Assembly (NCBI RefSeq): GCF_003633615.1
Contig: NZ_RBKU01000001.1
Span: forward strand, 682,001-746,000
Direction: 5' to 3'
Source: Mucilaginibacter gracilis
Lineage (GTDB): Bacteria > Bacteroidota > Bacteroidia > Sphingobacteriales > Sphingobacteriaceae
Length of the DNA stretch: 64,000 nucleotides
In this document: one piece after another, positions 1-64,000 of the stretch
Layout of the letters: each line of letters begins with the position of its first letter
Numbering within the stretch: position 1 is the stretch's first letter
The notes under the pieces: generated by a model
Told to the model about the DNA's origin: nothing
The model's input: the letters and a program-made list of their open reading frames with translations, nothing else
Database searches by the model: none
Made by a program: the position numbers and the translations under genes

Positions 1-1434
1 GGCATGGCGGTACTGTTCCAGGTGCTGCCCTGTTAAAAACAATTGTTCTGCATTGTTGATATCCGCCGGCGATTCTGCAGGTGCCGCAGCCACCGGTATA
101 TCTTCGTTTTCCTGTTTTCCGTTATAACGCAGCAATTCTTTGCCATTTTTATCAATTATACTGACAGTAATAGCGTTTTCTTTTATATGATCAGGGCCAT
201 TCAACGTGCGGTCATAAATGTTATAGGGGTCTATATCGACAATATCCTCAAACAGCAGATCCGCTCCTATAAAAACCCTGATACCGACTGACTTGTACAT
301 TGATGTGGCAAAAACCTTTACACCAAGTTCATTTTGGTTCAAATCAAGACTAAGCAACAGATCCTTGCTTGCATTTTTGATCAGGCCCAGTTCACGGTAA
401 GGAAGAAAGTATTGCGTAAATGACTTTTCTTCAAATGGCATCAGCCAGGTAAAGTCGGGTTGATTATCCGTGTAAACACCCGTCATTAATTCAATATATG
501 GGCCGTCTTCATCGGTGAGATTGCGGTCCCAGGCGATGCCAAAATCTCCGTTGCCCCATGTCCATTGCTTCTTCCCCGGAGAAACGTGATGGTCCGCTAT
601 ATGCAGCATACCTGCTTTGGAATCATGTTCATAGCCACCTACAAAATCATATGCGGAGTTGACAGCCATATAGGACGTTGGTACCGGGATGTTCTTATAC
701 ATCGAAATATCCGTTCCAGGGCTGTAGTCGACCTTGTAATAAGTGCCAGTAGCAATGGGAAACGTGGAAACGTCCCGTTTGCCGTGATCAAAAACCGCGT
801 TAACATCCGGGGGAAACACAGACTGATAATGGTCATTAACCTTAACCGCCGGATTGGCCCACCAAAGAAAAGTTTGCGGTAGCGGCGTCGGGTTAGATAG
901 CCTGGCTTTTATTTCCAGGTAAGCGTGGTCCGGGTGAAGGGTAAATCCGGCCATGCCTTTGGTATGGAACATTTTTTCCAGTTCATTTACCCAAACAGTT
1001 ACACTGCCATCAGTATTCTCTTCAATATTAAAATCTACGGCATCGAAGGTGCTCGGGCGATGATGCTGCGGCCAGTTGAATTCTATCCCGCCGGATATCC
1101 ATGGGCCGCAAAGACCAACAAGAGCAGGTTTGATCACCTGGTTATAATAGATAAAATGCCTTTCTTTGATTTTATCGTAAGCCATCTGAACCCGTCCGCC
1201 CAATTCAGGCAGAATCATTATTTTAATGAAGGCATTTTCGAGGAAAACGGCAGTGTATCCCCGGTCTTCTTTTTCATCGGATATTTTCTCGATCACCGGG
1301 TTGGGATATACAACCCCGCTGCTGCCCTGGTAGATCCTTTTCTCAAAAAACATCGGGTTTTTATCAGGCTCTCCGGCCCCGTAGGTCGGGATAATCACTT
1401 TTTCTATCCAGGCTTTAACTATCATGTATTTCAT
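1..1434 (-). CDS. DUF5107 family protein, 3' end cut by window edge
   Basis: The minus strand is open for 478 codons from an ATG at 1434 and runs off the window, so the C-terminus is missing. The protein reads MKYMIVKAWIEKVIIPTYG and then has the aldose-epimerase-like core motifs GGRVQMAYD, FIYYNQVIKPALVG and SGGIEFNWPQHHRPSTF. These are typical of DUF5107, a domain usually followed by TPR repeats and common in Bacteroidota sugar-utilisation loci. The start lies 8 nt after the stop of the sugar transporter gene, so the two are almost certainly co-transcribed and probably translationally coupled. There is no obvious signal peptide in the first residues. The biochemical activity of DUF5107 proteins is not well established; binding or isomerising a sugar is an inference from the fold. 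Plus-strand ORFs here are shadows. Confidence 0.85.
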   Translation of the reverse strand, partial: MKYMIVKAWIEKVIIPTYGAGEPDKNPMFFEKRIYQGSSGVVYPNPVIEKISDEKEDRGYTAVFLENAFIKIMILPELGGRVQMAYDKIKERHFIYYNQVIKPALVGLCGPWISGGIEFNWPQHHRPSTFDAVDFNIEENTDGSVTVWVNELEKMFHTKGMAGFTLHPDHAYLEIKARLSNPTPLPQTFLWWANPAVKVNDHYQSVFPPDVNAVFDHGKRDVSTFPIATGTYYKVDYSPGTDISMYKNIPVPTSYMAVNSAYDFVGGYEHDSKAGMLHIADHHVSPGKKQWTWGNGDFGIAWDRNLTDEDGPYIELMTGVYTDNQPDFTWLMPFEEKSFTQYFLPYRELGLIKNASKDLLLSLDLNQNELGVKVFATSMYKSVGIRVFIGADLLFEDIVDIDPYNIYDRTLNGPDHIKENAITVSIIDKNGKELLRYNGKQENEDIPVAAAPAESPADINNAEQLFLTGQHLEQYRHA

Positions 1435-1442
1435 ATTTATAT

Positions 1443-2789
1443 TTAATGTGCTGCAAAATTTGATTCCAGTTGTTCCAGGGATTGTCCTTTAGTTTCCTTG
1501 ACTTTAATCCTAATGAACACAAATCCGAAAAAACAAACAACCGCATAGAGGTAAAAAGGCCCGTAAGTTCCCAGTGCTTCAGCCAGCAGGGGGAAAGTAA
1601 ATACAAGCAGAAAATACGCTCCCCATAAACATAGTATGGCAAAAGAAGAAGCAGTACCCCTGATGTGATTAGGAAATATTTCAGATATTATAACCCATGT
1701 AACAGGAGCCAGAGATGTGGCATAGACTGCAATGGCGAGCAATACCAGAAAAGATATCCACCCGGCGGAAGCCTGATGGCCGAGCGCATACGCCAGCGCG
1801 AGATAAATAATGGTCAGGCCAAGCGAACCGAACATGATCAGGGGTTTTCGTCCTAAACGATCAACCTGCCACATCGCCAATAAAGTAAATAAGGTATTCA
1901 CCACGCCGATAATTACCGTTTCCCAAAGCTGGCGGTCAAGATCGGCTCCTATAGATTTAAAAATAGTGGAGGTATAATTAAACACGACATTGATCCCGCA
2001 AAATTGTTGGAAAACAGCAAGTGTCACACCAACCAAAACAGCCGGCCGCACCGCTTTGGCAAATACGTTAAGATAACCGCCATTGGTTGCGGCTGGTGCA
2101 CTTTTTTCCAGGTCTTCAACAATCCTGGCCGCGGCAGTTGCTGAGCCAATTTTGCAAAGTGTTTTAAGTGCATCTGCTTTGAGCCCTTTGCTGAGTTGCC
2201 AACGGGGGCTTTCCGGCAAAAAAACAACACCAAACAGAAAAAGCAGGGATGGGATCACGCCAAGGCCGAACATCCATCTCCAGGCTTCCGGCCCTTTGTC
2301 AGCCAGAGTATAATTGACAAGGTTTGTGATCAGTATCCCCAAAACAATGGTTAACTGGTTAAGTGCCACGTTTCTGCCCCTCACCGCAGCAGGCGAAATT
2401 TCAGATATATAAAGGGGACTGAGCATGGAAGACATGCCCACGCCGATGCCCGCTCCAAATCGGAACAGGATAAAAACAGGCAGATTTGCGGCGAACGCCA
2501 TCGCTACCGAAGACAGCGCAAAGATCGAAGCTGCTACCATTAAGCCGGGGCGTCTTCCGTAACGGTCGGCGATCCTTCCGGCCAGCAGACTCCCGGCCAT
2601 ACAGCCAAGGGCAAGCGAGCCGGTTAAAAAACCTTCACCCAAGGCACTCAGCGCGAACTGTGATTTTAAAAAAGGCAAAGCTCCCGAGATTACGGCGAAA
2701 TCAAAGCCGAAAAGGTACCCACCAAGGGCCGAAATGAATGATATGGAAATAATATAAGAGTGGTTAAATTTTTCGGTTGCTATTTGCAT
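1443..2789 (-). CDS. Sugar-porter MFS transporter
   Basis: This 448-aa integral membrane protein belongs to the sugar porter family of the major facilitator superfamily (XylE/AraE/GLUT-like). Diagnostic motifs are GGYLFGFDFAVISGAL in TM1, the loop motif RIADRYGRRP after TM2, PESPRW at the end of TM6, the second loop motif RLGRKP, and PETKG-like KVKETKGQSLE at the C-terminus. Twelve hydrophobic segments can be traced and the length is normal for the family. It would import a monosaccharide (xylose, arabinose or a hexose) across the inner membrane by H+ symport; the substrate cannot be read from sequence. It lies just upstream of the DUF5107 gene on the same strand and downstream of GH30, which fits uptake of a sugar released by that enzyme. 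Confidence 0.93.
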   Translation of the reverse strand: MQIATEKFNHSYIISISFISALGGYLFGFDFAVISGALPFLKSQFALSALGEGFLTGSLALGCMAGSLLAGRIADRYGRRPGLMVAASIFALSSVAMAFAANLPVFILFRFGAGIGVGMSSMLSPLYISEISPAAVRGRNVALNQLTIVLGILITNLVNYTLADKGPEAWRWMFGLGVIPSLLFLFGVVFLPESPRWQLSKGLKADALKTLCKIGSATAAARIVEDLEKSAPAATNGGYLNVFAKAVRPAVLVGVTLAVFQQFCGINVVFNYTSTIFKSIGADLDRQLWETVIIGVVNTLFTLLAMWQVDRLGRKPLIMFGSLGLTIIYLALAYALGHQASAGWISFLVLLAIAVYATSLAPVTWVIISEIFPNHIRGTASSFAILCLWGAYFLLVFTFPLLAEALGTYGPFYLYAVVCFFGFVFIRIKVKETKGQSLEQLESNFAAH

Positions 2790-2937
2790 TCCAGGTAAAG
2801 AATTTAATAATTGGTTGTTTAAAATAGATCAGTTTTGTTATCGTCAAAAGCTGAACGCATTGCTCACCGAAGATAACAGGACAACTTTTGAAAAAAATGG
2901 ACGATTAAAAGATATAACTGGATATTCTTATGGCCAC

Positions 2938-4389
2938 TTACCAGGTTACCCTCACCGTAGTAAACGATTTACCGGCAAAGTCGACGTCATAATAATTCAA
3001 ATTGACGTTATCCTGGCTCCACACTAATGCATTGTTTTCTATTGCACTGGTTCTGTAGATCTTTATAGTGGAGATATTACCGCCAAAGTTCAGTCTGACC
3101 TTGTTTTGCGCATCGGTATTCCAGTTAACAACGTTGATATCCGCCCGGTTTGCCGTGGTGAATGCGCTCACATTATCATTTCCAAAATTGGCGATCCCCG
3201 TTAAGGTAGTAGGGATATAATTTTCATTAAGCAGGTTTGCAGTATATTGCTGGAACGCATAGTAGTTTTTCTTCCGTTGGGCGGGGGCTCCCCATGGCGT
3301 GTACAAAAGTCCGCCAAAGTTAGTTTCAGGGTTTCCCCATTCGAAATACAGCCAGCCTTTTGCCCCTCCTTTGAAAGCATCGTGGAATTTATTAACCAGG
3401 TCAAGCGCAGAGGTAAGTTCATCAGGTGTACTTCCCATGCCAAACCCCGCGTGCCACTCCGTCATGTACAGTCCTTTGGCCCCGGCGGCTGATGAAGCTG
3501 CGGCAAAATTAGTAGCAGAACTTCCGGAATATTGATGAGTCGTGTAAAGGTTCATATTTCCGGACGCGTTAAGAGCAGCAATATAACTTCCTGTATGGGT
3601 TACGTCAATACAATCCGGCGAGGCAAAAAGTGGAACGGGGATGCTTAACGACTGTAGTTTCGTCTTCAGCCATCCGGCTGTACTGGTATAGACACTTTGT
3701 GCCTGTGCCGCGGTAAATTCGGCAGATTCATAAGGCACCGCGGAAGATGGATAGTCAGGTTCATTCATCAGGCTTAAATAATCGACGCCGATTCCGTTGT
3801 CCTTAAGATTTTTAATATGAGCGTACAAAAACTCGCCAAATTCGTTGTAGGCATTCGTTACGCTGGCGTTAAGGGTCCCGCCATTATTGACGCTGCTATT
3901 GCTCTTCAGGTACTTTGGCGGGGACAATACTATAGCCCAGATTTTGATTGCCGGATTAACCAGCCTGGCTTTTTTGACCGCAGTGATCTGGTCAACCAGG
4001 TTAGAATTTCCTGTAAAGTTGAACTTGGAAAAATCAGTATTATTTGGGTCTGCATTATCATTGACATCCTCAACTCCGTCCGCACGGAGAACGATTTTAA
4101 AAACGTTGACGTTGAGATCATGCCAAAGCCAGTTGGCGGCATCAGTAAAATTAGTAATCCCATTTACCAGGTGCCCGCTGTAGAAGTAGCAGCCAGCTCC
4201 AATGAGATCGATTTTCTGCTGGGGACTTCCTATACCAACGGTAATACTCCCTCCGCTCTGAATTGAATTTACAATGGGCTGCTTTATTGGCTGCTGCTGT
4301 TGAGCAGGTGCCATGCTGTTTTTATTACAGGACGTAGCGCCGCATCCCAGCGATATAACCAGCAATAAAAGAAGTTGGTGCTTTCTCAT
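2938..4389 (-). CDS. GH30 family glycoside hydrolase, lipoprotein
   Basis: This 483-aa protein starts with a lipoprotein signal (lipobox GATSC, Cys21), so it should be anchored in the envelope, probably the outer membrane. A (beta/alpha)8 barrel of GH30 type follows: the acid/base motif LSLMNEPDYP (Glu210) and the nucleophile motif LYMTEWHAG (Glu311) are both intact. The last 90 or so residues form the beta-sandwich typical of GH30. Family activities include endo-xylanase/glucuronoxylanase, glucosylceramidase and beta-1,6-galactanase or glucanase. The short length and the missing STN domain say nothing about which one applies. It is divergent from the AraC regulator at 4612 and is probably the first gene of the GH30-transporter-DUF5107 group, after a 148-nt gap before the transporter. 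Confidence 0.92.
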   Translation of the reverse strand: MRKHQLLLLLVISLGCGATSCNKNSMAPAQQQQPIKQPIVNSIQSGGSITVGIGSPQQKIDLIGAGCYFYSGHLVNGITNFTDAANWLWHDLNVNVFKIVLRADGVEDVNDNADPNNTDFSKFNFTGNSNLVDQITAVKKARLVNPAIKIWAIVLSPPKYLKSNSSVNNGGTLNASVTNAYNEFGEFLYAHIKNLKDNGIGVDYLSLMNEPDYPSSAVPYESAEFTAAQAQSVYTSTAGWLKTKLQSLSIPVPLFASPDCIDVTHTGSYIAALNASGNMNLYTTHQYSGSSATNFAAASSAAGAKGLYMTEWHAGFGMGSTPDELTSALDLVNKFHDAFKGGAKGWLYFEWGNPETNFGGLLYTPWGAPAQRKKNYYAFQQYTANLLNENYIPTTLTGIANFGNDNVSAFTTANRADINVVNWNTDAQNKVRLNFGGNISTIKIYRTSAIENNALVWSQDNVNLNYYDVDFAGKSFTTVRVTW

Positions 4390-4611
4390 AAGTATTTTCT
4401 TCGGTTAATAAATCGGTTTGTAATTTTCGGAAATAAAACAGCTTGAAAATATGGACACAATTAGGATTTATATGGACTATATTATTATCAGGCTGAAATT
4501 AATTTCAAATCAAATTTTTAATTTTTACGTTTACTAATAAGTAAATCCGTTTGCGAATTGGCAGCCCGCGCCTGCGTGAAAAATAGTAGTAGAAACCAGT
4601 TATATTTTGAT

Positions 4612-5511
4612 ATGAATTATAAAAAAGACGGGTTCGACGGACAAAAAGCGATTGTTATTCCCAGATCGATTGTAAACAGATTTTGTCTTTCCAATGATAT
4701 TATCAAAGGATCTTATATCACTGATATCGGCTATTATCCCAAAGCGAAATTCCACTTCCGGAAGAGGGCTCAGGGAGCAGAGCAAAATATACTTATATAT
4801 TGCGTGGAAGGCACCGGACTCGTATCCATCAAATCGGTAAAGCATACAATCGTTCCGGGAGACTTTATTATCATTCCGCATAGTGTTTCTCACTCGTATG
4901 AAACGAATGAAAAAACACCCTGGACAATTTATTGGTGCCATTTTAAAGGTGAGCAGGCAGATGCACTGGTTAAATGGCTGTATTCAAAAGGGCAAAGCTA
5001 TAAATACAGTGTTGAATTTGTCCAGGAGCGCATCACGCTATTTGAACAGCTTTACACTTATCTTGAGCAAGGATATAGTATGGAGAACCTGACTTATATT
5101 AATTTATTAATGCTGCAATTTTTAAGTTCCTTTATTTATAGTGATAAATACAGGACAAAGCTATCCGAAAAGAATATTGATATCCTTGAAAAATCTATCT
5201 TTATCATGCAGAATAATCTCGAAAAGTCTCTGACGCTTTCCGACCTGGCAGCATCGGTCAACTTGTCTAACAGCCATTATTCAGCCATCTTTAGAAAAAA
5301 AACAGGGTTTCCGCCAATTGAATATTTTAATCACCTGAAAATTCAAAAGGCCTGTCAGTATTTACAATTTACAAAACTGAGGATAAGTGAAATTGCTTTT
5401 AAAATCGGGATAGATGATCCATTTTATTTTTCGAGACTTTTTACCAAAACAATGGGGTATGCACCAAAAGAGTATCGCGAAACAAGGTATTCAGCCAATC
5501 AGGAAAAGTAG
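4612..5511 (+). CDS. AraC family transcriptional regulator with cupin sensor domain
   Basis: This 299-aa regulator has an N-terminal AraC-type cupin sugar-sensing domain (motifs YCVEGTGLV and PGDFIIIPHSVSHSYE, about residues 65-115). Two helix-turn-helix motifs follow at the C-terminus (LSDLAASVNLSNSHYSAIFRKKTG and ISEIAFKIGIDDPFYFSRLFTKTMG, ending in PKEYR). I chose the ATG at 4612; the frame is open to a TTG at 4558, but that extension has no resemblance to the family. The gene is divergent from the GH30 gene with about 220 nt between the starts, so it probably activates the GH30-transporter-DUF5107 unit in response to a sugar. Confidence 0.92.
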   Translation: MNYKKDGFDGQKAIVIPRSIVNRFCLSNDIIKGSYITDIGYYPKAKFHFRKRAQGAEQNILIYCVEGTGLVSIKSVKHTIVPGDFIIIPHSVSHSYETNEKTPWTIYWCHFKGEQADALVKWLYSKGQSYKYSVEFVQERITLFEQLYTYLEQGYSMENLTYINLLMLQFLSSFIYSDKYRTKLSEKNIDILEKSIFIMQNNLEKSLTLSDLAASVNLSNSHYSAIFRKKTGFPPIEYFNHLKIQKACQYLQFTKLRISEIAFKIGIDDPFYFSRLFTKTMGYAPKEYRETRYSANQEK

Positions 5512-5640
5512 TGAGGTCATCTTATTTACGTGAGATTCCTTGCACAGGTAATTGTAAATAGTTAATGATGCAGATATATCAACGACAAGCCCCTATTATC
5601 AAACCTAATCGCTCAAACGCTGTTATGTGTCTATCTTCAG

Positions 5641-6003
5641 GTAATTGATATACCCATAAAAGGACCTTCCGCTGAAATATTAAAAGCGCCGGAAACAGCC
5701 CCGAATATGTACCTGGTGCTTTCGCCGGATCTGTACATTATTACTGCCAGTGCCGCATACTTGGAAGCTACACAAACAACCCGCGAGAACATTGTCGGTA
5801 AACATATTTTTGAGGCATTCCCGGACAATCCCGACTTGCCGGATGGCGACGACGGGATGCACAATATCAATGCCTCTTTACAAGCTGTTCTTCACACTAA
5901 AAAGCCGGACCCTGGCCAGATCCTGCCGCGAAAAAGTGTTGGGCCAGGATGCAGTTTTCTTCGGTCCGAAACAAGCTGCCTTGTGTACCGGTTGCGTGAA
6001 TGA
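5641..6003 (+). pseudogene. Remnant of a PAS-domain sensor protein
   Basis: An open stretch without a convincing start encodes a recognisable PAS core: MYLVLSPDLYIITASAAYLE, TTRENIVGKHIFEAFPDNP and NINASLQAVLHTKKPD. In intact proteins of this type (PAS sensor histidine kinases) this core is followed by a kinase module. Here the reading frame runs into unrelated residues and stops at 6003. No kinase domain follows on this strand. It is best read as a truncated gene fragment. Confidence 0.65.
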
Positions 6004-6007
6004 ACAG

Positions 6008-6412
6008 ATGGATCAATACTATAAGGACTTAACCGTTCAGATCGCACATGACCTTTTGCAACTATCGGCTGAACAAAAATACTTCACAGAACAGATTGAC
6101 ATGGGTAAAGATATGCTTATCAAACTGGGTTATGATCGACGGACTTATTTACCAACCTACAATTACGAAGTCCGTTACCGGAACACGCTTGCTGCCATTG
6201 AAAAGATTCGGAGCGCAGAAGAGATTTTTTTATCACAGAGTGGCGATCATGTATACAAAATTGGATTTGTGACCAAAGGCCAGGAAGTTTTTACCTGGCG
6301 ATTGAACCATGATCTTTCTGTTCATGACATCAGCACTTTTTCGAAAAATGCTAGTGAAATCCGGGACTACCGCAAAGGTTTTTTGATGATAGCCAATCGT
6401 GAAAGCTCTTGA
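6008..6412 (+). CDS. Hypothetical protein, possibly a remnant
   Basis: A 134-aa ORF starts with MDQYYKDLTVQIAHDLLQLS and ends RKGFLMIANRESS. I do not recognise a family. The frame is open upstream to 5750, where it overlaps the PAS remnant, and the extra residues there (including an ALCTGC pair of Cys) have no clear start codon. The composition is ordinary for a soluble alpha/beta protein, with no signal peptide or membrane segment. Given the PAS debris immediately upstream, it may be the 3' part of a second broken gene. Confidence 0.4.
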   Translation: MDQYYKDLTVQIAHDLLQLSAEQKYFTEQIDMGKDMLIKLGYDRRTYLPTYNYEVRYRNTLAAIEKIRSAEEIFLSQSGDHVYKIGFVTKGQEVFTWRLNHDLSVHDISTFSKNASEIRDYRKGFLMIANRESS

Positions 6413-6416
6413 ATTA

Positions 6417-6701
6417 CTAACGAAGTTTCCTTACACCGGTTATAATTCTTCTGCATTTTTCAGGATGCTGCTGAATTGAGCTTGATCTTTGGGATTTCAA
6501 AATTCGTCCTTCTAATAAGTTGAAAGGGAGTAATTTGTGTAGGCCAAATTCGCCTTGTACTTCTATCACGTAATTAACCTCGCGGCCATTGATATAAAAT
6601 CGGTCGCCGGTTACATCGATGGTGAAGTTACCATTAAAAACGACACGGCTCCTGTTACAGCTAAATAAAAATTTGATCACTAACTTATTATCAAGTTGCA
6701 A
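6417..6701 (-). CDS. Small hypothetical protein
   Basis: A 94-aa ORF (starting MQLDNKLVIKFLFSC) lies tail to tail with the preceding ORF, 4 nt apart. The middle has beta-strand-like alternation (SRVVFNGNFTIDVTGDRFYINGREVNYVIEV) and the C-terminus is basic. There is no signal peptide and no recognised domain. It could be a real small protein or a fragment. The following 283 nt up to porV are AT-rich and hold nothing I can identify. Confidence 0.35.
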   Translation of the reverse strand: MQLDNKLVIKFLFSCNRSRVVFNGNFTIDVTGDRFYINGREVNYVIEVQGEFGLHKLLPFNLLEGRILKSQRSSSIQQHPEKCRRIITGVRKLR

Positions 6702-6984
6702 ACATTATTTGATTAGCGAAATAACACTGTGAAATATTAAAACGGTATAAATTGAATTTTTTTCGGCATCTTAACTCACATTTTAAGGATCGGTTTTTTT
6801 TTATCATGAAACGTTCGTTCAGTGGAATGTGAGATTAACAGAAAATACTTTCCACCTACTTTCAGTAATCGCTATTAAATTGAATTAATAAAAAAAAATT
6901 TACATTCTAAATAATTATGAAAATACCTTTTCCTTTGTCTTTTTGTTTTGACCTTACCAAATACTTACATTGCAGGAAAGTTAA

Positions 6985-8148
6985 TTATTTCCGGCCGAGA
7001 TTAAACACTATACCAAACCTGAGTGTATTGGCCAAAGGTGTTTTTTGCTGACTGGCGGCAAGATATGAAAAGTTAAAATCCATAAAATCGTACTTGTAAC
7101 CTACGCCAAAGGTGGCATATTGGCGGTTACCCTTGTTGGGGTTTTCGTAAAAATAACCTGTCCTGAGAAAAAAACGATGATTAAAAGCATACTCCAGGCC
7201 GGCACTATAATTTATTTCCTGCAACTCTTCGCTAAAACCACCCGGCGCATCCGAGAAAGAGCCGAAAATTCCAGCCGGCACCGAAACATCGGTGCTTTTC
7301 CCTTTGATGATACGGCCGTTACTATCCGTTTGGGGAGGGGTTGGCACCAGTAACTTATTCAGATCGACAGCCAGTGTCAATTCATTTTCGTTATCCAGTA
7401 CCCAAGTGTTCGCAATCCCTAATTTTAGATTTGCAGGCAGGAAACTTTGGCTGGCAATAGTATTATCGTAGCTTATCTCAGATCCAATATTAGAAATATC
7501 GGTACCAAAAGAAAAATGAGATTCCTTACCAAATAAGTCGAACTTATTTCTGTAAAATAAGGAGAGATCAGCCCCTACCGATGAACCAGCCTGCAATTTA
7601 TAATTAGCATCAGAATTGAAGATATGTGACGAGATATATCTTATAGTAAAACCGAGTGAAAAATTATCACCAAAACTGCGGGCCAGCGATGCGTCGATAG
7701 CATATTCATAGGGACTGTAGGCTCCTTGCGATGTATTATTGGCATCGGCCAAATCTATTTTACCTAAATTGAAATAGCGCATGGATACGCCAATAGCTGT
7801 ACGATCATCTGTTTTAGCCTGAAAGTTTAGGTAACTGATATTGGCGTCGCTAACCAAATTACGAAGCCACGGACAATAAGAAAGTGAAACTGACGAATTA
7901 CTTTTCATAAAAACCATTTTTGATGGGTTCCAGAAGGTAGCGTTGGCATCATCTTCCAGCGCAACACCTGCATCTCCCATACCCGAGGATCTGGGATCTG
8001 GCGATACCAGCAAAAAGGGAACACCGGTAGGGATAACATTCCCCGTTCGTCCGTCTGAGCTAACCTGTGCGAAAGCGCCCGAACCAATGCACAGAAGTAA
8101 CATTACCGATAACAACTTACTGCCCGGTGCGCTGTAATTATTTTTCAT
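6985..8148 (-). CDS. porV: Type IX secretion system outer membrane protein PorV
   Basis: This 387-aa outer-membrane beta-barrel has a signal peptide ending AFAQ (about residue 28). Then comes the PorV signature: GVPFLLVSPDPRSSGMGDAGVA and DANATFWNPSKMVF. The C-terminus ends in strands YKYDFMDFNFSYL and FGIVFNLGRK. PorV (LptO) binds the C-terminal sorting domain of T9SS cargo after it passes the SprA channel and delivers it to PorU for cleavage and attachment. The gene sits 50 nt downstream of a T9SS cargo gene on the same strand, so the two are probably one operon. No porU is next to it, so this may be an accessory PorV dedicated to its neighbour. Confidence 0.93.
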   Translation of the reverse strand: MKNNYSAPGSKLLSVMLLLCIGSGAFAQVSSDGRTGNVIPTGVPFLLVSPDPRSSGMGDAGVALEDDANATFWNPSKMVFMKSNSSVSLSYCPWLRNLVSDANISYLNFQAKTDDRTAIGVSMRYFNLGKIDLADANNTSQGAYSPYEYAIDASLARSFGDNFSLGFTIRYISSHIFNSDANYKLQAGSSVGADLSLFYRNKFDLFGKESHFSFGTDISNIGSEISYDNTIASQSFLPANLKLGIANTWVLDNENELTLAVDLNKLLVPTPPQTDSNGRIIKGKSTDVSVPAGIFGSFSDAPGGFSEELQEINYSAGLEYAFNHRFFLRTGYFYENPNKGNRQYATFGVGYKYDFMDFNFSYLAASQQKTPLANTLRFGIVFNLGRK

Positions 8149-8198
8149 AATATAAAATTTTATTGCCTGTTGGACACCAACGGCGTTGTTACAATTAT

Positions 8199-10376
8199 TT
8201 ATTGTTTTAAAAACTTCAACTTCAGAATTTTATCGCCGCCAGAAATTTTCATATAATAAAGACCGGCGGCAAGAGCGTTACCGGGTAATGACAGTATCGA
8301 ATTTCCCAATGAAACAGGTTGGCTTAACCGTGTAACCCGCTGCCCTGCCGTAGTATATATTTCAATCGCCAGGTTTGTGGCTTTAAACTGGTTATCTACA
8401 TGCAGTGATATCTGGTCAACTACCGGGTTCGGATAAATCACCGCTTTAAGCATCCTGGAAGCTGCTTTTTTGACCGTATCGGTTACTGCGATTCCATCGC
8501 AGGTAACCGTACCTGAAAATGCCATCTCTTCCTCAGTGAATTGATTATAGGTACTATTAATATCAATATTGGAAGGGTCGGTTGCATTTTTTCCGTCACA
8601 ATTGGTTCGGCCGTTTGTTCCGGGATTGGGAAATTGCAAATAGACTCCGGAAGAAGTACAGCCCCCGATTTCATCGTCGCCGCCCACTATTACATTACCT
8701 CCAAATGTATCTCCAAATAACAAGGCATTATCTTTAAAAAGAGCTGAACCTGAAGATATTGTCCCATTTAATATTGTATTATCTTTTACTACTGTATTTT
8801 CACTAAGTCGGGCACCTGTTACATTAGTATTGCCTAAAATCTGCACATTGCCGGAGATTGTTGCGTCCTGCACAAATGAGGTTCCGTCAATTTTAACATT
8901 CCCGGTAATATTACTTGCTCCCAATACCAACGCCTTGGGGCCAACCCGTACGCTGGAAGCTACCTGGGATGTATTGGCAACCCATCCGCCGCCATTGGGA
9001 TGGGGATGTCCATTTTGCCGGTATTCATTCCGGAACGTATTTTGATATCCTTCAGGGACCGCATTTGCTATCCTTAATTCGTAAGGAGAACGGTAATATT
9101 TAGGCCAGCCGATGTCTGCCAGGTAGCTTGTATGGGTAGTTGGAGCGCCTAACACTACAAGATATAGCTGCGTTTCAGAGTCTTTTAACTGAAAACTGAT
9201 CTCGCTTTCATTTGCGTTGTAGGTTGGACTGTACCTGGAAATAGTACCGTCACTGCTGGTAGCGACAAATCCATATCTCCATCCGGCATTTGGATTAACT
9301 TCCTTATGTCCTTTAAACTTAATGGAGACCAATCTTTTGTCGCAGGTTGGGTACAATGGAATGATATTAAATCCATAATCCTGAGGCGCAAATTCATTGG
9401 GCACACTGTAATGACCGCTTGCTGCATCAATTTCACTGAGAATGGTATACTGTCGCCATAAATAACGTGGTTCATGTAATTTTAACGACTTTATGCCATC
9501 CCTGATAATCTTTCCCATGCCATAGAGCGTATAATCATAAGAAGCTTCTCTTTTGGCGTAATCAAACAAAAAATCATTTAACTGCGATTGATCCCAACCT
9601 TTGAGTCGTTTATAAGTTTGAAGCGGGTATTCATTTGGCAGTGATTTTTTCCATAAATCCGTCACCGCATTTAGACTGTCAACCTGTTCAATGTAAAATA
9701 GAAGGTCATAACTATCGTAATTGTGCCTCGCGGAGCCCCAGGTAAATGATCGAGTGCCCAACCATCGGGGATAATCATAAAATATGGCTCCCGGATAAAG
9801 ATGATTTCTCATGAAGTTGGCATGGGTCTCAAAGAAAAAACCGCCATAGTCATTAGCAAACGAAGCACCTTCCGCAGGGTTATATTGAATATGCAAAAGG
9901 TACTGAAGTGTATGGGTGAACTCATGGGACGTTACTCCACCGTCTAAAGTAGCAGCTGCGTCGACGAAAATCCCGCCGACTTTATTATCTAATACTACGC
10001 CGAAAGCAAAGCCACTAACGCCCTGTACCCATGTATTATTCATTACAATGATACATTTATATGTGCCTAACGGAGTACCGGGTGCGTCGCTAAGCATATG
10101 ATTTTCCGTTATATACTTTTTATAAATATATTCCAGCGTATCCGTTATAAACTTGGGATCAAAATGAAGGCTGTTACCTGGCGGGTTAGCGAGCGGATTA
10201 TCCCCGGCTAACGGCCCCCAAAACAGGACAAAATTGTCAGTTTGATATGAATGCGCATAACTCCATTGAGACAGTCCGGGATCTGTTGCCCAATAGGATG
10301 GTATATGTACCTGTTTTGCGGCAAAGCAAAAATGATTGCTGATCAAACAAACTGCCAGAATTAAATATTTTCTCAT
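8199..10376 (-). CDS. DUF6055-like metalloprotease-type protein with T9SS C-terminal sorting domain
   Basis: This 725-aa secreted protein has a signal peptide (MRKYLILAVCLISNHFCFAA). The N-terminal half carries a zincin-like motif SHEFTHTLQYL (HEFTH at 151-155) within a domain that I assign to DUF6055. Residues about 465-560 form a hexapeptide/left-handed beta-helix-like repeat (VLGASNITGNVKIDGTSF and ISGNVQILGNTNVTGA). The C-terminus is a T9SS type A sorting domain (IYPNPVVDQISLHV then AAGLYYMKISGG), so the product should be exported by T9SS. It is followed by porV. Two related lipoprotein genes, one broken, lie at 34353 and 40368. Peptidase activity is inferred from the HExxH motif only. 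Confidence 0.85.
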   Translation of the reverse strand: MRKYLILAVCLISNHFCFAAKQVHIPSYWATDPGLSQWSYAHSYQTDNFVLFWGPLAGDNPLANPPGNSLHFDPKFITDTLEYIYKKYITENHMLSDAPGTPLGTYKCIIVMNNTWVQGVSGFAFGVVLDNKVGGIFVDAAATLDGGVTSHEFTHTLQYLLHIQYNPAEGASFANDYGGFFFETHANFMRNHLYPGAIFYDYPRWLGTRSFTWGSARHNYDSYDLLFYIEQVDSLNAVTDLWKKSLPNEYPLQTYKRLKGWDQSQLNDFLFDYAKREASYDYTLYGMGKIIRDGIKSLKLHEPRYLWRQYTILSEIDAASGHYSVPNEFAPQDYGFNIIPLYPTCDKRLVSIKFKGHKEVNPNAGWRYGFVATSSDGTISRYSPTYNANESEISFQLKDSETQLYLVVLGAPTTHTSYLADIGWPKYYRSPYELRIANAVPEGYQNTFRNEYRQNGHPHPNGGGWVANTSQVASSVRVGPKALVLGASNITGNVKIDGTSFVQDATISGNVQILGNTNVTGARLSENTVVKDNTILNGTISSGSALFKDNALLFGDTFGGNVIVGGDDEIGGCTSSGVYLQFPNPGTNGRTNCDGKNATDPSNIDINSTYNQFTEEEMAFSGTVTCDGIAVTDTVKKAASRMLKAVIYPNPVVDQISLHVDNQFKATNLAIEIYTTAGQRVTRLSQPVSLGNSILSLPGNALAAGLYYMKISGGDKILKLKFLKQ

Positions 10377-10813
10377 AAACTATTTTCTTTTGATATAAAT
10401 TTTAAATTCATAAAACCTCCTTTTTACTATCCTTTAATCGCTCGATAACAGGATATCACCTTCTTGAACTTTGTAAAAGTCAGCTGCAAATGCTGACACA
10501 GTTTAATTTGTATCTTGCACTTTAAGGTTAATAGTAGTTGCTGTAGATTATTAAAAGAAATCTCTTAGTACATAGGGTTATGACAGAAATAATCGGGTTG
10601 CGATTTATATAACCTGTAATTATCTTTACTTTGATCCCATTCATTTCATAGAGCAACTTAATCAGCTGAAAAAAAAGGGCTCTTAATAACACATGTAAGA
10701 GCCCCAATGGAATTAATTCAAGTTTTGATGGCGGTTATCAAACACTTGGTTTCAGAACAGATTCGATTATAAAAACCAATAATGAACTGATGTTGAAAGA
10801 TAGTCTGTCGATA
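10377..10813. other. Intergenic region upstream of the DUF6055-T9SS gene
   Basis: 437 nt lie between the end of the SusCD operon and the start of the T9SS cargo gene, both on the minus strand. It holds the operon terminator at 10669-10704. The rest (10377-10668) is AT-rich and must contain the promoter of the cargo-porV pair. I see no ORF worth calling. Confidence 0.5.
10669..10704 (-). terminator. Rho-independent terminator of the SusCD operon
   Basis: Arms GGGCTCTTA (10677-10685) and TAAGAGCCC (10696-10704) form a perfect 9-bp stem. Read on the minus strand the stem is followed by a run of eight T (10669-10676). It lies about 110 nt after the stop of the last gene of the operon, the DUF5007 lipoprotein. 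Confidence 0.85.
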
Positions 10814-11788
10814 TTAAGGTACTCTGGCGACATCTGTTACAGTAGTAGTCACAACAAAAGTTCCCTTGGTTAGAAAGAAGCCTACGGTTAAAGTCGTGTT
10901 AACCGCCATACCCACGTCAGTATGCTTTCCAACGATGCTATAATAATAGGGGCCACCTATATAACCGGGATAGTTTTTCGACGCAGTAAAAAGTGGAAAT
11001 ATTGGAACCCCACCAGGATACCTGTATTCTAAAGACGTATCCGTTTTTGCAACGGGAAAATAAGGATCGAAATCCGCGAAGTTGGGTCTGCCCGGCCTTC
11101 CGATAACCTCGCCGTTAGCCGGATTCCAGGATTTGCCGTTCTTATCCTTCCAAACGTAAATAATCTTATCAGGTCCGCCGGGTATATAAGTCACTTTGAT
11201 GTTCAATAAAGAAGCGGCAAAACCTGTAAAATTAGTGTAAGTCGCATCAGAGTGGTTATAGGCTTTATAAGTTATCGTATCCGGTATACTTCCCACGACG
11301 TTAATTTTGCAGGCATTATTCAGTATTCTTGTTCCCCTGATATTGGAGACCTGCAAATCGATATTATAAGATCCTATTGGTACAAACTTAGAAGCCTGCG
11401 TGAATTGAAGTCGGCCGCCTATTGAATTCACGCTAAACGGAGCCAACGTACTATCTTTAAGCTTCGCTCCCAACAGGGCTAGCGTAGAATCATCAGCAGT
11501 AACAGTTCCTTTATAAATCCTTATCGTATCTTTTGTCAATAAATATTTGGAGGCGTCTTGATTGTCAGCCATATTTCTTACGGACAGTAATTTCACATTG
11601 AGCGGCGTTGTTGAGCCGTCAATTACCAAACCGGCCGAAACCGCGGTATTGCCTTGCGCCACGGTAAACGGATTTACGTTATAATAAATATTATCGCTGA
11701 TAAAGCCGGTTTTAATTTTATTGCAACTAAGGATTGCCATGGTTGAAACTACCGCCGCAGCAATCAAATATGTAGTATTTTTATGCAT
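10814..11788 (-). CDS. DUF5007-like lipoprotein of a SusCD operon
   Basis: This 324-aa lipoprotein (lipobox region MAILSCNK, Cys22) begins with a stretch resembling DUF5007/DUF1735-like SusCD-associated proteins: KTGFISDNIYYNVNPFTVAQGNT, VSAGLVIDGSTTPLNVKLLSVR. It is all-beta in character and should sit on the cell surface as an accessory glycan-binding or structural component of the SusCD complex. It is the last gene of the operon, 23 nt after the FAS1 lipoprotein. The DUF5007 assignment is from memory of family sequences; its role as a surface glycan-binding protein is inferred from position. Confidence 0.75.
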   Translation of the reverse strand: MHKNTTYLIAAAVVSTMAILSCNKIKTGFISDNIYYNVNPFTVAQGNTAVSAGLVIDGSTTPLNVKLLSVRNMADNQDASKYLLTKDTIRIYKGTVTADDSTLALLGAKLKDSTLAPFSVNSIGGRLQFTQASKFVPIGSYNIDLQVSNIRGTRILNNACKINVVGSIPDTITYKAYNHSDATYTNFTGFAASLLNIKVTYIPGGPDKIIYVWKDKNGKSWNPANGEVIGRPGRPNFADFDPYFPVAKTDTSLEYRYPGGVPIFPLFTASKNYPGYIGGPYYYSIVGKHTDVGMAVNTTLTVGFFLTKGTFVVTTTVTDVARVP

Positions 11789-11811
11789 TTTTATTTAATT
11801 TAAATAACTAA

Positions 11812-12498
11812 CTATAACTTCTTTAGCACAGCAAAATTAGCCAGCACGTGTAGAGTTGTGCCCGTACTGGTTTGAATTCCGGTGGTTTGACAAGGCAAAA
11901 GCGCATCAACCTTATCGTCTGGCGAAGGCCCTGAACTGCCGTCTAACAATCCATTAATTACAACATACTCCAAGGTATAATAACTAAATGTCAAGGCACT
12001 GTTTGACAGATAAACTGAACTTGCACCTATAACTTTTTTAATAGCACAAGGAGCGATAGCGCCGGCTTCATTGGTATAAATTATTGAAGCAGTAGTAGCC
12101 TCGTCAAGCGTAATTGTTTTATTAAATATGTATTGTTTAAGTAAATTAGCGCTAACAGAATCGGTTAATTGCTTAAATGTTGTAATTGGGCTTGATAATA
12201 TTGCACCATCTACGTTACGCTTAATAGTTATACTCTTCATTAACGAATTGATAGCCATGTCTGGTGGTGCAAAAAAAGTTTTACTATTGTTTATGGTATC
12301 CTTTAACTTGTAGAAATCTATCAGGGTGAGCAAAGTATCAAACTGGTGATACTTGTTGTTTTTAAGGTAGTCATATGTAGAGAACGGCGTTGCGGCTTTT
12401 TCCAGCCCTCCATCAGTAAGATAACTGTTCTTTTTACATGCGCCAAAGCACAGGACGATAAGGGCCAACATGCCTATGTAATGATTTATCTTTTTCAT
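11812..12498 (-). CDS. Fasciclin (FAS1)-domain lipoprotein
   Basis: I start this 228-aa protein at the ATG at 12498 (MKKINHYIGML). A start 27 nt earlier would overlap the susD stop and push the signal peptide inward. A lipobox CFGAC leads to a FAS1 domain (DTLLTLIDFYKLKDTINNSK, TFFAPPDMAINSLM, LKQYIF). FAS1 domains mediate adhesion or protein-protein contact; here it is most likely a surface lipoprotein accompanying the SusCD transporter. The gene lies between susD and the DUF5007 gene, 23 nt from each. Confidence 0.8.
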   Translation of the reverse strand: MKKINHYIGMLALIVLCFGACKKNSYLTDGGLEKAATPFSTYDYLKNNKYHQFDTLLTLIDFYKLKDTINNSKTFFAPPDMAINSLMKSITIKRNVDGAILSSPITTFKQLTDSVSANLLKQYIFNKTITLDEATTASIIYTNEAGAIAPCAIKKVIGASSVYLSNSALTFSYYTLEYVVINGLLDGSSGPSPDDKVDALLPCQTTGIQTSTGTTLHVLANFAVLKKL

Positions 12499-12521
12499 TT
12501 TATGTCTGTTTGATTTGTGAA

Positions 12522-14021
12522 TCAATTAACTTTTCCAATCCAGAATGGGGTTTGGGTGATCTTGGAATTATTCAGGAACAAGTTGGGATCTATTGGCCAA
12601 TAAGTTTTGCCGGCAGCAAATTCACCTGGGGTCACGTTATCAAACTGTTGATCTTTTGTTATCCGTTCCAGCCGAATCAAATCGAATGTGCGGTGACCCT
12701 CCAGGAATAGTTCGCGGCCCCGCTCATCTGTTACAGCCTGGATAACTGCCGTGCCCGAAAGTCCTGTCAGTGCCTTGGCATTCCTGGCACGGCGTACTTG
12801 ATTGATTAAGGATAGCGCGGTATTGTAGTCTCCAGATGGCCCTGAACTCAGCGCTTCTGCCTTTAATAATTCGATATCAGCCAGCCTGAATATAACAATG
12901 TTGTTAAGGGCAACCTTTAAGGTAACGTTGTTATTCACCGTCTGAATATTGGTGTACTTTACACATTCCAAAAAAGATGTAGCACCGCTTGAAACAGAAA
13001 TAAATCCTTTTTTTAACCTTACATCAGCAGTATCAGTATACAATTTAGTTACATAACTATTGTTTATGTGCCAAACCGGTACAGTCCCATTTAAATAGGG
13101 TGCTGTAAGTGTTTGGGATGCAAGGGTAAGAGACACGTTTGCGTTATACCCTTCTGACAAGGTGTTTTGCGCAATTTCAAAAATACTTTCCGGCGATTGA
13201 CCTTTGTAAATGTCCATGAAGGATGCCGCTGCTGTTAAGGAGTAAGTACCCGAGTTAATAACGGCATCACACGCTGTATTGCAACCGGCATAATCGCCTT
13301 TCCAAGCATCTATATGGGCCAGCAAGGCGTAAGCCGCTCCTTTATCGGCACGTACCACACGGTCCGACGATCCGTTATCTTTCCAGTCCAGGTATTGGAT
13401 GGCAAGGTTAACATCCACAATGGCCTGCTTTAGTACATCACCTTGGGGAGACCGTGCATATTGCTGCGCTACGGTAGCATCGGTATTCTCCAGTACCAGC
13501 GGAACATCGCCCCAAATTCTGGCCATTGTAAAATAACAAAACGCCCTGGTAAAATAAGCTTCGCCCAGATACTTGTTTTTCCTGGCTAATTTTTCTGCAT
13601 CTGATGTGCCGTTAAAAACGGCAGTAGGCATGGCAGTAATAAATGCGATTGCCCGGTTACTTTGCGCAACGGCGGTAAAAAAAGGAGTCCATAACCTCAA
13701 TTTCAGCAATGGGTTATCTGTAGCGGTAGACGCTACACCCGCACCAAGGTTAAAGTCGATAACCTTTTGAAAATCGGGCTGATCGGAATTACTGAATTCA
13801 CCCGAAGCCAGATCGCCGTAAGCATAATATCCGATGGAAGCATTAAATGCTGCCCTTATAAGGGAATAGCAGGCTGCTACCCCCGTATTCGCATCGCCAT
13901 CAGCTTGCCATGTAGTAGCATCAGTAGGCGTACTCACAGGTGTTTGGTCAAGAAACTTGCGACAGGATGTAGCAAATAGCACCAAAACTATAGTGTATGT
14001 TAAAAGATATTTGGATTTCAT
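12522..14021 (-). CDS. susD: SusD/RagB family nutrient-binding outer membrane lipoprotein
   Basis: This 499-aa lipoprotein (LFATSCRKFLDQTP, Cys20) has the SusD fold markers. These are YLGEAYFTRAFCYFTMARIWGDVPLV in the TPR-like region, QPNT-type SFMDIYKGQSPESIFEI, NNIVIFRLADIELLKAEAL, and the conserved ending EGHRTFDLIRLERI. It forms the hinged lid over the SusC channel and binds the oligosaccharide at the cell surface. It lies 50 nt downstream of susC in the same operon. The glycan specificity cannot be read from sequence. Confidence 0.95.
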   Translation of the reverse strand: MKSKYLLTYTIVLVLFATSCRKFLDQTPVSTPTDATTWQADGDANTGVAACYSLIRAAFNASIGYYAYGDLASGEFSNSDQPDFQKVIDFNLGAGVASTATDNPLLKLRLWTPFFTAVAQSNRAIAFITAMPTAVFNGTSDAEKLARKNKYLGEAYFTRAFCYFTMARIWGDVPLVLENTDATVAQQYARSPQGDVLKQAIVDVNLAIQYLDWKDNGSSDRVVRADKGAAYALLAHIDAWKGDYAGCNTACDAVINSGTYSLTAAASFMDIYKGQSPESIFEIAQNTLSEGYNANVSLTLASQTLTAPYLNGTVPVWHINNSYVTKLYTDTADVRLKKGFISVSSGATSFLECVKYTNIQTVNNNVTLKVALNNIVIFRLADIELLKAEALSSGPSGDYNTALSLINQVRRARNAKALTGLSGTAVIQAVTDERGRELFLEGHRTFDLIRLERITKDQQFDNVTPGEFAAGKTYWPIDPNLFLNNSKITQTPFWIGKVN

Positions 14022-14071
14022 TTTACGTTATTTTTTGATTCTTTACTTGAAATTAGCTACTCTAATATTTG

Positions 14072-17000
14072 TTAAAAACCTATATTGAGACCAAGCGTAA
14101 ACTTTGCCGCTGTTGGGTATATGACATTTGCAGAACCGGTTGTAGGATCTACCAATTCCGGATCGGCAATACTTTTTGCTTTCTTCCACATCGCCAGGTT
14201 ATCACCCATCACGTATAGGTTAAATCTCGTCATACCCAGCTTTTTTGTCCACCTATCCGGCAGATCATATCCTAAAGTCACGTTTTTAAGTTTTACAAAA
14301 CTGCCGTCCTCCACAAAATATTCATTTCCAATATTCCATGGGTCTTTGACTCTAGCATCTGCATTGCTGTAAACCAATCTGGCGTACCTCGTTTGATCGC
14401 CGGGATTTTGCCAAAACTGGTTAAGCAAACTTACATACGTGGCTGCTCCTGCAGTTGTACCATAACTTCCGGGGTATTTGCTGCCGTTTAAAGCATCAGA
14501 AAGCGCTCCGTTTAATATTTTTCTGCCAAAAACATAAGAAGCAAAGAAGCTTAAAGAAACCCGTTTATATCGGAATGTGCTGCCGAACCCACCCGTATAT
14601 TTGGGATTGGGATTACCTCCATCATATTTATCATCATTGTTGATGTTGTAATCGCCGTTTACATCCACATACCGTGGATCGCCGGCCTTCAACGGCACCC
14701 CGTTAGCCGTTTCTTTCAGACCGGTAGTGGGGTCAATAGGAACTTCCGCATCTGTAGCATAAACGCCATTAGTATGAAATACCCGGTAGCTGAATATCGG
14801 CTTACCTAATGTTAAGGTTTTATAGAACCAAGGAACATCAAACAAAAAATCGCGGTTATTATTTGGCAATTTGGTCACCAGGTTTTTATTGAAAGAAATA
14901 TTGAAGTTGAAATTCCACTGAAAAGGCGATTTGGGTCCTAATACGTTGAAATTGGTGGCAAACTCCAGACCCTGATTACGCAGATCGACATAGTTACCAG
15001 ATTGATATTGGTAGCCGCTGGTAGCCTGGGCAGGAACATTATAAAAGAAAACGTCTTTAGAGTCTTTACGATACCAGTCTACGGTCAGGTTTACCCTGCC
15101 GTTAAAAAGCTCTAAGTCCGCCCCAAAATCAAGTTGAGGATCTCTTTCCCATCTAACTGTAGAACTTGCTTTTGTTCCGTAATTTAAAAAGTTATTACCG
15201 TATGCAAAAGGAGATATCACACTTGTGCCATTATATGTAGTGGCGTTTCCACCCAGTCCTCCGAAGTTATTTATGGTCCCGTTGGTTCCTGCAAAATAAC
15301 TGGCATCGTTAAAAAGTGACTGGTACTTAGAATACCATTGGCCAGGATCTTTACCTGTTATACCGTAGCTGGCACGAATTTTAAAGAAGCTAACTGCTTT
15401 TTTGAGAGGTTCAAAAAACGATTCATCCGAAGCTATCCAGCCAGCCGCAACTGCCGGAAACGTTGCCCAACGATATGTCGGGCTGTAAATAGAACTTGCA
15501 TCCCTGCGTATGCTTGCAGTTAACAGGTATTTGCCGGCATAATCATAATTAACGCGGGCATAATAAGACTCTGTTGTTTTGCGCTGATATGAGGTAGAAG
15601 CATTCAGATTCGTCCCAGCCGGCACGGTTTGTACCGTACTAATGCCGGAAACGGTGATACCTGCTGCAGACGCATAGTTGTAATAATTTTCATAGCTGTA
15701 AAGTGACGCTCCCGCAGCCATCAGAAAGTTGTGCTTACCAATCCTTTTGTTGTATTGCAGGAAGTTTTCAAATGACCACGACGGATTGCTGGCATAAATG
15801 TCATAAGCTGTATTTAGTGTTCCGTTTAACTCAACCGGCGAAAAATAACCATACTTATTGGTATAATTTGTTGATCCGTAGGTACTGTTAAAAACCAGGT
15901 CTGAGGTGATTTGTTGTTTCAATTGCAAAGAACCGATAATTGAAAATGCCCTGTCGTCATCGTAATAATGTTTTTTCCCGGTATAAACATCGTACTGAGC
16001 CTGGGTTAATGGCGTAAACGAAGTTGGGAAATTCCACGCGCCAAAAAGATTAGCTCCAGCTCCGCCAACTCCATGTTGCTGGCGCTGGGAAGACATTAGC
16101 AGATCGGCAGTTAGTTCCATGCCTTTTAAGGGTTTAATTGTAAGGTTTAAATGAGGAGAAAACTTTTCCAGCCCGTAACCATGTAACACCCCCTGTTCAT
16201 TATAATGGTTAATAGATATCCTGTAAGATGTTGATCCGGTAATTGCCGATATAGCCACATCCTGACTGTTTACCAGTGCTTGTTGCCTAACAAGCAATCC
16301 TTGCCAATCCACATCATTATTAAAGGCAGAGTTCAAGCTATCTGTAATTGCCAGTGGAATGGCACCCAATTGTCTGTCGCCGTAAGTAAGCTGTTGCAAC
16401 AAAGCCAATTTAAGAGATCTTTCTGCCGCGCCTGTGCTTACCTTAATAAAATTGGGTTTGGTTACCGATCCAACGTAAGCTGATATGGAAACTTGTGGTT
16501 TTCCCTGTTTTGCCGATTTTGTTTTAACGATAATTACACCATTACCAGCCCTTGCTCCGTAAATTGCCGCTGCGGATGCATCTTTCAACACGTCTATCGA
16601 TTCGATATCGTTAGGGTTTATAAGAGACAATGGATTGTTATTACCATATGCACTACCCATGGCGTTAACATCGAAAATAACGCCATCTATCACGTATAAA
16701 GGCCCGGTGTTACCGCCATTTGCATTTCCGAAATCTATGTTGGCCGATCCGCGGATAACAATAGCAGGCTTCGACCCCAATTCGCCCGTGCTGGACAGTA
16801 CGCTCACGCCTGCGAGGCGTCCCTGAAGGGTTTGATCGAAACTTGACTGTGGTATATTGGCAATATCCTTTCCGCTTAATGAAGAAATAGCTGCGGTAAC
16901 TTCCCGCCTGTTTTGCTTTTGATAACCAACCACAACAACATCAGACAAAGAGTTTTCCTGGATTTGTAGCATTACCGTTATTGGTTTGCCTTCAGCTTTA

Positions 17001-17260
17001 ATCTCCTGACGCCTGAAACCTATCAGGCTGATGGTAATAGTTTTTGAAGTGCCTTTCAATGTAAGTTGAAATTTTCCTTCTTGGTCTGTAATGGTGCCAT
17101 TGCCTGGCATTCCCTTTTCGGCCACGGTGGCTCCGGGTACTACTTTACCCTCGTTATCTTTGACCAGGCCCGTAACTGTACTATTTATTTGCGCCCGGGC
17201 AGTAATCAGACAAGTGCTGAATAAGTAGCATAACATAAGGAAGAGTATACGTTTTCCCAT
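14072..17260 (-). CDS. susC: SusC/RagA family TonB-dependent outer membrane transporter
   Basis: This 1062-aa protein has a signal peptide ending ITARAQ and a carboxypeptidase-like regulatory domain (VTGLVKDNEGKVVPGATV). Then come a TonB-box-like segment (SDVVVVGYQKQNRREVT), the plug domain (LQGRLAGVSVLSSTG, GPLYVIDGVIFD, IESIDVLKDASAAAIYGARAGNGVIIV) and the 22-stranded barrel, ending GLNIGF. It imports glycan fragments across the outer membrane with energy from TonB-ExbBD. There is no N-terminal STN domain, so direct signalling to an anti-sigma factor is unlikely, and no sigma/anti-sigma pair is adjacent. It is the first gene of the SusC-SusD-FAS1-DUF5007 operon. Confidence 0.96.
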   Translation of the reverse strand: MGKRILFLMLCYLFSTCLITARAQINSTVTGLVKDNEGKVVPGATVAEKGMPGNGTITDQEGKFQLTLKGTSKTITISLIGFRRQEIKAEGKPITVMLQIQENSLSDVVVVGYQKQNRREVTAAISSLSGKDIANIPQSSFDQTLQGRLAGVSVLSSTGELGSKPAIVIRGSANIDFGNANGGNTGPLYVIDGVIFDVNAMGSAYGNNNPLSLINPNDIESIDVLKDASAAAIYGARAGNGVIIVKTKSAKQGKPQVSISAYVGSVTKPNFIKVSTGAAERSLKLALLQQLTYGDRQLGAIPLAITDSLNSAFNNDVDWQGLLVRQQALVNSQDVAISAITGSTSYRISINHYNEQGVLHGYGLEKFSPHLNLTIKPLKGMELTADLLMSSQRQQHGVGGAGANLFGAWNFPTSFTPLTQAQYDVYTGKKHYYDDDRAFSIIGSLQLKQQITSDLVFNSTYGSTNYTNKYGYFSPVELNGTLNTAYDIYASNPSWSFENFLQYNKRIGKHNFLMAAGASLYSYENYYNYASAAGITVSGISTVQTVPAGTNLNASTSYQRKTTESYYARVNYDYAGKYLLTASIRRDASSIYSPTYRWATFPAVAAGWIASDESFFEPLKKAVSFFKIRASYGITGKDPGQWYSKYQSLFNDASYFAGTNGTINNFGGLGGNATTYNGTSVISPFAYGNNFLNYGTKASSTVRWERDPQLDFGADLELFNGRVNLTVDWYRKDSKDVFFYNVPAQATSGYQYQSGNYVDLRNQGLEFATNFNVLGPKSPFQWNFNFNISFNKNLVTKLPNNNRDFLFDVPWFYKTLTLGKPIFSYRVFHTNGVYATDAEVPIDPTTGLKETANGVPLKAGDPRYVDVNGDYNINNDDKYDGGNPNPKYTGGFGSTFRYKRVSLSFFASYVFGRKILNGALSDALNGSKYPGSYGTTAGAATYVSLLNQFWQNPGDQTRYARLVYSNADARVKDPWNIGNEYFVEDGSFVKLKNVTLGYDLPDRWTKKLGMTRFNLYVMGDNLAMWKKAKSIADPELVDPTTGSANVIYPTAAKFTLGLNIGF

Positions 17261-18361
17261 TTTGGTGAAGTTTGAGTTAAATGTTAATGAATGAATAGTT
17301 TGGTTAATATGACTAGGAATCTAAAGACATCTTATCGTGATGTTTTTTTTAGTGGCTTTTGGTGGTTTTTATCTCATATATCTACGTTTTAATAATATTT
17401 AATCAAGAATCAAAAATGCATCTCCATTAACCTCGCTGGCAGCAGATAGTCTCAGGAAATAATTTATAATGGTCTTTATTGTGCAACAGTAGATTGTTGT
17501 TATCCAAAAGTAATCAGTTAAAACACGGGTATTTATGCATAAATTACCCTTTGATAATTAGATTTTGCAACAACAGGAACATGGACGCTTATCGGAGGTG
17601 GGACTCGTGTCAAAAGATAATTCAACAAGTGAACAATTGCCGGCACAAATGATGCAGGAGCATGAAGAGGGTGCAAGTCACCAAATCAGTGTTGCGGACT
17701 TCACAGCAAAACTTCGTGGTTTTCAGTTGTCATCTGTGCTGGAAAAAAACATCCAATTAGTTATCTTTCATATGACCAGCCTTCGATCAATTAAAAAATG
17801 CAACCCGGGAGTTATATAAGGTCATAGCAACTAAATCGGATGAAATTCCGGGAAGGGCGTGCATCAGCTTTCTGTTCAAGTTTAAAACGTATTTACAAAA
17901 AGGATGCGGGAGAAATTATTTGAGGAAGCAATTAGTTGTTGAAATATTTATTCAAATAAATGGGAAGGTGTTTAAGTCTTTTATCCGCTATCTCAGCGGT
18001 AAATTCAATTGCGATTCACACTCAACCGACTTTTCGGATATTAGTGTCCGGATGGGCAATGTTTGGGTCAAGTTTCGAACTATACGGAAAAGTTCAACCC
18101 TGACTTATTTTTATTTCCCAATCCTCCAAGAGAAGCATTGATATTTATTTCAGATTTCAGATAATATCGTATCCAATCAATTCGCATAGTAAATAAAAAA
18201 CTAAGTAAGTGCGTAAGAGCGGATACCATATTGATTTTTACCGGTAAGATTAACTCATTACTGGTTCCAGCTTCATAATCAATTTATGATAACACCTCAT
18301 GAAGATTTCACTGGTTAAGTTAAATCACGAGAGATATAATCGCGCTTCATTTAACGCTGCC
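17261..18361. other. 1.1-kb region upstream of susC, with possible gene debris
   Basis: The part nearest susC (17261-17560) is AT-rich and must hold the operon promoter. A plus-strand ORF of 84 codons (17565-17819, with the segment LEKNIQLVIFHMTSLRSIKK) and a second of 73 codons (17920-18141) lie in different frames with no common family that I recognise. They may be pieces of one degraded gene. I see no RNA gene or strong terminator hairpin here. Confidence 0.4.
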
Positions 18362-21300
18362 TTATTTTTTTTGTATAATTTTGAAACTTTTAAAGGAACC
18401 AAAACCTTCCTGCGGTCCGTAGCTGCTTTGAAACAGCCCAACTTGTAAAGATAAAGTGTCAAGGTCGGTACGCGATACCGGGCTTCCGGGCATATCCCTC
18501 CAAATTCTGCCATCGGCGCTGGATCTGATGTAGAATGTATTTCCGGACCTTTGAATCTGCAGATATCTGTTAAAGTTCCACCCGCTTTGAGTGTTGGTTT
18601 GTATCCGTTGCCCGGATTGAAGATTGGTGAAAAGGTTTCCGCAATTCCAGGCCGGGAATAAGCTGTTTTGCAAGAGGGCCTCTTGCGTGTTTTTGCCATC
18701 TGATGTTACCGCTTTGCGCACCATCAGCCCTACATCATTATTGCCTCTTACCGCCTTTTCCTTAAATCCGCTCAGGTCCGCAACCTCGGTCTCGGCAATA
18801 AAATCGCCAGCGATCGTTTTATAAATAAATGGCCCATAGGGCTGGTTGCCGTCCCAGTTGGATCCTTTTGATTTTAGTATAAGCGATTTATCAGCGAGAT
18901 AGACGCTGCCGGCCGGCCCCGCTTGATGCAGCCCCGTTGCGCCGCTCCGGCTGCTATTACCTGCAGCAATATTGGTGGTATCCGTCTGCGTGGAAAAATC
19001 AAAATTCGTTACATTAAACTGCATTTGCGAAGTACTAACCGTGAATGCATCAGAAAAACGAGAAACATTACCAAAATTGTCCTTTACCTTAAAACGATAA
19101 GCGTAAATATGATCCGGAACTACCGTAAAGTTGGTATAATGCGGATCATCTCTCCATTCTTCGGACAAGGCATTATTCGTTTCATCCTGAAAGTAATACT
19201 GCAAATCTTGTTTTCCCTCCGTATCTGCAGCAGCAGTCATCTCGATAAGCGTAGGCGATACCGCATGTGGAGGTATAACAAAATACGGGGGGTTCAGATT
19301 CACCGGGTGAATGTTTTTGAACCAGATGTCTGTAATCTGCCTGATATCACTTGTTGTCAGTGATTGAGCAAGGCAGGTAAGTGTGCTGATAGCGTATTTA
19401 AACCCTTTTCCTTTGCTGGTATTAGCAAACAAGGTTTTAAAAAGGTCATCAATCCTGGAATTTGCAATTACTTTGACTCCGTCCAGGAAATAGGTTACCT
19501 CGCCGCTTTGTTTCGTTCTGACCAGCAAATGCCATTTTCCGCCACTTTCTTTGCGATCAGCAACTCTCCCCTTTAACTCATTTTTAAGATCCTGACTGTC
19601 GTTATATATTACCGAATCAGGTAAAAAGACGCTTAATATTAAACTTTGAACACCTGATATACCATCATTCACCTTGTAAAAATTAAAGTTATCTGAACCA
19701 GAAAATGCCACAGCGATTTTCCCGCCAACATCTTTAACCACTGGAGAAGCATTTCCGGATGCAACGAATTTTCCGCCAAGGCTTCCATTATTTACCCATT
19801 CGAAAAGTTTGCCATAACTCAGTTTACCCGCATCAAGGTATACCGGGATATCTGTAGTTTTTTTGAGATTAAACGCACTTTCAACCAGAGAATCAGGAAG
19901 TGCAATATCATAAACCTTTAAGGAAGACACTGCCGCGTTCAGGAACAACGATTTATTGGTTTTGGAGCCAAAAAATATCTTATCAGCGGCCTGCATAAAC
20001 AGCATTTTATTCTCTTTGTTATTTAATACGCCGTCAACAAATACCTTTTCAAACACCCCGTCGTAAGTAATCACAATCTGGTGCCATGCCGATGCTGATG
20101 GCGCTGCAGCAAATGGAAAATCAGAAACGCCAAAGTGCTGGGCTACGCCAAAATCCCTGTTTTTTCCATAACCAAATATAGCGCCCCGATGTTCAGATTC
20201 CCCTGCAGTCCAGCTTAAAACAGGGTTCTCGTTTAACAACTCAGAACTATAAATAGTATAAGCAACCGTATAACTGTTATTGCCGCATAAAGTGCGCGGA
20301 ACCTGCGCAGTAGACTCGAAGTTTTGACTGCCATTGAATACCAGGGCCTTTTTCCCTTTGATAATATCTACATAAGGAGTCCTCGCTCCAGCAACGAAGG
20401 TTCCGCCTAAGGCCCCTTTATTACGGAATTCAGGAACGAATTCGCCCTGCTGTAAACTATCTGCATCAAAACTCACCAGGAGTCGTTTTTGGACAGTAGA
20501 ATCAACCTGTCCGGTCGCAGCTAATTTCCCTGATTCATCCTGAATTACTTTATCGCTATAAATTTTTATGTTCCAGATAGATTTGAACAAGCCCGGGTAT
20601 TCGGTTCCCGTTATAATCAGCCTTACATACCTGGCTTTAACATCCCCGTTGTCAATCATCGGTGATCCATGTTGCTGGTTATGTGTTTTGTCAGCAAACA
20701 AATTCCATTTCAGGCCATCAGCCGATGTTTCTATTTTATATTGGTAATACCAGGTTGCATACTCAAATTGCGTAAGTACCTGCCTGATTGATTTAATCGC
20801 TCCCAGATCAATCTTCAGCCACGTTGCCGTGCCATCGTTACGGGCGGGCCTCCAAAGAGTGCCATTATTATCATCAGCGGCAAATGAAGGCCGGTAATCA
20901 TCGTTGTAATAAGAGGAAGCCGTAACTGTCTTCCTATAAGCGAGATTAATTGTCTTGACGCCAGGCTTACCAAGCGGGCCAACGCCGGTATGGGTAGGAA
21001 TAAGTTTCTTTATATTTCCTTCGGTATCAAACAAGATTTTATCTGCACAAACCTGACGATGGTATCCTCCATTGGAATGCGGATTATTATGCCGGTGATA
21101 AACCATGTAAAAATCGTCTCCGACCTGAATTACGGACTCATGGCCGGGTCCATGCACTGTGCCATCACTGCTGGTACTTAAAACAGGGTTATTTTTGCCG
21201 AAAACAAAAGGCCCCATTGGCCCTTTTTTGCTCATTGCATACTGTACCCGGTACGTTTCATTCTCGCAAAACCCGGATGAATAGGTCAGGTAATAAATAC

Positions 21301-21943
21301 CCTTCCTTTTAAACATAAAAGGGGCTTCAAAAAAGTCCTTGGCTATAGTATTTGGAATTTTAGCCTTTTTTGAAAATGTATGCATATCCGCGTTCAGGAG
21401 CCCAACACCGCAGCCATGGTCAGGATAAGTGCCCCAGGTTCCCCAAAACATATAAATTTTCCCGTCATCGTCTTTAAATGTCTGGCCATCAAGTGTGATA
21501 ACACCAGGGACAAAATAGTTAGGGATCATCGGTTTTCCGCCGGGAAGCAAGGGTGTCCATGGCCCGGTTGGCGAAGTCGCGGATGCTCCATAAATATCAA
21601 CCGGCTGGCAGTAATACATATAGTATTTATGATCGTTCCCGTTAATAACATCCGGAGCCCAATAATAATTGGATACAGGCCAGTTCATATCCCTCATTTT
21701 CCAGTTAACAAAATCTTTTGATGTCCATACCTGTGAAGGACCATGCCCGCCGCCATTGCCATCTGTTGTTGCGTAGATGTAAAATGTATCACCGAATTTT
21801 CTTACTGTAGGATCTGCAAAATATCCGGGGATAAGGGGATTCCCATTGCCTGGTGAGGTAGCAGTATTTCCCTGGCAAAAAGCATTCTGCGCAGCAATTG
21901 TGATACCAAGCGTGATTAATAACTTTGAAAGAAACCGACACAT
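18362..21943 (-). CDS. Multidomain GH43-type glycoside hydrolase with F5/8C, two LamG-like and C-terminal lectin-like domains
   Basis: This is a 1193-aa secreted protein; I start it at the ATG at 21943, whose product MCRFLSKLLITLGITIAAQN is a good signal peptide, although the frame is open further upstream. The first 320 or so residues are a five-bladed GH43 catalytic domain: the general base is in IPGYFADPTVRKF, the pKa modulator probably in YWAPDVI, and the acid in AKDFFEAPFMFKRKGIYYLTYS. An F5/8 type C (CBM32-like) domain follows (ASSYYNDDYRPSFAADDN, WLKIDLGAI). Two LamG/concanavalin-like modules come next (FDADSLQQGE and YLDAGKLSYG). The last domain resembles DUF1349/beta-xylosidase C-terminal modules (GLMVRKAV). 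Likely substrates are arabinose-, xylose- or galactose-containing chains. Confidence 0.88.
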   Translation of the reverse strand: MCRFLSKLLITLGITIAAQNAFCQGNTATSPGNGNPLIPGYFADPTVRKFGDTFYIYATTDGNGGGHGPSQVWTSKDFVNWKMRDMNWPVSNYYWAPDVINGNDHKYYMYYCQPVDIYGASATSPTGPWTPLLPGGKPMIPNYFVPGVITLDGQTFKDDDGKIYMFWGTWGTYPDHGCGVGLLNADMHTFSKKAKIPNTIAKDFFEAPFMFKRKGIYYLTYSSGFCENETYRVQYAMSKKGPMGPFVFGKNNPVLSTSSDGTVHGPGHESVIQVGDDFYMVYHRHNNPHSNGGYHRQVCADKILFDTEGNIKKLIPTHTGVGPLGKPGVKTINLAYRKTVTASSYYNDDYRPSFAADDNNGTLWRPARNDGTATWLKIDLGAIKSIRQVLTQFEYATWYYQYKIETSADGLKWNLFADKTHNQQHGSPMIDNGDVKARYVRLIITGTEYPGLFKSIWNIKIYSDKVIQDESGKLAATGQVDSTVQKRLLVSFDADSLQQGEFVPEFRNKGALGGTFVAGARTPYVDIIKGKKALVFNGSQNFESTAQVPRTLCGNNSYTVAYTIYSSELLNENPVLSWTAGESEHRGAIFGYGKNRDFGVAQHFGVSDFPFAAAPSASAWHQIVITYDGVFEKVFVDGVLNNKENKMLFMQAADKIFFGSKTNKSLFLNAAVSSLKVYDIALPDSLVESAFNLKKTTDIPVYLDAGKLSYGKLFEWVNNGSLGGKFVASGNASPVVKDVGGKIAVAFSGSDNFNFYKVNDGISGVQSLILSVFLPDSVIYNDSQDLKNELKGRVADRKESGGKWHLLVRTKQSGEVTYFLDGVKVIANSRIDDLFKTLFANTSKGKGFKYAISTLTCLAQSLTTSDIRQITDIWFKNIHPVNLNPPYFVIPPHAVSPTLIEMTAAADTEGKQDLQYYFQDETNNALSEEWRDDPHYTNFTVVPDHIYAYRFKVKDNFGNVSRFSDAFTVSTSQMQFNVTNFDFSTQTDTTNIAAGNSSRSGATGLHQAGPAGSVYLADKSLILKSKGSNWDGNQPYGPFIYKTIAGDFIAETEVADLSGFKEKAVRGNNDVGLMVRKAVTSDGKNTQEALLQNSLFPAWNCGNLFTNLQSGQRIQTNTQSGWNFNRYLQIQRSGNTFYIRSSADGRIWRDMPGSPVSRTDLDTLSLQVGLFQSSYGPQEGFGSFKSFKIIQKK

Positions 21944-22377
21944 ACTATTAATAATTAAAGATCCTGTTGCGATGCAGGCAAACGACATATCCTTCCGGGT
22001 GCCCAAACCATGCTCCGACAAGGTTAACCATTTCGGTTTCGCCTTTACGTCAGCTTTTTAACCAACTATAATCGAATTTTGCAATTATTCAGCACTACCC
22101 GGTAGAAACGTATTATAAACTATGGTATTAACTTTTCATTCCTGTCAGGAAAATTAACTGTTCCTTGAAGAAAGGAGTAGTTAAAATCCAGCCAAATATG
22201 ACTGGTTGTTTCCATCTTAAGTGTATCGGCAGACCGGGACCAAATAATTTAATTCTAATTGCTCCCGGTCTTAGATCACCGGGGTACAGTTACTTGTACT
22301 TGCGCAAATAAACCGCCATTCAAAAACAGGAAGAAAAGAAATATTGTTATCCGAAAAATAAAATGCCAAAAGAATCG
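21944..22377. other. Intergenic region between GH27 and GH43 genes with an inverted repeat
   Basis: 434 nt between two minus-strand genes. It contains a 9-bp inverted repeat, AGACCGGGA at 22231-22239 and TCCCGGTCT at 22263-22271, with a 23-nt loop and no T-run. It could be a weak terminator of the GH27 transcript or an operator for the GH43 gene. I see no coding sequence. Confidence 0.4.
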
Positions 22378-24603
22378 CTAGCTGCCTGTAATTTTCAGAA
22401 GCTTGACCCCGTGAGGTGCCACCTGAAGCGATATACTGCCAACATTTTTTTTAATGTCCTTTTGAATCCATACATCCCGTATAATATTTACTGCATTTTT
22501 TTTACGCGTTAAACGTAAGTTATACCGGCAATATTTATCATTCAGGTTGAAGACCCCAATGGCAAGTCCGCCGTCCGAAAGCTTTTTTTCCCATACTTGT
22601 ATACCACCAGTATTAACTGTTCTAATCGCCTGCTTTCCAAGAGTGTCCTGATCTAATGCAATTACCTCCCTGTTTTTCAGCAAATTCAATGTGAAGGCAT
22701 CGAGTTTACTCATATCGCACCCAATCAGCATTGGTGCTGACAGCATGCTCCATAAGCTGATGTGTGCATATTGTTCATAAGGTGTCAGGTTAGAAGGATG
22801 AAGGTTTTCGCCCCAACCTACCTGACCGACAATCAGCATGTCCGGATCATTCCAGCCACCGGGGCTGGCATATGCGGATCTGTCAGCCTGGCTAAAACCA
22901 ATATCACGCAAACTTGCCCAGGTATCCGTGATATCTTCGGTCGTACGCCAAAGGTTGCCATCCATAGCCTTTCCCCATTTCCACACGTCACGAATTCCAT
23001 ATTGGCATATGCTGTAAACTATATCCCGGTGTTGCAGTTTCAGCGCATCGCCCATAACCTTATAAGGTTTTTGCTGCGCAAAAAGAGTAGTATCGCCGGC
23101 GGTATTGTCTGAGTAACTGCAAAGATCGTATTTCAAATAATCTACGCCCCAGGCGGTATAGGTATCAGCATCCACTTTTTCATGCCCCAGGGACCCTAAA
23201 AAACCGCCGCAGGTTTTAGCTCCGGGAGAGGAGTATATACCAAATTTTAAACCGGCCGCGTGCAGGACGTTGCCGAGCTCTTTCATGTCAGCAAATTTTG
23301 AATTTGGGAATAGCTTACCTGATGGGGAACGTTCTGCCGCCTGCCAGCCATCATCTACGTTAACGTAATTCCAGCCATAATCCGCCAATCCACTTTGGAC
23401 CATTGCTTTAGCAGAACTTTTCACTTTTTCCTCAGTTACATTAAGTCCCCAGCAATTCCAGCTGTTCCAACCCATGGGCGGTGTAAGTGCAAGCTTTGCG
23501 CCTATTTTAATGGTTAATTCTTTCTTATCGCTTCCGATATTATTTTTCACACGCAGAATCAGTTTATAGTTTCCGGCTATATCAATAATTCCCGTTAAGA
23601 TTCCGGTCTTCGCATCAAAGGACAAACCGGCGGGAATATTGTCAACGGCGTAAATCATTGGTTTTTGACCGCTGGCTGCGATTTTATAAATTATCGGCGA
23701 ACCCGGATGCACGCCTATGACCAGCGGACCATTTAGAATCGGGTTAAGCAGCTCAGCGGGCGTAAGCAGATATGGTGCCACTTCGGTAAATGACTTTGCC
23801 TTACCGGAAGATAATTCCTTAAAATCATAATAAACTTTTATTCCCTCCCGGTGAGGAAGAAACAATATAAACTTTTTACTTTCAAAAGGATTGACCTTTA
23901 TCCTTATCACTTGCCTGCTTATAGTTTTCCCGTACATTTCGTCGACCACCCGGTAACGAAGGTCGCCTGAAATTACGGTATTAAACCTGTTGAAAAGCGT
24001 TAGCGTTCTTTTTGCTTTCTGACCCGCTAAAAATTGAATTGCAGATACGCTGAATTCAATGCCGTCAAACTTTTCCAGCATATCAATAAACGGGCTGCCC
24101 ATAAAAATGCCGCCGGATCCACCGCCGTCATAAACCTTTACCGCAATAACGTTTTCACCATCCCATTTTATCAGCGGATTACTTGACGCGATACAATAAT
24201 TTCTTACAGCCGGCCATTTACTGATATACCCCCCTTTATCATTCGGGAACCCACCTGTTTTTCCGATTAAAGTGCCATTAAAATAGGTTTCATCGACATC
24301 GTTAACGTGCGCCAGAAAAATACGGATACTATCCTTCCAGACCGAATTGCTTTTTAAAGCAGCGGGAATTTTTACATGGATGCGATACCAGGCAAATCCA
24401 TGGTAATCGGGAAAGCCCTGACTTTGCCATACTTCTCCCACTTTGACGTCCCGCCAAGTCTGATCGGCAAAGTCCTTGTTTTTCCAATCCGGATTGTCAC
24501 CCGTTGAAAACCTGGCATTATTTAAACTTATGTACTTCCCGTTCTGGGCCCTGGCCATTACAAAAGAGCATAGCAGTAAAATAGCCAAAGCATTATTTTT
24601 CAT
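22378..24603 (-). CDS. GH27 alpha-galactosidase, multidomain
   Basis: This 741-aa exported protein has a signal peptide (MKNNALAILLLCSFVMARAQ) and an N-terminal jelly-roll sugar-binding-like domain (about 20-160). A linker region and a putative Ig domain follow (LSFDAKTGILTGIIDIAGNY, about 300-365), then the GH27 catalytic barrel from LTPPMGWNSWNCWG. The nucleophile Asp lies in DYLKYDLCSY and the acid/base Asp in GGWNDPDMLIVG; both are intact. A C-terminal beta-sandwich ends the protein. It should release terminal alpha-galactose (or beta-L-arabinopyranose, a known GH27 side activity) from galactomannan or arabinogalactan fragments in the periplasm. It is co-directional with the APC permease 18 nt upstream and with GH43 downstream. 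Confidence 0.93.
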   Translation of the reverse strand: MKNNALAILLLCSFVMARAQNGKYISLNNARFSTGDNPDWKNKDFADQTWRDVKVGEVWQSQGFPDYHGFAWYRIHVKIPAALKSNSVWKDSIRIFLAHVNDVDETYFNGTLIGKTGGFPNDKGGYISKWPAVRNYCIASSNPLIKWDGENVIAVKVYDGGGSGGIFMGSPFIDMLEKFDGIEFSVSAIQFLAGQKAKRTLTLFNRFNTVISGDLRYRVVDEMYGKTISRQVIRIKVNPFESKKFILFLPHREGIKVYYDFKELSSGKAKSFTEVAPYLLTPAELLNPILNGPLVIGVHPGSPIIYKIAASGQKPMIYAVDNIPAGLSFDAKTGILTGIIDIAGNYKLILRVKNNIGSDKKELTIKIGAKLALTPPMGWNSWNCWGLNVTEEKVKSSAKAMVQSGLADYGWNYVNVDDGWQAAERSPSGKLFPNSKFADMKELGNVLHAAGLKFGIYSSPGAKTCGGFLGSLGHEKVDADTYTAWGVDYLKYDLCSYSDNTAGDTTLFAQQKPYKVMGDALKLQHRDIVYSICQYGIRDVWKWGKAMDGNLWRTTEDITDTWASLRDIGFSQADRSAYASPGGWNDPDMLIVGQVGWGENLHPSNLTPYEQYAHISLWSMLSAPMLIGCDMSKLDAFTLNLLKNREVIALDQDTLGKQAIRTVNTGGIQVWEKKLSDGGLAIGVFNLNDKYCRYNLRLTRKKNAVNIIRDVWIQKDIKKNVGSISLQVAPHGVKLLKITGS

Positions 24604-24621
24604 GATATCATGTATTGTTTG

Positions 24622-26049
24622 TTATATAATTGGGGGGTCGGCACCTGTTTTCTCTTTTACACTGCCAATCAGAAAATAAACCGGAATACCAGCCATGACA
24701 ATAATTAATCCGGGCCAGGTATACGTCGGCTTATATATGATAAGCAGCAGGCAAAAGGCCAGTCCCATGATGATATAAATTAAGGGCAAAACAGGATAGC
24801 CAAAAGCTTTATAAGGCCGTTCGGCATCAGGCATTTTTTTGCGTAAAATAAATATGCCGATGATGGTAAGTACATAAAAAACCACAACAACAAATGATAT
24901 CATATCCAGCAGATCGCCATACTTACCGCTCAGACTCCACAAACAGGCAAAAATGCATTGAAGCCACAAGCCAAAGCCAGGCACCGAGTTTTTATTAAGC
25001 ATGCCAACCCGCTTAAAAAATAACCTGTCCTTAGCCATTGAGTAATACACCCGGGCGCCAGACATGATCAGCCCGTTGTTACAACCGAAAGTGGATACCA
25101 TAATAAGCAGGGCTATTATAATGGTACCCCAGTTACCAAAAATTTGCTGTGATGCGGTTACACCTACCCTGTCCTTATCGGCAATAGCAATATCATGTAA
25201 TGAGAGCACTCCCGTGTACATGATATTGGTTAAAATATAAATAACCGTAACGATCACTGTACCTAAAGCTAAACTTAAACCAATATTCCTTTTCGGATTT
25301 TTAACCTCTCCGGCAATAAAGGTAACATTGTTCCAGGAGTCGCTGCTGAATATGGAACCAACCATGGCCGATGCTATCGCACCTAATGCAGCAAGGGCAG
25401 TATAAGATGCCATTGATCCATCCGGCTTTAAGCTATGCATTGTCCATGCATTGTGCCAGTTACTGGTCCATACCGAGGTCTTTATAGCAAATAAGCCAAA
25501 CACAATTAACGCCAGCAAACTTAACAGCTTGGCCATGGTAAATATAGTTTGAACGATTTTACCGCTGTTTACCCCGCGCGTATTAATGAAGGTTAACAGA
25601 ACAATAACCAGTATAGAGAGCAACTGGGCTGGCGAAATGGCAATGAAGCCGAGGTCTATAGCTACCAGTGTTTCGCTAAGCTGTGGTATTAAATAGGCTG
25701 TAAACTTGGCAAAGGCGACACCCACGGCCGCTATGGTTGCCGTTTGAATAACCGTAAAAAAGCTCCAGCCGTATAAAAAACCAACCAGCGGGTTATAGGC
25801 TTCCTTAAGGTAAACATATTGCCCGCCGGCCTTTGGGAACATGGCACTTAATTCACCATAGCTAAGCGCGGCCGTGAGTGTCATAAAACCGGTTATGAGC
25901 CAGACAAACAGCAGCCAGCCTGCGCTGCCTACATTACGGGTAATATCGGCGCTTACAATAAAAATGCCCGAACCGATCATGCTGCCGGCCACCAGCATGG
26001 TTGCATCAATTAATCGTAACGATGGTTTAAATGAGGTAGAAGTATCCAT
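24622..26049 (-). CDS. APC superfamily amino acid permease
   Basis: This 475-aa membrane protein has 12 predicted transmembrane segments. It has the conserved TM1 motif LVAGSMIGSGIFIVSADI, KAGGQYVYLKEAYNPLVGFLYGW in TM2-3, and SDSWNNVTFIAGEVKNPKRNIGLSLALG in TM6, all typical of the LAT-like/APA branch. It should exchange or import amino acids across the inner membrane; substrate unknown. It lies between the DUF885 protein (46 nt upstream) and the GH27 gene (18 nt downstream). It fits better with peptide or amino-acid use than with glycan uptake, and its place inside the operon is worth noting. Confidence 0.92.
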   Translation of the reverse strand: MDTSTSFKPSLRLIDATMLVAGSMIGSGIFIVSADITRNVGSAGWLLFVWLITGFMTLTAALSYGELSAMFPKAGGQYVYLKEAYNPLVGFLYGWSFFTVIQTATIAAVGVAFAKFTAYLIPQLSETLVAIDLGFIAISPAQLLSILVIVLLTFINTRGVNSGKIVQTIFTMAKLLSLLALIVFGLFAIKTSVWTSNWHNAWTMHSLKPDGSMASYTALAALGAIASAMVGSIFSSDSWNNVTFIAGEVKNPKRNIGLSLALGTVIVTVIYILTNIMYTGVLSLHDIAIADKDRVGVTASQQIFGNWGTIIIALLIMVSTFGCNNGLIMSGARVYYSMAKDRLFFKRVGMLNKNSVPGFGLWLQCIFACLWSLSGKYGDLLDMISFVVVVFYVLTIIGIFILRKKMPDAERPYKAFGYPVLPLIYIIMGLAFCLLLIIYKPTYTWPGLIIVMAGIPVYFLIGSVKEKTGADPPII

Positions 26050-26095
26050 GCAAATCTTTGATCTGTGTAAATAGAAAGGAATAAAATATTAATAC

Positions 26096-27895
26096 TTATT
26101 TGTTAAAATCGTAAAACTTCCAGCTCGTAGTAAAGTCTTTTTTTAAAGGCTGATTAATTAATGTTGCCCTTACCATTTCAATGGGAATCAGATTTTCTTT
26201 CATAACAGCGTCGTGAAATTGCTTATAGGTCATTTTGCCGCTATCAACCATTTCCTTTTTCAGTTCCATCAACTGCAAACCGCCCAACAGGTAGGCTACC
26301 TGGTAAAGCGGACTATATCCACCTTCAAATGAGCGCCTCACTTCGCCCTCGGCATTTGCTTTTTCGTGGCCTACCCTATCCGTTAAAAAATCAATACATT
26401 GCTGCGGGCTCCAGTTGCCTAAATGATAATTTAAAGAAAATATGATGCGGGCACAGCGGTGCATTCGCCAAAACAGCATGCCAACCCGTTCCTCGGGCGT
26501 TTTGGCAAAGCCTTTTTCATACAGCAGCAACTCCCAATATAAGGCCCAGCCTTCGCCAGCGAAAGGAGTAGTAAAATCCTTCCTGTAGGCTTTGTAACGG
26601 CTATTCATAAAATATTGCAGGTTATGACCGGGAATCAACTCATGCTGCACCGTGCCTCTTGAAAAATAAGGATTATTACCCCGCATACTCATGAGCTTAT
26701 CCTGCGCTTCCATGGTATTGGTTGGATAAGAAATACTGATCTCCTTTCCACCTGTAAAAAATGGATTAACCAACTGGCGCTCCGGCGACATCATAACCAT
26801 GCCCCAGGTTTCTTCGGCAAGAGGCGGTATAGTGATCAGATCGCGCGCTTTAATGAAGCCAATGGCATCATTATATAGTTTTACAATCAGTTCGGGCTGA
26901 TGCCCAACGGGCACATAGCTGTTCTTTACCTTCTCCAGCGCTTTTTTCCAATCGCTGCCAAATCCCATTTCCTGCGATGCTTTTAGCATTTCTTTATCAC
27001 ACCAGGCAAATTCTTTATTAGCCAGTTTTATCAGTTCCTCCGGTGTATAAGGTATCATTTCGGCCTGCAGCTGACTAATCAGGGCGTCGCGGCCAATGGG
27101 CACGCCTTTTATGCCGCTGCTGTCGGGTTTTTGAGTTGTATTTATTTTCCCTTTACGCTTTGCCAATTCACTATATTTAGACAATGCGATATCAAGGTCT
27201 TTATAAGGTGCGGGTACCCACCAGGTAAACGCGGAATCATATCCGTTATAAAATCCATAAAAATCCGTTAACCTGCCTTTTAAACCAATAAGCGCGTCAT
27301 GGGTAATTTTTGCCAAAGGCATATCCAGACCTGGAATTTTTGAATATACCGCCGAATCTGCTTTAAGTTGTTTAAGGATACTGTTAAGCTGTGCCGCCAC
27401 CTTTTCACCATCTACAAATTCACCGCGGCGGCGTTTTTTTTCTAATAAGTAGATATCATCAGCGAATGAAAGATATTTTATTACCTGGTTATACCTGTCT
27501 TCTTCTTGCTTTAAATCATTCAGCTCAAAATCAATCCGCTTTTTAAGCAATAGGTAATCCACCTTGCCGTAAATACTAAGCGATTCAAAATCTATTTGCT
27601 GCAGCTGCTTTAAATAGTCATTATTAACGTCAACCAGTCTTTTACGCTGCTCGGGCGAATTAAGTACATCCATTTTGTATTGATCTTCGGCATGGTCGTT
27701 AACCTTATATGGCGAATAAAAATCTTTAATGGCATTAATATCCTGCCCGTATTGAATGATTTTCCCTGCAACCTCGCTTGTCTGTTCAAAAAGAGGATTC
27801 GAAACGGACACATTCTGTGCTTTGGTCATAAAAACTATCATGACCATAAAAGCTACCATTAAATTTGAAACTGTGCTATTACAACGGACTATCAC
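26096..27895 (-). CDS. DUF885 family protein, predicted zinc metallopeptidase
   Basis: This 599-aa protein has an N-terminal hydrophobic signal (VAFMVMIVFMTKAQ) that directs it to the periplasm. The C-terminal half has the DUF885 metallopeptidase-like motif VQHELIPGHNLQYFMN with the downstream EGWALYWELLLYEKG and CIDFLTDRVGH. DUF885 proteins are gluzincin-like and usually annotated as peptidases or lipoproteins of unknown substrate. The start at 27895 gives a slightly long n-region; a Met at residue 13 would also leave a signal peptide. The APC permease follows on the same strand, so the pair might process and import peptides or amino acids. Confidence 0.88.
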   Translation of the reverse strand: MIVRCNSTVSNLMVAFMVMIVFMTKAQNVSVSNPLFEQTSEVAGKIIQYGQDINAIKDFYSPYKVNDHAEDQYKMDVLNSPEQRKRLVDVNNDYLKQLQQIDFESLSIYGKVDYLLLKKRIDFELNDLKQEEDRYNQVIKYLSFADDIYLLEKKRRRGEFVDGEKVAAQLNSILKQLKADSAVYSKIPGLDMPLAKITHDALIGLKGRLTDFYGFYNGYDSAFTWWVPAPYKDLDIALSKYSELAKRKGKINTTQKPDSSGIKGVPIGRDALISQLQAEMIPYTPEELIKLANKEFAWCDKEMLKASQEMGFGSDWKKALEKVKNSYVPVGHQPELIVKLYNDAIGFIKARDLITIPPLAEETWGMVMMSPERQLVNPFFTGGKEISISYPTNTMEAQDKLMSMRGNNPYFSRGTVQHELIPGHNLQYFMNSRYKAYRKDFTTPFAGEGWALYWELLLYEKGFAKTPEERVGMLFWRMHRCARIIFSLNYHLGNWSPQQCIDFLTDRVGHEKANAEGEVRRSFEGGYSPLYQVAYLLGGLQLMELKKEMVDSGKMTYKQFHDAVMKENLIPIEMVRATLINQPLKKDFTTSWKFYDFNK

Positions 27896-27989
27896 TTAGT
27901 AATTGTTAAAAAGTAAATAATTTAATAACATATAAATAAAAATTAACCGGCAGCCCGGGCAAGGGTAATGGTATTATGATTGTAATTGT

Positions 27990-28110
27990 CCGGCTATCCG
28001 CGTGGCAGGTTGCCAGTGATGAGCTTAAAAACACGGTTAAAATAGTTATGCTCTGAGTTCCGCATTTGTAAGCAATCGCATGAATCCTATCAAAACGGTG
28101 TGCTGTCAGT
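27990..28110 (-). pseudogene. Remnant of an AraC family regulator (C-terminal HTH)
   Basis: Read on the minus strand, one frame gives RIHAIAYKCG and, after a shift, another gives SEHNYFNRVFKLITGNLPRG before a stop. Joined, this is the second helix-turn-helix of an AraC protein (consensus IAxxxGFxxxxYFNRVFKxxTGxxP). The rest of the gene is absent. It lies just downstream of the broken DapA-family gene and may be what is left of its regulator. Confidence 0.6.
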
Positions 28111-28176
28111 TTATTCAGGCTTCGTTAATTCTAAATGCCTTCGACTCAGTCAACACATTACTAATGAAGTTTTGTC

Positions 28177-29121
28177 CTAACTGTAAACTTCTTCTTCAAC
28201 CGGCTTTCCCCAGCTGCCTGCAGGTAATTCCGGACGAACGGCCAATGCATCGTTTATGACCTTTAGTACCTTGACACGCTCTTCGCCAATCAATGGTAAA
28301 CGTGGAGCACGTACATTTTCGGTACCGATACCTGTTGCAAGTTCGGCCAGTTTTATATATTGAACCAGTTTAGGGTGGATATCCAGCTCCAGGACAGGTA
28401 AAAACCAACGGTAAATGGTTAGGGCTTCTGCAATTCTGCCAGCTTTTACCAAACGGTAAATAGCCACCGTTTCTTTAGGGAAGGCATCAACCAAACCTGC
28501 AACCCAGCCATCGGCGCCCATGACAATGCTTTCCATAGCCAGCGGGTCAACACCGGTAAATATAGCATAGCGGTTGCCAAAACGGTTAAACATTTTGGTA
28601 ATGTTTGATACATTGCGGGTTGATTCTTTTACCGCCTGGATGTTTTTATAAACCGATAGTTTTTCAAACATATCCAGGGTAACTTCAATTTTATAATCAA
28701 CAGGATTATTGTAAATCATAATAGGCAGTTGGGTACTTTCGGCAACCGCGCCTATATACGCAAGGGTTTCGCGCTCTTCACTGTTATAGCGCATTGGCGG
28801 TAATAACATTAAACCATCGGCACCAGTATCAAACGCTCTTTTGGCACAAGCTACGGCTGCTTTAGTGGTTTACTCGGCAATGTTCAGTATTACAGGCACT
28901 TTGCCGTCAACATAATCAATAGTATGTTTTAACAACGAAAACTTTTCATCATCGCTCAGCACGCTGGCTTCGCCTAATGAACCGCCTAAAATCAAACCAT
29001 CAACGCCAGCTTCCAGCTGCGCGGCAAGGTTTACATCAAAAGCATCAAAATCCAATTCGTCGTTATCGGTAAACTTGGTGGTTACCGCAGGGAATACGCC
29101 TTTCCAGTCAAAAGTTATCAT
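28177..29121 (-). pseudogene. Dihydrodipicolinate synthase (DapA/NAL) family lyase, interrupted by one in-frame stop
   Basis: The minus-strand frame is a full-length DapA-family barrel of 314 codons plus stop, broken only by TAA at 28870-28872, which splits it into 83- and 210-aa ORFs. Family residues are present: GGSLGEASVLSDDEK (the substrate-carboxylate loop), IMIYNNPVDYK (Tyr proton donor) and IQAVKESTRN (Schiff-base Lys). Members act as pyruvate-dependent aldolases or dehydratases (N-acetylneuraminate lyase, KDG aldolase, hydroxyproline pathway deaminase); which one is not clear. The upstream half has a normal start. With a single lesion it is a young pseudogene or, less likely, a sequencing error. 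The remnant AraC next to it supports decay. Confidence 0.85.
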
Positions 29122-29408
29122 TTCGTATTGTTTTCACCAAAGTTATACTGATACTGCGCCCATTGTTTGATGAAATTACCGAACTATGGTTACATATTAC
29201 CAAAATGTTTACATAACTTAAAATGCATTTCAAAAAAGACTCATGAAATATCAATCTAAAAATTAATTACTATAGCGACTGCTGTAGTTAAATTTAAACA
29301 GGATAATATCCTGCTATCTATAGCAAAGTATTTAAAATATAGGATCATAATGTTGGAGTAACTTGGTTGCTTATTATGAAGATGCGTATAAAGTAAACTG
29401 TTACTATA

Positions 29409-31772
29409 GTGAAAAAGTGGCTAAAATTAAATATTTTTATTCTTTCTGGCTGTATTACAGCCAGTTCCGTACTTGCTCAATCGTATGTGCCGGAATGGAA
29501 AGACAAGAGAATTGTAACGATGTCTCGAACCGAGATCAAAGCCTACACTTTTAATTTAAAAGATGTAAAATTACTTAACAGCCCCTTTAAACAGGCTATG
29601 GAGGTTGATGCCGCCTACCTGCTATCAATTGAACCTGACAGGCTTTTATCGGGCTTTCGTGCCCACTCTGGTTTAAAGCCTAAAGGCAAAATGTATGAAG
29701 GATGGGAATCATCCGGTTTGGCCGGTCATACCCTTGGCCACTACTTATCGGCAATATCGATGCACTACGCAGCAACCCGCGACCCCGAATTTTTAAAGCG
29801 GGTTAACTATATCGTTAAAGAATTAGGAGAATGCCAGGTGGCGCGTAAAACCGGTTATGTAGGCGCTATACCGAAAGAAGATACGGTTTGGGCCGAAGTA
29901 GCGAAGGGCGATATCCGTTCGCGTGGGTTCGATTTAAATGGGGGCTGGTCGCCGTGGTACACTGTGCACAAAGTAATGGCAGGATTACTGGATGCATTTT
30001 TATATTGTAACAGCACACAGGCGCTTCATGTATGCAAGGGTATGGCCGACTGGACCGGCGAAACCCTTAAAAACCTTGACGACGAGAAACTGCAAAAAAT
30101 GCTTTTGTGCGAATACGGCGGCATGGCAGAAACCCTTGTTAACTTATACGCGATAAATGGAAATAAAAAATATCTCGACCTATCATACAAGTTTTATGAC
30201 AAGCGCATATTAGATCCATTGGCCAACCAACAAGATATATTACCAGGCAAACACTCTAACACCCAAATACCTAAAATAATTGCCAGCGCCAGGCGTTATG
30301 AACTTAACGGCGATAAAAAAGACAAGGCCATAGCCGAGTTTTTTTGGGAAACCATTGTAAACAACCATTCTTATGCCACCGGCGGCAATAGCAATTATGA
30401 GTATTTAAGCGAACCCAACAAGCTAAACGATAAGCTTACGGAAAACACTACTGAAACCTGTAATACTTATAACATGCTTAAACTCACGCGGCATTTGTTT
30501 GCGCTTGAGCCATCTGCTAAGTTAATGGACTATTACGAAAAAGCCTTATATAACCACATCCTGGCATCGCAAAACCATGAAACAGGTATGATGTGCTACT
30601 TTGTGCCATTAAGAATGGGCGGCAAAAAGGAATATAGCAGTCCCTTTGATACTTTTACCTGCTGCGTTGGCTCGGGGATGGAAAACCATGTTAAATACAA
30701 CGAAAGCATTTACTTTAGGGGTGCCGATGGCAGCTTGTATGTGAATTTATTTATTCCATCAGTATTAAACTGGAAAGAAAAAGGGTTGTCTATAACACAA
30801 GAAAGCAACTTACCCCAAAGCGATAAAACAACGCTAACGGTGACAACCTTAAAACCTGTTGCCATGGCCATCCGGGTGCGTAAACCTAAATGGGCCGACA
30901 ATACAACTGTAGGAGTAAACGGGAAAAAACAACAGGTGACTGCAGATGCACAAGGATACCTGGTTATAAACCGAAAATGGAAGAACAACGATAAAATTGA
31001 ATTTATCATGCCCGAGAATATTCACACCGAAGCCATGCCCGATAATGCCAACAGGCGCGCAGTATTCTATGGCCCTGTTTTACTGGCCGGCATTTTAGGT
31101 AATGCCGAACCCGATCCGCTTAAAGGTGTGCCCGTAATTGTCACCAGCGAAACCGACCCTAATAAGTGGCTGAAAATGGTGGATAAAAAGCAATTGAGTT
31201 TTGATGCTACAGGTATTGCTAAACCAACCGATGTTAAGCTAATTCCTTTTAACCAAACCAAAAATGAATACTACTCGGTTTATTGGGACGTATTCACGCC
31301 ACAATCATGGGCTGTACAACAAAAAACTTATGATGAGCAACGCAAAAAGCTACAGGAACTGGAGGCCCGTACCACAGATATTTTACGCATAGGCGAAATG
31401 CAGCCCGAACGCGACCATAATTTTACCGGCGAAAACGCTATCACCGGCGAGGATCACCAGAAAAAATGGCGGTCAACCGAAAATGGCGGATATTTACAGT
31501 ACGAGATGAAGGTTGATGCCAACAGCCAAAACACCCTCATTAATACCTACTGGGGCATGGATAACCGGGGCCGCACATTTGATATCATGATAGATGGGAT
31601 CAAGCTATCAACCGAAGATTTGAACCAATACAAGGAAAGCCGTTTTTATGATATCAGCTACGTTGTCCCTATCGAGCTAACCAAAGGCAAACAAAAAGTA
31701 ACCGTGAAACTATTACCAAAAAAAGACAACAGCGCCGGCCCGGTTTATGGTTGCCGGGTGGTTAAAAATTAA
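29409..31772 (+). CDS. GH127/GH146-type beta-L-arabinofuranosidase (DUF1680)
   Basis: This 787-aa exported protein starts at GTG 29409 (VKKWLKLNIFILSG, signal peptide ending SVLAQ); the ATG 33 nt upstream in the same frame is closed by a stop. The DUF1680 (alpha/alpha)6 barrel is clear: GWESSGLAGHTLGHYLSA, GFDLNGGWSPWYTVHKVMAGL, TENTTETCNTYNMLKLTR and DTFTCCVGSGMENHVKY, with the Zn-binding and catalytic cysteines in the CC pair. These enzymes use a cysteine nucleophile and release L-arabinofuranose from beta-linked arabinan or arabinogalactan side chains. C-terminal beta-sandwich domains follow, including a late DUF4986/DUF6805-like part. It is the first gene of a two-gene operon with the next GH127. 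Confidence 0.92.
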   Translation: MKKWLKLNIFILSGCITASSVLAQSYVPEWKDKRIVTMSRTEIKAYTFNLKDVKLLNSPFKQAMEVDAAYLLSIEPDRLLSGFRAHSGLKPKGKMYEGWESSGLAGHTLGHYLSAISMHYAATRDPEFLKRVNYIVKELGECQVARKTGYVGAIPKEDTVWAEVAKGDIRSRGFDLNGGWSPWYTVHKVMAGLLDAFLYCNSTQALHVCKGMADWTGETLKNLDDEKLQKMLLCEYGGMAETLVNLYAINGNKKYLDLSYKFYDKRILDPLANQQDILPGKHSNTQIPKIIASARRYELNGDKKDKAIAEFFWETIVNNHSYATGGNSNYEYLSEPNKLNDKLTENTTETCNTYNMLKLTRHLFALEPSAKLMDYYEKALYNHILASQNHETGMMCYFVPLRMGGKKEYSSPFDTFTCCVGSGMENHVKYNESIYFRGADGSLYVNLFIPSVLNWKEKGLSITQESNLPQSDKTTLTVTTLKPVAMAIRVRKPKWADNTTVGVNGKKQQVTADAQGYLVINRKWKNNDKIEFIMPENIHTEAMPDNANRRAVFYGPVLLAGILGNAEPDPLKGVPVIVTSETDPNKWLKMVDKKQLSFDATGIAKPTDVKLIPFNQTKNEYYSVYWDVFTPQSWAVQQKTYDEQRKKLQELEARTTDILRIGEMQPERDHNFTGENAITGEDHQKKWRSTENGGYLQYEMKVDANSQNTLINTYWGMDNRGRTFDIMIDGIKLSTEDLNQYKESRFYDISYVVPIELTKGKQKVTVKLLPKKDNSAGPVYGCRVVKN

Positions 31773-31788
31773 ACATTCAAGAAACTAT

Positions 31789-34191
31789 ATGATGATAAAA
31801 AAAAGAAAAGCAGCTGGTTTGCTATTATCTATGATAGGAATAAGCAGCATGGTGTTTGGGCAACAAAAAGATTACCCTATACAGCCCGTGGCATTCACCA
31901 GTGTACATGTAAATGATAAATTTTGGGAACCCAAGATGGAGGTTAATGCCAATGTAACCATACCCTATGTACTTGCACAGTGCAAAAAAAATGGTCGCAT
32001 GGATAACTTTTTACGGGCAGGCAAACAGCTGGATGGCGATAAGCTAAGCGAGTTTCCGTTTGACGATACGGATGTTTATAAAGCTATTGAAGGTGCCTCC
32101 TACTCTATGCAAAACAAAAAGAACCCTAAGCTGGATAGATATATTGACACCCTTATAGGCATTATTGGCGCCGCCCAGGAGCCGGATGGCTACCTGTATA
32201 CTTTTCGTACTGTGCACGCTAAAAAACCCCACGAGTGGATTGGCGACAAGCGCTGGGTGAACGAGGAGATATTGAGCCATGAATTGTATGATTGTGGTCA
32301 CCTGTATGAAGCTGCCGTTGCCCATTACCAGGCTACCGGCAAGCGTACGTTTCTAAACATCGCCATAAAGAACGCCGACCTGCTGGTAAAAACCTTTGGC
32401 CCGGGCAAAATTGAGGAATATCCTGGGCATCAAATTGTGGAAATAGGCCTTTCAAAAATGTACCGCGTTACCGGTAAAAAGGAATACCTTGACCTGGCCA
32501 AATTCTTTTTAGATGTACGTGGACCTAAAGGCGATGCTTATAACCAAGCCAATAAAAAAGTGGTTGACCAGCACGAAGCCGAAGGCCACGCTGTACGTGC
32601 AGCCTATATGTACACAGGTATGGCCGATATTGCCGCGCTAACCGGCGATACCAAATATTTAAACGCCATTGACGATATCTGGGGCGATGTAGTTAATAAA
32701 AAACTATACATCACCGGGGGCATAGGTGCAACCGGGGCCGGCGAAGCTTTTGGCGATGCCTACCAGCTGCCTAACATGTCGGCGTATGCAGAAACCTGTG
32801 CGGCTATTGGCAACGTATACTGGAACAACCGTATGTTTTTACTGCACGGCGATGCCAAATATATCGATGTATTGGAGCGGACGCTTTATAATGGACTGTT
32901 ATCGGGCGTATCTTTAAGCGGAGATCGTTTCTTTTACCCTAACCCACTGGCATCTATGTTTCAGCACCAGCGCAGCGCCTGGATCAGCTGCGCCTGCTGT
33001 ATCAGTAACATGACGCGCTTTTTACCATCCTTGCCAGGCTATGTTTATGCCAAAAACAAAAACGACCTGTATGTAAACCTGTTTATGAGTAACTCCAGTA
33101 ATATCAAACTGGCATCGGGAAATGTAAATATTGTTCAGCAAACAGATTATCCGTGGAAGGGGCAGGTTGACATGACCATTAACCCTGTAAAAACAACCGA
33201 CTTTACTTTAAGGGTACGCATACCGGGCTGGGCCAAACAACAACCCGTACCGGGTAATCTGTACAGCTTTATGGATAAAACGCCGCTGCCGGTAGTGATA
33301 TACATAAACGGTAAGGCAACCTCATTTGTAACCGAAAAAGGTTATGCTGTTTTAAAACGCAACTGGAAAAAAGGCGATAAGGTTTCGCTGGCTTTACCTT
33401 TAGAAACTGAAAAGGTTTTGGCTAATGACAAAGTAAAGGACGACAGGGGTCGTTTTGCATTTGAACGCGGGCCTATAGTGTATTGCCTTGAAGGACCAGA
33501 TAACCGTGACAGCCTTGTTCAGAATATTTTAATTGATAAAAATGCGCTCACTGAGGCCAATTATAAGGCAGACCTGTTAAACGGCGTAGATGTGATAAGT
33601 ACAGATGGTAAAAGCACCAAAAGGCAGTTAAACAGCGATAAGCTGATAGAAACTGATCAAAAGGTAAAAGCTATCCCTTACTACGCCTGGGCAAACCGTG
33701 GCCCAAGCGAGATGACCGTTTGGGTACCTTACGAAGCATCGGCAGCAAGCCCTAAACCAGCGCCTACCATTGCCAGTACAAGTACGGTAACATCATCATT
33801 AAGAAATTCGCGCATGTATGGTGCCATTAAAGACCAATACGAACCCGGTAGTTCTGGCGATACCAACTACCCATACCTGCATTGGTGGCCGGCACATAAT
33901 ACCAACGAGTTTGTTCAGTATAACTTTAATGCCGAACATACGGTAAGCGAATCGAAAGTGTATTGGTACGATGATGGACCCTGGGGCGGCTGCCGCGTAC
34001 CTGTATCATACAAAATACTTTATTTAAAAGACGGCCAATGGATACCAGTAAAAAACACCTCGCCTTACACAGTAAGCAAGGATACTTTTAACACGGTAAC
34101 CTTTGAGCCGGTAAATACTACAGCTTTGAAAATGGAGATTCAACTGCCTGTTGATAACTCTACTGGCATACACGAATGGGCTGTTAAATAA
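31789..34191 (+). CDS. Second GH127-type beta-L-arabinofuranosidase
   Basis: This 800-aa exported protein starts at the double ATG 31789 (MMIKKRKAAGLLLSMIGIS), 16 nt after the stop of the first GH127 gene; an in-frame upstream ATG would overlap that gene. The catalytic barrel has AAQEPDGYLYTFRTV, LYDCGHLYEAAVAHYQATG, YITGGIGATGAGEAFGDAYQLPN, YAETCAAIGNVYWNNRM (the acid/base Glu region) and WISCACCISNMTRFLPSLPGYVY (the nucleophile Cys). This is closer to classical GH127 than the neighbour is, so the two are probably complementary arabinofuranosidases. The C-terminal 120 residues look like a discoidin-like carbohydrate-binding module (KVYWYDDGPWGGCRVPVSYKI). A terminator follows 30 nt after the stop. 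Confidence 0.93.
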   Translation: MMIKKRKAAGLLLSMIGISSMVFGQQKDYPIQPVAFTSVHVNDKFWEPKMEVNANVTIPYVLAQCKKNGRMDNFLRAGKQLDGDKLSEFPFDDTDVYKAIEGASYSMQNKKNPKLDRYIDTLIGIIGAAQEPDGYLYTFRTVHAKKPHEWIGDKRWVNEEILSHELYDCGHLYEAAVAHYQATGKRTFLNIAIKNADLLVKTFGPGKIEEYPGHQIVEIGLSKMYRVTGKKEYLDLAKFFLDVRGPKGDAYNQANKKVVDQHEAEGHAVRAAYMYTGMADIAALTGDTKYLNAIDDIWGDVVNKKLYITGGIGATGAGEAFGDAYQLPNMSAYAETCAAIGNVYWNNRMFLLHGDAKYIDVLERTLYNGLLSGVSLSGDRFFYPNPLASMFQHQRSAWISCACCISNMTRFLPSLPGYVYAKNKNDLYVNLFMSNSSNIKLASGNVNIVQQTDYPWKGQVDMTINPVKTTDFTLRVRIPGWAKQQPVPGNLYSFMDKTPLPVVIYINGKATSFVTEKGYAVLKRNWKKGDKVSLALPLETEKVLANDKVKDDRGRFAFERGPIVYCLEGPDNRDSLVQNILIDKNALTEANYKADLLNGVDVISTDGKSTKRQLNSDKLIETDQKVKAIPYYAWANRGPSEMTVWVPYEASAASPKPAPTIASTSTVTSSLRNSRMYGAIKDQYEPGSSGDTNYPYLHWWPAHNTNEFVQYNFNAEHTVSESKVYWYDDGPWGGCRVPVSYKILYLKDGQWIPVKNTSPYTVSKDTFNTVTFEPVNTTALKMEIQLPVDNSTGIHEWAVK

Positions 34192-34221
34192 TACCCTCAA
34201 CTAACCTGGCCTCTTGTATTG

Positions 34222-34264
34222 ATATCCCGTTAAAATCTTTTAGATTTTAACGGGATATTTTTTT
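34222..34264 (+). terminator. Rho-independent terminator of the GH127 operon
   Basis: A perfect 17-bp stem (34222-34238 with 34242-34258, core ATCCCGTTAAAATCT) with a TTT loop is followed by a T-run to 34264. It lies about 30 nt after the stop of the second GH127 gene and is the strongest hairpin in this part of the window. Confidence 0.9.
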
Positions 34265-34352
34265 AAACTTAAAAATTCAATGGTTACCGGGCATTGGGCC
34301 AATGATTTTAGCCTATATAACTCCTAATTAGCAACCTATTAAAACTAATCTT

Positions 34353-35711
34353 ATGAAAATTAAGTATTTGGTAATTCTCATTGCCATAACGTCAATTGGA
34401 GCATTATTGGCATTCAAACGTTCTTCAATTGAACGCGAGTCACTACAAATATCCAATCACGAATGAAAAAGAAATAAGTACGCCCGCCAAAACCATCTAT
34501 TATCCTGCCAATGTCTGGATGGTTGCCGACAATAATGATTACAGTAACAAAAATAGTGAATTCAGCAATTTTCATAAATCGGAATCAAATGATGTGGCCA
34601 TGTTTTGGGGCAAAGAGTATGGAAATGATGCCACAATTAATCAGGACGCTTCCCAGAGGTTCAATCCCAACACTTCGATAACAGGATTAGAAAGATTTTA
34701 TACCTGTTATCGTGACACCCTAAAATTTGTACAAAAAGGACAATCGTTGACTGATCAATATAAAATGTTAACGTACGTATTTTACAGCACTACCGACGGC
34801 ACTGCCTATGGTGGTGGAGTCGATAATAAAATTGGCGTCTTGTGGCCCCCCGCAGTACGGATTAACGCTACTCGTTACGGAGCTTTGGCACATGAACTCG
34901 GCCATTCATTTTAATATATGGTTCATGCGGATGGTGCCTGGGGATTTACCTCCACGCCGGCAGGAAGCAATAGTCAAACTATTTTTGAAATGACATCCCA
35001 GTACATGTTGTTCCAAGTATATTTGGGATGGATGACCTTCGAAAACTATCACATGGTAAGTTTTATGCATCAAACCCACCTCTCCTTTTTGCACGAGGAC
35101 AATCAATATCATTCTCCATATGTTTTAGAGTACTGGTCTAATAAACGTGGCAGGGACTTTGTAGGAAAAATATGGCGAAATGCGACCCAGGGAGAGGATG
35201 CGGTGATGACCTATAAGAGATTAACCGGATTAAGCCAATCGCAGTTTAATGACGAGATGTTTGATGCTGACCGAAAATTTATAACCTGGGATTTGGCCCG
35301 TATTGCGCGAGCCGCAAAACCTTATGCAAATCAACATCTTGCAACTTTAAACAACGCTGGAAATGGCTGGTACAAAATAGCAGAAAGCAACTGTCCGCAA
35401 AACTACGGTTATAATGGAATTAAATTAAAAGTTCCAGCTTCGGGAACCACTGTAACACTCCAGTTTCAGGGAATTGCAGGCGCTACAGGTTAAAGGACGG
35501 TACCCGCGTTTACGGAAGCGTAAATTCCAGTTCAACCGGGACCACCAGCTTTGTGGTTCCTGCCAATACAACCTACCTGTGGCTTATTGTAACCGGTGCT
35601 CCAACGCAACATTGGAAGCATTTAAATGACGGCAACGCTTCAAATGATGAAGAATGGCCATATCAAGTTAAATTAACTGGAACCTCACTTGATGATGCTG
35701 TGATCAAATGA
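34353..35711 (+). pseudogene. Broken copy of the DUF6055-like lipoprotein gene at 40368
   Basis: Reading from ATG 34353 the sequence parallels the intact gene at 40368 from start to stop but carries three lesions. A net +1-nt change between the signal region (after KRSSIERESLQISNHE) and TIYYPAN shifts the frame. A CAA-to-TAA nonsense change at 34912-34914 falls just after HELGHSF. A 55-nt deletion at about 35492 removes the codons for the segment around GWRYGF. The lipobox Cys is also replaced (AFKRS instead of ACKRS). From about 34880 to 35330 it differs from the intact copy at only about five positions, while the first 500 nt are clearly more divergent. Confidence 0.92.
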
Positions 35712-35752
35712 TTTCAGGTTAGCAAAAAAATATTAGCTGCGTGCATCGTTAT

Positions 35753-38529
35753 TTAACCGGCCTTTATCCGCTTTAAAATAACGGAGTTTTTTTCACAGCC
35801 AATCGGCAGCTTAACATTTACTGATCCATCAGCCGCACCTTTACTCTTAAACAATAACTTACCATTTAGGATAAGTTTATAACCACCTTTTATTCCTTCA
35901 AACAAAACATCAACATTATGTGGTTCCGGAATCCGAGAGGTTATGGAAAAGGCTATATTTTTTCCATATCTGTCAATTACAACAGGAACGCTTTCTAAAA
36001 AACCGTCTGAAGATAGTTCTATGTCTATTTTCTGTCCGAAAGCACGGTAATAAAACCTGCTGCCCAAGCCATCTCATGGTATCACTTTAAGCTTGTTTCC
36101 ATCCCGCTTTAAATTTCCACCGTAAGCCACAAGGCCAAAAATATCGTCATTAGTGATCACCGTAGCAGCCATCCTTGTAGCTCCGCCATATCCTATATCT
36201 GCTTCTCCATCATAAAACCATGGCCCCCTGCCCTGGTTTTTGTTTATCCAGTTTCTTGTATATTGCTGCGGCTCAAATGCCCAACCCGAGGCGCCGTCAT
36301 TTTCCTTGCTTGGGTACCAAAAACCATAATTACTATTTTTATTTCCGGTATTCATCAGCGCAAACGAAGACAGGTAGGATGCATAACCCAAGCGTATAAA
36401 ATCGCTGGGATGCCTGGCGAAGTTTAAACCATAATCCAATATCCCCCAGCCTCCCATTGGCGCCATATAAGTTAGCGTGAAGGAATCACTTTTACCCCTA
36501 AAATCGCTGCCCAGGTAATAATACGCAGTTTCAAGCCATCCTCTTGAAGCCATGTTGGCTGCAATTTCCCTGTCCATAAACTTCCGGCCATCTCCAGCGC
36601 TGATATGAGCATGAGAATACCACTTTTGAGGTTCTTATCATACCACAAATTACTATCGGCTTTAAGCTTATTGGGTACGGCATAACGGGCTATGGCATGT
36701 GTTGATTCATAAGCCGTGGCATCAACAGCATACTCGGATCGAAACGGATAGGGATCATCATACAAAAAGTACTTTACTTTTTTCTCCCACTCGCCTTTTA
36801 ACCAATCAGCATCGTCATTAAAACCTTCTTTTCGCAAAGTCGCCATTAAATCTATCAACACAACTTCGTTATAGCAGCCCCACTTATAGGTTTCATACCA
36901 GGGTAAAATTTCGTAAGGATAAGTAAAATATGCTTTGGCTGTTTCTTTGGCCCGTTTTAAATACGCCGTGGCATCCAAATAATGAACCATGCCAGGATAC
37001 CTTTTTGCCAGTTGATACATGTTATAATAAAGCATGATAATATGCGGGTAATCATATGACCTCCAAACATGATCTTTGTCCAGGTTAGTTTTTGAGATCT
37101 TCTTGCGTAATATAGAGTCCCTGTCTACATGCCAGTCTGGAGTTGCATAAACGCCGTAAGGATGCGGACTTTCGGTATCCGTTTTTTGTAGCTTACCCCA
37201 AACAAAATTTTTAATGTAATATTCTACAGCATCTATTTCTTTTTGATTTGGATAAAACACATTTTTAGCGGTCAGAAAAGGTGCTTTACCCAGCGTCGGA
37301 TCATCTGATGCCAATACGTAAGCTAACGACCCCGTAAAGCTGTCCCCGTTATCCGGTCCGCGGAGAACCTGATTTTTCATATCCCAAACAGAAAATAAGC
37401 CATTATACCATTTTGATGAATCAAGATGCTGCTGGTGGCTTACCAAAAAGCCGGCCGCTTTTTATATAAAGTTTCCAACGGTTCGGTAACAAAGAACTCC
37501 AGGTAGGTATGATAATTTGCACCATGAGTTATGGATATCCTGTTTTCACCCAGGTGTGAAAAACGGATATCATAAAAATTTTAACGAGCGTGATGGCTAA
37601 CCCGCTTTATAATAGTCGTACCTGGAAATTCTGCTTCAACCTTTTTTATTTCCCTTTTAGTGCTTAGCAATAATTCAACCGTTAAATCGGTTGGTATAGT
37701 CATGCCAGGCAAAACCTGTATGTCTACCATTCCTTCCTGAATTAGGATATCCCTTATCCCCTGATAATTGGCCGCCCACCTGAATTTAAATCCATAGTTA
37801 ACCGTAGCACCCGGCAAAATAGCTGCCGAACTAATTGGTTGCCGCCAGGTACCTCCTGGTTTTGTGGATGATGTATACCTGGCGTGGATATAAGTTTTAA
37901 AATCACCATCACTGTTAGTGTCAAAATATTCCAGTTGGTTCCAGGCAAAGGTATCATAACAAGGTAAGTACCTTTTCCCGTCGGCCTTTCCCAAAAAAGG
38001 AAAGAGTTATTTCCAGAAATAAAATGATGTTTTATTACATGTTCTTCAAATATCTACCTTGAATTTTCGCCTCCCTGGTTGTTATAGGCTATAGGGATAG
38101 CAACATCCTGTAAATTGATAGTTACATCCTGTATATTCTTGATAGAAGACTTCCAGTAAAGTGCTTCTGAAGTCAATTGATAGGCTTGCGACAATTGTAA
38201 CAACCGCGATTTGGTCTGGGGATGCCAACTGCCTTTAAGTATATTATCCTGTATAAATTCTGATTCGCCGCCGGCTCCCGTCAGTGAATCAATATGCCCT
38301 GTTTTATCCTTATAACGTATCAATAAGTCAGTAAATTTTCGATCATGACCCACATAGTTTGTTTTAAAGCTATCGTGATGTTTAAACATAACCGAGATAC
38401 CAGAGCCAGAAAGCTAACGTCAAATGCCTGATTCGAGATATTGAGCGTATCTGATTTTTGGGCCATTACCCATGTGTGTAAAGCTATTGAAAGTGTTAAA
38501 AAAAGAAGATAAATTCTACGCATGGGCAA
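35753..38529 (-). pseudogene. Decayed large secreted protein, DUF5695-like
   Basis: Six minus-strand ORFs (38529-38320, 38389-38054, 37994-37581, 37446-36472, 36577-36074, 36067-35753) join in order into one protein of about 900 residues. It starts with a signal peptide (MPMRRIYLLFLTLSIALHTW) and ends PIGCEKNSVILKRIKAG. Conserved-looking segments such as VWRSYDYPHIIMLYYNMYQLAKRYP, GCYNEVVLIDLMATL and GWLETAYYYLGSD suggest an (alpha/alpha) barrel of glycoside-hydrolase type. DUF5695 is my best recollection for the family. Four frameshifts or small indels and a TGA at 36074-36076 (probably from CGA) inactivate it. No function is expected. Confidence 0.8.
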
Positions 38530-38653
38530 AGTATGAAGGTATATTGCGTAATGCTTAAGAGTTTGGTAACAGGCATTGCAACCTATAGAACTAAAATCTA
38601 CAGTAAATCAATAAATATAAATTAAAAAGGCAATGGTACTTAAATTCACACCG

Positions 38654-38863
38654 CTATAAATCAGCCTCATTTATTATATCCATTATTTTATCCGGCTCAA
38701 CCCCATTTTGAATAGCCATTTCAGATAGTATTTTCAATTTAGCTTTTTTAATGCGTAAAAATTGGGGAACAATAAATAGCGCTCTTATCATTAAAATACC
38801 TACGAGGAAGGCAATAAAATAACCTATAAGAGTCAATATTATTGTTACATAGTAATAAGCCAT
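38654..38863 (-). CDS. Small membrane protein
   Basis: A 69-aa ORF with one long hydrophobic stretch (YYVTIILTLIGYFIAFLVGILMIRALF) followed by a basic linker (RIKKAKLKI) and an amphipathic C-terminus. It is single-pass or hairpin in topology. No family is recognised. The upstream sequence is A/T-rich without a clear Shine-Dalgarno, which is usual in Bacteroidota. It may be a real small protein standing alone between decayed genes. Confidence 0.5.
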   Translation of the reverse strand: MAYYYVTIILTLIGYFIAFLVGILMIRALFIVPQFLRIKKAKLKILSEMAIQNGVEPDKIMDIINEADL

Positions 38864-38920
38864 AAACTTTATATGTTTAGTTTGTAAATCATTGTTTTTT
38901 TTTAATAATGGACTGAAATA

Positions 38921-39859
38921 TTACCTTTTGGATGTATTGTTATTCAAATTCTTTCCATAATATACATCACCAGGAATATGATGGCCTGCATAAACTTTAT
39001 CAAGAATATTATACAATACAGGATCATAAGCTTTCAGGTCGTCTGGAGACTGGATACGCATACCTCCATCGTAGAATTCAATATTAGACCAAAACCACCA
39101 CTGCGTACCTTCTGCCCAGTATTCTGCAACTGTGTTAATGGCATATTGCCCTTTATAAAGGCCCTTGTCCTTAGCATTTTCATAAGCGGCGTTAATTTGT
39201 TTGATCATGTCTGCATCTATCGTTTCTAACACGGCCATGATATTGTGGCTGAATTCATGAACCATAATATTTTCGCCAAAATAGCGGGTGCCTGGATACC
39301 CAAGCAAATTCTCTTCTGCACAAGATGTTTGTATCCCGCCCATTCCTCTCGCCCGTTGATCCCAATATCCGTGATCCGTCATACTTGCAATCCCGCCTGG
39401 TTTGTAATAATTTTCTCTTTCTCCTGGAGTCAACCGGCCATCATCATAAGTGGGTTTCTTCCAATCATGGCATTCTGGAAGATCGGTTTGCATTTCCGAC
39501 TTTCCAATAATAGATAATCTCGCACCAAGTTTAATCATTCCAGCACGGATGTCGGGCCGTTTTAACAGCATATAGTTGATGATATCCCGAGCAATCAACA
39601 GCGCATCATCAGATACCTTCTCTGATGAAATAATTGGGATTCCGAAAGCGTCAGCATATTTTTTATAGAAGGGGTTAAAGCCGTAGCTTACAGGTGGTGA
39701 ATTAACTATAGCCCTATCGAAACTAATTATTAAAGGCTGGCCGGTAGTTTTATCCTGCGCAATACAATAAACCTGGGACAAAAGAAGGACGATCAGCCCA
39801 ACTGAAAGCTGTTTAAGTTTTAAAGGAATTAATCTTTTTATACAAAACATATGCATCAT
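38921..39859 (-). CDS. Secreted HExxH metallopeptidase-like protein
   Basis: About 312 aa when started at the ATG pair 39859/39856, which puts the signal peptide (LSVGLIVLLLSQVYCIAQDK) near the N-terminus; the frame is open to 39928, but that extension is very hydrophobic and lysine-rich. The key motif is ENIMVHEFSHNIMAVLE (HEFSH), with a downstream AEYWAEGTQWWFWSN that could supply the third ligand and substrate contacts. The segment RARGMGGIQTSCAEENLLGYPGTRY is highly patterned. This looks like a gluzincin-type secreted peptidase of unknown substrate. It is not the same family as the DUF6055-like proteins nearby, although all share HExxH. Confidence 0.7.
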   Translation of the reverse strand: MMHMFCIKRLIPLKLKQLSVGLIVLLLSQVYCIAQDKTTGQPLIISFDRAIVNSPPVSYGFNPFYKKYADAFGIPIISSEKVSDDALLIARDIINYMLLKRPDIRAGMIKLGARLSIIGKSEMQTDLPECHDWKKPTYDDGRLTPGERENYYKPGGIASMTDHGYWDQRARGMGGIQTSCAEENLLGYPGTRYFGENIMVHEFSHNIMAVLETIDADMIKQINAAYENAKDKGLYKGQYAINTVAEYWAEGTQWWFWSNIEFYDGGMRIQSPDDLKAYDPVLYNILDKVYAGHHIPGDVYYGKNLNNNTSKR

Positions 39860-40367
39860 TAATTTTAACAGTTTTAGAAAAATAAAATTCTTAATAAAAA
39901 AATGGATTTTTAAATAGATATTTTCCAATTGTAACTATATCTTATCTCATAATTCATGCGCACCTGAGTTTATTAGAAACCCAACGGTCCGAAAACGATG
40001 TGCTGTATCTCGATGTTGACAGAAAGGTATCCATTGTTTCAGAAAATAATGATGATCAATTCTCTGCTGATTCGTGGTTGATTTACCAACATTCTTGATT
40101 ATTTTGGAAAGACAGGGCGGTATCTTGTCGCTGGAAATAATAGGCTATCTAATATTTGAATCTACATTGATTTACTCAGATGTCGAAAAGCACGGTAGGA
40201 GTTGAGAATAATACAATAAGCCAAATCGTATCAGTATTGACATCGATGTGGCTAATATATTGTTATAATTTGTTAATATCTCCAAAACATCTCAGCATAT
40301 GGTTCTTAAATTTGTTTATTAGGCAATTAGACATGGCCTACCCAAAAGTAACCAATTAAATACCAAT
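39860..40367. other. Intergenic region with a short coding remnant
   Basis: On the plus strand around 39964-40099 one frame reads LLETQRSENDVLYLDVDRKV then SIVSENNDDQFSADSWLIYQ before a stop, which looks like protein-coding sequence but has no start or continuation. I do not recognise its family. The remaining 270 nt are AT-rich and should contain the promoter of the lipoprotein gene at 40368. Confidence 0.4.
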
Positions 40368-41780
40368 ATGATATACACCAAGTATTTTGTACCCCTCGTT
40401 GCTATGGCATCGATCACCGTTATAGTGGCATGCAAACGCTCCGCTACTGATGTCGAATCGCTTAAAGTATCAGACACGGCGAAAAAAGAATTAAATGCTG
40501 CAAAAACTATTTATTATCCTGCTAATGTTTGGCTTGTGCCGGCAAACAACGATTACAGTAATAATAACAGTGAATTCAGCAATTTCCGAAAATCTGAATC
40601 AAGTGATGTAGCTATGTTCTGGGCCAAAGAATACGGAAACGATCCTACCGTCAATCAGGACGCTACCCAAAGATTCAATCCAAACACATCGATAACAGAA
40701 TTAGAAAGATTTTACACCTGTTACCGAGATACACTGAAATTTGTACAAAAAGGACAATCACTGACTGACCAATACAAAATGTTGACATATATATTTTACA
40801 GCACTACCGATGGTAGCGCTTACGGTGGTGGCGTTGACAATAAAGTTGGCGTATTATGGTCGCCTGCTTTACGAATTAATACTACTCCTTACGGAGCTTT
40901 GGCACATGAACTCGGCCATTCATTTCAATATATGGTTCATGCGGATGGTGCCTGGGGATTTAACTCCACGCCGGCAGGAAGCAATAGTCAAACTATTTTT
41001 GAAATGACATCCCAGTACATGTTGTTCCAAGTATATTTGGGATGGATGACCTTCGAAAACTATCACCTGGTAAGTTTTATGCATCAAACCCACCTCTCCT
41101 TTTTGCACGAGGACAATCAATATCATTCTCCATATGTTTTAGAGTACTGGTCTAATAAACGTGGCAGGGACTTTGTAGGAAAAATATGGCGAAATGCGAC
41201 CCAGGGAGAGGATGCGGTCATGACCTATAAGAGATTAACCGGATTAAGCCAATCGCAGTTTAATGACGAGATGTTTGATGCTGACCGAAAATTTATAACC
41301 TGGGATTTGGCCCGTATTGCGCAAGCCGCAAAACCTTATGCAAACCAACATCTTGCAACCTTAAACAGCGCCGGAAATGGCTGGTACCAAATAGCAGAAA
41401 GCAACTGTCCACAAAATTACGGTTATAATGGAATTAAATTAAAAGTTCCAGCTTCAGGGACCACTGTAACACTCCAGTTTCAGGGAATTGCAGGCGCTAC
41501 AGGTTACAGGGCTATCAATATTGATAAAGCGGGGTGGCGATATGGATTTGTAGCCTATAAAAAAGACGGCACCCGCGTTTACGGAAGCGTAAATTCAAGT
41601 TCAACCGGTACTGCCAGCTTTGTAGTACCGGCCAATACCACCTACCTGTGGCTTGTCGTAACCGGTGCCCCAACACAACATTGGGAGCATTTAAATGATG
41701 GGAATGCTTCAAATGATGAAGAATGGCCTTATCAGGTTAAATTAACAGGGACCACACTTGATGATTCTGTTATAAAATAA
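40368..41780 (+). CDS. DUF6055-like lipoprotein with HELGH metalloprotease motif, intact copy
   Basis: This 470-aa lipoprotein (lipobox VIVAC, Cys22) has a mature domain beginning KTIYYPANVWLVPANNDYSN. The zincin motif ALAHELGHSFQYM is at 180-184 and a Glu/Gln-rich follow-up is at SQTIFEMTSQYMLFQVYLGWM. The middle part (EDNQYHSPYVLEYWSNKRGRDFVGKIW, TYKRLTGLSQSQFNDEMFDADRK) and the C-terminal beta domain (GWRYGFVAYKKDGTRVYGSV, YLWLVVTGAPTQHW) align in order with the T9SS-exported protein at 8199. This version replaces the sorting domain with a lipid anchor. It is probably a surface or periplasmic metalloprotease-like protein. A broken near-copy lies 6 kb upstream. Confidence 0.85.
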   Translation: MIYTKYFVPLVAMASITVIVACKRSATDVESLKVSDTAKKELNAAKTIYYPANVWLVPANNDYSNNNSEFSNFRKSESSDVAMFWAKEYGNDPTVNQDATQRFNPNTSITELERFYTCYRDTLKFVQKGQSLTDQYKMLTYIFYSTTDGSAYGGGVDNKVGVLWSPALRINTTPYGALAHELGHSFQYMVHADGAWGFNSTPAGSNSQTIFEMTSQYMLFQVYLGWMTFENYHLVSFMHQTHLSFLHEDNQYHSPYVLEYWSNKRGRDFVGKIWRNATQGEDAVMTYKRLTGLSQSQFNDEMFDADRKFITWDLARIAQAAKPYANQHLATLNSAGNGWYQIAESNCPQNYGYNGIKLKVPASGTTVTLQFQGIAGATGYRAINIDKAGWRYGFVAYKKDGTRVYGSVNSSSTGTASFVVPANTTYLWLVVTGAPTQHWEHLNDGNASNDEEWPYQVKLTGTTLDDSVIK

Positions 41781-41886
41781 TTCCAAATTAGAAAAATTCC
41801 CGAACGCTGCAGGTACATTTTATGAGTATCCGTAGCGTTCGGAAATATTTAAGAAAATTAAACAAGGATCATCAATATATAATAGG

Positions 41887-42093
41887 TTATTCTTTTAGTG
41901 CGCCCTTCTTTTTAATGGCAGATACATTCTCCATACCTGCCAAATCTGATATTTTATACCATGTCGGCATACCGCGCATTTTATCGGTTATCAATTTTCC
42001 GTTAATACGAAGATTTTCAACAACTTCAGATACAATGATAGCAATTAAAATACCGGGATATATCAAACGGATGGTAGCTATTCTGGATCGCAA
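41887..42093 (-). CDS. Fragment of an unknown membrane protein
   Basis: A 68-aa frame with a hydrophobic segment (IATIRLIYPGILIAIIVSEVVENL) followed by TDKMRGMPTWYKISDLAGMENVSAIKKKGALKE. The ending looks like a natural C-terminus, but the upstream frame is closed soon before the ATG. It may be the tail of a lost gene; no family is recognised. Confidence 0.3.
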   Translation of the reverse strand: MRSRIATIRLIYPGILIAIIVSEVVENLRINGKLITDKMRGMPTWYKISDLAGMENVSAIKKKGALKE

Positions 42094-42101
42094 AAAAAAT
42101 C

Positions 42102-42351
42102 AACAAAAGCCTGTTCGTCTTAGCCAGGTCATATTGAACGATCATGCTGATAATACACTTCAAATATTTATTACGGTGGTATCACAATTCCGGGGGTAAT
42201 GGAGTGTTTCCAAATGACGGGTTGCAGCGACTTCCTATTGCGCATTGCCACACGTCATATGGAAGAGTATAGTGAGTTTTTTAGTACCAAGCTAGCTAAA
42301 CTGCCGTACATTACTACGGTACAAAGTTCCTTGTGTCTTGTCATAAGCTAA
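42102..42351 (+). pseudogene. Remnant of an Lrp/AsnC family regulator
   Basis: One frame gives QVILNDHADNTLQIFITVVSQFRG and stops; shifting by one nucleotide continues VMECFQMTGCSDFLLRIATR and then HMEEYSEFFSTKLAKLPYIT and TVQSSLCLVIS before the stop at 42349-42351. This is the RAM/AsnC effector domain pattern (peVxECyxvTGxxDyLLrV ... lpxVxxvqSs). The N-terminal HTH domain is missing. A frameshift and a large 5' loss make it a pseudogene. Confidence 0.75.
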
Positions 42352-43448
42352 AAGCGATACCGCTTACCTTTTATAATATAAAAAAATAGAGATTGAAAAC
42401 AACGTTATCATTATTAAAGGGCGAAAAGATGCAGGGAATCTTCCTATGCGAATAGAAATATCAAACCTGTTACTGAAAGTAGAGCCGCCCCAGTTATCAT
42501 AGAAGTCCCGTGCCTATTGTGTAACGAGCCGTATTAGAAACCACCAGCCCGGGCAAGGACTTCGGATTGGTAGGCGAATATTAAACGGCTCGTACTTTGA
42601 TGATAGCTTTTCCTAGCGATGTTATTTAAGGGTTTTAAAGGACATGGTTTTTATAGATCTGATGGCGTTAGATTGAGAGCATATCCCGCTACAATTGGCC
42701 GAACTTGCTAAAGTCCAAGAACGTTTTAAGAACGTTTTAGAAAAACTGATTGCGTTGACCCCTCTTTGCCAATTTACTTTCTTCCACCTAAGATCTGAAT
42801 TTAAGCACTAAAGGTGGTCATTTTAAAATTGGCCAATTTGTGCGATTTAATATACTATTAAAATATTTTGCAGATTAATTGCTAAGGAAATGTTGTTCCC
42901 GATTGTCGTAATCATGAAAAGTTTTTTCGTAGGCATTAGGACGTACTAAATATCATTGACCGATCACCGTTTTATGGCCCCAGGGTGAGTTAATAGAGTG
43001 TTAAAGTAATACTCAAATCGAATTTATAAAACATTGCAACACTCTAAATTCTGGCATGCAAAGGTGCACATTCGGCGTTTGGCAGCACTCCAGATGTGCG
43101 TAATCAGGCTTAATGACAAAGTACCGCAAAATAAGAGTGATGGATATTTTGCGAAGTTATTCTGCAAATTTTCTGCGAATAAAAAAACCCAACTCGCCAG
43201 AGTTGGGTTAAATCATTGATTTTCAGTGCTCCCCAGAATGGACATAATTCGGACCAAATGGTAGAACAATTAAAAATTTTGAATGAATTGAATGTGGTTT
43301 AAAGTGGCTCGATTCTCCTTCGGAATCAGGTTATGATATAGATCTACATTTCGAGTACTGGGTGCCGGCAATGCAGTAAACGACGAGAAAGTTAGTAATG
43401 TCGAAAAATGATTTTTAATATCTCGTATCTTGCAGAAACTTTAAAACC
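42352..43448. other. 1.1-kb non-coding region with IS-like debris, a terminator and a short repeat
   Basis: No gene is supportable. It contains a 7-bp inverted repeat (GAGCCGT near 42524, ACGGCTC near 42588) and a segment 42743-42845 with TTGACCCC and AATTGGCCAATT that resembles insertion-sequence end debris. There is a minus-strand terminator hairpin at 43186-43209 (AACCCAACTC/GAGTTGGGTT with seven T on the minus strand). A 16-nt sequence at 43161-43176 is identical to 53545-53560. A 40-nt sequence at 43227-43267 is related to 46042-46083. Confidence 0.5.
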
Positions 43449-44087
43449 ATGAAACTTATCATCGAAAAATGGCTGGACACGCAAACGCTGCCGCTGACCG
43501 CCGAACCATTACTTGCGGACGCGATCACCTGTTATAAATCGGGTGCTTACAGAGCATCAATGCTTATGTCTTATTTGGGCTTTCTAATGATTATAAAAGA
43601 CCGCGTTATGAACGGGGACCGGCCGGCAATGTTGCCACTTCATAAATGGAACGAGAAGCGTACTCTGCTTCAAAACGAAGACAAATGGGAGGCCGAAATA
43701 AATTCCGCGTTGCAGAAAAAAGAGGAATTTACGGGATCTGGCCCAAGCAAGACTAAAACAGAAGACCCATTCTTTTACATCAGTGAAGGCTTACGACAAC
43801 AGCTAACCTATTGGAAGGATCGTCGGAACGATTGTGCTCACAATAAAGAGAATATTATCATTGGCGCACATATCGAGGCTTTTTGGGCTTTTATGATTAG
43901 CAATTTACCGAAGATCACGCTACAAGGTGGCATGGCAACTTTGTTACAAAAGTTGACTTCCTATTACGACCCGACGCAAACCCCATCTGGGACACCGTTG
44001 ATGCCGATATTGGAACTGATCTCTTCATCAGTTGAGACTTCGAAATTAGATGAATTTTGGAATCAGGCTTTTACGGTAATCGATTAA
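43449..44087 (+). CDS. HEPN-like domain protein, possible RNase toxin or defence factor
   Basis: This 212-aa soluble protein carries the motif RRNDCAHNKEN (R126-N-x3-H131), which fits the Rx4-6H active site of HEPN nucleases. It is set in a helical context: an N-terminal four-helix-like part with YKSGAYRASMLMSYLGFLMI, a typical HEPN helix, and a following helix IIIGAHIEAFWAFMI. HEPN proteins cleave RNA in toxin-antitoxin and abortive-infection systems, or act as structural partners. Its neighbour, the ORF at 45375, was adjacent before the IS630 insertion and could be its partner. The HEPN call rests on the motif and helix pattern only. Confidence 0.6.
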   Translation: MKLIIEKWLDTQTLPLTAEPLLADAITCYKSGAYRASMLMSYLGFLMIIKDRVMNGDRPAMLPLHKWNEKRTLLQNEDKWEAEINSALQKKEEFTGSGPSKTKTEDPFFYISEGLRQQLTYWKDRRNDCAHNKENIIIGAHIEAFWAFMISNLPKITLQGGMATLLQKLTSYYDPTQTPSGTPLMPILELISSSVETSKLDEFWNQAFTVID

Positions 44088-44172
44088 ACAGGCGACTGGT
44101 TTTTCGAACGTCAAAATCAATTCATTTTCCAAGCGCTGAAGCTAAACGATGAAAACGTAAAACGATCGCTCC

Positions 44173-45375
44173 TAGTGTTATGTTAATCGTGTAATGACGG
44201 ATAAAGTCTTTTCAGTTTTATTCGCGCATCTTTATTTTCGAACTGCCAGTTAATTTTGCTGTTCTTATTATTTCTGTTGTGTTGCCATGCCGCTACCTCT
44301 TCATTGATCTTCAGCATTGTTGAAATATGCCTGTTTAGGCATTGCCCATTCAATACATGCAATTCTATCTCGGCCATATTGAGCCAGCTTCCATGCTTGG
44401 GCGTATAAACAAACTCAAACCTATCCCATAGCCTTTTGGCTTCGGCTGGTTCAAATGTCTCGTAAAATGCAGAGGCCGAATGGGTTTTAAAATTGTCCAT
44501 TACTAAAGTTATTTTTTTCGCTGTCGGGTACCATTCATCTGCTATTCTTTTTACGAATAAAGCCCAGTCCTTTTTGGTTTTAAACGCCGTAATTTCTACA
44601 AAGCGCTTGCCCCTCAAAGGCTCGTTGGCCATAAATATATTGACTACCCCATGCCTTATGTACTCGTAATCTACTCTTGCCTCCTGGCCAGGCTTCATGG
44701 CTTGAGAGGGCTGCCCTTCTTCTATCAATTGTTTTGGCGACTCATCCATACATACAACCGGAAATTCCTCATCATAAGGTTTTTTGTATACATCCAATAC
44801 GCGTTCCATATTGGCTACAAATTCGCTGCTTTTTTCCGGTGGTATTACCCAGCCCTTTACTTTCCAAGGCTTAAGTTCGTTTTTTTAAGCACACTTCTTA
44901 CTGTTACATGCGAAATACTTTCTACATATTCCAACTCTACCATTTTATCGGCGAGTAGCCTTAATGACCATTTAGCAAACCCCTCAGGCGGCTCGCTGCA
45001 ACACAAGGCAACCAGCTTCGCTTCTACATCGCCATCTGATTTTGTTTCATAAACACGGCTGGTGGGGCGACGATCTAAAACACCTTCAAAACCCTCTTCA
45101 ATAAACTTTTTCTTCACCCGGTCTATCGTTCGCATCCCTACTTTCAGGACTTTGCTGATCTGTTCATTTGTTATTTTCTCCGCATATTCCCCTTCATCAC
45201 AATTCAATAGTATATAGGCTGTCCGGAATGTTTGAGAACTATGGGAGCCCTTGTTGATTATCGAGTATAACTCTCCAACCTCCTCTTTTGTAAGTTTTAT
45301 CGTATAACGTACCATCTGTAATTTGTTTTACAAATATACGCTTTTATACGTCATATTATATTTAACTTAACACTA
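44173..45375. mobile_element. IS630 family insertion sequence with TA target duplication
   Basis: The element spans 44175-45373 and is flanked by TA (44173-44174 and 45374-45375), the standard target duplication of the IS630/mariner group. The terminal inverted repeats are imperfect: left GTGTTATGTTAATCGTGTAA, right (reverse complement) GTGTTAAGTTAAATATAATA, both continuing to ATGACG. It carries one transposase gene read by frameshift on the minus strand. The right-hand TA contributes the A of the ATG of the following gene, so the insertion has cut that gene from its own leader. Confidence 0.9.
44183..45315 (-). CDS. IS630 family transposase, expressed by -1 frameshift
   Basis: Two overlapping minus-strand frames make one transposase of about 377 aa. 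The first (45315-44857, 152 aa) has the N-terminal HTH domains (ITNEQISKVLKVGMRTIDRVKKKF) and ends LKKTNLSLGK. The second (44809-44183, ATG at 44809, open upstream to the shift) holds the DDE catalytic domain: VVCMDESPKQL, ITLVMDNFKTH and TPKHGSWLNMAEIELH. Joining them needs a -1 shift at a run of seven A (44882-44888), giving LKKNELKPWKVKGWVIPPE. Such slippery A-runs are the usual way IS630 elements make full transposase, so this is likely programmed and not decay. Confidence 0.88.
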
Positions 45376-45818
45376 TGAATAATTATTTAAAAATATTTGC
45401 GTCAATGCTGCGTAATAAACTTATACCTGATACGGAGGTGGCTGAGGCAATCACGCTTTTTGTAAGCAAAAAGGAATTCGTGAATGACCCGGTCGATCGC
45501 CAAGCATTGATCGATAATGGATATGACAAGGAGTTATATAAAAAGCTATTTGTAGAGCCCAATAGAGAATACTATAAAGTTTGGGAAGAGATTAACAGCT
45601 TTTCTGGCACCTATCGCCAATACATAGAATTTATGCCCTTGACTAAAGAGGTAGTTGAATTCGTATGCACGGAGTTAGCCAAATCGTATAATCCATATTT
45701 CCTTGCGCAAACTTTGGAAGACTTGTTTACCAAAAATATGGTGAAGAAACAGGAATTTAAAGATATTGCGGCAGCAGAAGGAATAACGTTACCGTCAAAT
45801 CTTCCAAGTTTAGCATAG
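45375..45818 (+). CDS. Hypothetical protein displaced by IS630
   Basis: A 147-aa helical protein beginning MNNYLKIFASMLRNKLIPD and ending AAAEGITLPSNLPSLA. No signal peptide or membrane segment is present and I do not recognise the family. The ATG is formed across the IS630 target duplication (its A is the second base of TA). The coding sequence is therefore intact, but the native promoter and ribosome-binding region are now 1.2 kb upstream beyond the IS. Before insertion it lay about 85 nt after the HEPN gene, so the two may have been an operon. Confidence 0.6.
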   Translation: MNNYLKIFASMLRNKLIPDTEVAEAITLFVSKKEFVNDPVDRQALIDNGYDKELYKKLFVEPNREYYKVWEEINSFSGTYRQYIEFMPLTKEVVEFVCTELAKSYNPYFLAQTLEDLFTKNMVKKQEFKDIAAAEGITLPSNLPSLA

Positions 45819-46702
45819 TTTTAAAGCGGTAAGGGTTGGCTTTACCGCTTCTTGTTTGACCCCTAATTTCCTTCCCCAACTCCAACGACATTTGCAATCT
45901 ACCCCAACAATCCGCCTATTATTGATTCAAAACAACGAACCATGGAAATGAAATCATTCATTTTCCACAAAATCCGCATATGTTCAGTAAATTGATTTGA
46001 TAACCACAAACTCAAGAAAGATAAGCAAATCCTATAAGGTTTGCTCCAGATTGGACATAATTCCAATCATTTGGTAGAGTCACTTTATTGAAATGCTGAG
46101 TTACCCAAAACATAAGCAAAAATTCCGTTGATTCTTCAACGGCAAGATGTCTTTTTGTAAGACAAAAAGTCTCTTGCCCTCCGGGGGAATTGAAAAAACT
46201 CGCAACTCGTTTTTTTTATGGTTGATCAAGTAAATCCAATGGAAGTCATTAAATGCAACAATGGGAAACGATCCAGTTCGTTTTTGAAATGAATAAGTGA
46301 AATGTAACTATGGAACAATATAACGTAGAAACAATATATCTATGCCACGATAACGATAATGCCTTAGGATTTGAATTTAAAAACGGGTTATATAAATATA
46401 GTGATATTGATTTATAAAACTACAGAGTGATAAAGTTATAACGATAGGTTGTTAATCAGATCTAAAGATATTTGGAACTAAAGTAATTAGATAGGTAGTT
46501 ATGCTGTTGCACCGCGATGTCGATCAACAGTTACAAAGCTTCACCGTTACGAAGATCCTCGGTTATACTGTTATATAATCTAAAATTCTACTGGAACATC
46601 AATAATCAGTTGGCGATTATAAAATGCCACCACCTGTATTAAAAAAAATAAAAAAACTTTGTCAGGTTTGGTCGAGATATGTTACTAAGGGTTATAACAA
46701 CT
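45819..46702. other. Non-coding stretch of about 880 nt with an IS-end-like repeat
   Basis: 46042-46083 (GCTCCAGATTGGACATAATT continuing to TTTGGTAGAGTC) is related to 43227-43267 in the same orientation; both may be ends of the same kind of insertion sequence. A 35-codon ORF at 46310-46417 (MEQYNVETIYLCHDNDNALG) has a plausible start but no known relatives that I can name. The rest is AT-rich with no recognisable gene. Confidence 0.4.
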
Positions 46703-46915
46703 CTAGTCCAGGCTTGAAACGAGTAGGGTTCGTACATCAACTTCTAATACTTTCGCAATATCAAACAGCGATTCAACGGTTGGTTGAATGTCGTTAGTAC
46801 ACCATTTAGATACAGTCGTTTTGTTCCGATCCAATTGTTCAGCTAACCAAATGTTAGTTTTCCCCCTTTCTGCTAATACCGCTTTTATTCTATTGAAATT
46901 GCGTTTCTCGGCCAT
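46703..46915 (-). CDS. XRE family (Cro/CI-type HTH) transcriptional regulator
   Basis: A 70-aa protein when started at ATG 46915 (MAEKRNFNRIKAVLAERGKT); six more codons are possible upstream. It is a single HTH_XRE domain: NRIKAVLAERGKTNIWLAEQ, LDRNKTTVSKWCTN and QPTVESLFDIAKVLEVDVRTLL. It is divergently transcribed from the sigma/dCas12f operon with about 160 nt between the starts, so it is the obvious candidate to repress or time that operon as well as itself. The intergenic region is very AT-rich. Confidence 0.85.
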   Translation of the reverse strand: MAEKRNFNRIKAVLAERGKTNIWLAEQLDRNKTTVSKWCTNDIQPTVESLFDIAKVLEVDVRTLLVSSLD

Positions 46916-47075
46916 TTTAATTGCTTTTATCACTATTTACTGCAAGATAAGCAGCAATTACGAACTCGGCTTTTACATAAAATAGCTTATTTATACATCT
47001 TAATTGCTTTTTTATATTTTATAGTTGCTTTTAAATACACTTTTAATTAATTTTACTTTTCTTAATTAAGTGTTT

Positions 47076-47954
47076 ATGAGCATTTATTCATTTGACAAGA
47101 TCGAAGAGATGACTGAGTTGAATTTTCAACTCACTTCAACGAGCGTTACGGTATTTATTAATTCTATTAATAAAGAGTTGATGTCATATGGGTTGAAAAT
47201 TTTAAAAAATGAATTTGCAATTGAAAACATCGTTCAAGATGCATATTTAAAATTATGGAATTTTAAAGACACTATCACTGATAGAGGTCATGCTGTAGCC
47301 TTTCTTAAACAAAACATCAAATGGGGTTGCCATTCCTATTTCCGTAGTAAAACGACCCGCTTTCATCGCCAGATGATTGAACTGGATTCATTGGAGTCTT
47401 ACGACGCTATTTTATTACCCAATGCGGTTTTCCATAACGACGAAGAAGTTGACGATAATCTTCAGAATGATCGTTTACGATCCACCTGGACTGCTATTTC
47501 GCATATCTTTTATGGTAAAGAAAAAGAGGTTGTTGAGTTATATTTTAAAAACGACCTAACCCATAAACAAATTGCTCTTCGCTACAACCTGTCGGTTACA
47601 ACAGTAACAATGATACTTGATAAAAGTAAGGCGAAATTAAAAACTATGCTGGTTTCAGCGCCGGAAAAGATGGGTACTAACAATAAGCCAAATCAACTGC
47701 CTTTGCTAACTTCTATCAACAGGCCGGACGAGTTTGATGGCTTGAACCATGATCAAAAGCAAATTTATTATTTGCGAACAATCTCTAAATACAGTTTTGA
47801 GCGAATAGCCACGGAATTAAAACTGCCTGTTTCCTACGTTCAAAGGGAATACGTAAGAGCCTGGCAAGCGGTGAGCTGTCAAAAAAAAGAAAAATTAACC
47901 GCCGCCAAATGGCGAAATCAGTCCGCCAAACAATACACACCCATAAGCGCCTGA
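47076..47954 (+). CDS. ECF-type sigma factor with extra C-terminal HTH, partner of dCas12f
   Basis: A 292-aa protein started at ATG 47076 (MSIYSFDKIEEM); a GTG two codons earlier is also possible. Sigma region 2 covers about residues 26-98 (KELMSYGLKILKNEFAIENI, VQDAYLKLWNFKDTITDRGH, IKWGCHSYFRSKTTRFHRQM). Sigma region 4 covers about 131-190 (IFYGKEKEVVELYFKNDLTH, KQIALRYNLSVTTVTMILDK). Unlike a standard ECF factor of about 190 aa it continues with some 95 residues containing another HTH-like segment (LNHDQKQIYYLRTISKYSFE, RIATELKLPVSYVQREYVRA). No anti-sigma factor is adjacent. Only 3 nt separate its stop from the next start, so the two products should be made together. Role by inference: it recruits RNA polymerase to DNA bound by the RNA-guided partner. 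Confidence 0.85.
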   Translation: MSIYSFDKIEEMTELNFQLTSTSVTVFINSINKELMSYGLKILKNEFAIENIVQDAYLKLWNFKDTITDRGHAVAFLKQNIKWGCHSYFRSKTTRFHRQMIELDSLESYDAILLPNAVFHNDEEVDDNLQNDRLRSTWTAISHIFYGKEKEVVELYFKNDLTHKQIALRYNLSVTTVTMILDKSKAKLKTMLVSAPEKMGTNNKPNQLPLLTSINRPDEFDGLNHDQKQIYYLRTISKYSFERIATELKLPVSYVQREYVRAWQAVSCQKKEKLTAAKWRNQSAKQYTPISA

Positions 47955-47957
47955 TCT

Positions 47958-49052
47958 ATGGCAAAATCAATGCATATAACAAGAAAGGTTCAGCTATTGA
48001 TCAATAGCGCCGACAAGGATTTTGTTTATGAATCTATCGGCAAATTGATGAAATGGCAAAACATCTGCTTTAAATGCGCCAACTTAATCTACACGCATCA
48101 TTTTTTGCAGGAACAGATCGCCGAAATGGTCTATCTCGCTGAAGGTACAAGGCTTAAATTGACGGATCACAATAAGGATTCAGATGGAATGCTGGTTTCA
48201 TCCCGAACTAATTCAACCTACAAAATACTAACTAATAAATTTAAAGGACAGATACCAAGCAATATTTTCAATAACCTGAACAGTCAGCTGGTTGCCACCT
48301 TTATTAAAGAAAGATCGCTCTACTATGAGGGCGAGCGTTCGATTAAAAATTTTAAACGAACCATCACACTGCCTTTCAGCGCAGAATGCATCCGGCAACT
48401 CAGCGAACATAATGAAACCGGTAATTTCACTTTTACCTTGTTCGGAATACCGTTTAAAACCTATCTCGGAAATGGCTTTGATGAGAAACGCGATCTGTTT
48501 AAACAAGTAATAACCTCCAATCTTAAGATGGCGACAAGCTTTCTTAAAATTGAACAAAAGAAAATTTATCTCCTCGCCACTTTCGTACAGGAACAGCAAA
48601 CTTATTTATTGAATGAAGAAGTGATTGCTGAAGCGTCACTATCTCTTGAAATTCCATTATTGGTCAAAGTTGGACGGGTGAGTTTTTCCATCGGCACCAA
48701 GGAGGAATTTCTTTACCGGAGACTTGCCATACAAACTGCCCGCAGCCGCGTGCAAACATCAGTTAATGGTAATCGCTCCGGTCACGGCAGGAAGCGCAAA
48801 CGCAAGCCATTGGAACATTATCTGCATTTGGAAAGAGATTATATAGATCATAAGCTGCACGTATACAGCAGGCGGCTGATAGACTTTTGTTTAAAACACC
48901 GTGCAGCTACGCTTATACTAACTGATCAGCAAGAGAAAGAGGAAGCTGCTAAAGCCGAGCCGTTCCTACTTAGAAACTGGAGTTACGGTCAATTCAAAGA
49001 TAAGATTGCTTTTAAAGCGGCAAAAGTCGGTATAAATCTGATTGTTGAATAG
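47958..49052 (+). CDS. Nuclease-dead Cas12f/TnpB-family protein (dCas12f-like), predicted RNA-guided DNA-binding protein
   Basis: A 364-aa protein. The C-terminal third matches the Cas12f/TnpB RuvC region: IGTKEEFLYRRLAIQTARSR (245-264) and GHGRKRKRKPLEHYLHLERD (275-294) as the bridge-helix-like arginine-rich part. HKLHVYSRRLIDFCLKHRAA (298-317) leads to the RuvC-II strand TLILTDQQ, where Thr322 stands in place of the catalytic Glu of the family IVIEDL motif. RNWSYGQFKDKIAFKAAKVG (339-358) precedes the end. At the RuvC-I strand (about 223-234, AEASLSLEIPL) Ser227 sits where Asp is expected. The protein ends before RuvC-III and the zinc finger. It should bind guide RNA and DNA without cutting. 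It is translationally coupled to the sigma factor and followed by two guide-like RNAs. Family assignment is by eye. Confidence 0.82.
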   Translation: MAKSMHITRKVQLLINSADKDFVYESIGKLMKWQNICFKCANLIYTHHFLQEQIAEMVYLAEGTRLKLTDHNKDSDGMLVSSRTNSTYKILTNKFKGQIPSNIFNNLNSQLVATFIKERSLYYEGERSIKNFKRTITLPFSAECIRQLSEHNETGNFTFTLFGIPFKTYLGNGFDEKRDLFKQVITSNLKMATSFLKIEQKKIYLLATFVQEQQTYLLNEEVIAEASLSLEIPLLVKVGRVSFSIGTKEEFLYRRLAIQTARSRVQTSVNGNRSGHGRKRKRKPLEHYLHLERDYIDHKLHVYSRRLIDFCLKHRAATLILTDQQEKEEAAKAEPFLLRNWSYGQFKDKIAFKAAKVGINLIVE

Positions 49053-49054
49053 TT

Positions 49055-49190
49055 TTAAATATTTGAGGCTGCTTGTACAGCCGTAAGGTGAATCTTTAAA
49101 TGCCTCACTAAGCAGGGTTAAAGTTTAGTAACCTCGCTTACAACGCGTCCTCTTATCGTGTTTTCACCACAATAATGGCAGGGCTAATGA
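49055..49190 (+). ncRNA. Predicted guide RNA 1 (scaffold plus 3' guide)
   Basis: It starts 3 nt after the dCas12f stop. The conserved scaffold, about 49055-49163, begins TTAAATATTTGAGGCTGC. A perfect hairpin GGCTG/CAGCC is at 49067-49082, a second weaker stem is around GTGAA...CTCAC, and an AACG/CGTGTTT segment lies near 49142-49163. The same layout is repeated 201 nt downstream. After CGTGTTT the two copies lose all similarity; the tail here begins TCACCACAATAATGGCAGGG, which I read as the guide. The exact ends and guide boundary are estimates. A rough visual search found no convincing full match to the guide in this window. Confidence 0.7.
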
Positions 49191-49255
49191 ATAGGGTTTC
49201 ATCGAATGTCTTAACCACTGAAGTGATATTTTATAACTCATATTATTAGATAGGA

Positions 49256-49395
49256 TTAAATATTGGAGGCTGCTTGTACAGCCGTAGGGTGAGGCTTTTT
49301 TACCTCACTAAGTAACGGTGAAAGTTTACGATGACCTTACCCGCGCATACAACGGCTCGCTTGTCGTATTTAATTGGCAAGTTGATTTTATAAAA
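49256..49395 (+). ncRNA. Predicted guide RNA 2 (scaffold plus 3' guide)
   Basis: The second copy of the scaffold, about 49256-49371, begins TTAAATATTGGAGGCTGC and shares the perfect hairpin GGCTG/CAGCC. A stronger stem GTGAGG/CCTCAC with a T-rich loop follows (weaker in copy 1). Both copies continue with GTGAAAGTTTA/GTTAAAGTTTA and TACAACG...TCGT blocks. Compensating differences within the stem argue for a conserved RNA structure. After CGTATTT the tail is AATTGGCAAGTTGATTTTAT, unrelated to that of copy 1. I see no coding potential. The promoter may lie in the AT-rich 65 nt upstream or in the conserved TTAAATATT block. Confidence 0.7.
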
Positions 49396-49696
49396 TATAG
49401 GAATTAGAAAAATGTCGCAGACATGCTCAAGTGACATTTCCTATAACCTATAGTAATAATTTATAACTATAACGAGTAGGTGCTTTTACGAAAAGCCCGT
49501 ATTGTTGTATTGTGTCGCCATCACGAAGCATGCAGGGTGCAGCTGAGTGAGGCCGTCAAGGACAGGTCACTGGCAATGGCACATTAAAGTATTGAAGGTA
49601 TGAAAATTCATTCTGGCAATTTATTTAACGACTCCTGATATAATCACATTAGCCCTTGCAGCAATTAACTGATTTTAAGGAATTCATTTAAAGTTT
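49396..49696. other. Non-coding region with two hairpins between the guide RNAs and the small membrane proteins
   Basis: AAATGTC (49410-49416) pairs with GACATTT (49433-49439) and alternatively with GACAT at 49420-49424. GCTTTT (49482-49487) pairs with AAAAGC (49491-49496) around an ACG loop. Neither is followed by a T-run. The region 49515-49600 is more GC-rich. No ORF is credible. It could contain a terminator of guide RNA 2, an attenuator, or the promoter of the following genes. Confidence 0.4.
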
Positions 49697-49861
49697 ATGA
49701 AAACGCTCCTTTTCTTTTTATTTACAGTATTTGCTTCGACCATGTTCATGTGGTCGGCAATATTCACAGGCAAAGACATTGTTACGCATGCTTTTATCGC
49801 ACTTGGCTTATGGGCATTGTTTGTTATCTATGCCACAAGAAGGCGGCATGTTAAATACTAA
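49697..49861 (+). CDS. Small membrane protein
   Basis: A 54-aa ORF starting MKTLLFFLFTVFASTMFMWS with two hydrophobic segments separated by FTGKDIVTH and a basic tail RRRHVKY. The ATG is preceded by a GGAATTCATTT stretch. It precedes another small membrane protein and traJ on the same strand, 69 nt before the next start, so it may belong to a conjugation-type operon. No family is recognised. Confidence 0.6.
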   Translation: MKTLLFFLFTVFASTMFMWSAIFTGKDIVTHAFIALGLWALFVIYATRRRHVKY

Positions 49862-49930
49862 GAATGTCTTCCGATCATGATATCCTGTAATAGGTAATTA
49901 CAGGATCGACGTATTTTAAATTCTATTACA

Positions 49931-50182
49931 ATGCAAAAGCGATTCCTAAAAGTCGCCATTTTCACCTGGTTTTGGGTAACCAACATCATCTCTGCGGGAG
50001 CAATCGAAGCCGCCATCCGCCTCCCCACTTATCGTTTTCAATATCTCCTGTTAGCGGGTATACTGTGGACGGTTTATTTGCTCTTTTGGTACAGGCGAAT
50101 CAAGCGCGAGCGAAAAAGAGGCGAACATGAGCCGGTATGGCGTTATTACTGGCGAACCCGTTTATCAAAAGGAGCATTGTGA
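49931..50182 (+). CDS. Small membrane protein upstream of traJ
   Basis: An 83-aa ORF with two transmembrane segments (VAIFTWFWVTNIISAGAI and FQYLLLAGILWTVYLLFWY) and a strongly basic cytoplasmic tail (RRIKRERKRGEHEPVWRYYW). It is encoded about 100 nt before traJ in the same direction. A GC-rich stretch with possible hairpins (around 50209-50262) lies between it and traJ and might act as an attenuator. The family is unknown; co-location suggests a role with TraJ. Confidence 0.6.
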   Translation: MQKRFLKVAIFTWFWVTNIISAGAIEAAIRLPTYRFQYLLLAGILWTVYLLFWYRRIKRERKRGEHEPVWRYYWRTRLSKGAL

Positions 50183-50279
50183 TCTCCTGATCGGAACATC
50201 TTCCGAATAAAAGGGCTGTTACCGCCCTGACGCTTGCCAGCCTTTCGGCGGGTAAGCTTTGAATTACAAATAATATTTA

Positions 50280-51431
50280 ATGAAAAAATTCACGCTAACG
50301 TTATTAATTATAATTATTTGCGGATTAACGGCTTTTGCACAGGATAGCACCGGCAGTAACAAAGCCTTTGACATGTTTCAGGGTGCTGAAGTGTACGAAG
50401 ACGGAATGATGCAAATGCTCACCGGGCTTAGGGATCAGATCTGGGGCCAGGGTGTCGATTTTGTAAATGATGCCAAAGCCCTTTCTGCCATTTTCATGAT
50501 TATTTTTTTCGCGATCAGATCTTATGAAATGATGGTCGGCGATAAGCAAATGGAAATTATGCCTTTACTCCGCCCTTTCGGTCTGTCGATGATCATTTTA
50601 TGGTGGAACGTTTTTGTAAGAATGGTTGCGTTTCCATGCGAGCTGGTCGAAAATCAGGCGAAGGACAAATGGCAGACCGCGCAGGTAGAGGCCGACAACC
50701 TCCGGGTCAAACGGGCCGAGTTGATGAAAGAAATGGCTGATAGTCTTTATAATTTTCAAGCGCAGACCAGTGTCGCGGAAAAGGAATCAGATACCTGGTA
50801 TGGTCAGGCCTGGGATCAGGTCACAAGTACGGTTAAACAAGGGATATCTACCGTTGTAGGACCAATATTGGAATTGAAGCAAAGGCTTCAAATCAGCCTT
50901 CAATTACTCCTTACACAGCTTTTAGAGTTAATAGCGGTATGGATATTAAGGATCGCCACCTATTTCGTATTCTTTATACAGGTTTTCTATTCCAGCTTAC
51001 TTGTGCTACTCGGCCCCTTTGCGATAGCGGTCAGTATCCTTCCGGCATTCAGAGATAGTTTTACGACTTGGGTTGCCCGTTTTATTTCTGTAAATCTCTA
51101 TGGCGCGATAGCCTACCTGATCATGTGGTTGTCAGCGTACATACAGCAATATGCAATGACCGTGGAGATCAGCCGGTATCAGGGTATTTTGCATGGAAGC
51201 GGTACCGCCAATAAAATGGCGGAGTTTGCCATTTTTGCATCTAATGGTATACTATCTTTCGGAACAGTGATCGTCACTTTTTTAATTGGCGCGATTGCCA
51301 TGTTTACCGTGCCCAGTATATCAACATGGGTTGTATCTACTTCCGGTATAAGTTCAGCGGCATCTACTTTTGGCAGGCAGGCATCTGTGGCCTCCAAAGT
51401 GGTTACTAAGACTGTTACCGGAGTGTTTTAA
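50280..51431 (+). CDS. traJ: TraJ-like conjugative transfer membrane protein
   Basis: A 383-aa protein with a signal peptide (ending LTAFAQ). A periplasmic-side segment is followed by transmembrane helices around SAIFMIIFFAIRSYEMMVGD and FGLSMIILWWNVFVRMV, then a coiled-coil-prone stretch 120-170. The C-terminal membrane cluster is LLTQLLELIAVWILRIATYF, YSSLLVLLGPFAIAVSILPA and ISVNLYGAIAYLIMWLSAYI. This is the Bacteroidota TraJ of conjugative transposons, a VirB6-like inner-membrane channel component. No traG, traI, traK, traM or traN flanks it, so it is an orphan: a relic, or a component recruited to another use or to mobilisation by a helper. Confidence 0.85.
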   Translation: MKKFTLTLLIIIICGLTAFAQDSTGSNKAFDMFQGAEVYEDGMMQMLTGLRDQIWGQGVDFVNDAKALSAIFMIIFFAIRSYEMMVGDKQMEIMPLLRPFGLSMIILWWNVFVRMVAFPCELVENQAKDKWQTAQVEADNLRVKRAELMKEMADSLYNFQAQTSVAEKESDTWYGQAWDQVTSTVKQGISTVVGPILELKQRLQISLQLLLTQLLELIAVWILRIATYFVFFIQVFYSSLLVLLGPFAIAVSILPAFRDSFTTWVARFISVNLYGAIAYLIMWLSAYIQQYAMTVEISRYQGILHGSGTANKMAEFAIFASNGILSFGTVIVTFLIGAIAMFTVPSISTWVVSTSGISSAASTFGRQASVASKVVTKTVTGVF

Positions 51432-51705
51432 GCGAACTAAGGAAGCCGCTTGATTGAACATGGGCGGCTTCCTTTTTTTAGCGGGTTGAAATATCCGCAC
51501 TATTAGCCGGTTATTCCGGCCACCATTGAAATCTGGATTTTCTAATTTCAAGGTGCTTACATGAATAATGATACCGCCGGGTCCGTAAGGTTTCTGTAAT
51601 GCGCCGTTTATTGTTCCCGACTGTATCATCTGTCGGCGCACATGCCTGGAATTGTTACAGGCGTTAAGTGACTACCGATGACAGGGATTAATAAATCACA
51701 TTACG

Positions 51706-51867
51706 ATGAAGAGCGATTCTTCAAACAAAAGAACAGTAACTACCAGTCAGGCCATTAAAATGTTGGAAAAAAATGGTGTAAAAGTTACTGAAAAAAAAGC
51801 CCAGGAAATTTTGGATTTAATGTATTTTTTAGCTAAATTGATTGTAAATCAGAACTTTAACAAATGA
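51706..51867 (+). CDS. Small protein coupled to the serine recombinase
   Basis: A 53-aa ORF: MKSDSSNKRTVTTSQAIKML and then EKNGVKVTEKKAQEILDLMY, ending AKLIVNQNFNK. Its stop overlaps the recombinase start (ATGA at 51864-51867), so the two are translationally coupled. Such small proteins regularly precede large serine recombinases in Bacteroidota; databases often carry the doubtful label of a PTS sugar transporter subunit for them, which nothing here supports. The 274 nt upstream, to traJ, are non-coding. Confidence 0.8.
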   Translation: MKSDSSNKRTVTTSQAIKMLEKNGVKVTEKKAQEILDLMYFLAKLIVNQNFNK

Positions 51868-53420
51868 AAGTAGCAGATATTTATATAAGGGTGAGTACAG
51901 ATGAACAGGCCGATAAAGGTTATTCTCAAAGAAGCCAGGAAGAGGTACTGCGCCGCTATTGTGAGATTAACAACATCAGTATAAGGAAAACCATATTTGA
52001 AGATCATTCTGCCAAAACGTTTGTCAGGCCCCAGTGGCAGGGCTTGTTGCTCAACCTGAGGAAGCAGCGCGGAAAAATCGATCTTATCTTATTTACGAAG
52101 TGGGACAGGTTTAGCCGAAACGCACCAGATGCTTATCAAATGATCAACACACTTAAAATATTAGGTGTGGAGCCGCAGGCTATAGAACAGCCTTTGGATA
52201 TGGAAGTTCCTGAAAACAAAATGATGCTGGCTATTTATCTTACTGCACCGGAGATAGAAAACGACAGAAGGGCATTAAATACATTTTATGGTCTAAGGCG
52301 TGCCAGGAAGGAAGGCCGTTGGGTATCTCACGCCCCTGTGGGTTATATCAACAGGCACGATGCTACAGGGAAGAAATATATTGCTATCGATCCGCCACAG
52401 GCTAAAATCATGGAATGGGCATTTAACGAGATTGCAAAGGGTATTTATTCCACGCAGCAAGTATATGAAAAAGCTGCGGAGATGGGTTTAAAGTGTAAGC
52501 GGAACAACTTTTACGTGGCGGTGCGCAATCCTGTTTATTGCGGAAAGATACTAATCGTTAAATATAAGGACGAAGCGGCACACACCGTTAAGGGATTGCA
52601 TGATGGCATTATTTCTGAATCTTTATTTTACGACGTTCAGGACGTTTTAAGCGGGAAAAAGAGGGAGGAGAAAACAAAGGTTCATTCGCCGGATATGTTG
52701 CCTTTAAGGGGCTTTATTAAATGCTCAAGGTGCAACCGCATTTTGTGCGGGAGCGCATCCAAAGGTCGCAATGGATATTACTACTACTATCATTGTTCTT
52801 CAGCTTGTGGGTGCAGGTATAAGGCCGAAGAGGTAAATAAAGTATTCGATCAGGTAATAGAGGAATTCACTATCCAGGAGGAATATGCAGATCTGTTTAC
52901 TGAAGTTATCAGGGATACGTACAAAAACCAAAATACGACAACTTTGGTATCCCGTTCTGAATTGCTAAAGGAAATCAATGAGCTGAATAACCGCACCAGT
53001 AAAGCAAGGGAACTTCTTTTAAACGGAGACATTGACGGTGCCGATTATAAGACCATTAAATCAGAAAATGAATACAAGGTAAATGTATTAGAAGCGAAGT
53101 TATCGGAAGCAGCAGCGGCTAATTCCAAGACTGCGAACATTGAACCGCTACTTAGACCGGCTATTAGCAAATTAACGAGATTAAATACAATCTATTCAAA
53201 ATCAGATAGTTCCAATAAACGAGAATTAATTGGTTCGATGTACCCCCAAAAATTCACTTTCGAGGAATTGCAACATCGAACCGCTTTGACGAGTGAATTG
53301 TACTCTTGTATCTACTTGATTAACAGTGAAATAAAAGGCAAAAAAGAAGGGCAAGCGACCGATTTCTCGTGCTTGCCCATTCTGGCTCCTGAGGCTGGGC
53401 TCGAACCAGCGACCCTCTGA
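51864..53420 (+). CDS. Large serine recombinase
   Basis: A 518-aa site-specific recombinase. The N-terminal resolvase domain has the catalytic Ser11 in ADIYIRVSTDEQADKGYSQR and LFTKWDRFSRNAPDAYQMIN. Next come the recombinase domain (RRARKEGRWVSHAPVGYINR), the zinc ribbon (FIKCSRCNRILCGS, then CSSACGCRY) and a coiled-coil region around 350-420. It should catalyse integration and excision of an element. The last 30 or so codons run through a terminator hairpin (53349-53378) and a tRNA-Asn 3' fragment read on the opposite strand, giving the tail LAPEAGLEPATL; that tail is not a real protein domain. The native C-terminus was probably different before integration next to it. Confidence 0.93.
   Translation: MKVADIYIRVSTDEQADKGYSQRSQEEVLRRYCEINNISIRKTIFEDHSAKTFVRPQWQGLLLNLRKQRGKIDLILFTKWDRFSRNAPDAYQMINTLKILGVEPQAIEQPLDMEVPENKMMLAIYLTAPEIENDRRALNTFYGLRRARKEGRWVSHAPVGYINRHDATGKKYIAIDPPQAKIMEWAFNEIAKGIYSTQQVYEKAAEMGLKCKRNNFYVAVRNPVYCGKILIVKYKDEAAHTVKGLHDGIISESLFYDVQDVLSGKKREEKTKVHSPDMLPLRGFIKCSRCNRILCGSASKGRNGYYYYYHCSSACGCRYKAEEVNKVFDQVIEEFTIQEEYADLFTEVIRDTYKNQNTTTLVSRSELLKEINELNNRTSKARELLLNGDIDGADYKTIKSENEYKVNVLEAKLSEAAAANSKTANIEPLLRPAISKLTRLNTIYSKSDSSNKRELIGSMYPQKFTFEELQHRTALTSELYSCIYLINSEIKGKKEGQATDFSCLPILAPEAGLEPATL
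53349..53378 (-). terminator. Minus-strand terminator linked to the tRNA-Asn fragment
   Basis: GGGCAAGC (53349-53356) pairs with GCTTGCCC (53371-53378). Read on the minus strand the stem is followed by CTTCTTTTTT. It lies 4 nt after the CCA end of the tRNA-Asn fragment, so it is most simply the native terminator of that tRNA gene. Confidence 0.65.
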
Positions 53421-53431
53421 TTAACAGTCAA
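53383..53431 (-). repeat. 3' fragment of a tRNA-Asn(GTT) gene: attachment site
   Basis: On the minus strand the sequence has an anticodon-loop match CTGTTAA (anticodon GTT, 53423-53425), and a T-stem GCTGG/CCAGC around TTCGAGC. A 7-nt acceptor strand CTCAGGA, discriminator G and CCA ending at 53383 complete it. The 5' half (acceptor 5' strand, D arm) is missing, so this is not a functional tRNA. A 3' tRNA half next to a tyrosine integrase is the classic left over of integration at a tRNA gene (attL/attR). The complete tRNA-Asn should lie at the other end of the element, beyond the window. Confidence 0.85.
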
Positions 53432-53687
53432 TTATTGACACTTATTGATGTTTTGATATTCTTTGCTATTAATTGATTATCAGTTATTTATAATATATAT
53501 AGAAAGCTAAGTTTTACGATTTTTTGTGATTTGGCGTTCGTTTCTCTGCAAATTTTCTGCAAATAATTCGAACATTTTGCTTATATTTGACTTATACAAA
53601 ATGCTAAATGTCAGTATATTAATACAATTAATGATATTTTGACTTTTATGTAGTTCTGCAAATTTATTCATTTTAATCGTTTTTATC

Positions 53688-54974
53688 ATGAAAGCTGAAG
53701 TTTCTTTATACTTGGACACAAGGCGAGCACTAAAGAATGGTACTTTCCCTTTAAAGTTACATGTTTACTTCACCGCAAAAATGGAGCGTTGGTACGGCAC
53801 CGATTATAAATTGAGCCAGTCCTCCTTTGAGCAATCCTACCTGGCTTCTAAGCCAAGGGGTGAAAATAAAGACCTCAAAATAGAGCTGGATGCCATTATG
53901 CAAAAAGGCGCTGAACTTGCCAAGGAACTGGGGGACAATTTTACCTTTGAAAAATTCGAGCGTAAAATGTTCCGCTCCAAAGCAAGCACCAACAATGTAA
54001 TTGAACATTTCGCAAGTGCTGTAAAGATATTGGAGAAAAACGAACAGATCGGAACCGCCTCCAGTTATGATTGCAGCATTAAATCAATCACCACCTATTT
54101 TAGTGAGGGTAAGAAAAATCCGGTCACTCACATTTCGTTTAGCATACTTACTGCCGAAACTTTAAACAAGTACGAACAATGGATGGTTGCCAAAGACTGT
54201 TCCAAAACAACGGTTGGTATTTACATGCGAAATTTAAGGACGATCTTTAATAAGGCCATTGCTGCTGGAGATATTGCCCCAGAACTCTACCCCTTTAAAA
54301 CTTATAAAATACCTACCGGAAAAAATGTAAAAAAGGCATTAGAGACACCTGACCTCAACGCTTTATATACTGCGGACGTCACCGCCGATAGCTTTATCGA
54401 AAAGGCCAGGGATTTCTGGTTTTTCAGTTACCAGTGCAACGGGATGAATTTCAGAGATATTGCCGAGCTGAAAATTAAAGATATTCATGATACCTACTTT
54501 TCATTTTTAAGACATAAAACGAAAAACACAACAAAGGAAGACCCATCGCCTATTGTTGTCCCTTTAACCGGCTATATCAAAGATTTTATTAAAAAATATG
54601 CCAATAAAAAAGGCAAGCCCAATGACTATCTGTTTCCGATATTCCAGACTGGCATGTCCGCCAAAGAACGTCATAAGATTAACCAAAACTTCATTCGCTT
54701 TGTTAACCAGCACATGCAAAAACTGGTCGATCAGTTAGGCTTATCATTCAGGTTAGGCACGATGGTGGCCCGCCATTCCTTTACAACGCAGGCTACCCGG
54801 ACAATGGGGCTGGAATTTGCGCAGGAAGCTTTAGGACATACCACCATGAACACCACACAGAATTACTGGAAAGGGTTTGAAAGTGAGGCTAAAAAGACGA
54901 TGGCTGACAAATTGATGGAATTTGCATCGGTAAAACAAAAAGCAGATCAGGTGGAAATTGAGGTACCCGCCTGA
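53688..54974 (+). CDS. Tyrosine recombinase / phage-type integrase
   Basis: A 428-aa integrase of Bacteroidota type. It has an N-terminal arm-binding domain (KAEVSLYLDTRRALKNGTFP), a SAM-like core-binding domain (about 95-200, VIEHFASAVKILEKNEQIGT) and a catalytic domain. Conserved residues visible are the first Arg in GMNFRDIAELK, the Lys region LRHKTKNT, the RHSF motif in TMVARHSFTTQATR, and LGHTTMNTTQNYW containing the His and the nucleophile Tyr. It lies 250 nt inside the tRNA-Asn fragment and points inward, as expected for the integrase of the mobilisable element that fills 53.4 to about 62.6 kb. Confidence 0.95.
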   Translation: MKAEVSLYLDTRRALKNGTFPLKLHVYFTAKMERWYGTDYKLSQSSFEQSYLASKPRGENKDLKIELDAIMQKGAELAKELGDNFTFEKFERKMFRSKASTNNVIEHFASAVKILEKNEQIGTASSYDCSIKSITTYFSEGKKNPVTHISFSILTAETLNKYEQWMVAKDCSKTTVGIYMRNLRTIFNKAIAAGDIAPELYPFKTYKIPTGKNVKKALETPDLNALYTADVTADSFIEKARDFWFFSYQCNGMNFRDIAELKIKDIHDTYFSFLRHKTKNTTKEDPSPIVVPLTGYIKDFIKKYANKKGKPNDYLFPIFQTGMSAKERHKINQNFIRFVNQHMQKLVDQLGLSFRLGTMVARHSFTTQATRTMGLEFAQEALGHTTMNTTQNYWKGFESEAKKTMADKLMEFASVKQKADQVEIEVPA

Positions 54975-55028
54975 TCTTTAATTTATAAAAGTGCAAGCCT
55001 TTCTTTCAGTAAACTCTGCCGGGCAGAC

Positions 55029-55325
55029 TTATGCCGCTTGCTCTTTTACCGCCATCTTTACTTTATTTTTAAAATCATCGCTCGGCCTGAATGCGGGGAT
55101 ATGCGTTTCGGGAATTTGTACAGCGGTATTTTTCGTGATGTTCCTGCCAACCTTAGCTGCTCTTTTCTTTACCAGGAATGTACCAAAGCCACGGACAAAT
55201 ACGTCTTCGCCATTGATAAGGCTGGATTGAACGACCTTAAAAAAGGCATCTACAATGGTTTCGGTGACTTCTTTCTCTTTTCCCGTTTTTGCGGCTATAC
55301 CTGCGATTACATCTGCTTTCCTCAT
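55029..55325 (-). CDS. HU/IHF family DNA-binding protein
   Basis: A 98-aa histone-like protein: MRKADVIAGIAAKTGKEKEV, then VVQSSLINGEDVFVRGFGTFLVKKR, VGRNITKNTAVQIPETHIPA and FRPSDDFKNKV. All family elements (helical base, beta arm with the IPxxxxPxFxPS tip) are present and the length is right. It bends DNA as a dimer and, in an integrative element, is a likely accessory factor for the integrase. It is convergent with the integrase gene, 54 nt between the stops. Confidence 0.95.
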   Translation of the reverse strand: MRKADVIAGIAAKTGKEKEVTETIVDAFFKVVQSSLINGEDVFVRGFGTFLVKKRAAKVGRNITKNTAVQIPETHIPAFRPSDDFKNKVKMAVKEQAA

Positions 55326-55835
55326 GTAAGTATCGGCTATAGATTAAATATTACTTAAACTGCAAATATACGCCGGATCGGCTTAATCGCCAAACCAGAT
55401 CCGCTGGACGGTCTATGCAAGCGGACATTACCGCCTTGCAGGTCAATGACGCACACCTCCCCATTTTCACCGCTTAAGCAACTAAAAGCGCGGAGCCGGG
55501 TAAAGTGTCAGGGCCGGGCGGGGCCGCTGAAAGCGAACCAATTCCCGTCCGCTTGCTATAGCGTTGACACTTTAGCCCGGCGGGGGCTATCTTTGCGACC
55601 GTGGTGTAATTGGGTTAGTTTTCTCTTCATGAGCAAGGGAAAAAAACAAGTCGGTTATAAGCGCAACGCATTTCCGTCTTGCTGCGGACGGTGAGGCGGT
55701 CGGTGAATAGCGCCCGCTCTTTCGCGGATGAATTCAGACGACTGCCGTAACCCGATAGCTCCCATATTTAACTAAAAAGCTATTCGTGGATCTGACCACC
55801 TTTAAAAATAGTGAACCTGCATGTAAACGGCTAAT
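55326..55835. other. Non-coding GC-rich region with inverted repeat
   Basis: The part 55490-55600 is much more GC-rich than its surroundings. It contains TAAAGTGTCA (55501-55510) and its inverted copy TGACACTTTA (55565-55574), flanking C/G-rich runs (GGGCCGGGCGGGG and CCCGGCGGGGGC). This could be a replication or regulatory site of the mobile element. No convincing ORF is present; the 82-codon frame across it is composed of repeat sequence. Confidence 0.4.
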
Positions 55836-56690
55836 CTATTTACAATTATCAACCCAGGCTGTCAAGTCTCTCTTTTTGAGGATCGTCGTGTATTTTAATT
55901 GTTTAGCGGCGGGACAGACGTTGCTCTCAAAATCTTTCTGAGACATCTTATCAGTGTACTCCACCGCAAACACCGGTTTGTTTAGCGTAATGTACTTTTC
56001 GACATCTTTATGCCAGCCTTCTTTAAAAGCGTCTTCGGTGATCACAAAATCAAACTTGGCCGCAAAATCGGGAGTTAACTCTTTTACATTCTTTTGCCCG
56101 ATTGCCAGCCCACTGGCATGCGCCAGGGTGATCAGGTAGTCGGAATACTTTTTAACGTCACGCTCGCTGATGTCAAAACCCGGTTCGTTATCATAGCTAT
56201 CCAGGTTGTCGGGTTCTATACCATCAAAGCCCTTTTTTAATATCATATTGATCCTGGAGTTAAGCCAGGGTTTTAATTGATCGATCTGGCGGATATCCAG
56301 CCATTTTTCTTTTGGCCATTCTGGGTAAACATTACCAATAATTTTTGCCGGAACCAGGTTGGCATCCGGCCTGTCACTTTCTATTGTACCAACAGAAATA
56401 TAAGCGATCACTTTTTTGCCTTTCGCATGTAATGCTACTACCGTTTCTGCACTGGTTGTAAAAGCATCAACGTCCACCACCGCGGCAGCGAAATTGTTAC
56501 CGGGACTAACATCATCAAGCTGCCAGTCAAAACTAGTGCCCGTGACTGGTTTCCACCAGTCAGTTTTGTCCTGTACTGGTTGTGTAGAATCTATGGGATT
56601 GGAAACATCATCATTAGATGTGCCCTTTTTGCAAGCAATAAGGCAGGCCAGGAAGCTAATGCTCAATAAAAGGAAAGAATTGATTTTCAT
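55836..56690 (-). CDS. GH114-like endo-alpha-1,4-polygalactosaminidase, lipoprotein
   Basis: A 284-aa protein when started at ATG 56690 (MKINSFLLLSISFLACLIAC), which puts the lipobox Cys at residue 20; the frame is open 24 nt further. The mature part is a TIM-barrel of the GH114/TM1410 type: GTSFDWQLDDV, VVDVDAFTT, GKKVIAYISVGTIESDRPDA, WLDIRQIDQLKPWLNSRINM, KKGFDGIEPDNLDSYDNEPG and FDFVITEDAFKEGW. Family members hydrolyse alpha-1,4-linked galactosamine in exopolysaccharides such as Pel. It is cargo between the integrase and the mobilisation genes, where biofilm-matrix degradation or defence against Pel-producing neighbours is a plausible benefit. Confidence 0.88.
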   Translation of the reverse strand: MKINSFLLLSISFLACLIACKKGTSNDDVSNPIDSTQPVQDKTDWWKPVTGTSFDWQLDDVSPGNNFAAAVVDVDAFTTSAETVVALHAKGKKVIAYISVGTIESDRPDANLVPAKIIGNVYPEWPKEKWLDIRQIDQLKPWLNSRINMILKKGFDGIEPDNLDSYDNEPGFDISERDVKKYSDYLITLAHASGLAIGQKNVKELTPDFAAKFDFVITEDAFKEGWHKDVEKYITLNKPVFAVEYTDKMSQKDFESNVCPAAKQLKYTTILKKRDLTAWVDNCK

Positions 56691-57156
56691 AGAGGGTATA
56701 TACTTGTAAGCCATTGTAACGGGCTTACCATACTAATATTGCATGATTTGTAACGAGTTTGTTACGATTTTGAATATTACTGATGGTTTATGATAAGTGG
56801 CATTTAGAACGGCTTCATCTTCAGAAGATACCAAACAATTATTATCCAGCACTAGCTTTGTAAAAGTTGAGACTGAAACTTCTTAAAAGCTGACGGATCT
56901 TCTGCCGCGGCTCCTGGCGGACGCGTTTGATTTCGGCAGCAATGTGCCGATTAATTCGCAGCCTTTAAGGTCGGTAATTGGTTTTGGATTTCTCATGACT
57001 ATTTGAATTGATAGTCAAAGGTGGCGAAGCTGGAAGTGGGTGTTCGCAAGCGTTGCGGTAGTTGCGAACGATTTAGGTATTCCCGCAATTCAAAGCAAAC
57101 TTTACATACAAACCATCTGTTATTTAAGAAAAGAAACTACACTAAATTTGATAATT
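56691..57156. other. Divergent intergenic region with an inverted repeat
   Basis: 466 nt between divergent genes. GTTCGCAA (57042-57049) and TTGCGAAC (57062-57069) form an 8-bp inverted repeat with a 12-nt loop, a possible operator. TAAATTTG at 57143-57150 fits the Bacteroidota -7 promoter consensus TAnnTTTG but is unusually close to the ATG at 57157. No gene is supportable. Confidence 0.4.
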
Positions 57157-57882
57157 ATGAAATTGAGAGTATATTTAAACGGCCTGGCTATCGCTTTAAT
57201 GGTATCCTGCTTTTTCAATGCCGATGCCACTTCTTTTAATAAACCCGCCAAATCTATGCGATTAACATCGGTGGCCCCGGCGGTCGAGGGTTGGTATTTC
57301 CGGGCCATAAGTGGATATCCTGCTGCAATTACCTTTGAGCCGGTCGTACTCTTCAAAAATGGTGATTATTGGGAGGCAGGAGCTGAAACGCTGGAAAGCT
57401 TGGATGTCGCTACCGATAAAAGTAAGCATCCTAAAGCCTGGGGTACCTGGAAGAAACAGGGTCAGACGTTTTTACTTACCAATAGCAAAGGAGAGACAAA
57501 TGACTATAAGCTTGGTGAGGGCAACTGGTTCCCAGCCTATGCTTATACAGGTGCTGTGAAACTGAAGCCTGTCTACGAAAAAGCAAGCGGCGGTGATTAT
57601 GGAAATGGCCTGAGTGCTTTATCAATTAAAAAGATTACCTTTTTGGATGCGACCCATTTTAACGAAGGATTAAATGCGGGGATGTCAACCGGAAATGCAG
57701 CGGCCTGGAAGAAATCGGCAACTGGCGGTACTTACCGCATATCCGGCCACACTATTGAATTCACCTATAACAATGGTACAGTCCTTAAAACCTCATTTGC
57801 ATTGGGTGCAAAAGGTGGGCCTATCCGGCCAGACAACGCACTGATCTTTATTGGGGGGTACGCTTATACAGATACCGAGTAA
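57157..57882 (+). CDS. Secreted protein of unknown function
   Basis: A 241-aa protein when started at ATG 57157 (MKLRVYLNGLAIALMVSCFF), which gives a clean signal peptide ending ADATSF; the longer frame from 57040 has no signal. The mature protein is beta-rich with repeated aromatic/glycine turns (GWYFRAISGYPAAITFEPVV, KAWGTWKKQGQTFLLTNSKG, GGTYRISGHTIEFTYNNGTV), resembling a lipocalin- or avidin-like barrel. I do not recognise a family. It is likely cargo of the mobilisable element together with the divergent GH114 gene. Confidence 0.65.
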   Translation: MKLRVYLNGLAIALMVSCFFNADATSFNKPAKSMRLTSVAPAVEGWYFRAISGYPAAITFEPVVLFKNGDYWEAGAETLESLDVATDKSKHPKAWGTWKKQGQTFLLTNSKGETNDYKLGEGNWFPAYAYTGAVKLKPVYEKASGGDYGNGLSALSIKKITFLDATHFNEGLNAGMSTGNAAAWKKSATGGTYRISGHTIEFTYNNGTVLKTSFALGAKGGPIRPDNALIFIGGYAYTDTE

Positions 57883-58474
57883 GTATGTATTCAGTACCTT
57901 ATACTACTACCCGCCTTTTTAGCTATTTTCGTCTCTGAGGGTGTAGCGGCTTTTTTGCTGGTGGTTTCTTGTTTGCTGAACTTTTTGGCGTGTTGAGTGA
58001 TGCGGATCACAGCAGTACGCCATTACGTGCGATGTATTCAAAAGTGATTGACGTTTTCAAGAGGTATGTTTAGAACACCTGCCATCAAGATGAATTGTAA
58101 CTTACTGACACTCAAAAACCGAGGATTACTCATATCGAGCAACCTTTGGAAATCGTCTGAAAATTCCCTACTGCCGAAGAAGGGGTGGGTCGGAATACCC
58201 TCTAAATGGGCTTGATAACCAATATCTTATGAGTTGGACAATTACTTACGACCACTTTCTTGTTAAAGATTAATTCGTAATCTTTTGCCATAAGATTACG
58301 AATTAACATAAGATCTACCCAATTTAATGTTATCTATTTAGCATTATCGAATATTGCACAGAGGCATGATATGGTATATAAGTCGCCTTTAACGAGTAGT
58401 CTACCGCCCTATTGTGGTGGCATACAGCCGCTGGCCGCAACCGAATGGACTGCCTGACCTTATATACAGTTATT
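57883..58474. other. Non-coding stretch with a perfect hairpin
   Basis: 592 nt between convergent genes. TTAATTCGTAATCTT (58270-58284) and AAGATTACGAATTAA (58292-58306) form a perfect 15-bp inverted repeat with a 7-nt loop TTGCCAT and no T-run. It may be a bidirectional terminator-like structure or a protein-binding site. No coding sequence is credible. Confidence 0.45.
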
Positions 58475-59152
58475 TCAGGGCTTGCCCTTCATTCGCCTCA
58501 AACTGTCTGCCTCCCTTTCTAATTGCTTGATCTTCAATTCCGTTGTCTGAATGTCCAGGTAACGTGCGATGCTATCCGTCCGGTATTGATCGATTGCAGA
58601 CATATTCAGGCTGTCCAGTTGGCTTTGTAATTTCTGCTTTTTAATGCTATCTGCAACAAGGTAGTTCCAATACCAGGCTTTTCTAAAACGGCTATTCTGA
58701 CTGTCTTTATACCAGTAACGAAAGCCGAACCAACTAACGAGGCATACAATAATAGCTAAAGCAATTAGGTACATACTACGTTTAGCCATCGTCTTGAAAA
58801 AGCCTTTTCCCGAATCCTCTGGCAATACCAAAACCCTGTTCTTGGAAAACAGTTCATACAACACCTGTATGACGGCTGTTCTCGTGGCCGTCATACCATC
58901 ACTGGCAATTTTGGAAAGGAGTAAAGTACTCTGTGCGGGTACCGTTACCTCGATCTTTTGGTACTTCTGTTCAAAGCTGCTGATCAGCTTTTGCGTATGA
59001 TTATCCTTTTCTGCAATAAGCGCATTCTTTTGATCGAGTTGTTTCTGCAGCTGTTTGATAAAATCTCTAATTTCTTTGATCTCCGTTACATTCTCTGTAA
59101 GTATGGATGTTAAGGTTTTTTCATCGATTGGCGTTTCTTCATTTGGTTTCAT
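58475..59152 (-). CDS. Coiled-coil membrane protein downstream of mobA
   Basis: A 225-aa protein with an N-terminal coiled coil (ILTENVTEIKEIRDFIKQLQ, KQLDQKNALIAEKDNHTQKL), one transmembrane helix (MYLIALAIIVCLVSWFGFRY, about 126-145) and a second coiled coil at the C-terminus (DIQTTELKIKQLEREADSLR). It follows mobA by 51 nt on the same strand and is probably part of the mobilisation operon. Similar proteins sit next to relaxases in other Bacteroidota elements and may link the relaxosome to the membrane or to a helper's coupling protein. The function is not established. Confidence 0.7.
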   Translation of the reverse strand: MKPNEETPIDEKTLTSILTENVTEIKEIRDFIKQLQKQLDQKNALIAEKDNHTQKLISSFEQKYQKIEVTVPAQSTLLLSKIASDGMTATRTAVIQVLYELFSKNRVLVLPEDSGKGFFKTMAKRSMYLIALAIIVCLVSWFGFRYWYKDSQNSRFRKAWYWNYLVADSIKKQKLQSQLDSLNMSAIDQYRTDSIARYLDIQTTELKIKQLEREADSLRRMKGKP

Positions 59153-59203
59153 AATTTCATCATTTAAAAGTTAATAACCTGTTTCTAATTAGTCAGGTAT
59201 AGC

Positions 59204-60094
59204 TTACCGGCTTATGCCATGGGTATGCTGATGTACCTGTTGCTGTTTTTCCTTTTCCTGCTGTTGCTGTTTCTTCAATTCCTCTTGTTGATGCCGTAGT
59301 AATTGCGCCTGCCTGTTTTGTTCCTGCTGCTGTAAAAGCTGTTCCTGTTTGAGTTTCTTCTCAATATCCATCAGGGCGTAGCCGACCTGGCTGCCTTTAA
59401 AGCGGACGTGCTGCGCATCGGTAAAAGCGATACCCCGGCCTAACTCCACTTCGTAGCCTCGCTGCTCCATGTACTTTTTGACCTGCTGCACATCCTTACT
59501 TTGTTTGACTGCGGTTTGCAGGTGCTTTTTTAAAGTTTCCTTACGGTTGTCAACACGCTGACTTTGTGCAACCCTTTGCTCCGGTTTCAAAAACTTATTA
59601 GGGCTTAATACCCGCTCTAATTTGTATTCCAGTTCCATCTTCCGGGCGAACTCGGCCACATGCTTATAGCTATTGCTGTCGCTGGCGGTTTTGCCGTCAA
59701 AGCCGATACGGTTAGCGACAATGTGCAAATGTTCATGATCGGTATCTTTGTGAGCCACGACAACGTATTGGTGATCTTTAAAGTCAAAGTCTTCGGCAAG
59801 TTTCTCCGCCATGTCGATCTTATCCTGCAAGCCTAACTTCCCGGCATCGCTGTGGGCGAAGCTTAAGGAGAAGTGAAACACCGGCTTTGATTGATCAGGG
59901 TTTAACTTGGCTACTTCGATCATTTCCCGCACCAGTTCTAAACGAGTGCCGAAGCATTGGTTATAAGCAATTACCTCCACCTGTTTTTTTTCAAGCTCCT
60001 GCATTTGCAGCTCTTTGCTTTCTTGCCGCCTGCCCTCAAAGAGGTAATGCAATACGCCTCGGAAACTTTTACCTGTACCGACTTTTCCGATCAT
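59204..60094 (-). CDS. mobA: Relaxase / mobilisation nuclease MobA
   Basis: A 296-aa relaxase. The N-terminal motif MIGKVGTGKSFRGVLHYLFE contains Tyr17, a candidate catalytic tyrosine. The metal-binding three-His motif VVVAHKDTDHEHLHIVANRI has its histidines at about 115-124. The C-terminal 60 residues are a Gln/Lys-rich tail (LRHQQEELKKQQQQEKEKQQ). It should nick oriT and remain attached to the transferred strand during mobilisation by a helper conjugative element. Its ATG overlaps the mobC stop (ATGA, 60091-60094), so the two are translationally coupled. Confidence 0.94.
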   Translation of the reverse strand: MIGKVGTGKSFRGVLHYLFEGRRQESKELQMQELEKKQVEVIAYNQCFGTRLELVREMIEVAKLNPDQSKPVFHFSLSFAHSDAGKLGLQDKIDMAEKLAEDFDFKDHQYVVVAHKDTDHEHLHIVANRIGFDGKTASDSNSYKHVAEFARKMELEYKLERVLSPNKFLKPEQRVAQSQRVDNRKETLKKHLQTAVKQSKDVQQVKKYMEQRGYEVELGRGIAFTDAQHVRFKGSQVGYALMDIEKKLKQEQLLQQQEQNRQAQLLRHQQEELKKQQQQEKEKQQQVHQHTHGISR

Positions 60095-60504
60095 GATACA
60101 TAAGCGTTAATGTTCTTCACCAATGCCTGCAAGCTCCGTACATCCTGATCGAGCAAAGCCCTTTCCATCGCATTCAGGTCGTCCCCCCGGTTACGCTTTC
60201 TGGCAATTTGATTGAGGTTGGCGGCGATGTGATTGAGTGTACCCCGCATTTCTAAAACAGACTTCGGCAGGGTCTTGACCCTGACTTCTATCCGCGTATT
60301 CAATCCCAGGTTTCGCAGGAAAACCGACGGGTTCGTGCCTACTCGTTTAGCGTTGGCTTCAATGATCTTTTTCTCGATGAGCGTACACATTACGCTCACG
60401 CTGTTGCGCCGCTTGTGCGGCACTTTGGGCCTGCCGCCTTTATTAACCCGGCCCGCACGAGCCGGGCTTTTAGTGTTTGTTATCTTTTTAACTTCACTTT
60501 TCAT
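60091..60504 (-). CDS. mobC: Mobilisation relaxosome protein MobC
   Basis: A 137-aa basic protein. The N-terminal part KGGRPKVPHKRRNSVSVMCT resembles a ribbon-helix-helix DNA-binding region. The MobC signature then follows (VFLRNLGLNTRIEVRVKTLP, MRGTLNHIAANLNQIARKRN). MobC binds oriT next to the nick and helps open the DNA for MobA. It is the first gene of the mobC-mobA operon, just downstream of the palindrome-rich region at 60541-60700. Confidence 0.93.
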   Translation of the reverse strand: MKSEVKKITNTKSPARAGRVNKGGRPKVPHKRRNSVSVMCTLIEKKIIEANAKRVGTNPSVFLRNLGLNTRIEVRVKTLPKSVLEMRGTLNHIAANLNQIARKRNRGDDLNAMERALLDQDVRSLQALVKNINAYVS

Positions 60505-60540
60505 AAGCGCTGGTTCGTTAAAAAATCCTTAAAAAAATCC

Positions 60541-60700
60541 CCCCGAATGCGATAGCATGAGCGGGGGCCAGCAAGTTTCGGCATGGCCGAAACATAGCTG
60601 GCTCCGCTTACAGGCCAAAGGCCTGTTTCGCTATCTGTATATATGGCTATAGCCATATATACAGAGGCTGTTAAAGCAGCACCTTTGGTGCTGCCCCGCC
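60541..60700. other. Candidate oriT: cluster of four palindromes
   Basis: Four inverted repeats are packed in 120 nt. GTTTCGGC/GCCGAAAC is at 60575-60593 and CAGGCC/GGCCTG at 60611-60625. A perfect 30-bp palindrome is at 60635-60664 (half-site CTGTATATATGGCTA). GCAGCACC/GGTGCTGC is at 60676-60694. The position immediately upstream of mobC-mobA is where Bacteroidota mobilisable elements carry oriT. The rest of the gap, 60700-61059, is GC-rich. It contains only a minus-strand frame of 60 codons plus another ending TGDKSTEKTGGNFGATV that look like relic sequence, not an intact gene. Confidence 0.6.
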
Positions 60701-61059
60701 AAATGCGGCCTGCCGCTTTCCCGGTTCTTCGATAGTCGCCGTTGCGATTATTGGGCTGTTAAACGGTGGCGCCAAAGTTGCCGCCCGTTTTCTCCGTCGA
60801 CTTGTCGCCGGTCTGTTTTACACCCGTCTGCGGGTGTCGGGCTTTCAGCATACGCTTCGCGGTATCGCTGATTTGCAAGGTGTTCTTTTGCCAATGGCAC
60901 CGTTAGTGCCTCGTCGGTACGTCGCCCCATCAGGGCGGGTGTATCGGTCTGCGTTCCAAAAGACGTTGGATTTTTGACGGACTTTTCATTGCTTGTGATG
61001 CCGTTAAATCAATCTCATAGCATTGACGAACCAAACGGTTTTAATGCGCTCCATCGGCC

Positions 61060-61410
61060 TTAAAATGCTTTCGCTTTTTTACTGCTGCTGGCCAGATGCT
61101 GCACCGCTTCTTCCCTGATTTCTTCTGCTGTTTTTTTACGGCCTGACTTAATCCATTCCGTTAATTCTGAACGATAGAAATACAGGCGCTTACCCCGCTT
61201 ATTTACCGGGATTTCTTTTCGGCATACTTTACTGTAAACGGTAGGGACTGCCAGGTCTAAAAATTCGGCGGCCTTTGTGATGGGCATCAATTCTTCCTGT
61301 TCGGGTGATTGCTCCTGCCGGTTAATTAAAAGCTGTTCTATGTTGTCCAGCTTTTCTTGCATCTTAGTTACCGCCCCGGGTAACTGGTCAAAGGTGAGTA
61401 TCTCTTTCAT
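61060..61410 (-). CDS. Helix-turn-helix (excisionase-like) DNA-binding protein
   Basis: A 116-aa protein with an N-terminal coiled coil (PGAVTKMQEKLDNIEQLLIN) and a MerR/excisionase-type HTH_17 domain (MPITKAAEFLDLAVPTVYSK, VCRKEIPVNKRGKRLYFYRS, ELTEWIKSGRKKTAEE). Proteins of this kind sit in most Bacteroidota integrative elements and act as excision factors or regulators of mobilisation. It lies upstream of the oriT-like region on the same strand as mobCA. Confidence 0.88.
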   Translation of the reverse strand: MKEILTFDQLPGAVTKMQEKLDNIEQLLINRQEQSPEQEELMPITKAAEFLDLAVPTVYSKVCRKEIPVNKRGKRLYFYRSELTEWIKSGRKKTAEEIREEAVQHLASSSKKAKAF

Positions 61411-61509
61411 TGCGCATTAATTTTGTTTAATGCTGCAATGGTAGGGGCTTGTTTTGCAGGGTTACAAGAGGGTAAACAGTAACCCTGCGTCTACCCCCTC
61501 ATTTTTTTG

Positions 61510-62613
61510 CTATTTTTTGTTGCGTGATGCGGGAACGATGAAAAATTTATCTTCTTTTCGTTCAATTTTCAGGATGGGCGATTTGCAGGGGCGCTTTGTC
61601 CCCGACATCAATCCATTAAGATAGTCCTCGGGTAGTTCGCGAGGTTGAGACTGCGGGGATAGATATAGGAATTTTGGGGCTATCCATCTTTCAAGGTCGC
61701 TCATACGGCAGCCTACAATCAGGTTGGCTTCTTTGAGCTGTTTAAAAGCATCAGCCAGTTGGGTAGCGGAACCACGAAATAATAAAGGACTGGCAGGGGC
61801 TTCGTCATCTAATAATAATTTTTCCAGTGCAGCATGTTCTTCAGGAACAAAATAGGTTTTCAATAAGTCAAATAGTTGCCCTGCTGCCCCCTCCTTAAAG
61901 GTCGGATAGTATCCCACTAATTTGCCAGCAGCCAACTGTTCTTGACTTAGTTCAGGCTCGGTGACTGCTTCCTGAACCGCTGCTGTTTCCGATACGTCGG
62001 GTGTTTCAGATTTTGGAGTTATTATGGTCTCGTTAGTAGTTTCAGCCGTTGCCGCTTCTCGTTTCTCTCTTTCGGCATCCAGCCATTCTTTAAATTCGGC
62101 TTCAGACCGCTTTGGCTTAATGGCTGTTTCAGTAGCATAGATTAGTTCCCTTAAAAACTTTTCCCGCAGCTTGACTGATTCGCCAAGGTCTTCTGCAAAT
62201 TTGCTGCTTACTTCGATTTCCGCATTGGTGGATTGCAGTCCGTTAACAATAAATAAATATTCCAGGTTGACGGAAAAAACAAAGTGACGTTCATAGACCT
62301 GCGTCATTTCCGAATGGTGGTCGTGGTAATTTCTCCAAAATTCCTTAAAACGTTCCCGGACTTTGGCAAGTTCTTCCAATTGTAACTTGATGCGTTCTTT
62401 ATCTAATGCTATCAGATCGATAAAGGCCATATCTTTCAATACCCGTAATTCGCTCCGGTAAGAAAAACTGTCATAGTATTGGGTCTGATGGCTTATGTCG
62501 TAGACCTTAACATGCTTCTTTTCATTCGTTCCCCATTCCATGTGAATATCATCCTCGATGATGCGCAGATCAAATGTTTGGATACGGGTAAGAAATTCTT
62601 TCAAGTGCTGCAT
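61510..62613 (-). CDS. Hypothetical protein of the mobilisable element
   Basis: A 367-aa protein, mainly helical, starting MQHLKEFLTRIQTFDLRIIE. The N-terminal half is charged and helical (LDKERIKLQLEELAKVRERF). The middle is a low-complexity Thr/Glu/Ala linker (about 195-235) and the C-terminal domain has SPLLFRGSATQLADAFKQLK and LIVGCRMSDLERWIAPKFLY. It resembles the conserved hypothetical proteins next to excisionase-like genes in Bacteroidota mobile elements, and the C-terminal part is reminiscent of RteC-type regulators. I cannot assign a function. It is 99 nt upstream of the HTH gene on the same strand. Confidence 0.7.
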   Translation of the reverse strand: MQHLKEFLTRIQTFDLRIIEDDIHMEWGTNEKKHVKVYDISHQTQYYDSFSYRSELRVLKDMAFIDLIALDKERIKLQLEELAKVRERFKEFWRNYHDHHSEMTQVYERHFVFSVNLEYLFIVNGLQSTNAEIEVSSKFAEDLGESVKLREKFLRELIYATETAIKPKRSEAEFKEWLDAEREKREAATAETTNETIITPKSETPDVSETAAVQEAVTEPELSQEQLAAGKLVGYYPTFKEGAAGQLFDLLKTYFVPEEHAALEKLLLDDEAPASPLLFRGSATQLADAFKQLKEANLIVGCRMSDLERWIAPKFLYLSPQSQPRELPEDYLNGLMSGTKRPCKSPILKIERKEDKFFIVPASRNKK

Positions 62614-63068
62614 AGGCGGGCAGATTTACATATGCAAATTTAAGTATTATATAGTCAACACAAAAGCACACAACTGCTCCTCTATAAATAATACCTGCCC
62701 TACTTGCCGGACAAATGTCCAAAATAGGTGATTAAAACTTATTTTCACTTGCTTCCAAACTATAATCAGCCCCTTGCCAACAGCCTTGTCACTGATTTCA
62801 GCTTCAATACCCGAAGTACCGATGAAATTTATGGCTTAGACAACATATTTAGATGGATATGATTCGTCAGATCTCCAGGATGTCAGCGCACTGGCTTTTG
62901 AATCGTATTCAGGACGTCTAAAATTCACGCGTCTTTCCAGACAAATATTCATAACCGGAATTTTCAATAAGTAGCCACCGGCACCAAGATGTTCCTGTTG
63001 ACTACAGCACCGAAACTGGCTAAAATATTTAAAGGGCAGCCCCATTTAGAATACTGCCCTTTAATAAT
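62614..63068. other. Intergenic region of 455 nt, possible element border
   Basis: No supportable gene is present. A 69-codon minus-strand frame (62836-63045, starting MGLPFKYFSQFRCCSQQ) has no family resemblance and looks like a chance ORF or debris. The change from mobilisation genes to envelope genes means a border of the mobile element could fall here or further right. No tRNA-Asn sequence is present to mark it. Confidence 0.35.
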
Positions 63069-63848
63069 TTATTTCGATGTCAGATCGGCATCAATTTCAT
63101 AAAACAACCCTTTATATTCAAAATCTTCTGGTAGGCCTGACTCGAAGAAACTGAAGCTAACGATATAAACGTTATAACTCGTTCTTGTGAGTGTATTAAC
63201 ATAAGTTTGGTATATCAAACCATCTCCAGTCATTGCTGGTGCTTTGGTAACAGAATTTAAAAAACTGAATTTAAAATTCTGCTGTTGTGTACCATTTACC
63301 ACGGGCCGTTGAATCACTATAAAATCACTGCTCAATGTTGTGGTCACATTAGGAATGGTTGTGAATAACTCGTAAACACCCTTAACGTTTGGTGCCCATA
63401 CCTGAACATCAATCTTTTCAAATCCAAGTAATGCCAAATCATGTTTAATCTTTATTTTCATGTAACCGTCAGGTGCCGGTGTAACATTTTCCAATGGATT
63501 GGCGGGAGGTGGTGGCGGCGGGGGAAGTTCAGTCAGTAATACCGGGACCGTGGTACTATCCGGCTGATAAATATAATACTTTTGAGAACCTGCAATAGTC
63601 AGTTTAAAATCTGTAATTTTTTCACCATTACTTTTATAAAGCTCAAAGCTCTTATCGCCATACTCAGACGTGAGCACCCATCCTCCAGAATACTTTTTAC
63701 CCTTGTATAAAATATAGGGTGTTATAGCATACTTTGTTGCGTTCACAAATTCCGTCTGTGCAAACCTTACCCTTGCAGTTTCTTCTGTTTTTTTACAAGC
63801 GGTCATGCAGAAGAGCAAAACCAGCAGGCGCAATAGCATATTTTTCAT
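63069..63848 (-). CDS. Lipoprotein of unknown function
   Basis: A 259-aa lipoprotein (MKNMLLRLLVLLFCMTACKK, lipobox CMTAC) with a beta-rich N-terminal half (YAITPYILYKGKKYSGGWVL, KLTIAGSQKYYIYQPDSTTV) resembling DUF4397-type domains. A proline run (about residues 110-116) leads to a second beta domain (GYMKIKIKHDLALLGFEKID). It starts 4 nt after the stop of the outer-membrane protein gene to its right, so it is in the same operon and probably works with that protein at the cell surface. Confidence 0.7.
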   Translation of the reverse strand: MKNMLLRLLVLLFCMTACKKTEETARVRFAQTEFVNATKYAITPYILYKGKKYSGGWVLTSEYGDKSFELYKSNGEKITDFKLTIAGSQKYYIYQPDSTTVPVLLTELPPPPPPPANPLENVTPAPDGYMKIKIKHDLALLGFEKIDVQVWAPNVKGVYELFTTIPNVTTTLSSDFIVIQRPVVNGTQQQNFKFSFLNSVTKAPAMTGDGLIYQTYVNTLTRTSYNVYIVSFSFFESGLPEDFEYKGLFYEIDADLTSK

Positions 63849-63852
63849 TTTC

Positions 63853-64000
63853 TTAGAATTTATAGGTGACTGTTAAACTTGGGGTAATCCCGTATTTGAT
63901 GCGGTAACGTACGGCATCGTACTCTTTTTCATAGCTGTCTTTACCAAAAGAAGTGTTATAAGTGCTGGTGCCGGAAACTTGTTTATATCCGTTCGAGTTG
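63853..64000 (-). CDS. C-terminal end of an outer-membrane beta-barrel (probably TonB-dependent receptor)
   Basis: Only the last 48 or so codons are in the window. The minus strand reads NSNGYKQVSGTSTYNTSFGK, then YEKEYDAVRYRIKYGITPSL and TVTYKF before the stop at 63853. Alternating strands and a terminal aromatic Phe are typical of outer-membrane barrels recognised by the Bam machinery. The -TVTYKF ending and the lipoprotein directly downstream suggest a TonB-dependent receptor with a plug-barrel structure, but the family cannot be fixed from this fragment. Confidence 0.6.
   Translation of the reverse strand, partial: NSNGYKQVSGTSTYNTSFGKDSYEKEYDAVRYRIKYGITPSLTVTYKF

Follow-up and report, generated by a model that had tools for sequence, protein, structure and literature searches.

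The locus analysed here places a sigma factor gene, a gene of the Cas12f family and two guide-like RNAs in direct succession, which raises the question of what such guides would address in the genome and what the sigma factor would do there. We studied it in the window, by which we mean the whole 64,000-nt stretch of Mucilaginibacter gracilis DNA, and in related loci and genomes. The features of the locus are collected in Table 1, in window coordinates.

A sigma factor and a likely nuclease-dead Cas12f in one operon

As originally predicted, a sigma gene (open reading frame 47070-47954, with an in-frame ATG at 47076) is followed after 3 nt by a gene of the Cas12f family (open reading frame 47958-49052), and both frames are intact. 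In Pfam, the sigma protein matched Sigma70_r4 (2.3e-12) and r4_2 (2.1e-09), with a region 2 match below the cut-off; in the PDB it matched chain 9n9q_C, named 'RpoE', with an E value of 1.8e-18. The 364-aa product of the second gene gave no match in Pfam and matched the PDB chain 9n9c_A, 'Nuclease-deactivated Cas12f', with an E value of 1.4e-107 (phmmer). Structure prediction agreed with a Cas12f-type fold: the AlphaFold model (pLDDT 77.4, pTM 0.64) retrieved by Foldseek first 9n9m, a dCas12f-gRNA-DNA complex with a partial R-loop (9n9m_A, E 3.1e-37, TM 0.77, 46% identity), and then 9n9c, and dCas12f and Cas12f chains ranked above TnpB chains. The matches of both proteins to dCas12f and RpoE chains support the original assignment of this locus to the known dCas12f-sigmaE kind, and homology suggests that it would carry out RNA-guided transcription.

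The original prediction had also read the RuvC-I Asp and RuvC-II Glu positions of the protein as Ser227 and Thr322. Both residues are where it put them, and Ser227 faces the Asp of the active Cas12f structures 9nzo and 9nzr in the phmmer alignment, so that the RuvC-I replacement stands; around Thr322 that alignment is gapped, and the RuvC-II replacement is putative. The protein (364 aa) has about the length of the solved dCas12f chain (365 aa), and it presumably ends ahead of RuvC-III, going by the general anatomy of Cas12f. The RuvC domain may thus be inactivated, and the protein is likely part of the known nuclease-dead kind.

Among the best 120 of 636 relatives of this dCas12f, 21 share 64-73% identity with it and the next ones 48-54%. 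The closest, from Mucilaginibacter sp. OK268 (locus L002), has 96% protein identity. The genome of M. gracilis itself, a single 6.66-Mb contig, contains one dCas12f.

The HTH gene that diverges from the operon is likely its regulator. HTH ORFs that pass the Pfam cut-offs occupy this position in each of the six close relatives that were tested (L002-L006 and L088), and the TTTTAATTGCTTTTA-like repeats in the intergenic region are possible operators for the HTH protein. None of the 10 ORFs around the locus is cas1, cas2 or tnpA. Further upstream, on the minus strand at 44183-45315, neighbouring ORFs for a DDE_3 transposase and an HTH_32 protein are likely one split insertion-sequence transposase. 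On the other side, a TraJ-like ORF (below the Pfam cut-off) and a serine recombinase lie at 50280-53420; few further conjugation genes were noticed among the listed ORFs, so that this stretch may be what is left of a mobile element.

Table 1. Features of the sigma-dCas12f locus (positions in the 64,000-nt window)
Feature	Position	Strand	Details
Divergent Cro/C1-type HTH gene, 76 aa	46703..46933	-	HTH_3 above Pfam cut-off
A+T-rich divergent intergenic region	46934..47069	.	Copies of a TTTTAATTGCTTTTA-like repeat (repeat family D2)
ECF-like sigma factor gene	47076..47954	+	Two region-4-like HTH stretches; Pfam and PDB matches
dCas12f gene, 364 aa	47958..49052	+	RuvC-I Asp replaced by Ser227; PDB, Foldseek
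gRNA 1 scaffold	49065..49144	+	Ends TACAAC; about 9 nt shorter than scaffold 2
Likely guide 1, GCGTCCTCTTATCGTG	49145..49160	+	Begins after TACAAC as in relatives
gRNA 2 scaffold	49266..49353	+	Ends TACAAC; equivalent of the single gRNA of L002
Likely guide 2, GGCTCGCTTGTCGTAT	49354..49369	+	First 14 bases common to L002 and L088

Two guide RNAs with a likely guide start after TACAAC

The two structured repeats that had been described directly downstream of the dCas12f gene are present, spaced 201 nt apart and 82% identical over 67 nt. Since the repeat unit takes in the last dCas12f codons, and since L002, with which scaffold 2 is conserved, has a single copy that is most like the second one here, the two copies appear to stem from a tandem duplication, the first of them having since diverged. 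Conservation in homologous loci, on which the original reading depended, was found as well: the family shares the scaffold head, with 0-10 copies per locus by fuzzy matching (10 in L013 and 8 in L015), so two gRNAs at one locus are unremarkable.

The start of the guides had to be moved. The original prediction took the unrelated 3' tails of the repeats as guides. In L013, L015, L053 and L075, a tracr-like head precedes repeat-like units that end in ACAAC and have spacers behind them; at other loci the gRNA ends in TACAAC or similar, and 15-21 nt common to the species follow before the sequences diverge. The ACAAC-ending units and the conservation past TACAAC point to guide starts at 49145 and 49354, so that the guides likely begin right after TACAAC, about 16 nt before the tails. 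In the four loci named, units such as AATTTGAAAGGTATATACAAC and their spacers, lying 3' of dCas12f, look like a small CRISPR-like array.

As guides, the tails were not supported by the whole-genome search that had been proposed as their check. Searched as 20-mers with at most 3 mismatches, they matched the own genome no more often than reversed patterns did (2 versus 3 and 4 versus 4 matches, self included). Their non-self matches amounted to one and three sites, three of the four within ORFs or at their ends and the fourth at L086. The guides after TACAAC, also taken as 20-mers with at most 3 mismatches, matched only themselves in the own genome.

A leader element with two mutually exclusive helices

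A search with the guides of family loci gave an exact 16-base match upstream of the sigma gene in L051 and a match of 14 bases in L072, and both fall within a folded element, here called the leader. Seeded with 15 such elements, nhmmer (E<=1e-3) was run over 80 family loci and found the leader in 28 of them (weak or partial in L019 and L037); elsewhere in genomes it was found at L118, L120/L133 (one place), L130 and L131. By eye, the leaders of L130, L131 and L133 stand beside two opposite-strand HTH-like genes, upstream of a ~90-aa ORF and a TlpA-like gene. Many Flavobacteriaceae have this leader in front of the sigma-dCas12f genes, and none was seen at that place in the clade of the window; nhmmer and covariance-model searches found no leader anywhere in the 64-kb window.

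The leader is about 150 nt long and has covarying helices, two of which are mutually exclusive. Compared with shuffles that leave the relatedness of the elements in, helices P1, P2 and P4 pair in 97.4% of cells over 32 elements, with a covariation of 0.447 (shuffled mean 0.151, slid maximum 0.080), and P5, the exclusive helix formed by the arm and the 3' tail, pairs in 98.0% of cells, with a covariation of 0.350 (shuffled mean 0.205, slid maximum 0.122). Judged by eye, a T-run follows P5 in many leaders of Flavobacteriaceae and is not clear in Pedobacter and in several Mucilaginibacter. A comparison of three loci with Rfam returned nothing at the element, and the leader RNA family is apparently undescribed.

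With a covariance model and strict filters, the leader was detected in 70 of 149 relatives, and dCas12f (E<=1e-60) in 10 of the same 149. The leader occurs in nine of the 10 dCas12f genomes; an association at the genome level was dropped, as the leader also occurs in 61 of the 139 genomes without dCas12f at this threshold and relatedness confounds the comparison. Given their presence in many relatives without detected dCas12f, the leaders are probably independent of the system, and the two frequencies make it likely that the system exploits leaders that were there before it.

Guides of several relatives match the 3' arm of the leader

In 13 of the 28 leader-bearing loci, a set that includes the near-identical L049, L058 and L067, the guide matches the 3' arm of the leader at 13-16 of 16 bases, with a 5'-G in all 13 cases, a count that is not independent of the guide matches because the leader was first found through them. 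Two more leader loci reach 12/16 and the rest are lower; reversed guides score 8-11 on these 15. The leader was found in 14 of the 31 loci with GCGTGGGCT-type guides, the other 17 having none within the fetched stretch.

Fits to the leaders of the same genome varied. The guide of G151 agrees with its own leader at 16/16, a second G151 leader differing at one base; in G149 one guide fits at 15/16 and another at 13/16, and most of the 11 tried fit no leader. Guides of G036 (14/16), G152 and G044 (11/12) and G062 (10/12) were likewise compared with their own leaders, and the G035 leader fits its guide behind a T instead of a G. No model-found own leader was fitted by the guides of G034, G153 and G154. 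In G153 (Pedobacter foliorum) a pattern search gave two exact 18-base guide sites, both in leaders whose arm-tail helix is longer; one of these leaders precedes a TonB-receptor (SusC-like) ORF and the other a 63-aa ORF and a gene for a DUF6624 protein. When guide cores were searched in three Pedobacter genomes, exact leader sites appeared in G153 only; in G149 and G150 the best guide-core match was at their own gRNA, and one other match was coding.

Because the arms are alike, guide 2 of the window and the guides of G036 and G062 fit foreign leaders at least as well as their own. Genome-specific fits were seen for guide 1 of the window and for the G149 guide, several others matching foreign leaders equally, and strict covariation of arm and guide across all loci was not found. 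A degenerate 17-base pattern was discarded, with 62 matches in six genomes against 61 for the control overall; four of its matches, at L118, L130, L131 and L133, sat in leader elements and led to the leader model.

These matches bear on another division of the gRNA, in which the stretch after TACAAC belongs to the scaffold, forming in gRNA 2 a short hairpin (ACGGC-loop-GUCGU), and the unrelated tails are the true guides, with targets outside the genome. The stretch is indeed conserved in the Mucilaginibacter clade, the hairpin is possible by eye, and perfect own-genome targets are missing for the tails and the post-TACAAC guides alike. However, the stretch varies between clades and elsewhere matches leader arms behind a 5'-G, the two exact G153 sites among them, and the repeat-like units of relatives end at ACAAC, against an extended scaffold; we consider such a division unlikely.

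If the guides do begin after TACAAC, they might still act on RNA, the arm copy pairing with the tail or the 5' strand of the leader transcript and flipping the switch in trans. An RNA copy of the arm could compete in this way, the arm being a strand of two exclusive helices. Yet Mucilaginibacter guides copy arm bases past the part that pairs with the tail, and the related 9n9m was, by its title, solved on DNA. Targets of dCas12f-sigmaE are reported to carry a 5'-G adjacent motif, and the arm that the guides match is preceded by a 5'-G, which binding to DNA would require. Action at the RNA level thus seems very unlikely.

Candidate targets in the own genome

In the genome of M. gracilis, the covariance model gave 10 candidate leaders, five of them at E<1e-3. 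Guide 1 fits the arm column of the leader at 4748789-4748944 at 10/12 (GCGCCCGCTTAT behind a G), and guide 2 those of the leaders at 3974752-3974904 and 4927120-4927273 at 10/12 each (GGCTGGCTTGTT behind a G). The same own-genome fit was reached by 70 of 20000 shuffled versions of guide 1 and by 161 of 20000 of guide 2; over 16 bases guide 1 scores 10/16, a value matched by 366 of 1000 shuffles. Two other leaders, at 852291-852450 (-) and 2579101-2579253 (+), had best guide fits of 8 and 9 of 12. As guide 1 gains nothing over 16 bases and no 20-mer match exists, the own-genome leader targets of the two guides are suggestive only; no better target exists for either.

Downstream of the leader fitted by guide 1 lie a 90-aa ORF, a thioredoxin-like (TlpA) gene, a TonB receptor (SusC) gene and SusD. 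From the 5'-G at 4748870 it is 57 nt to the 3' tail (partner) strand and 113 nt to the ATG. The twin leaders fitted by guide 2 (L193 and L220) are paralogous and precede GNAT, LuxR-type and RteC genes, with a TraG-type gene further on in one of the modules; together they are possibly a conjugation-control circuit.

Alternatively, the locus might be a decaying passenger, with guide 1 as a degenerate duplicate and no functional target for either guide in the host, and the absence of a perfect target from the own genome and the loss of about 9 nt from scaffold 1 can be read in that way. We find decay improbable: both ORFs are intact, scaffold 2 has been kept in common with L002, and guide 1 reaches 10/12 on one own leader against a maximum of 8/12 in nine other genomes.

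A proposed bypass of the leader switch

The reading that we think probable is that the guides after TACAAC bring sigma and RNA polymerase (RNAP) to the 3' arm of two-state leaders, starting transcription there. The gRNA would find its DNA target in the leader's 3' arm; the operon served by guide 1 would be that of TlpA, SusC and SusD near 4.75 Mb, and guide 2 would act on the two GNAT-LuxR-RteC modules at about 3.97 and 4.93 Mb. Sigma-RNAP at the arm would then start transcription downstream of the arm. Because a transcript from there would not include the 5' strands of the switch, it would bypass the switch.

A complex bound at the same place could also have the opposite effect, that of a roadblock at the leader, like a TldR repressor. 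The predicted targets are indeed internal to leaders, on the downstream side of the putative promoter of the leader, and nuclease-dead relatives (TldR) repress (PMC13418256). However, a sigma gene related to one solved with dCas12f sits 3 nt upstream of the dCas12f gene, which argues against a roadblock, and we regard repression as quite unlikely.

Returning to activation past the switch, we tentatively suggest a wider role, which we regard as possible. The dCas12f-sigmaE systems might be override keys for a widespread two-state leader: guides that copy the arm would open a promoter inside the leader, past the switch, and SusC/D and conjugation-control operons would be uncoupled from the leader's own signal. 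In Flavobacteriaceae the system might form a self-feeding loop, and in the clade of the window the duplicated gRNA might follow a diverged arm. If the probable reading given above is right, natural RNA-guided transcription would start within a regulatory leader and skip its switch, and the guides of the family would have an address in common, namely the 3' arm of structured leaders before SusC-type and conjugation-control operons. A locus with many gRNAs may then control a regulon made up of paralogous leaders. Both the shared leader target and the bypass of the switch may be new; a search of titles and abstract openings, weak because it covered few subscription papers, gave nothing on dCas12f-sigmaE or the leader.

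Comparison with known systems

A 2025 preprint from the Sternberg laboratory reportedly describes RNA-guided transcription by the dCas12f-sigmaE family, in which RNAP is said to be recruited and the transcription start site set by the distance from the R-loop. The locus of the window resembles these systems (PDB 9n9c, 9n9m, 9n9o and 9n9q) in its homologous dCas12f, its RpoE-like sigma, its downstream gRNA and the 5'-G before its candidate sites. It differs from them in belonging to a separate subclade at 64-73% identity, in its place next to a conjugation gene, in a sigma that is only distantly alike, and in having two gRNAs, one of them diverged, whose predicted targets lie in two-state leaders.

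TldR is a TnpB-derived repressor that is not known to have a linked sigma. As TnpB-like nuclease-dead repressors (PMC13418256), TldR proteins are comparable with the present dCas12f as nuclease-dead TnpB/Cas12 relatives in RNA-guided gene control. In contrast to them, the locus of the window links a sigma gene to one for a Cas12f-type protein and is expected to activate. Identity with TldR was rejected on account of the adjoining sigma gene and of the Foldseek ranking, in which TnpB chains come below those of dCas12f and Cas12f.

Two-state transcription attenuators and riboswitch-type leaders place mutually exclusive helices upstream of operons. The predicted target leader is like them in its exclusive, covarying helices before operons and in the T-run seen in many Flavobacteriaceae. 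It differs in that it has no match in Rfam (three loci), that some of its members are without a clear T-run, and that its arm doubles as the predicted target of a gRNA.
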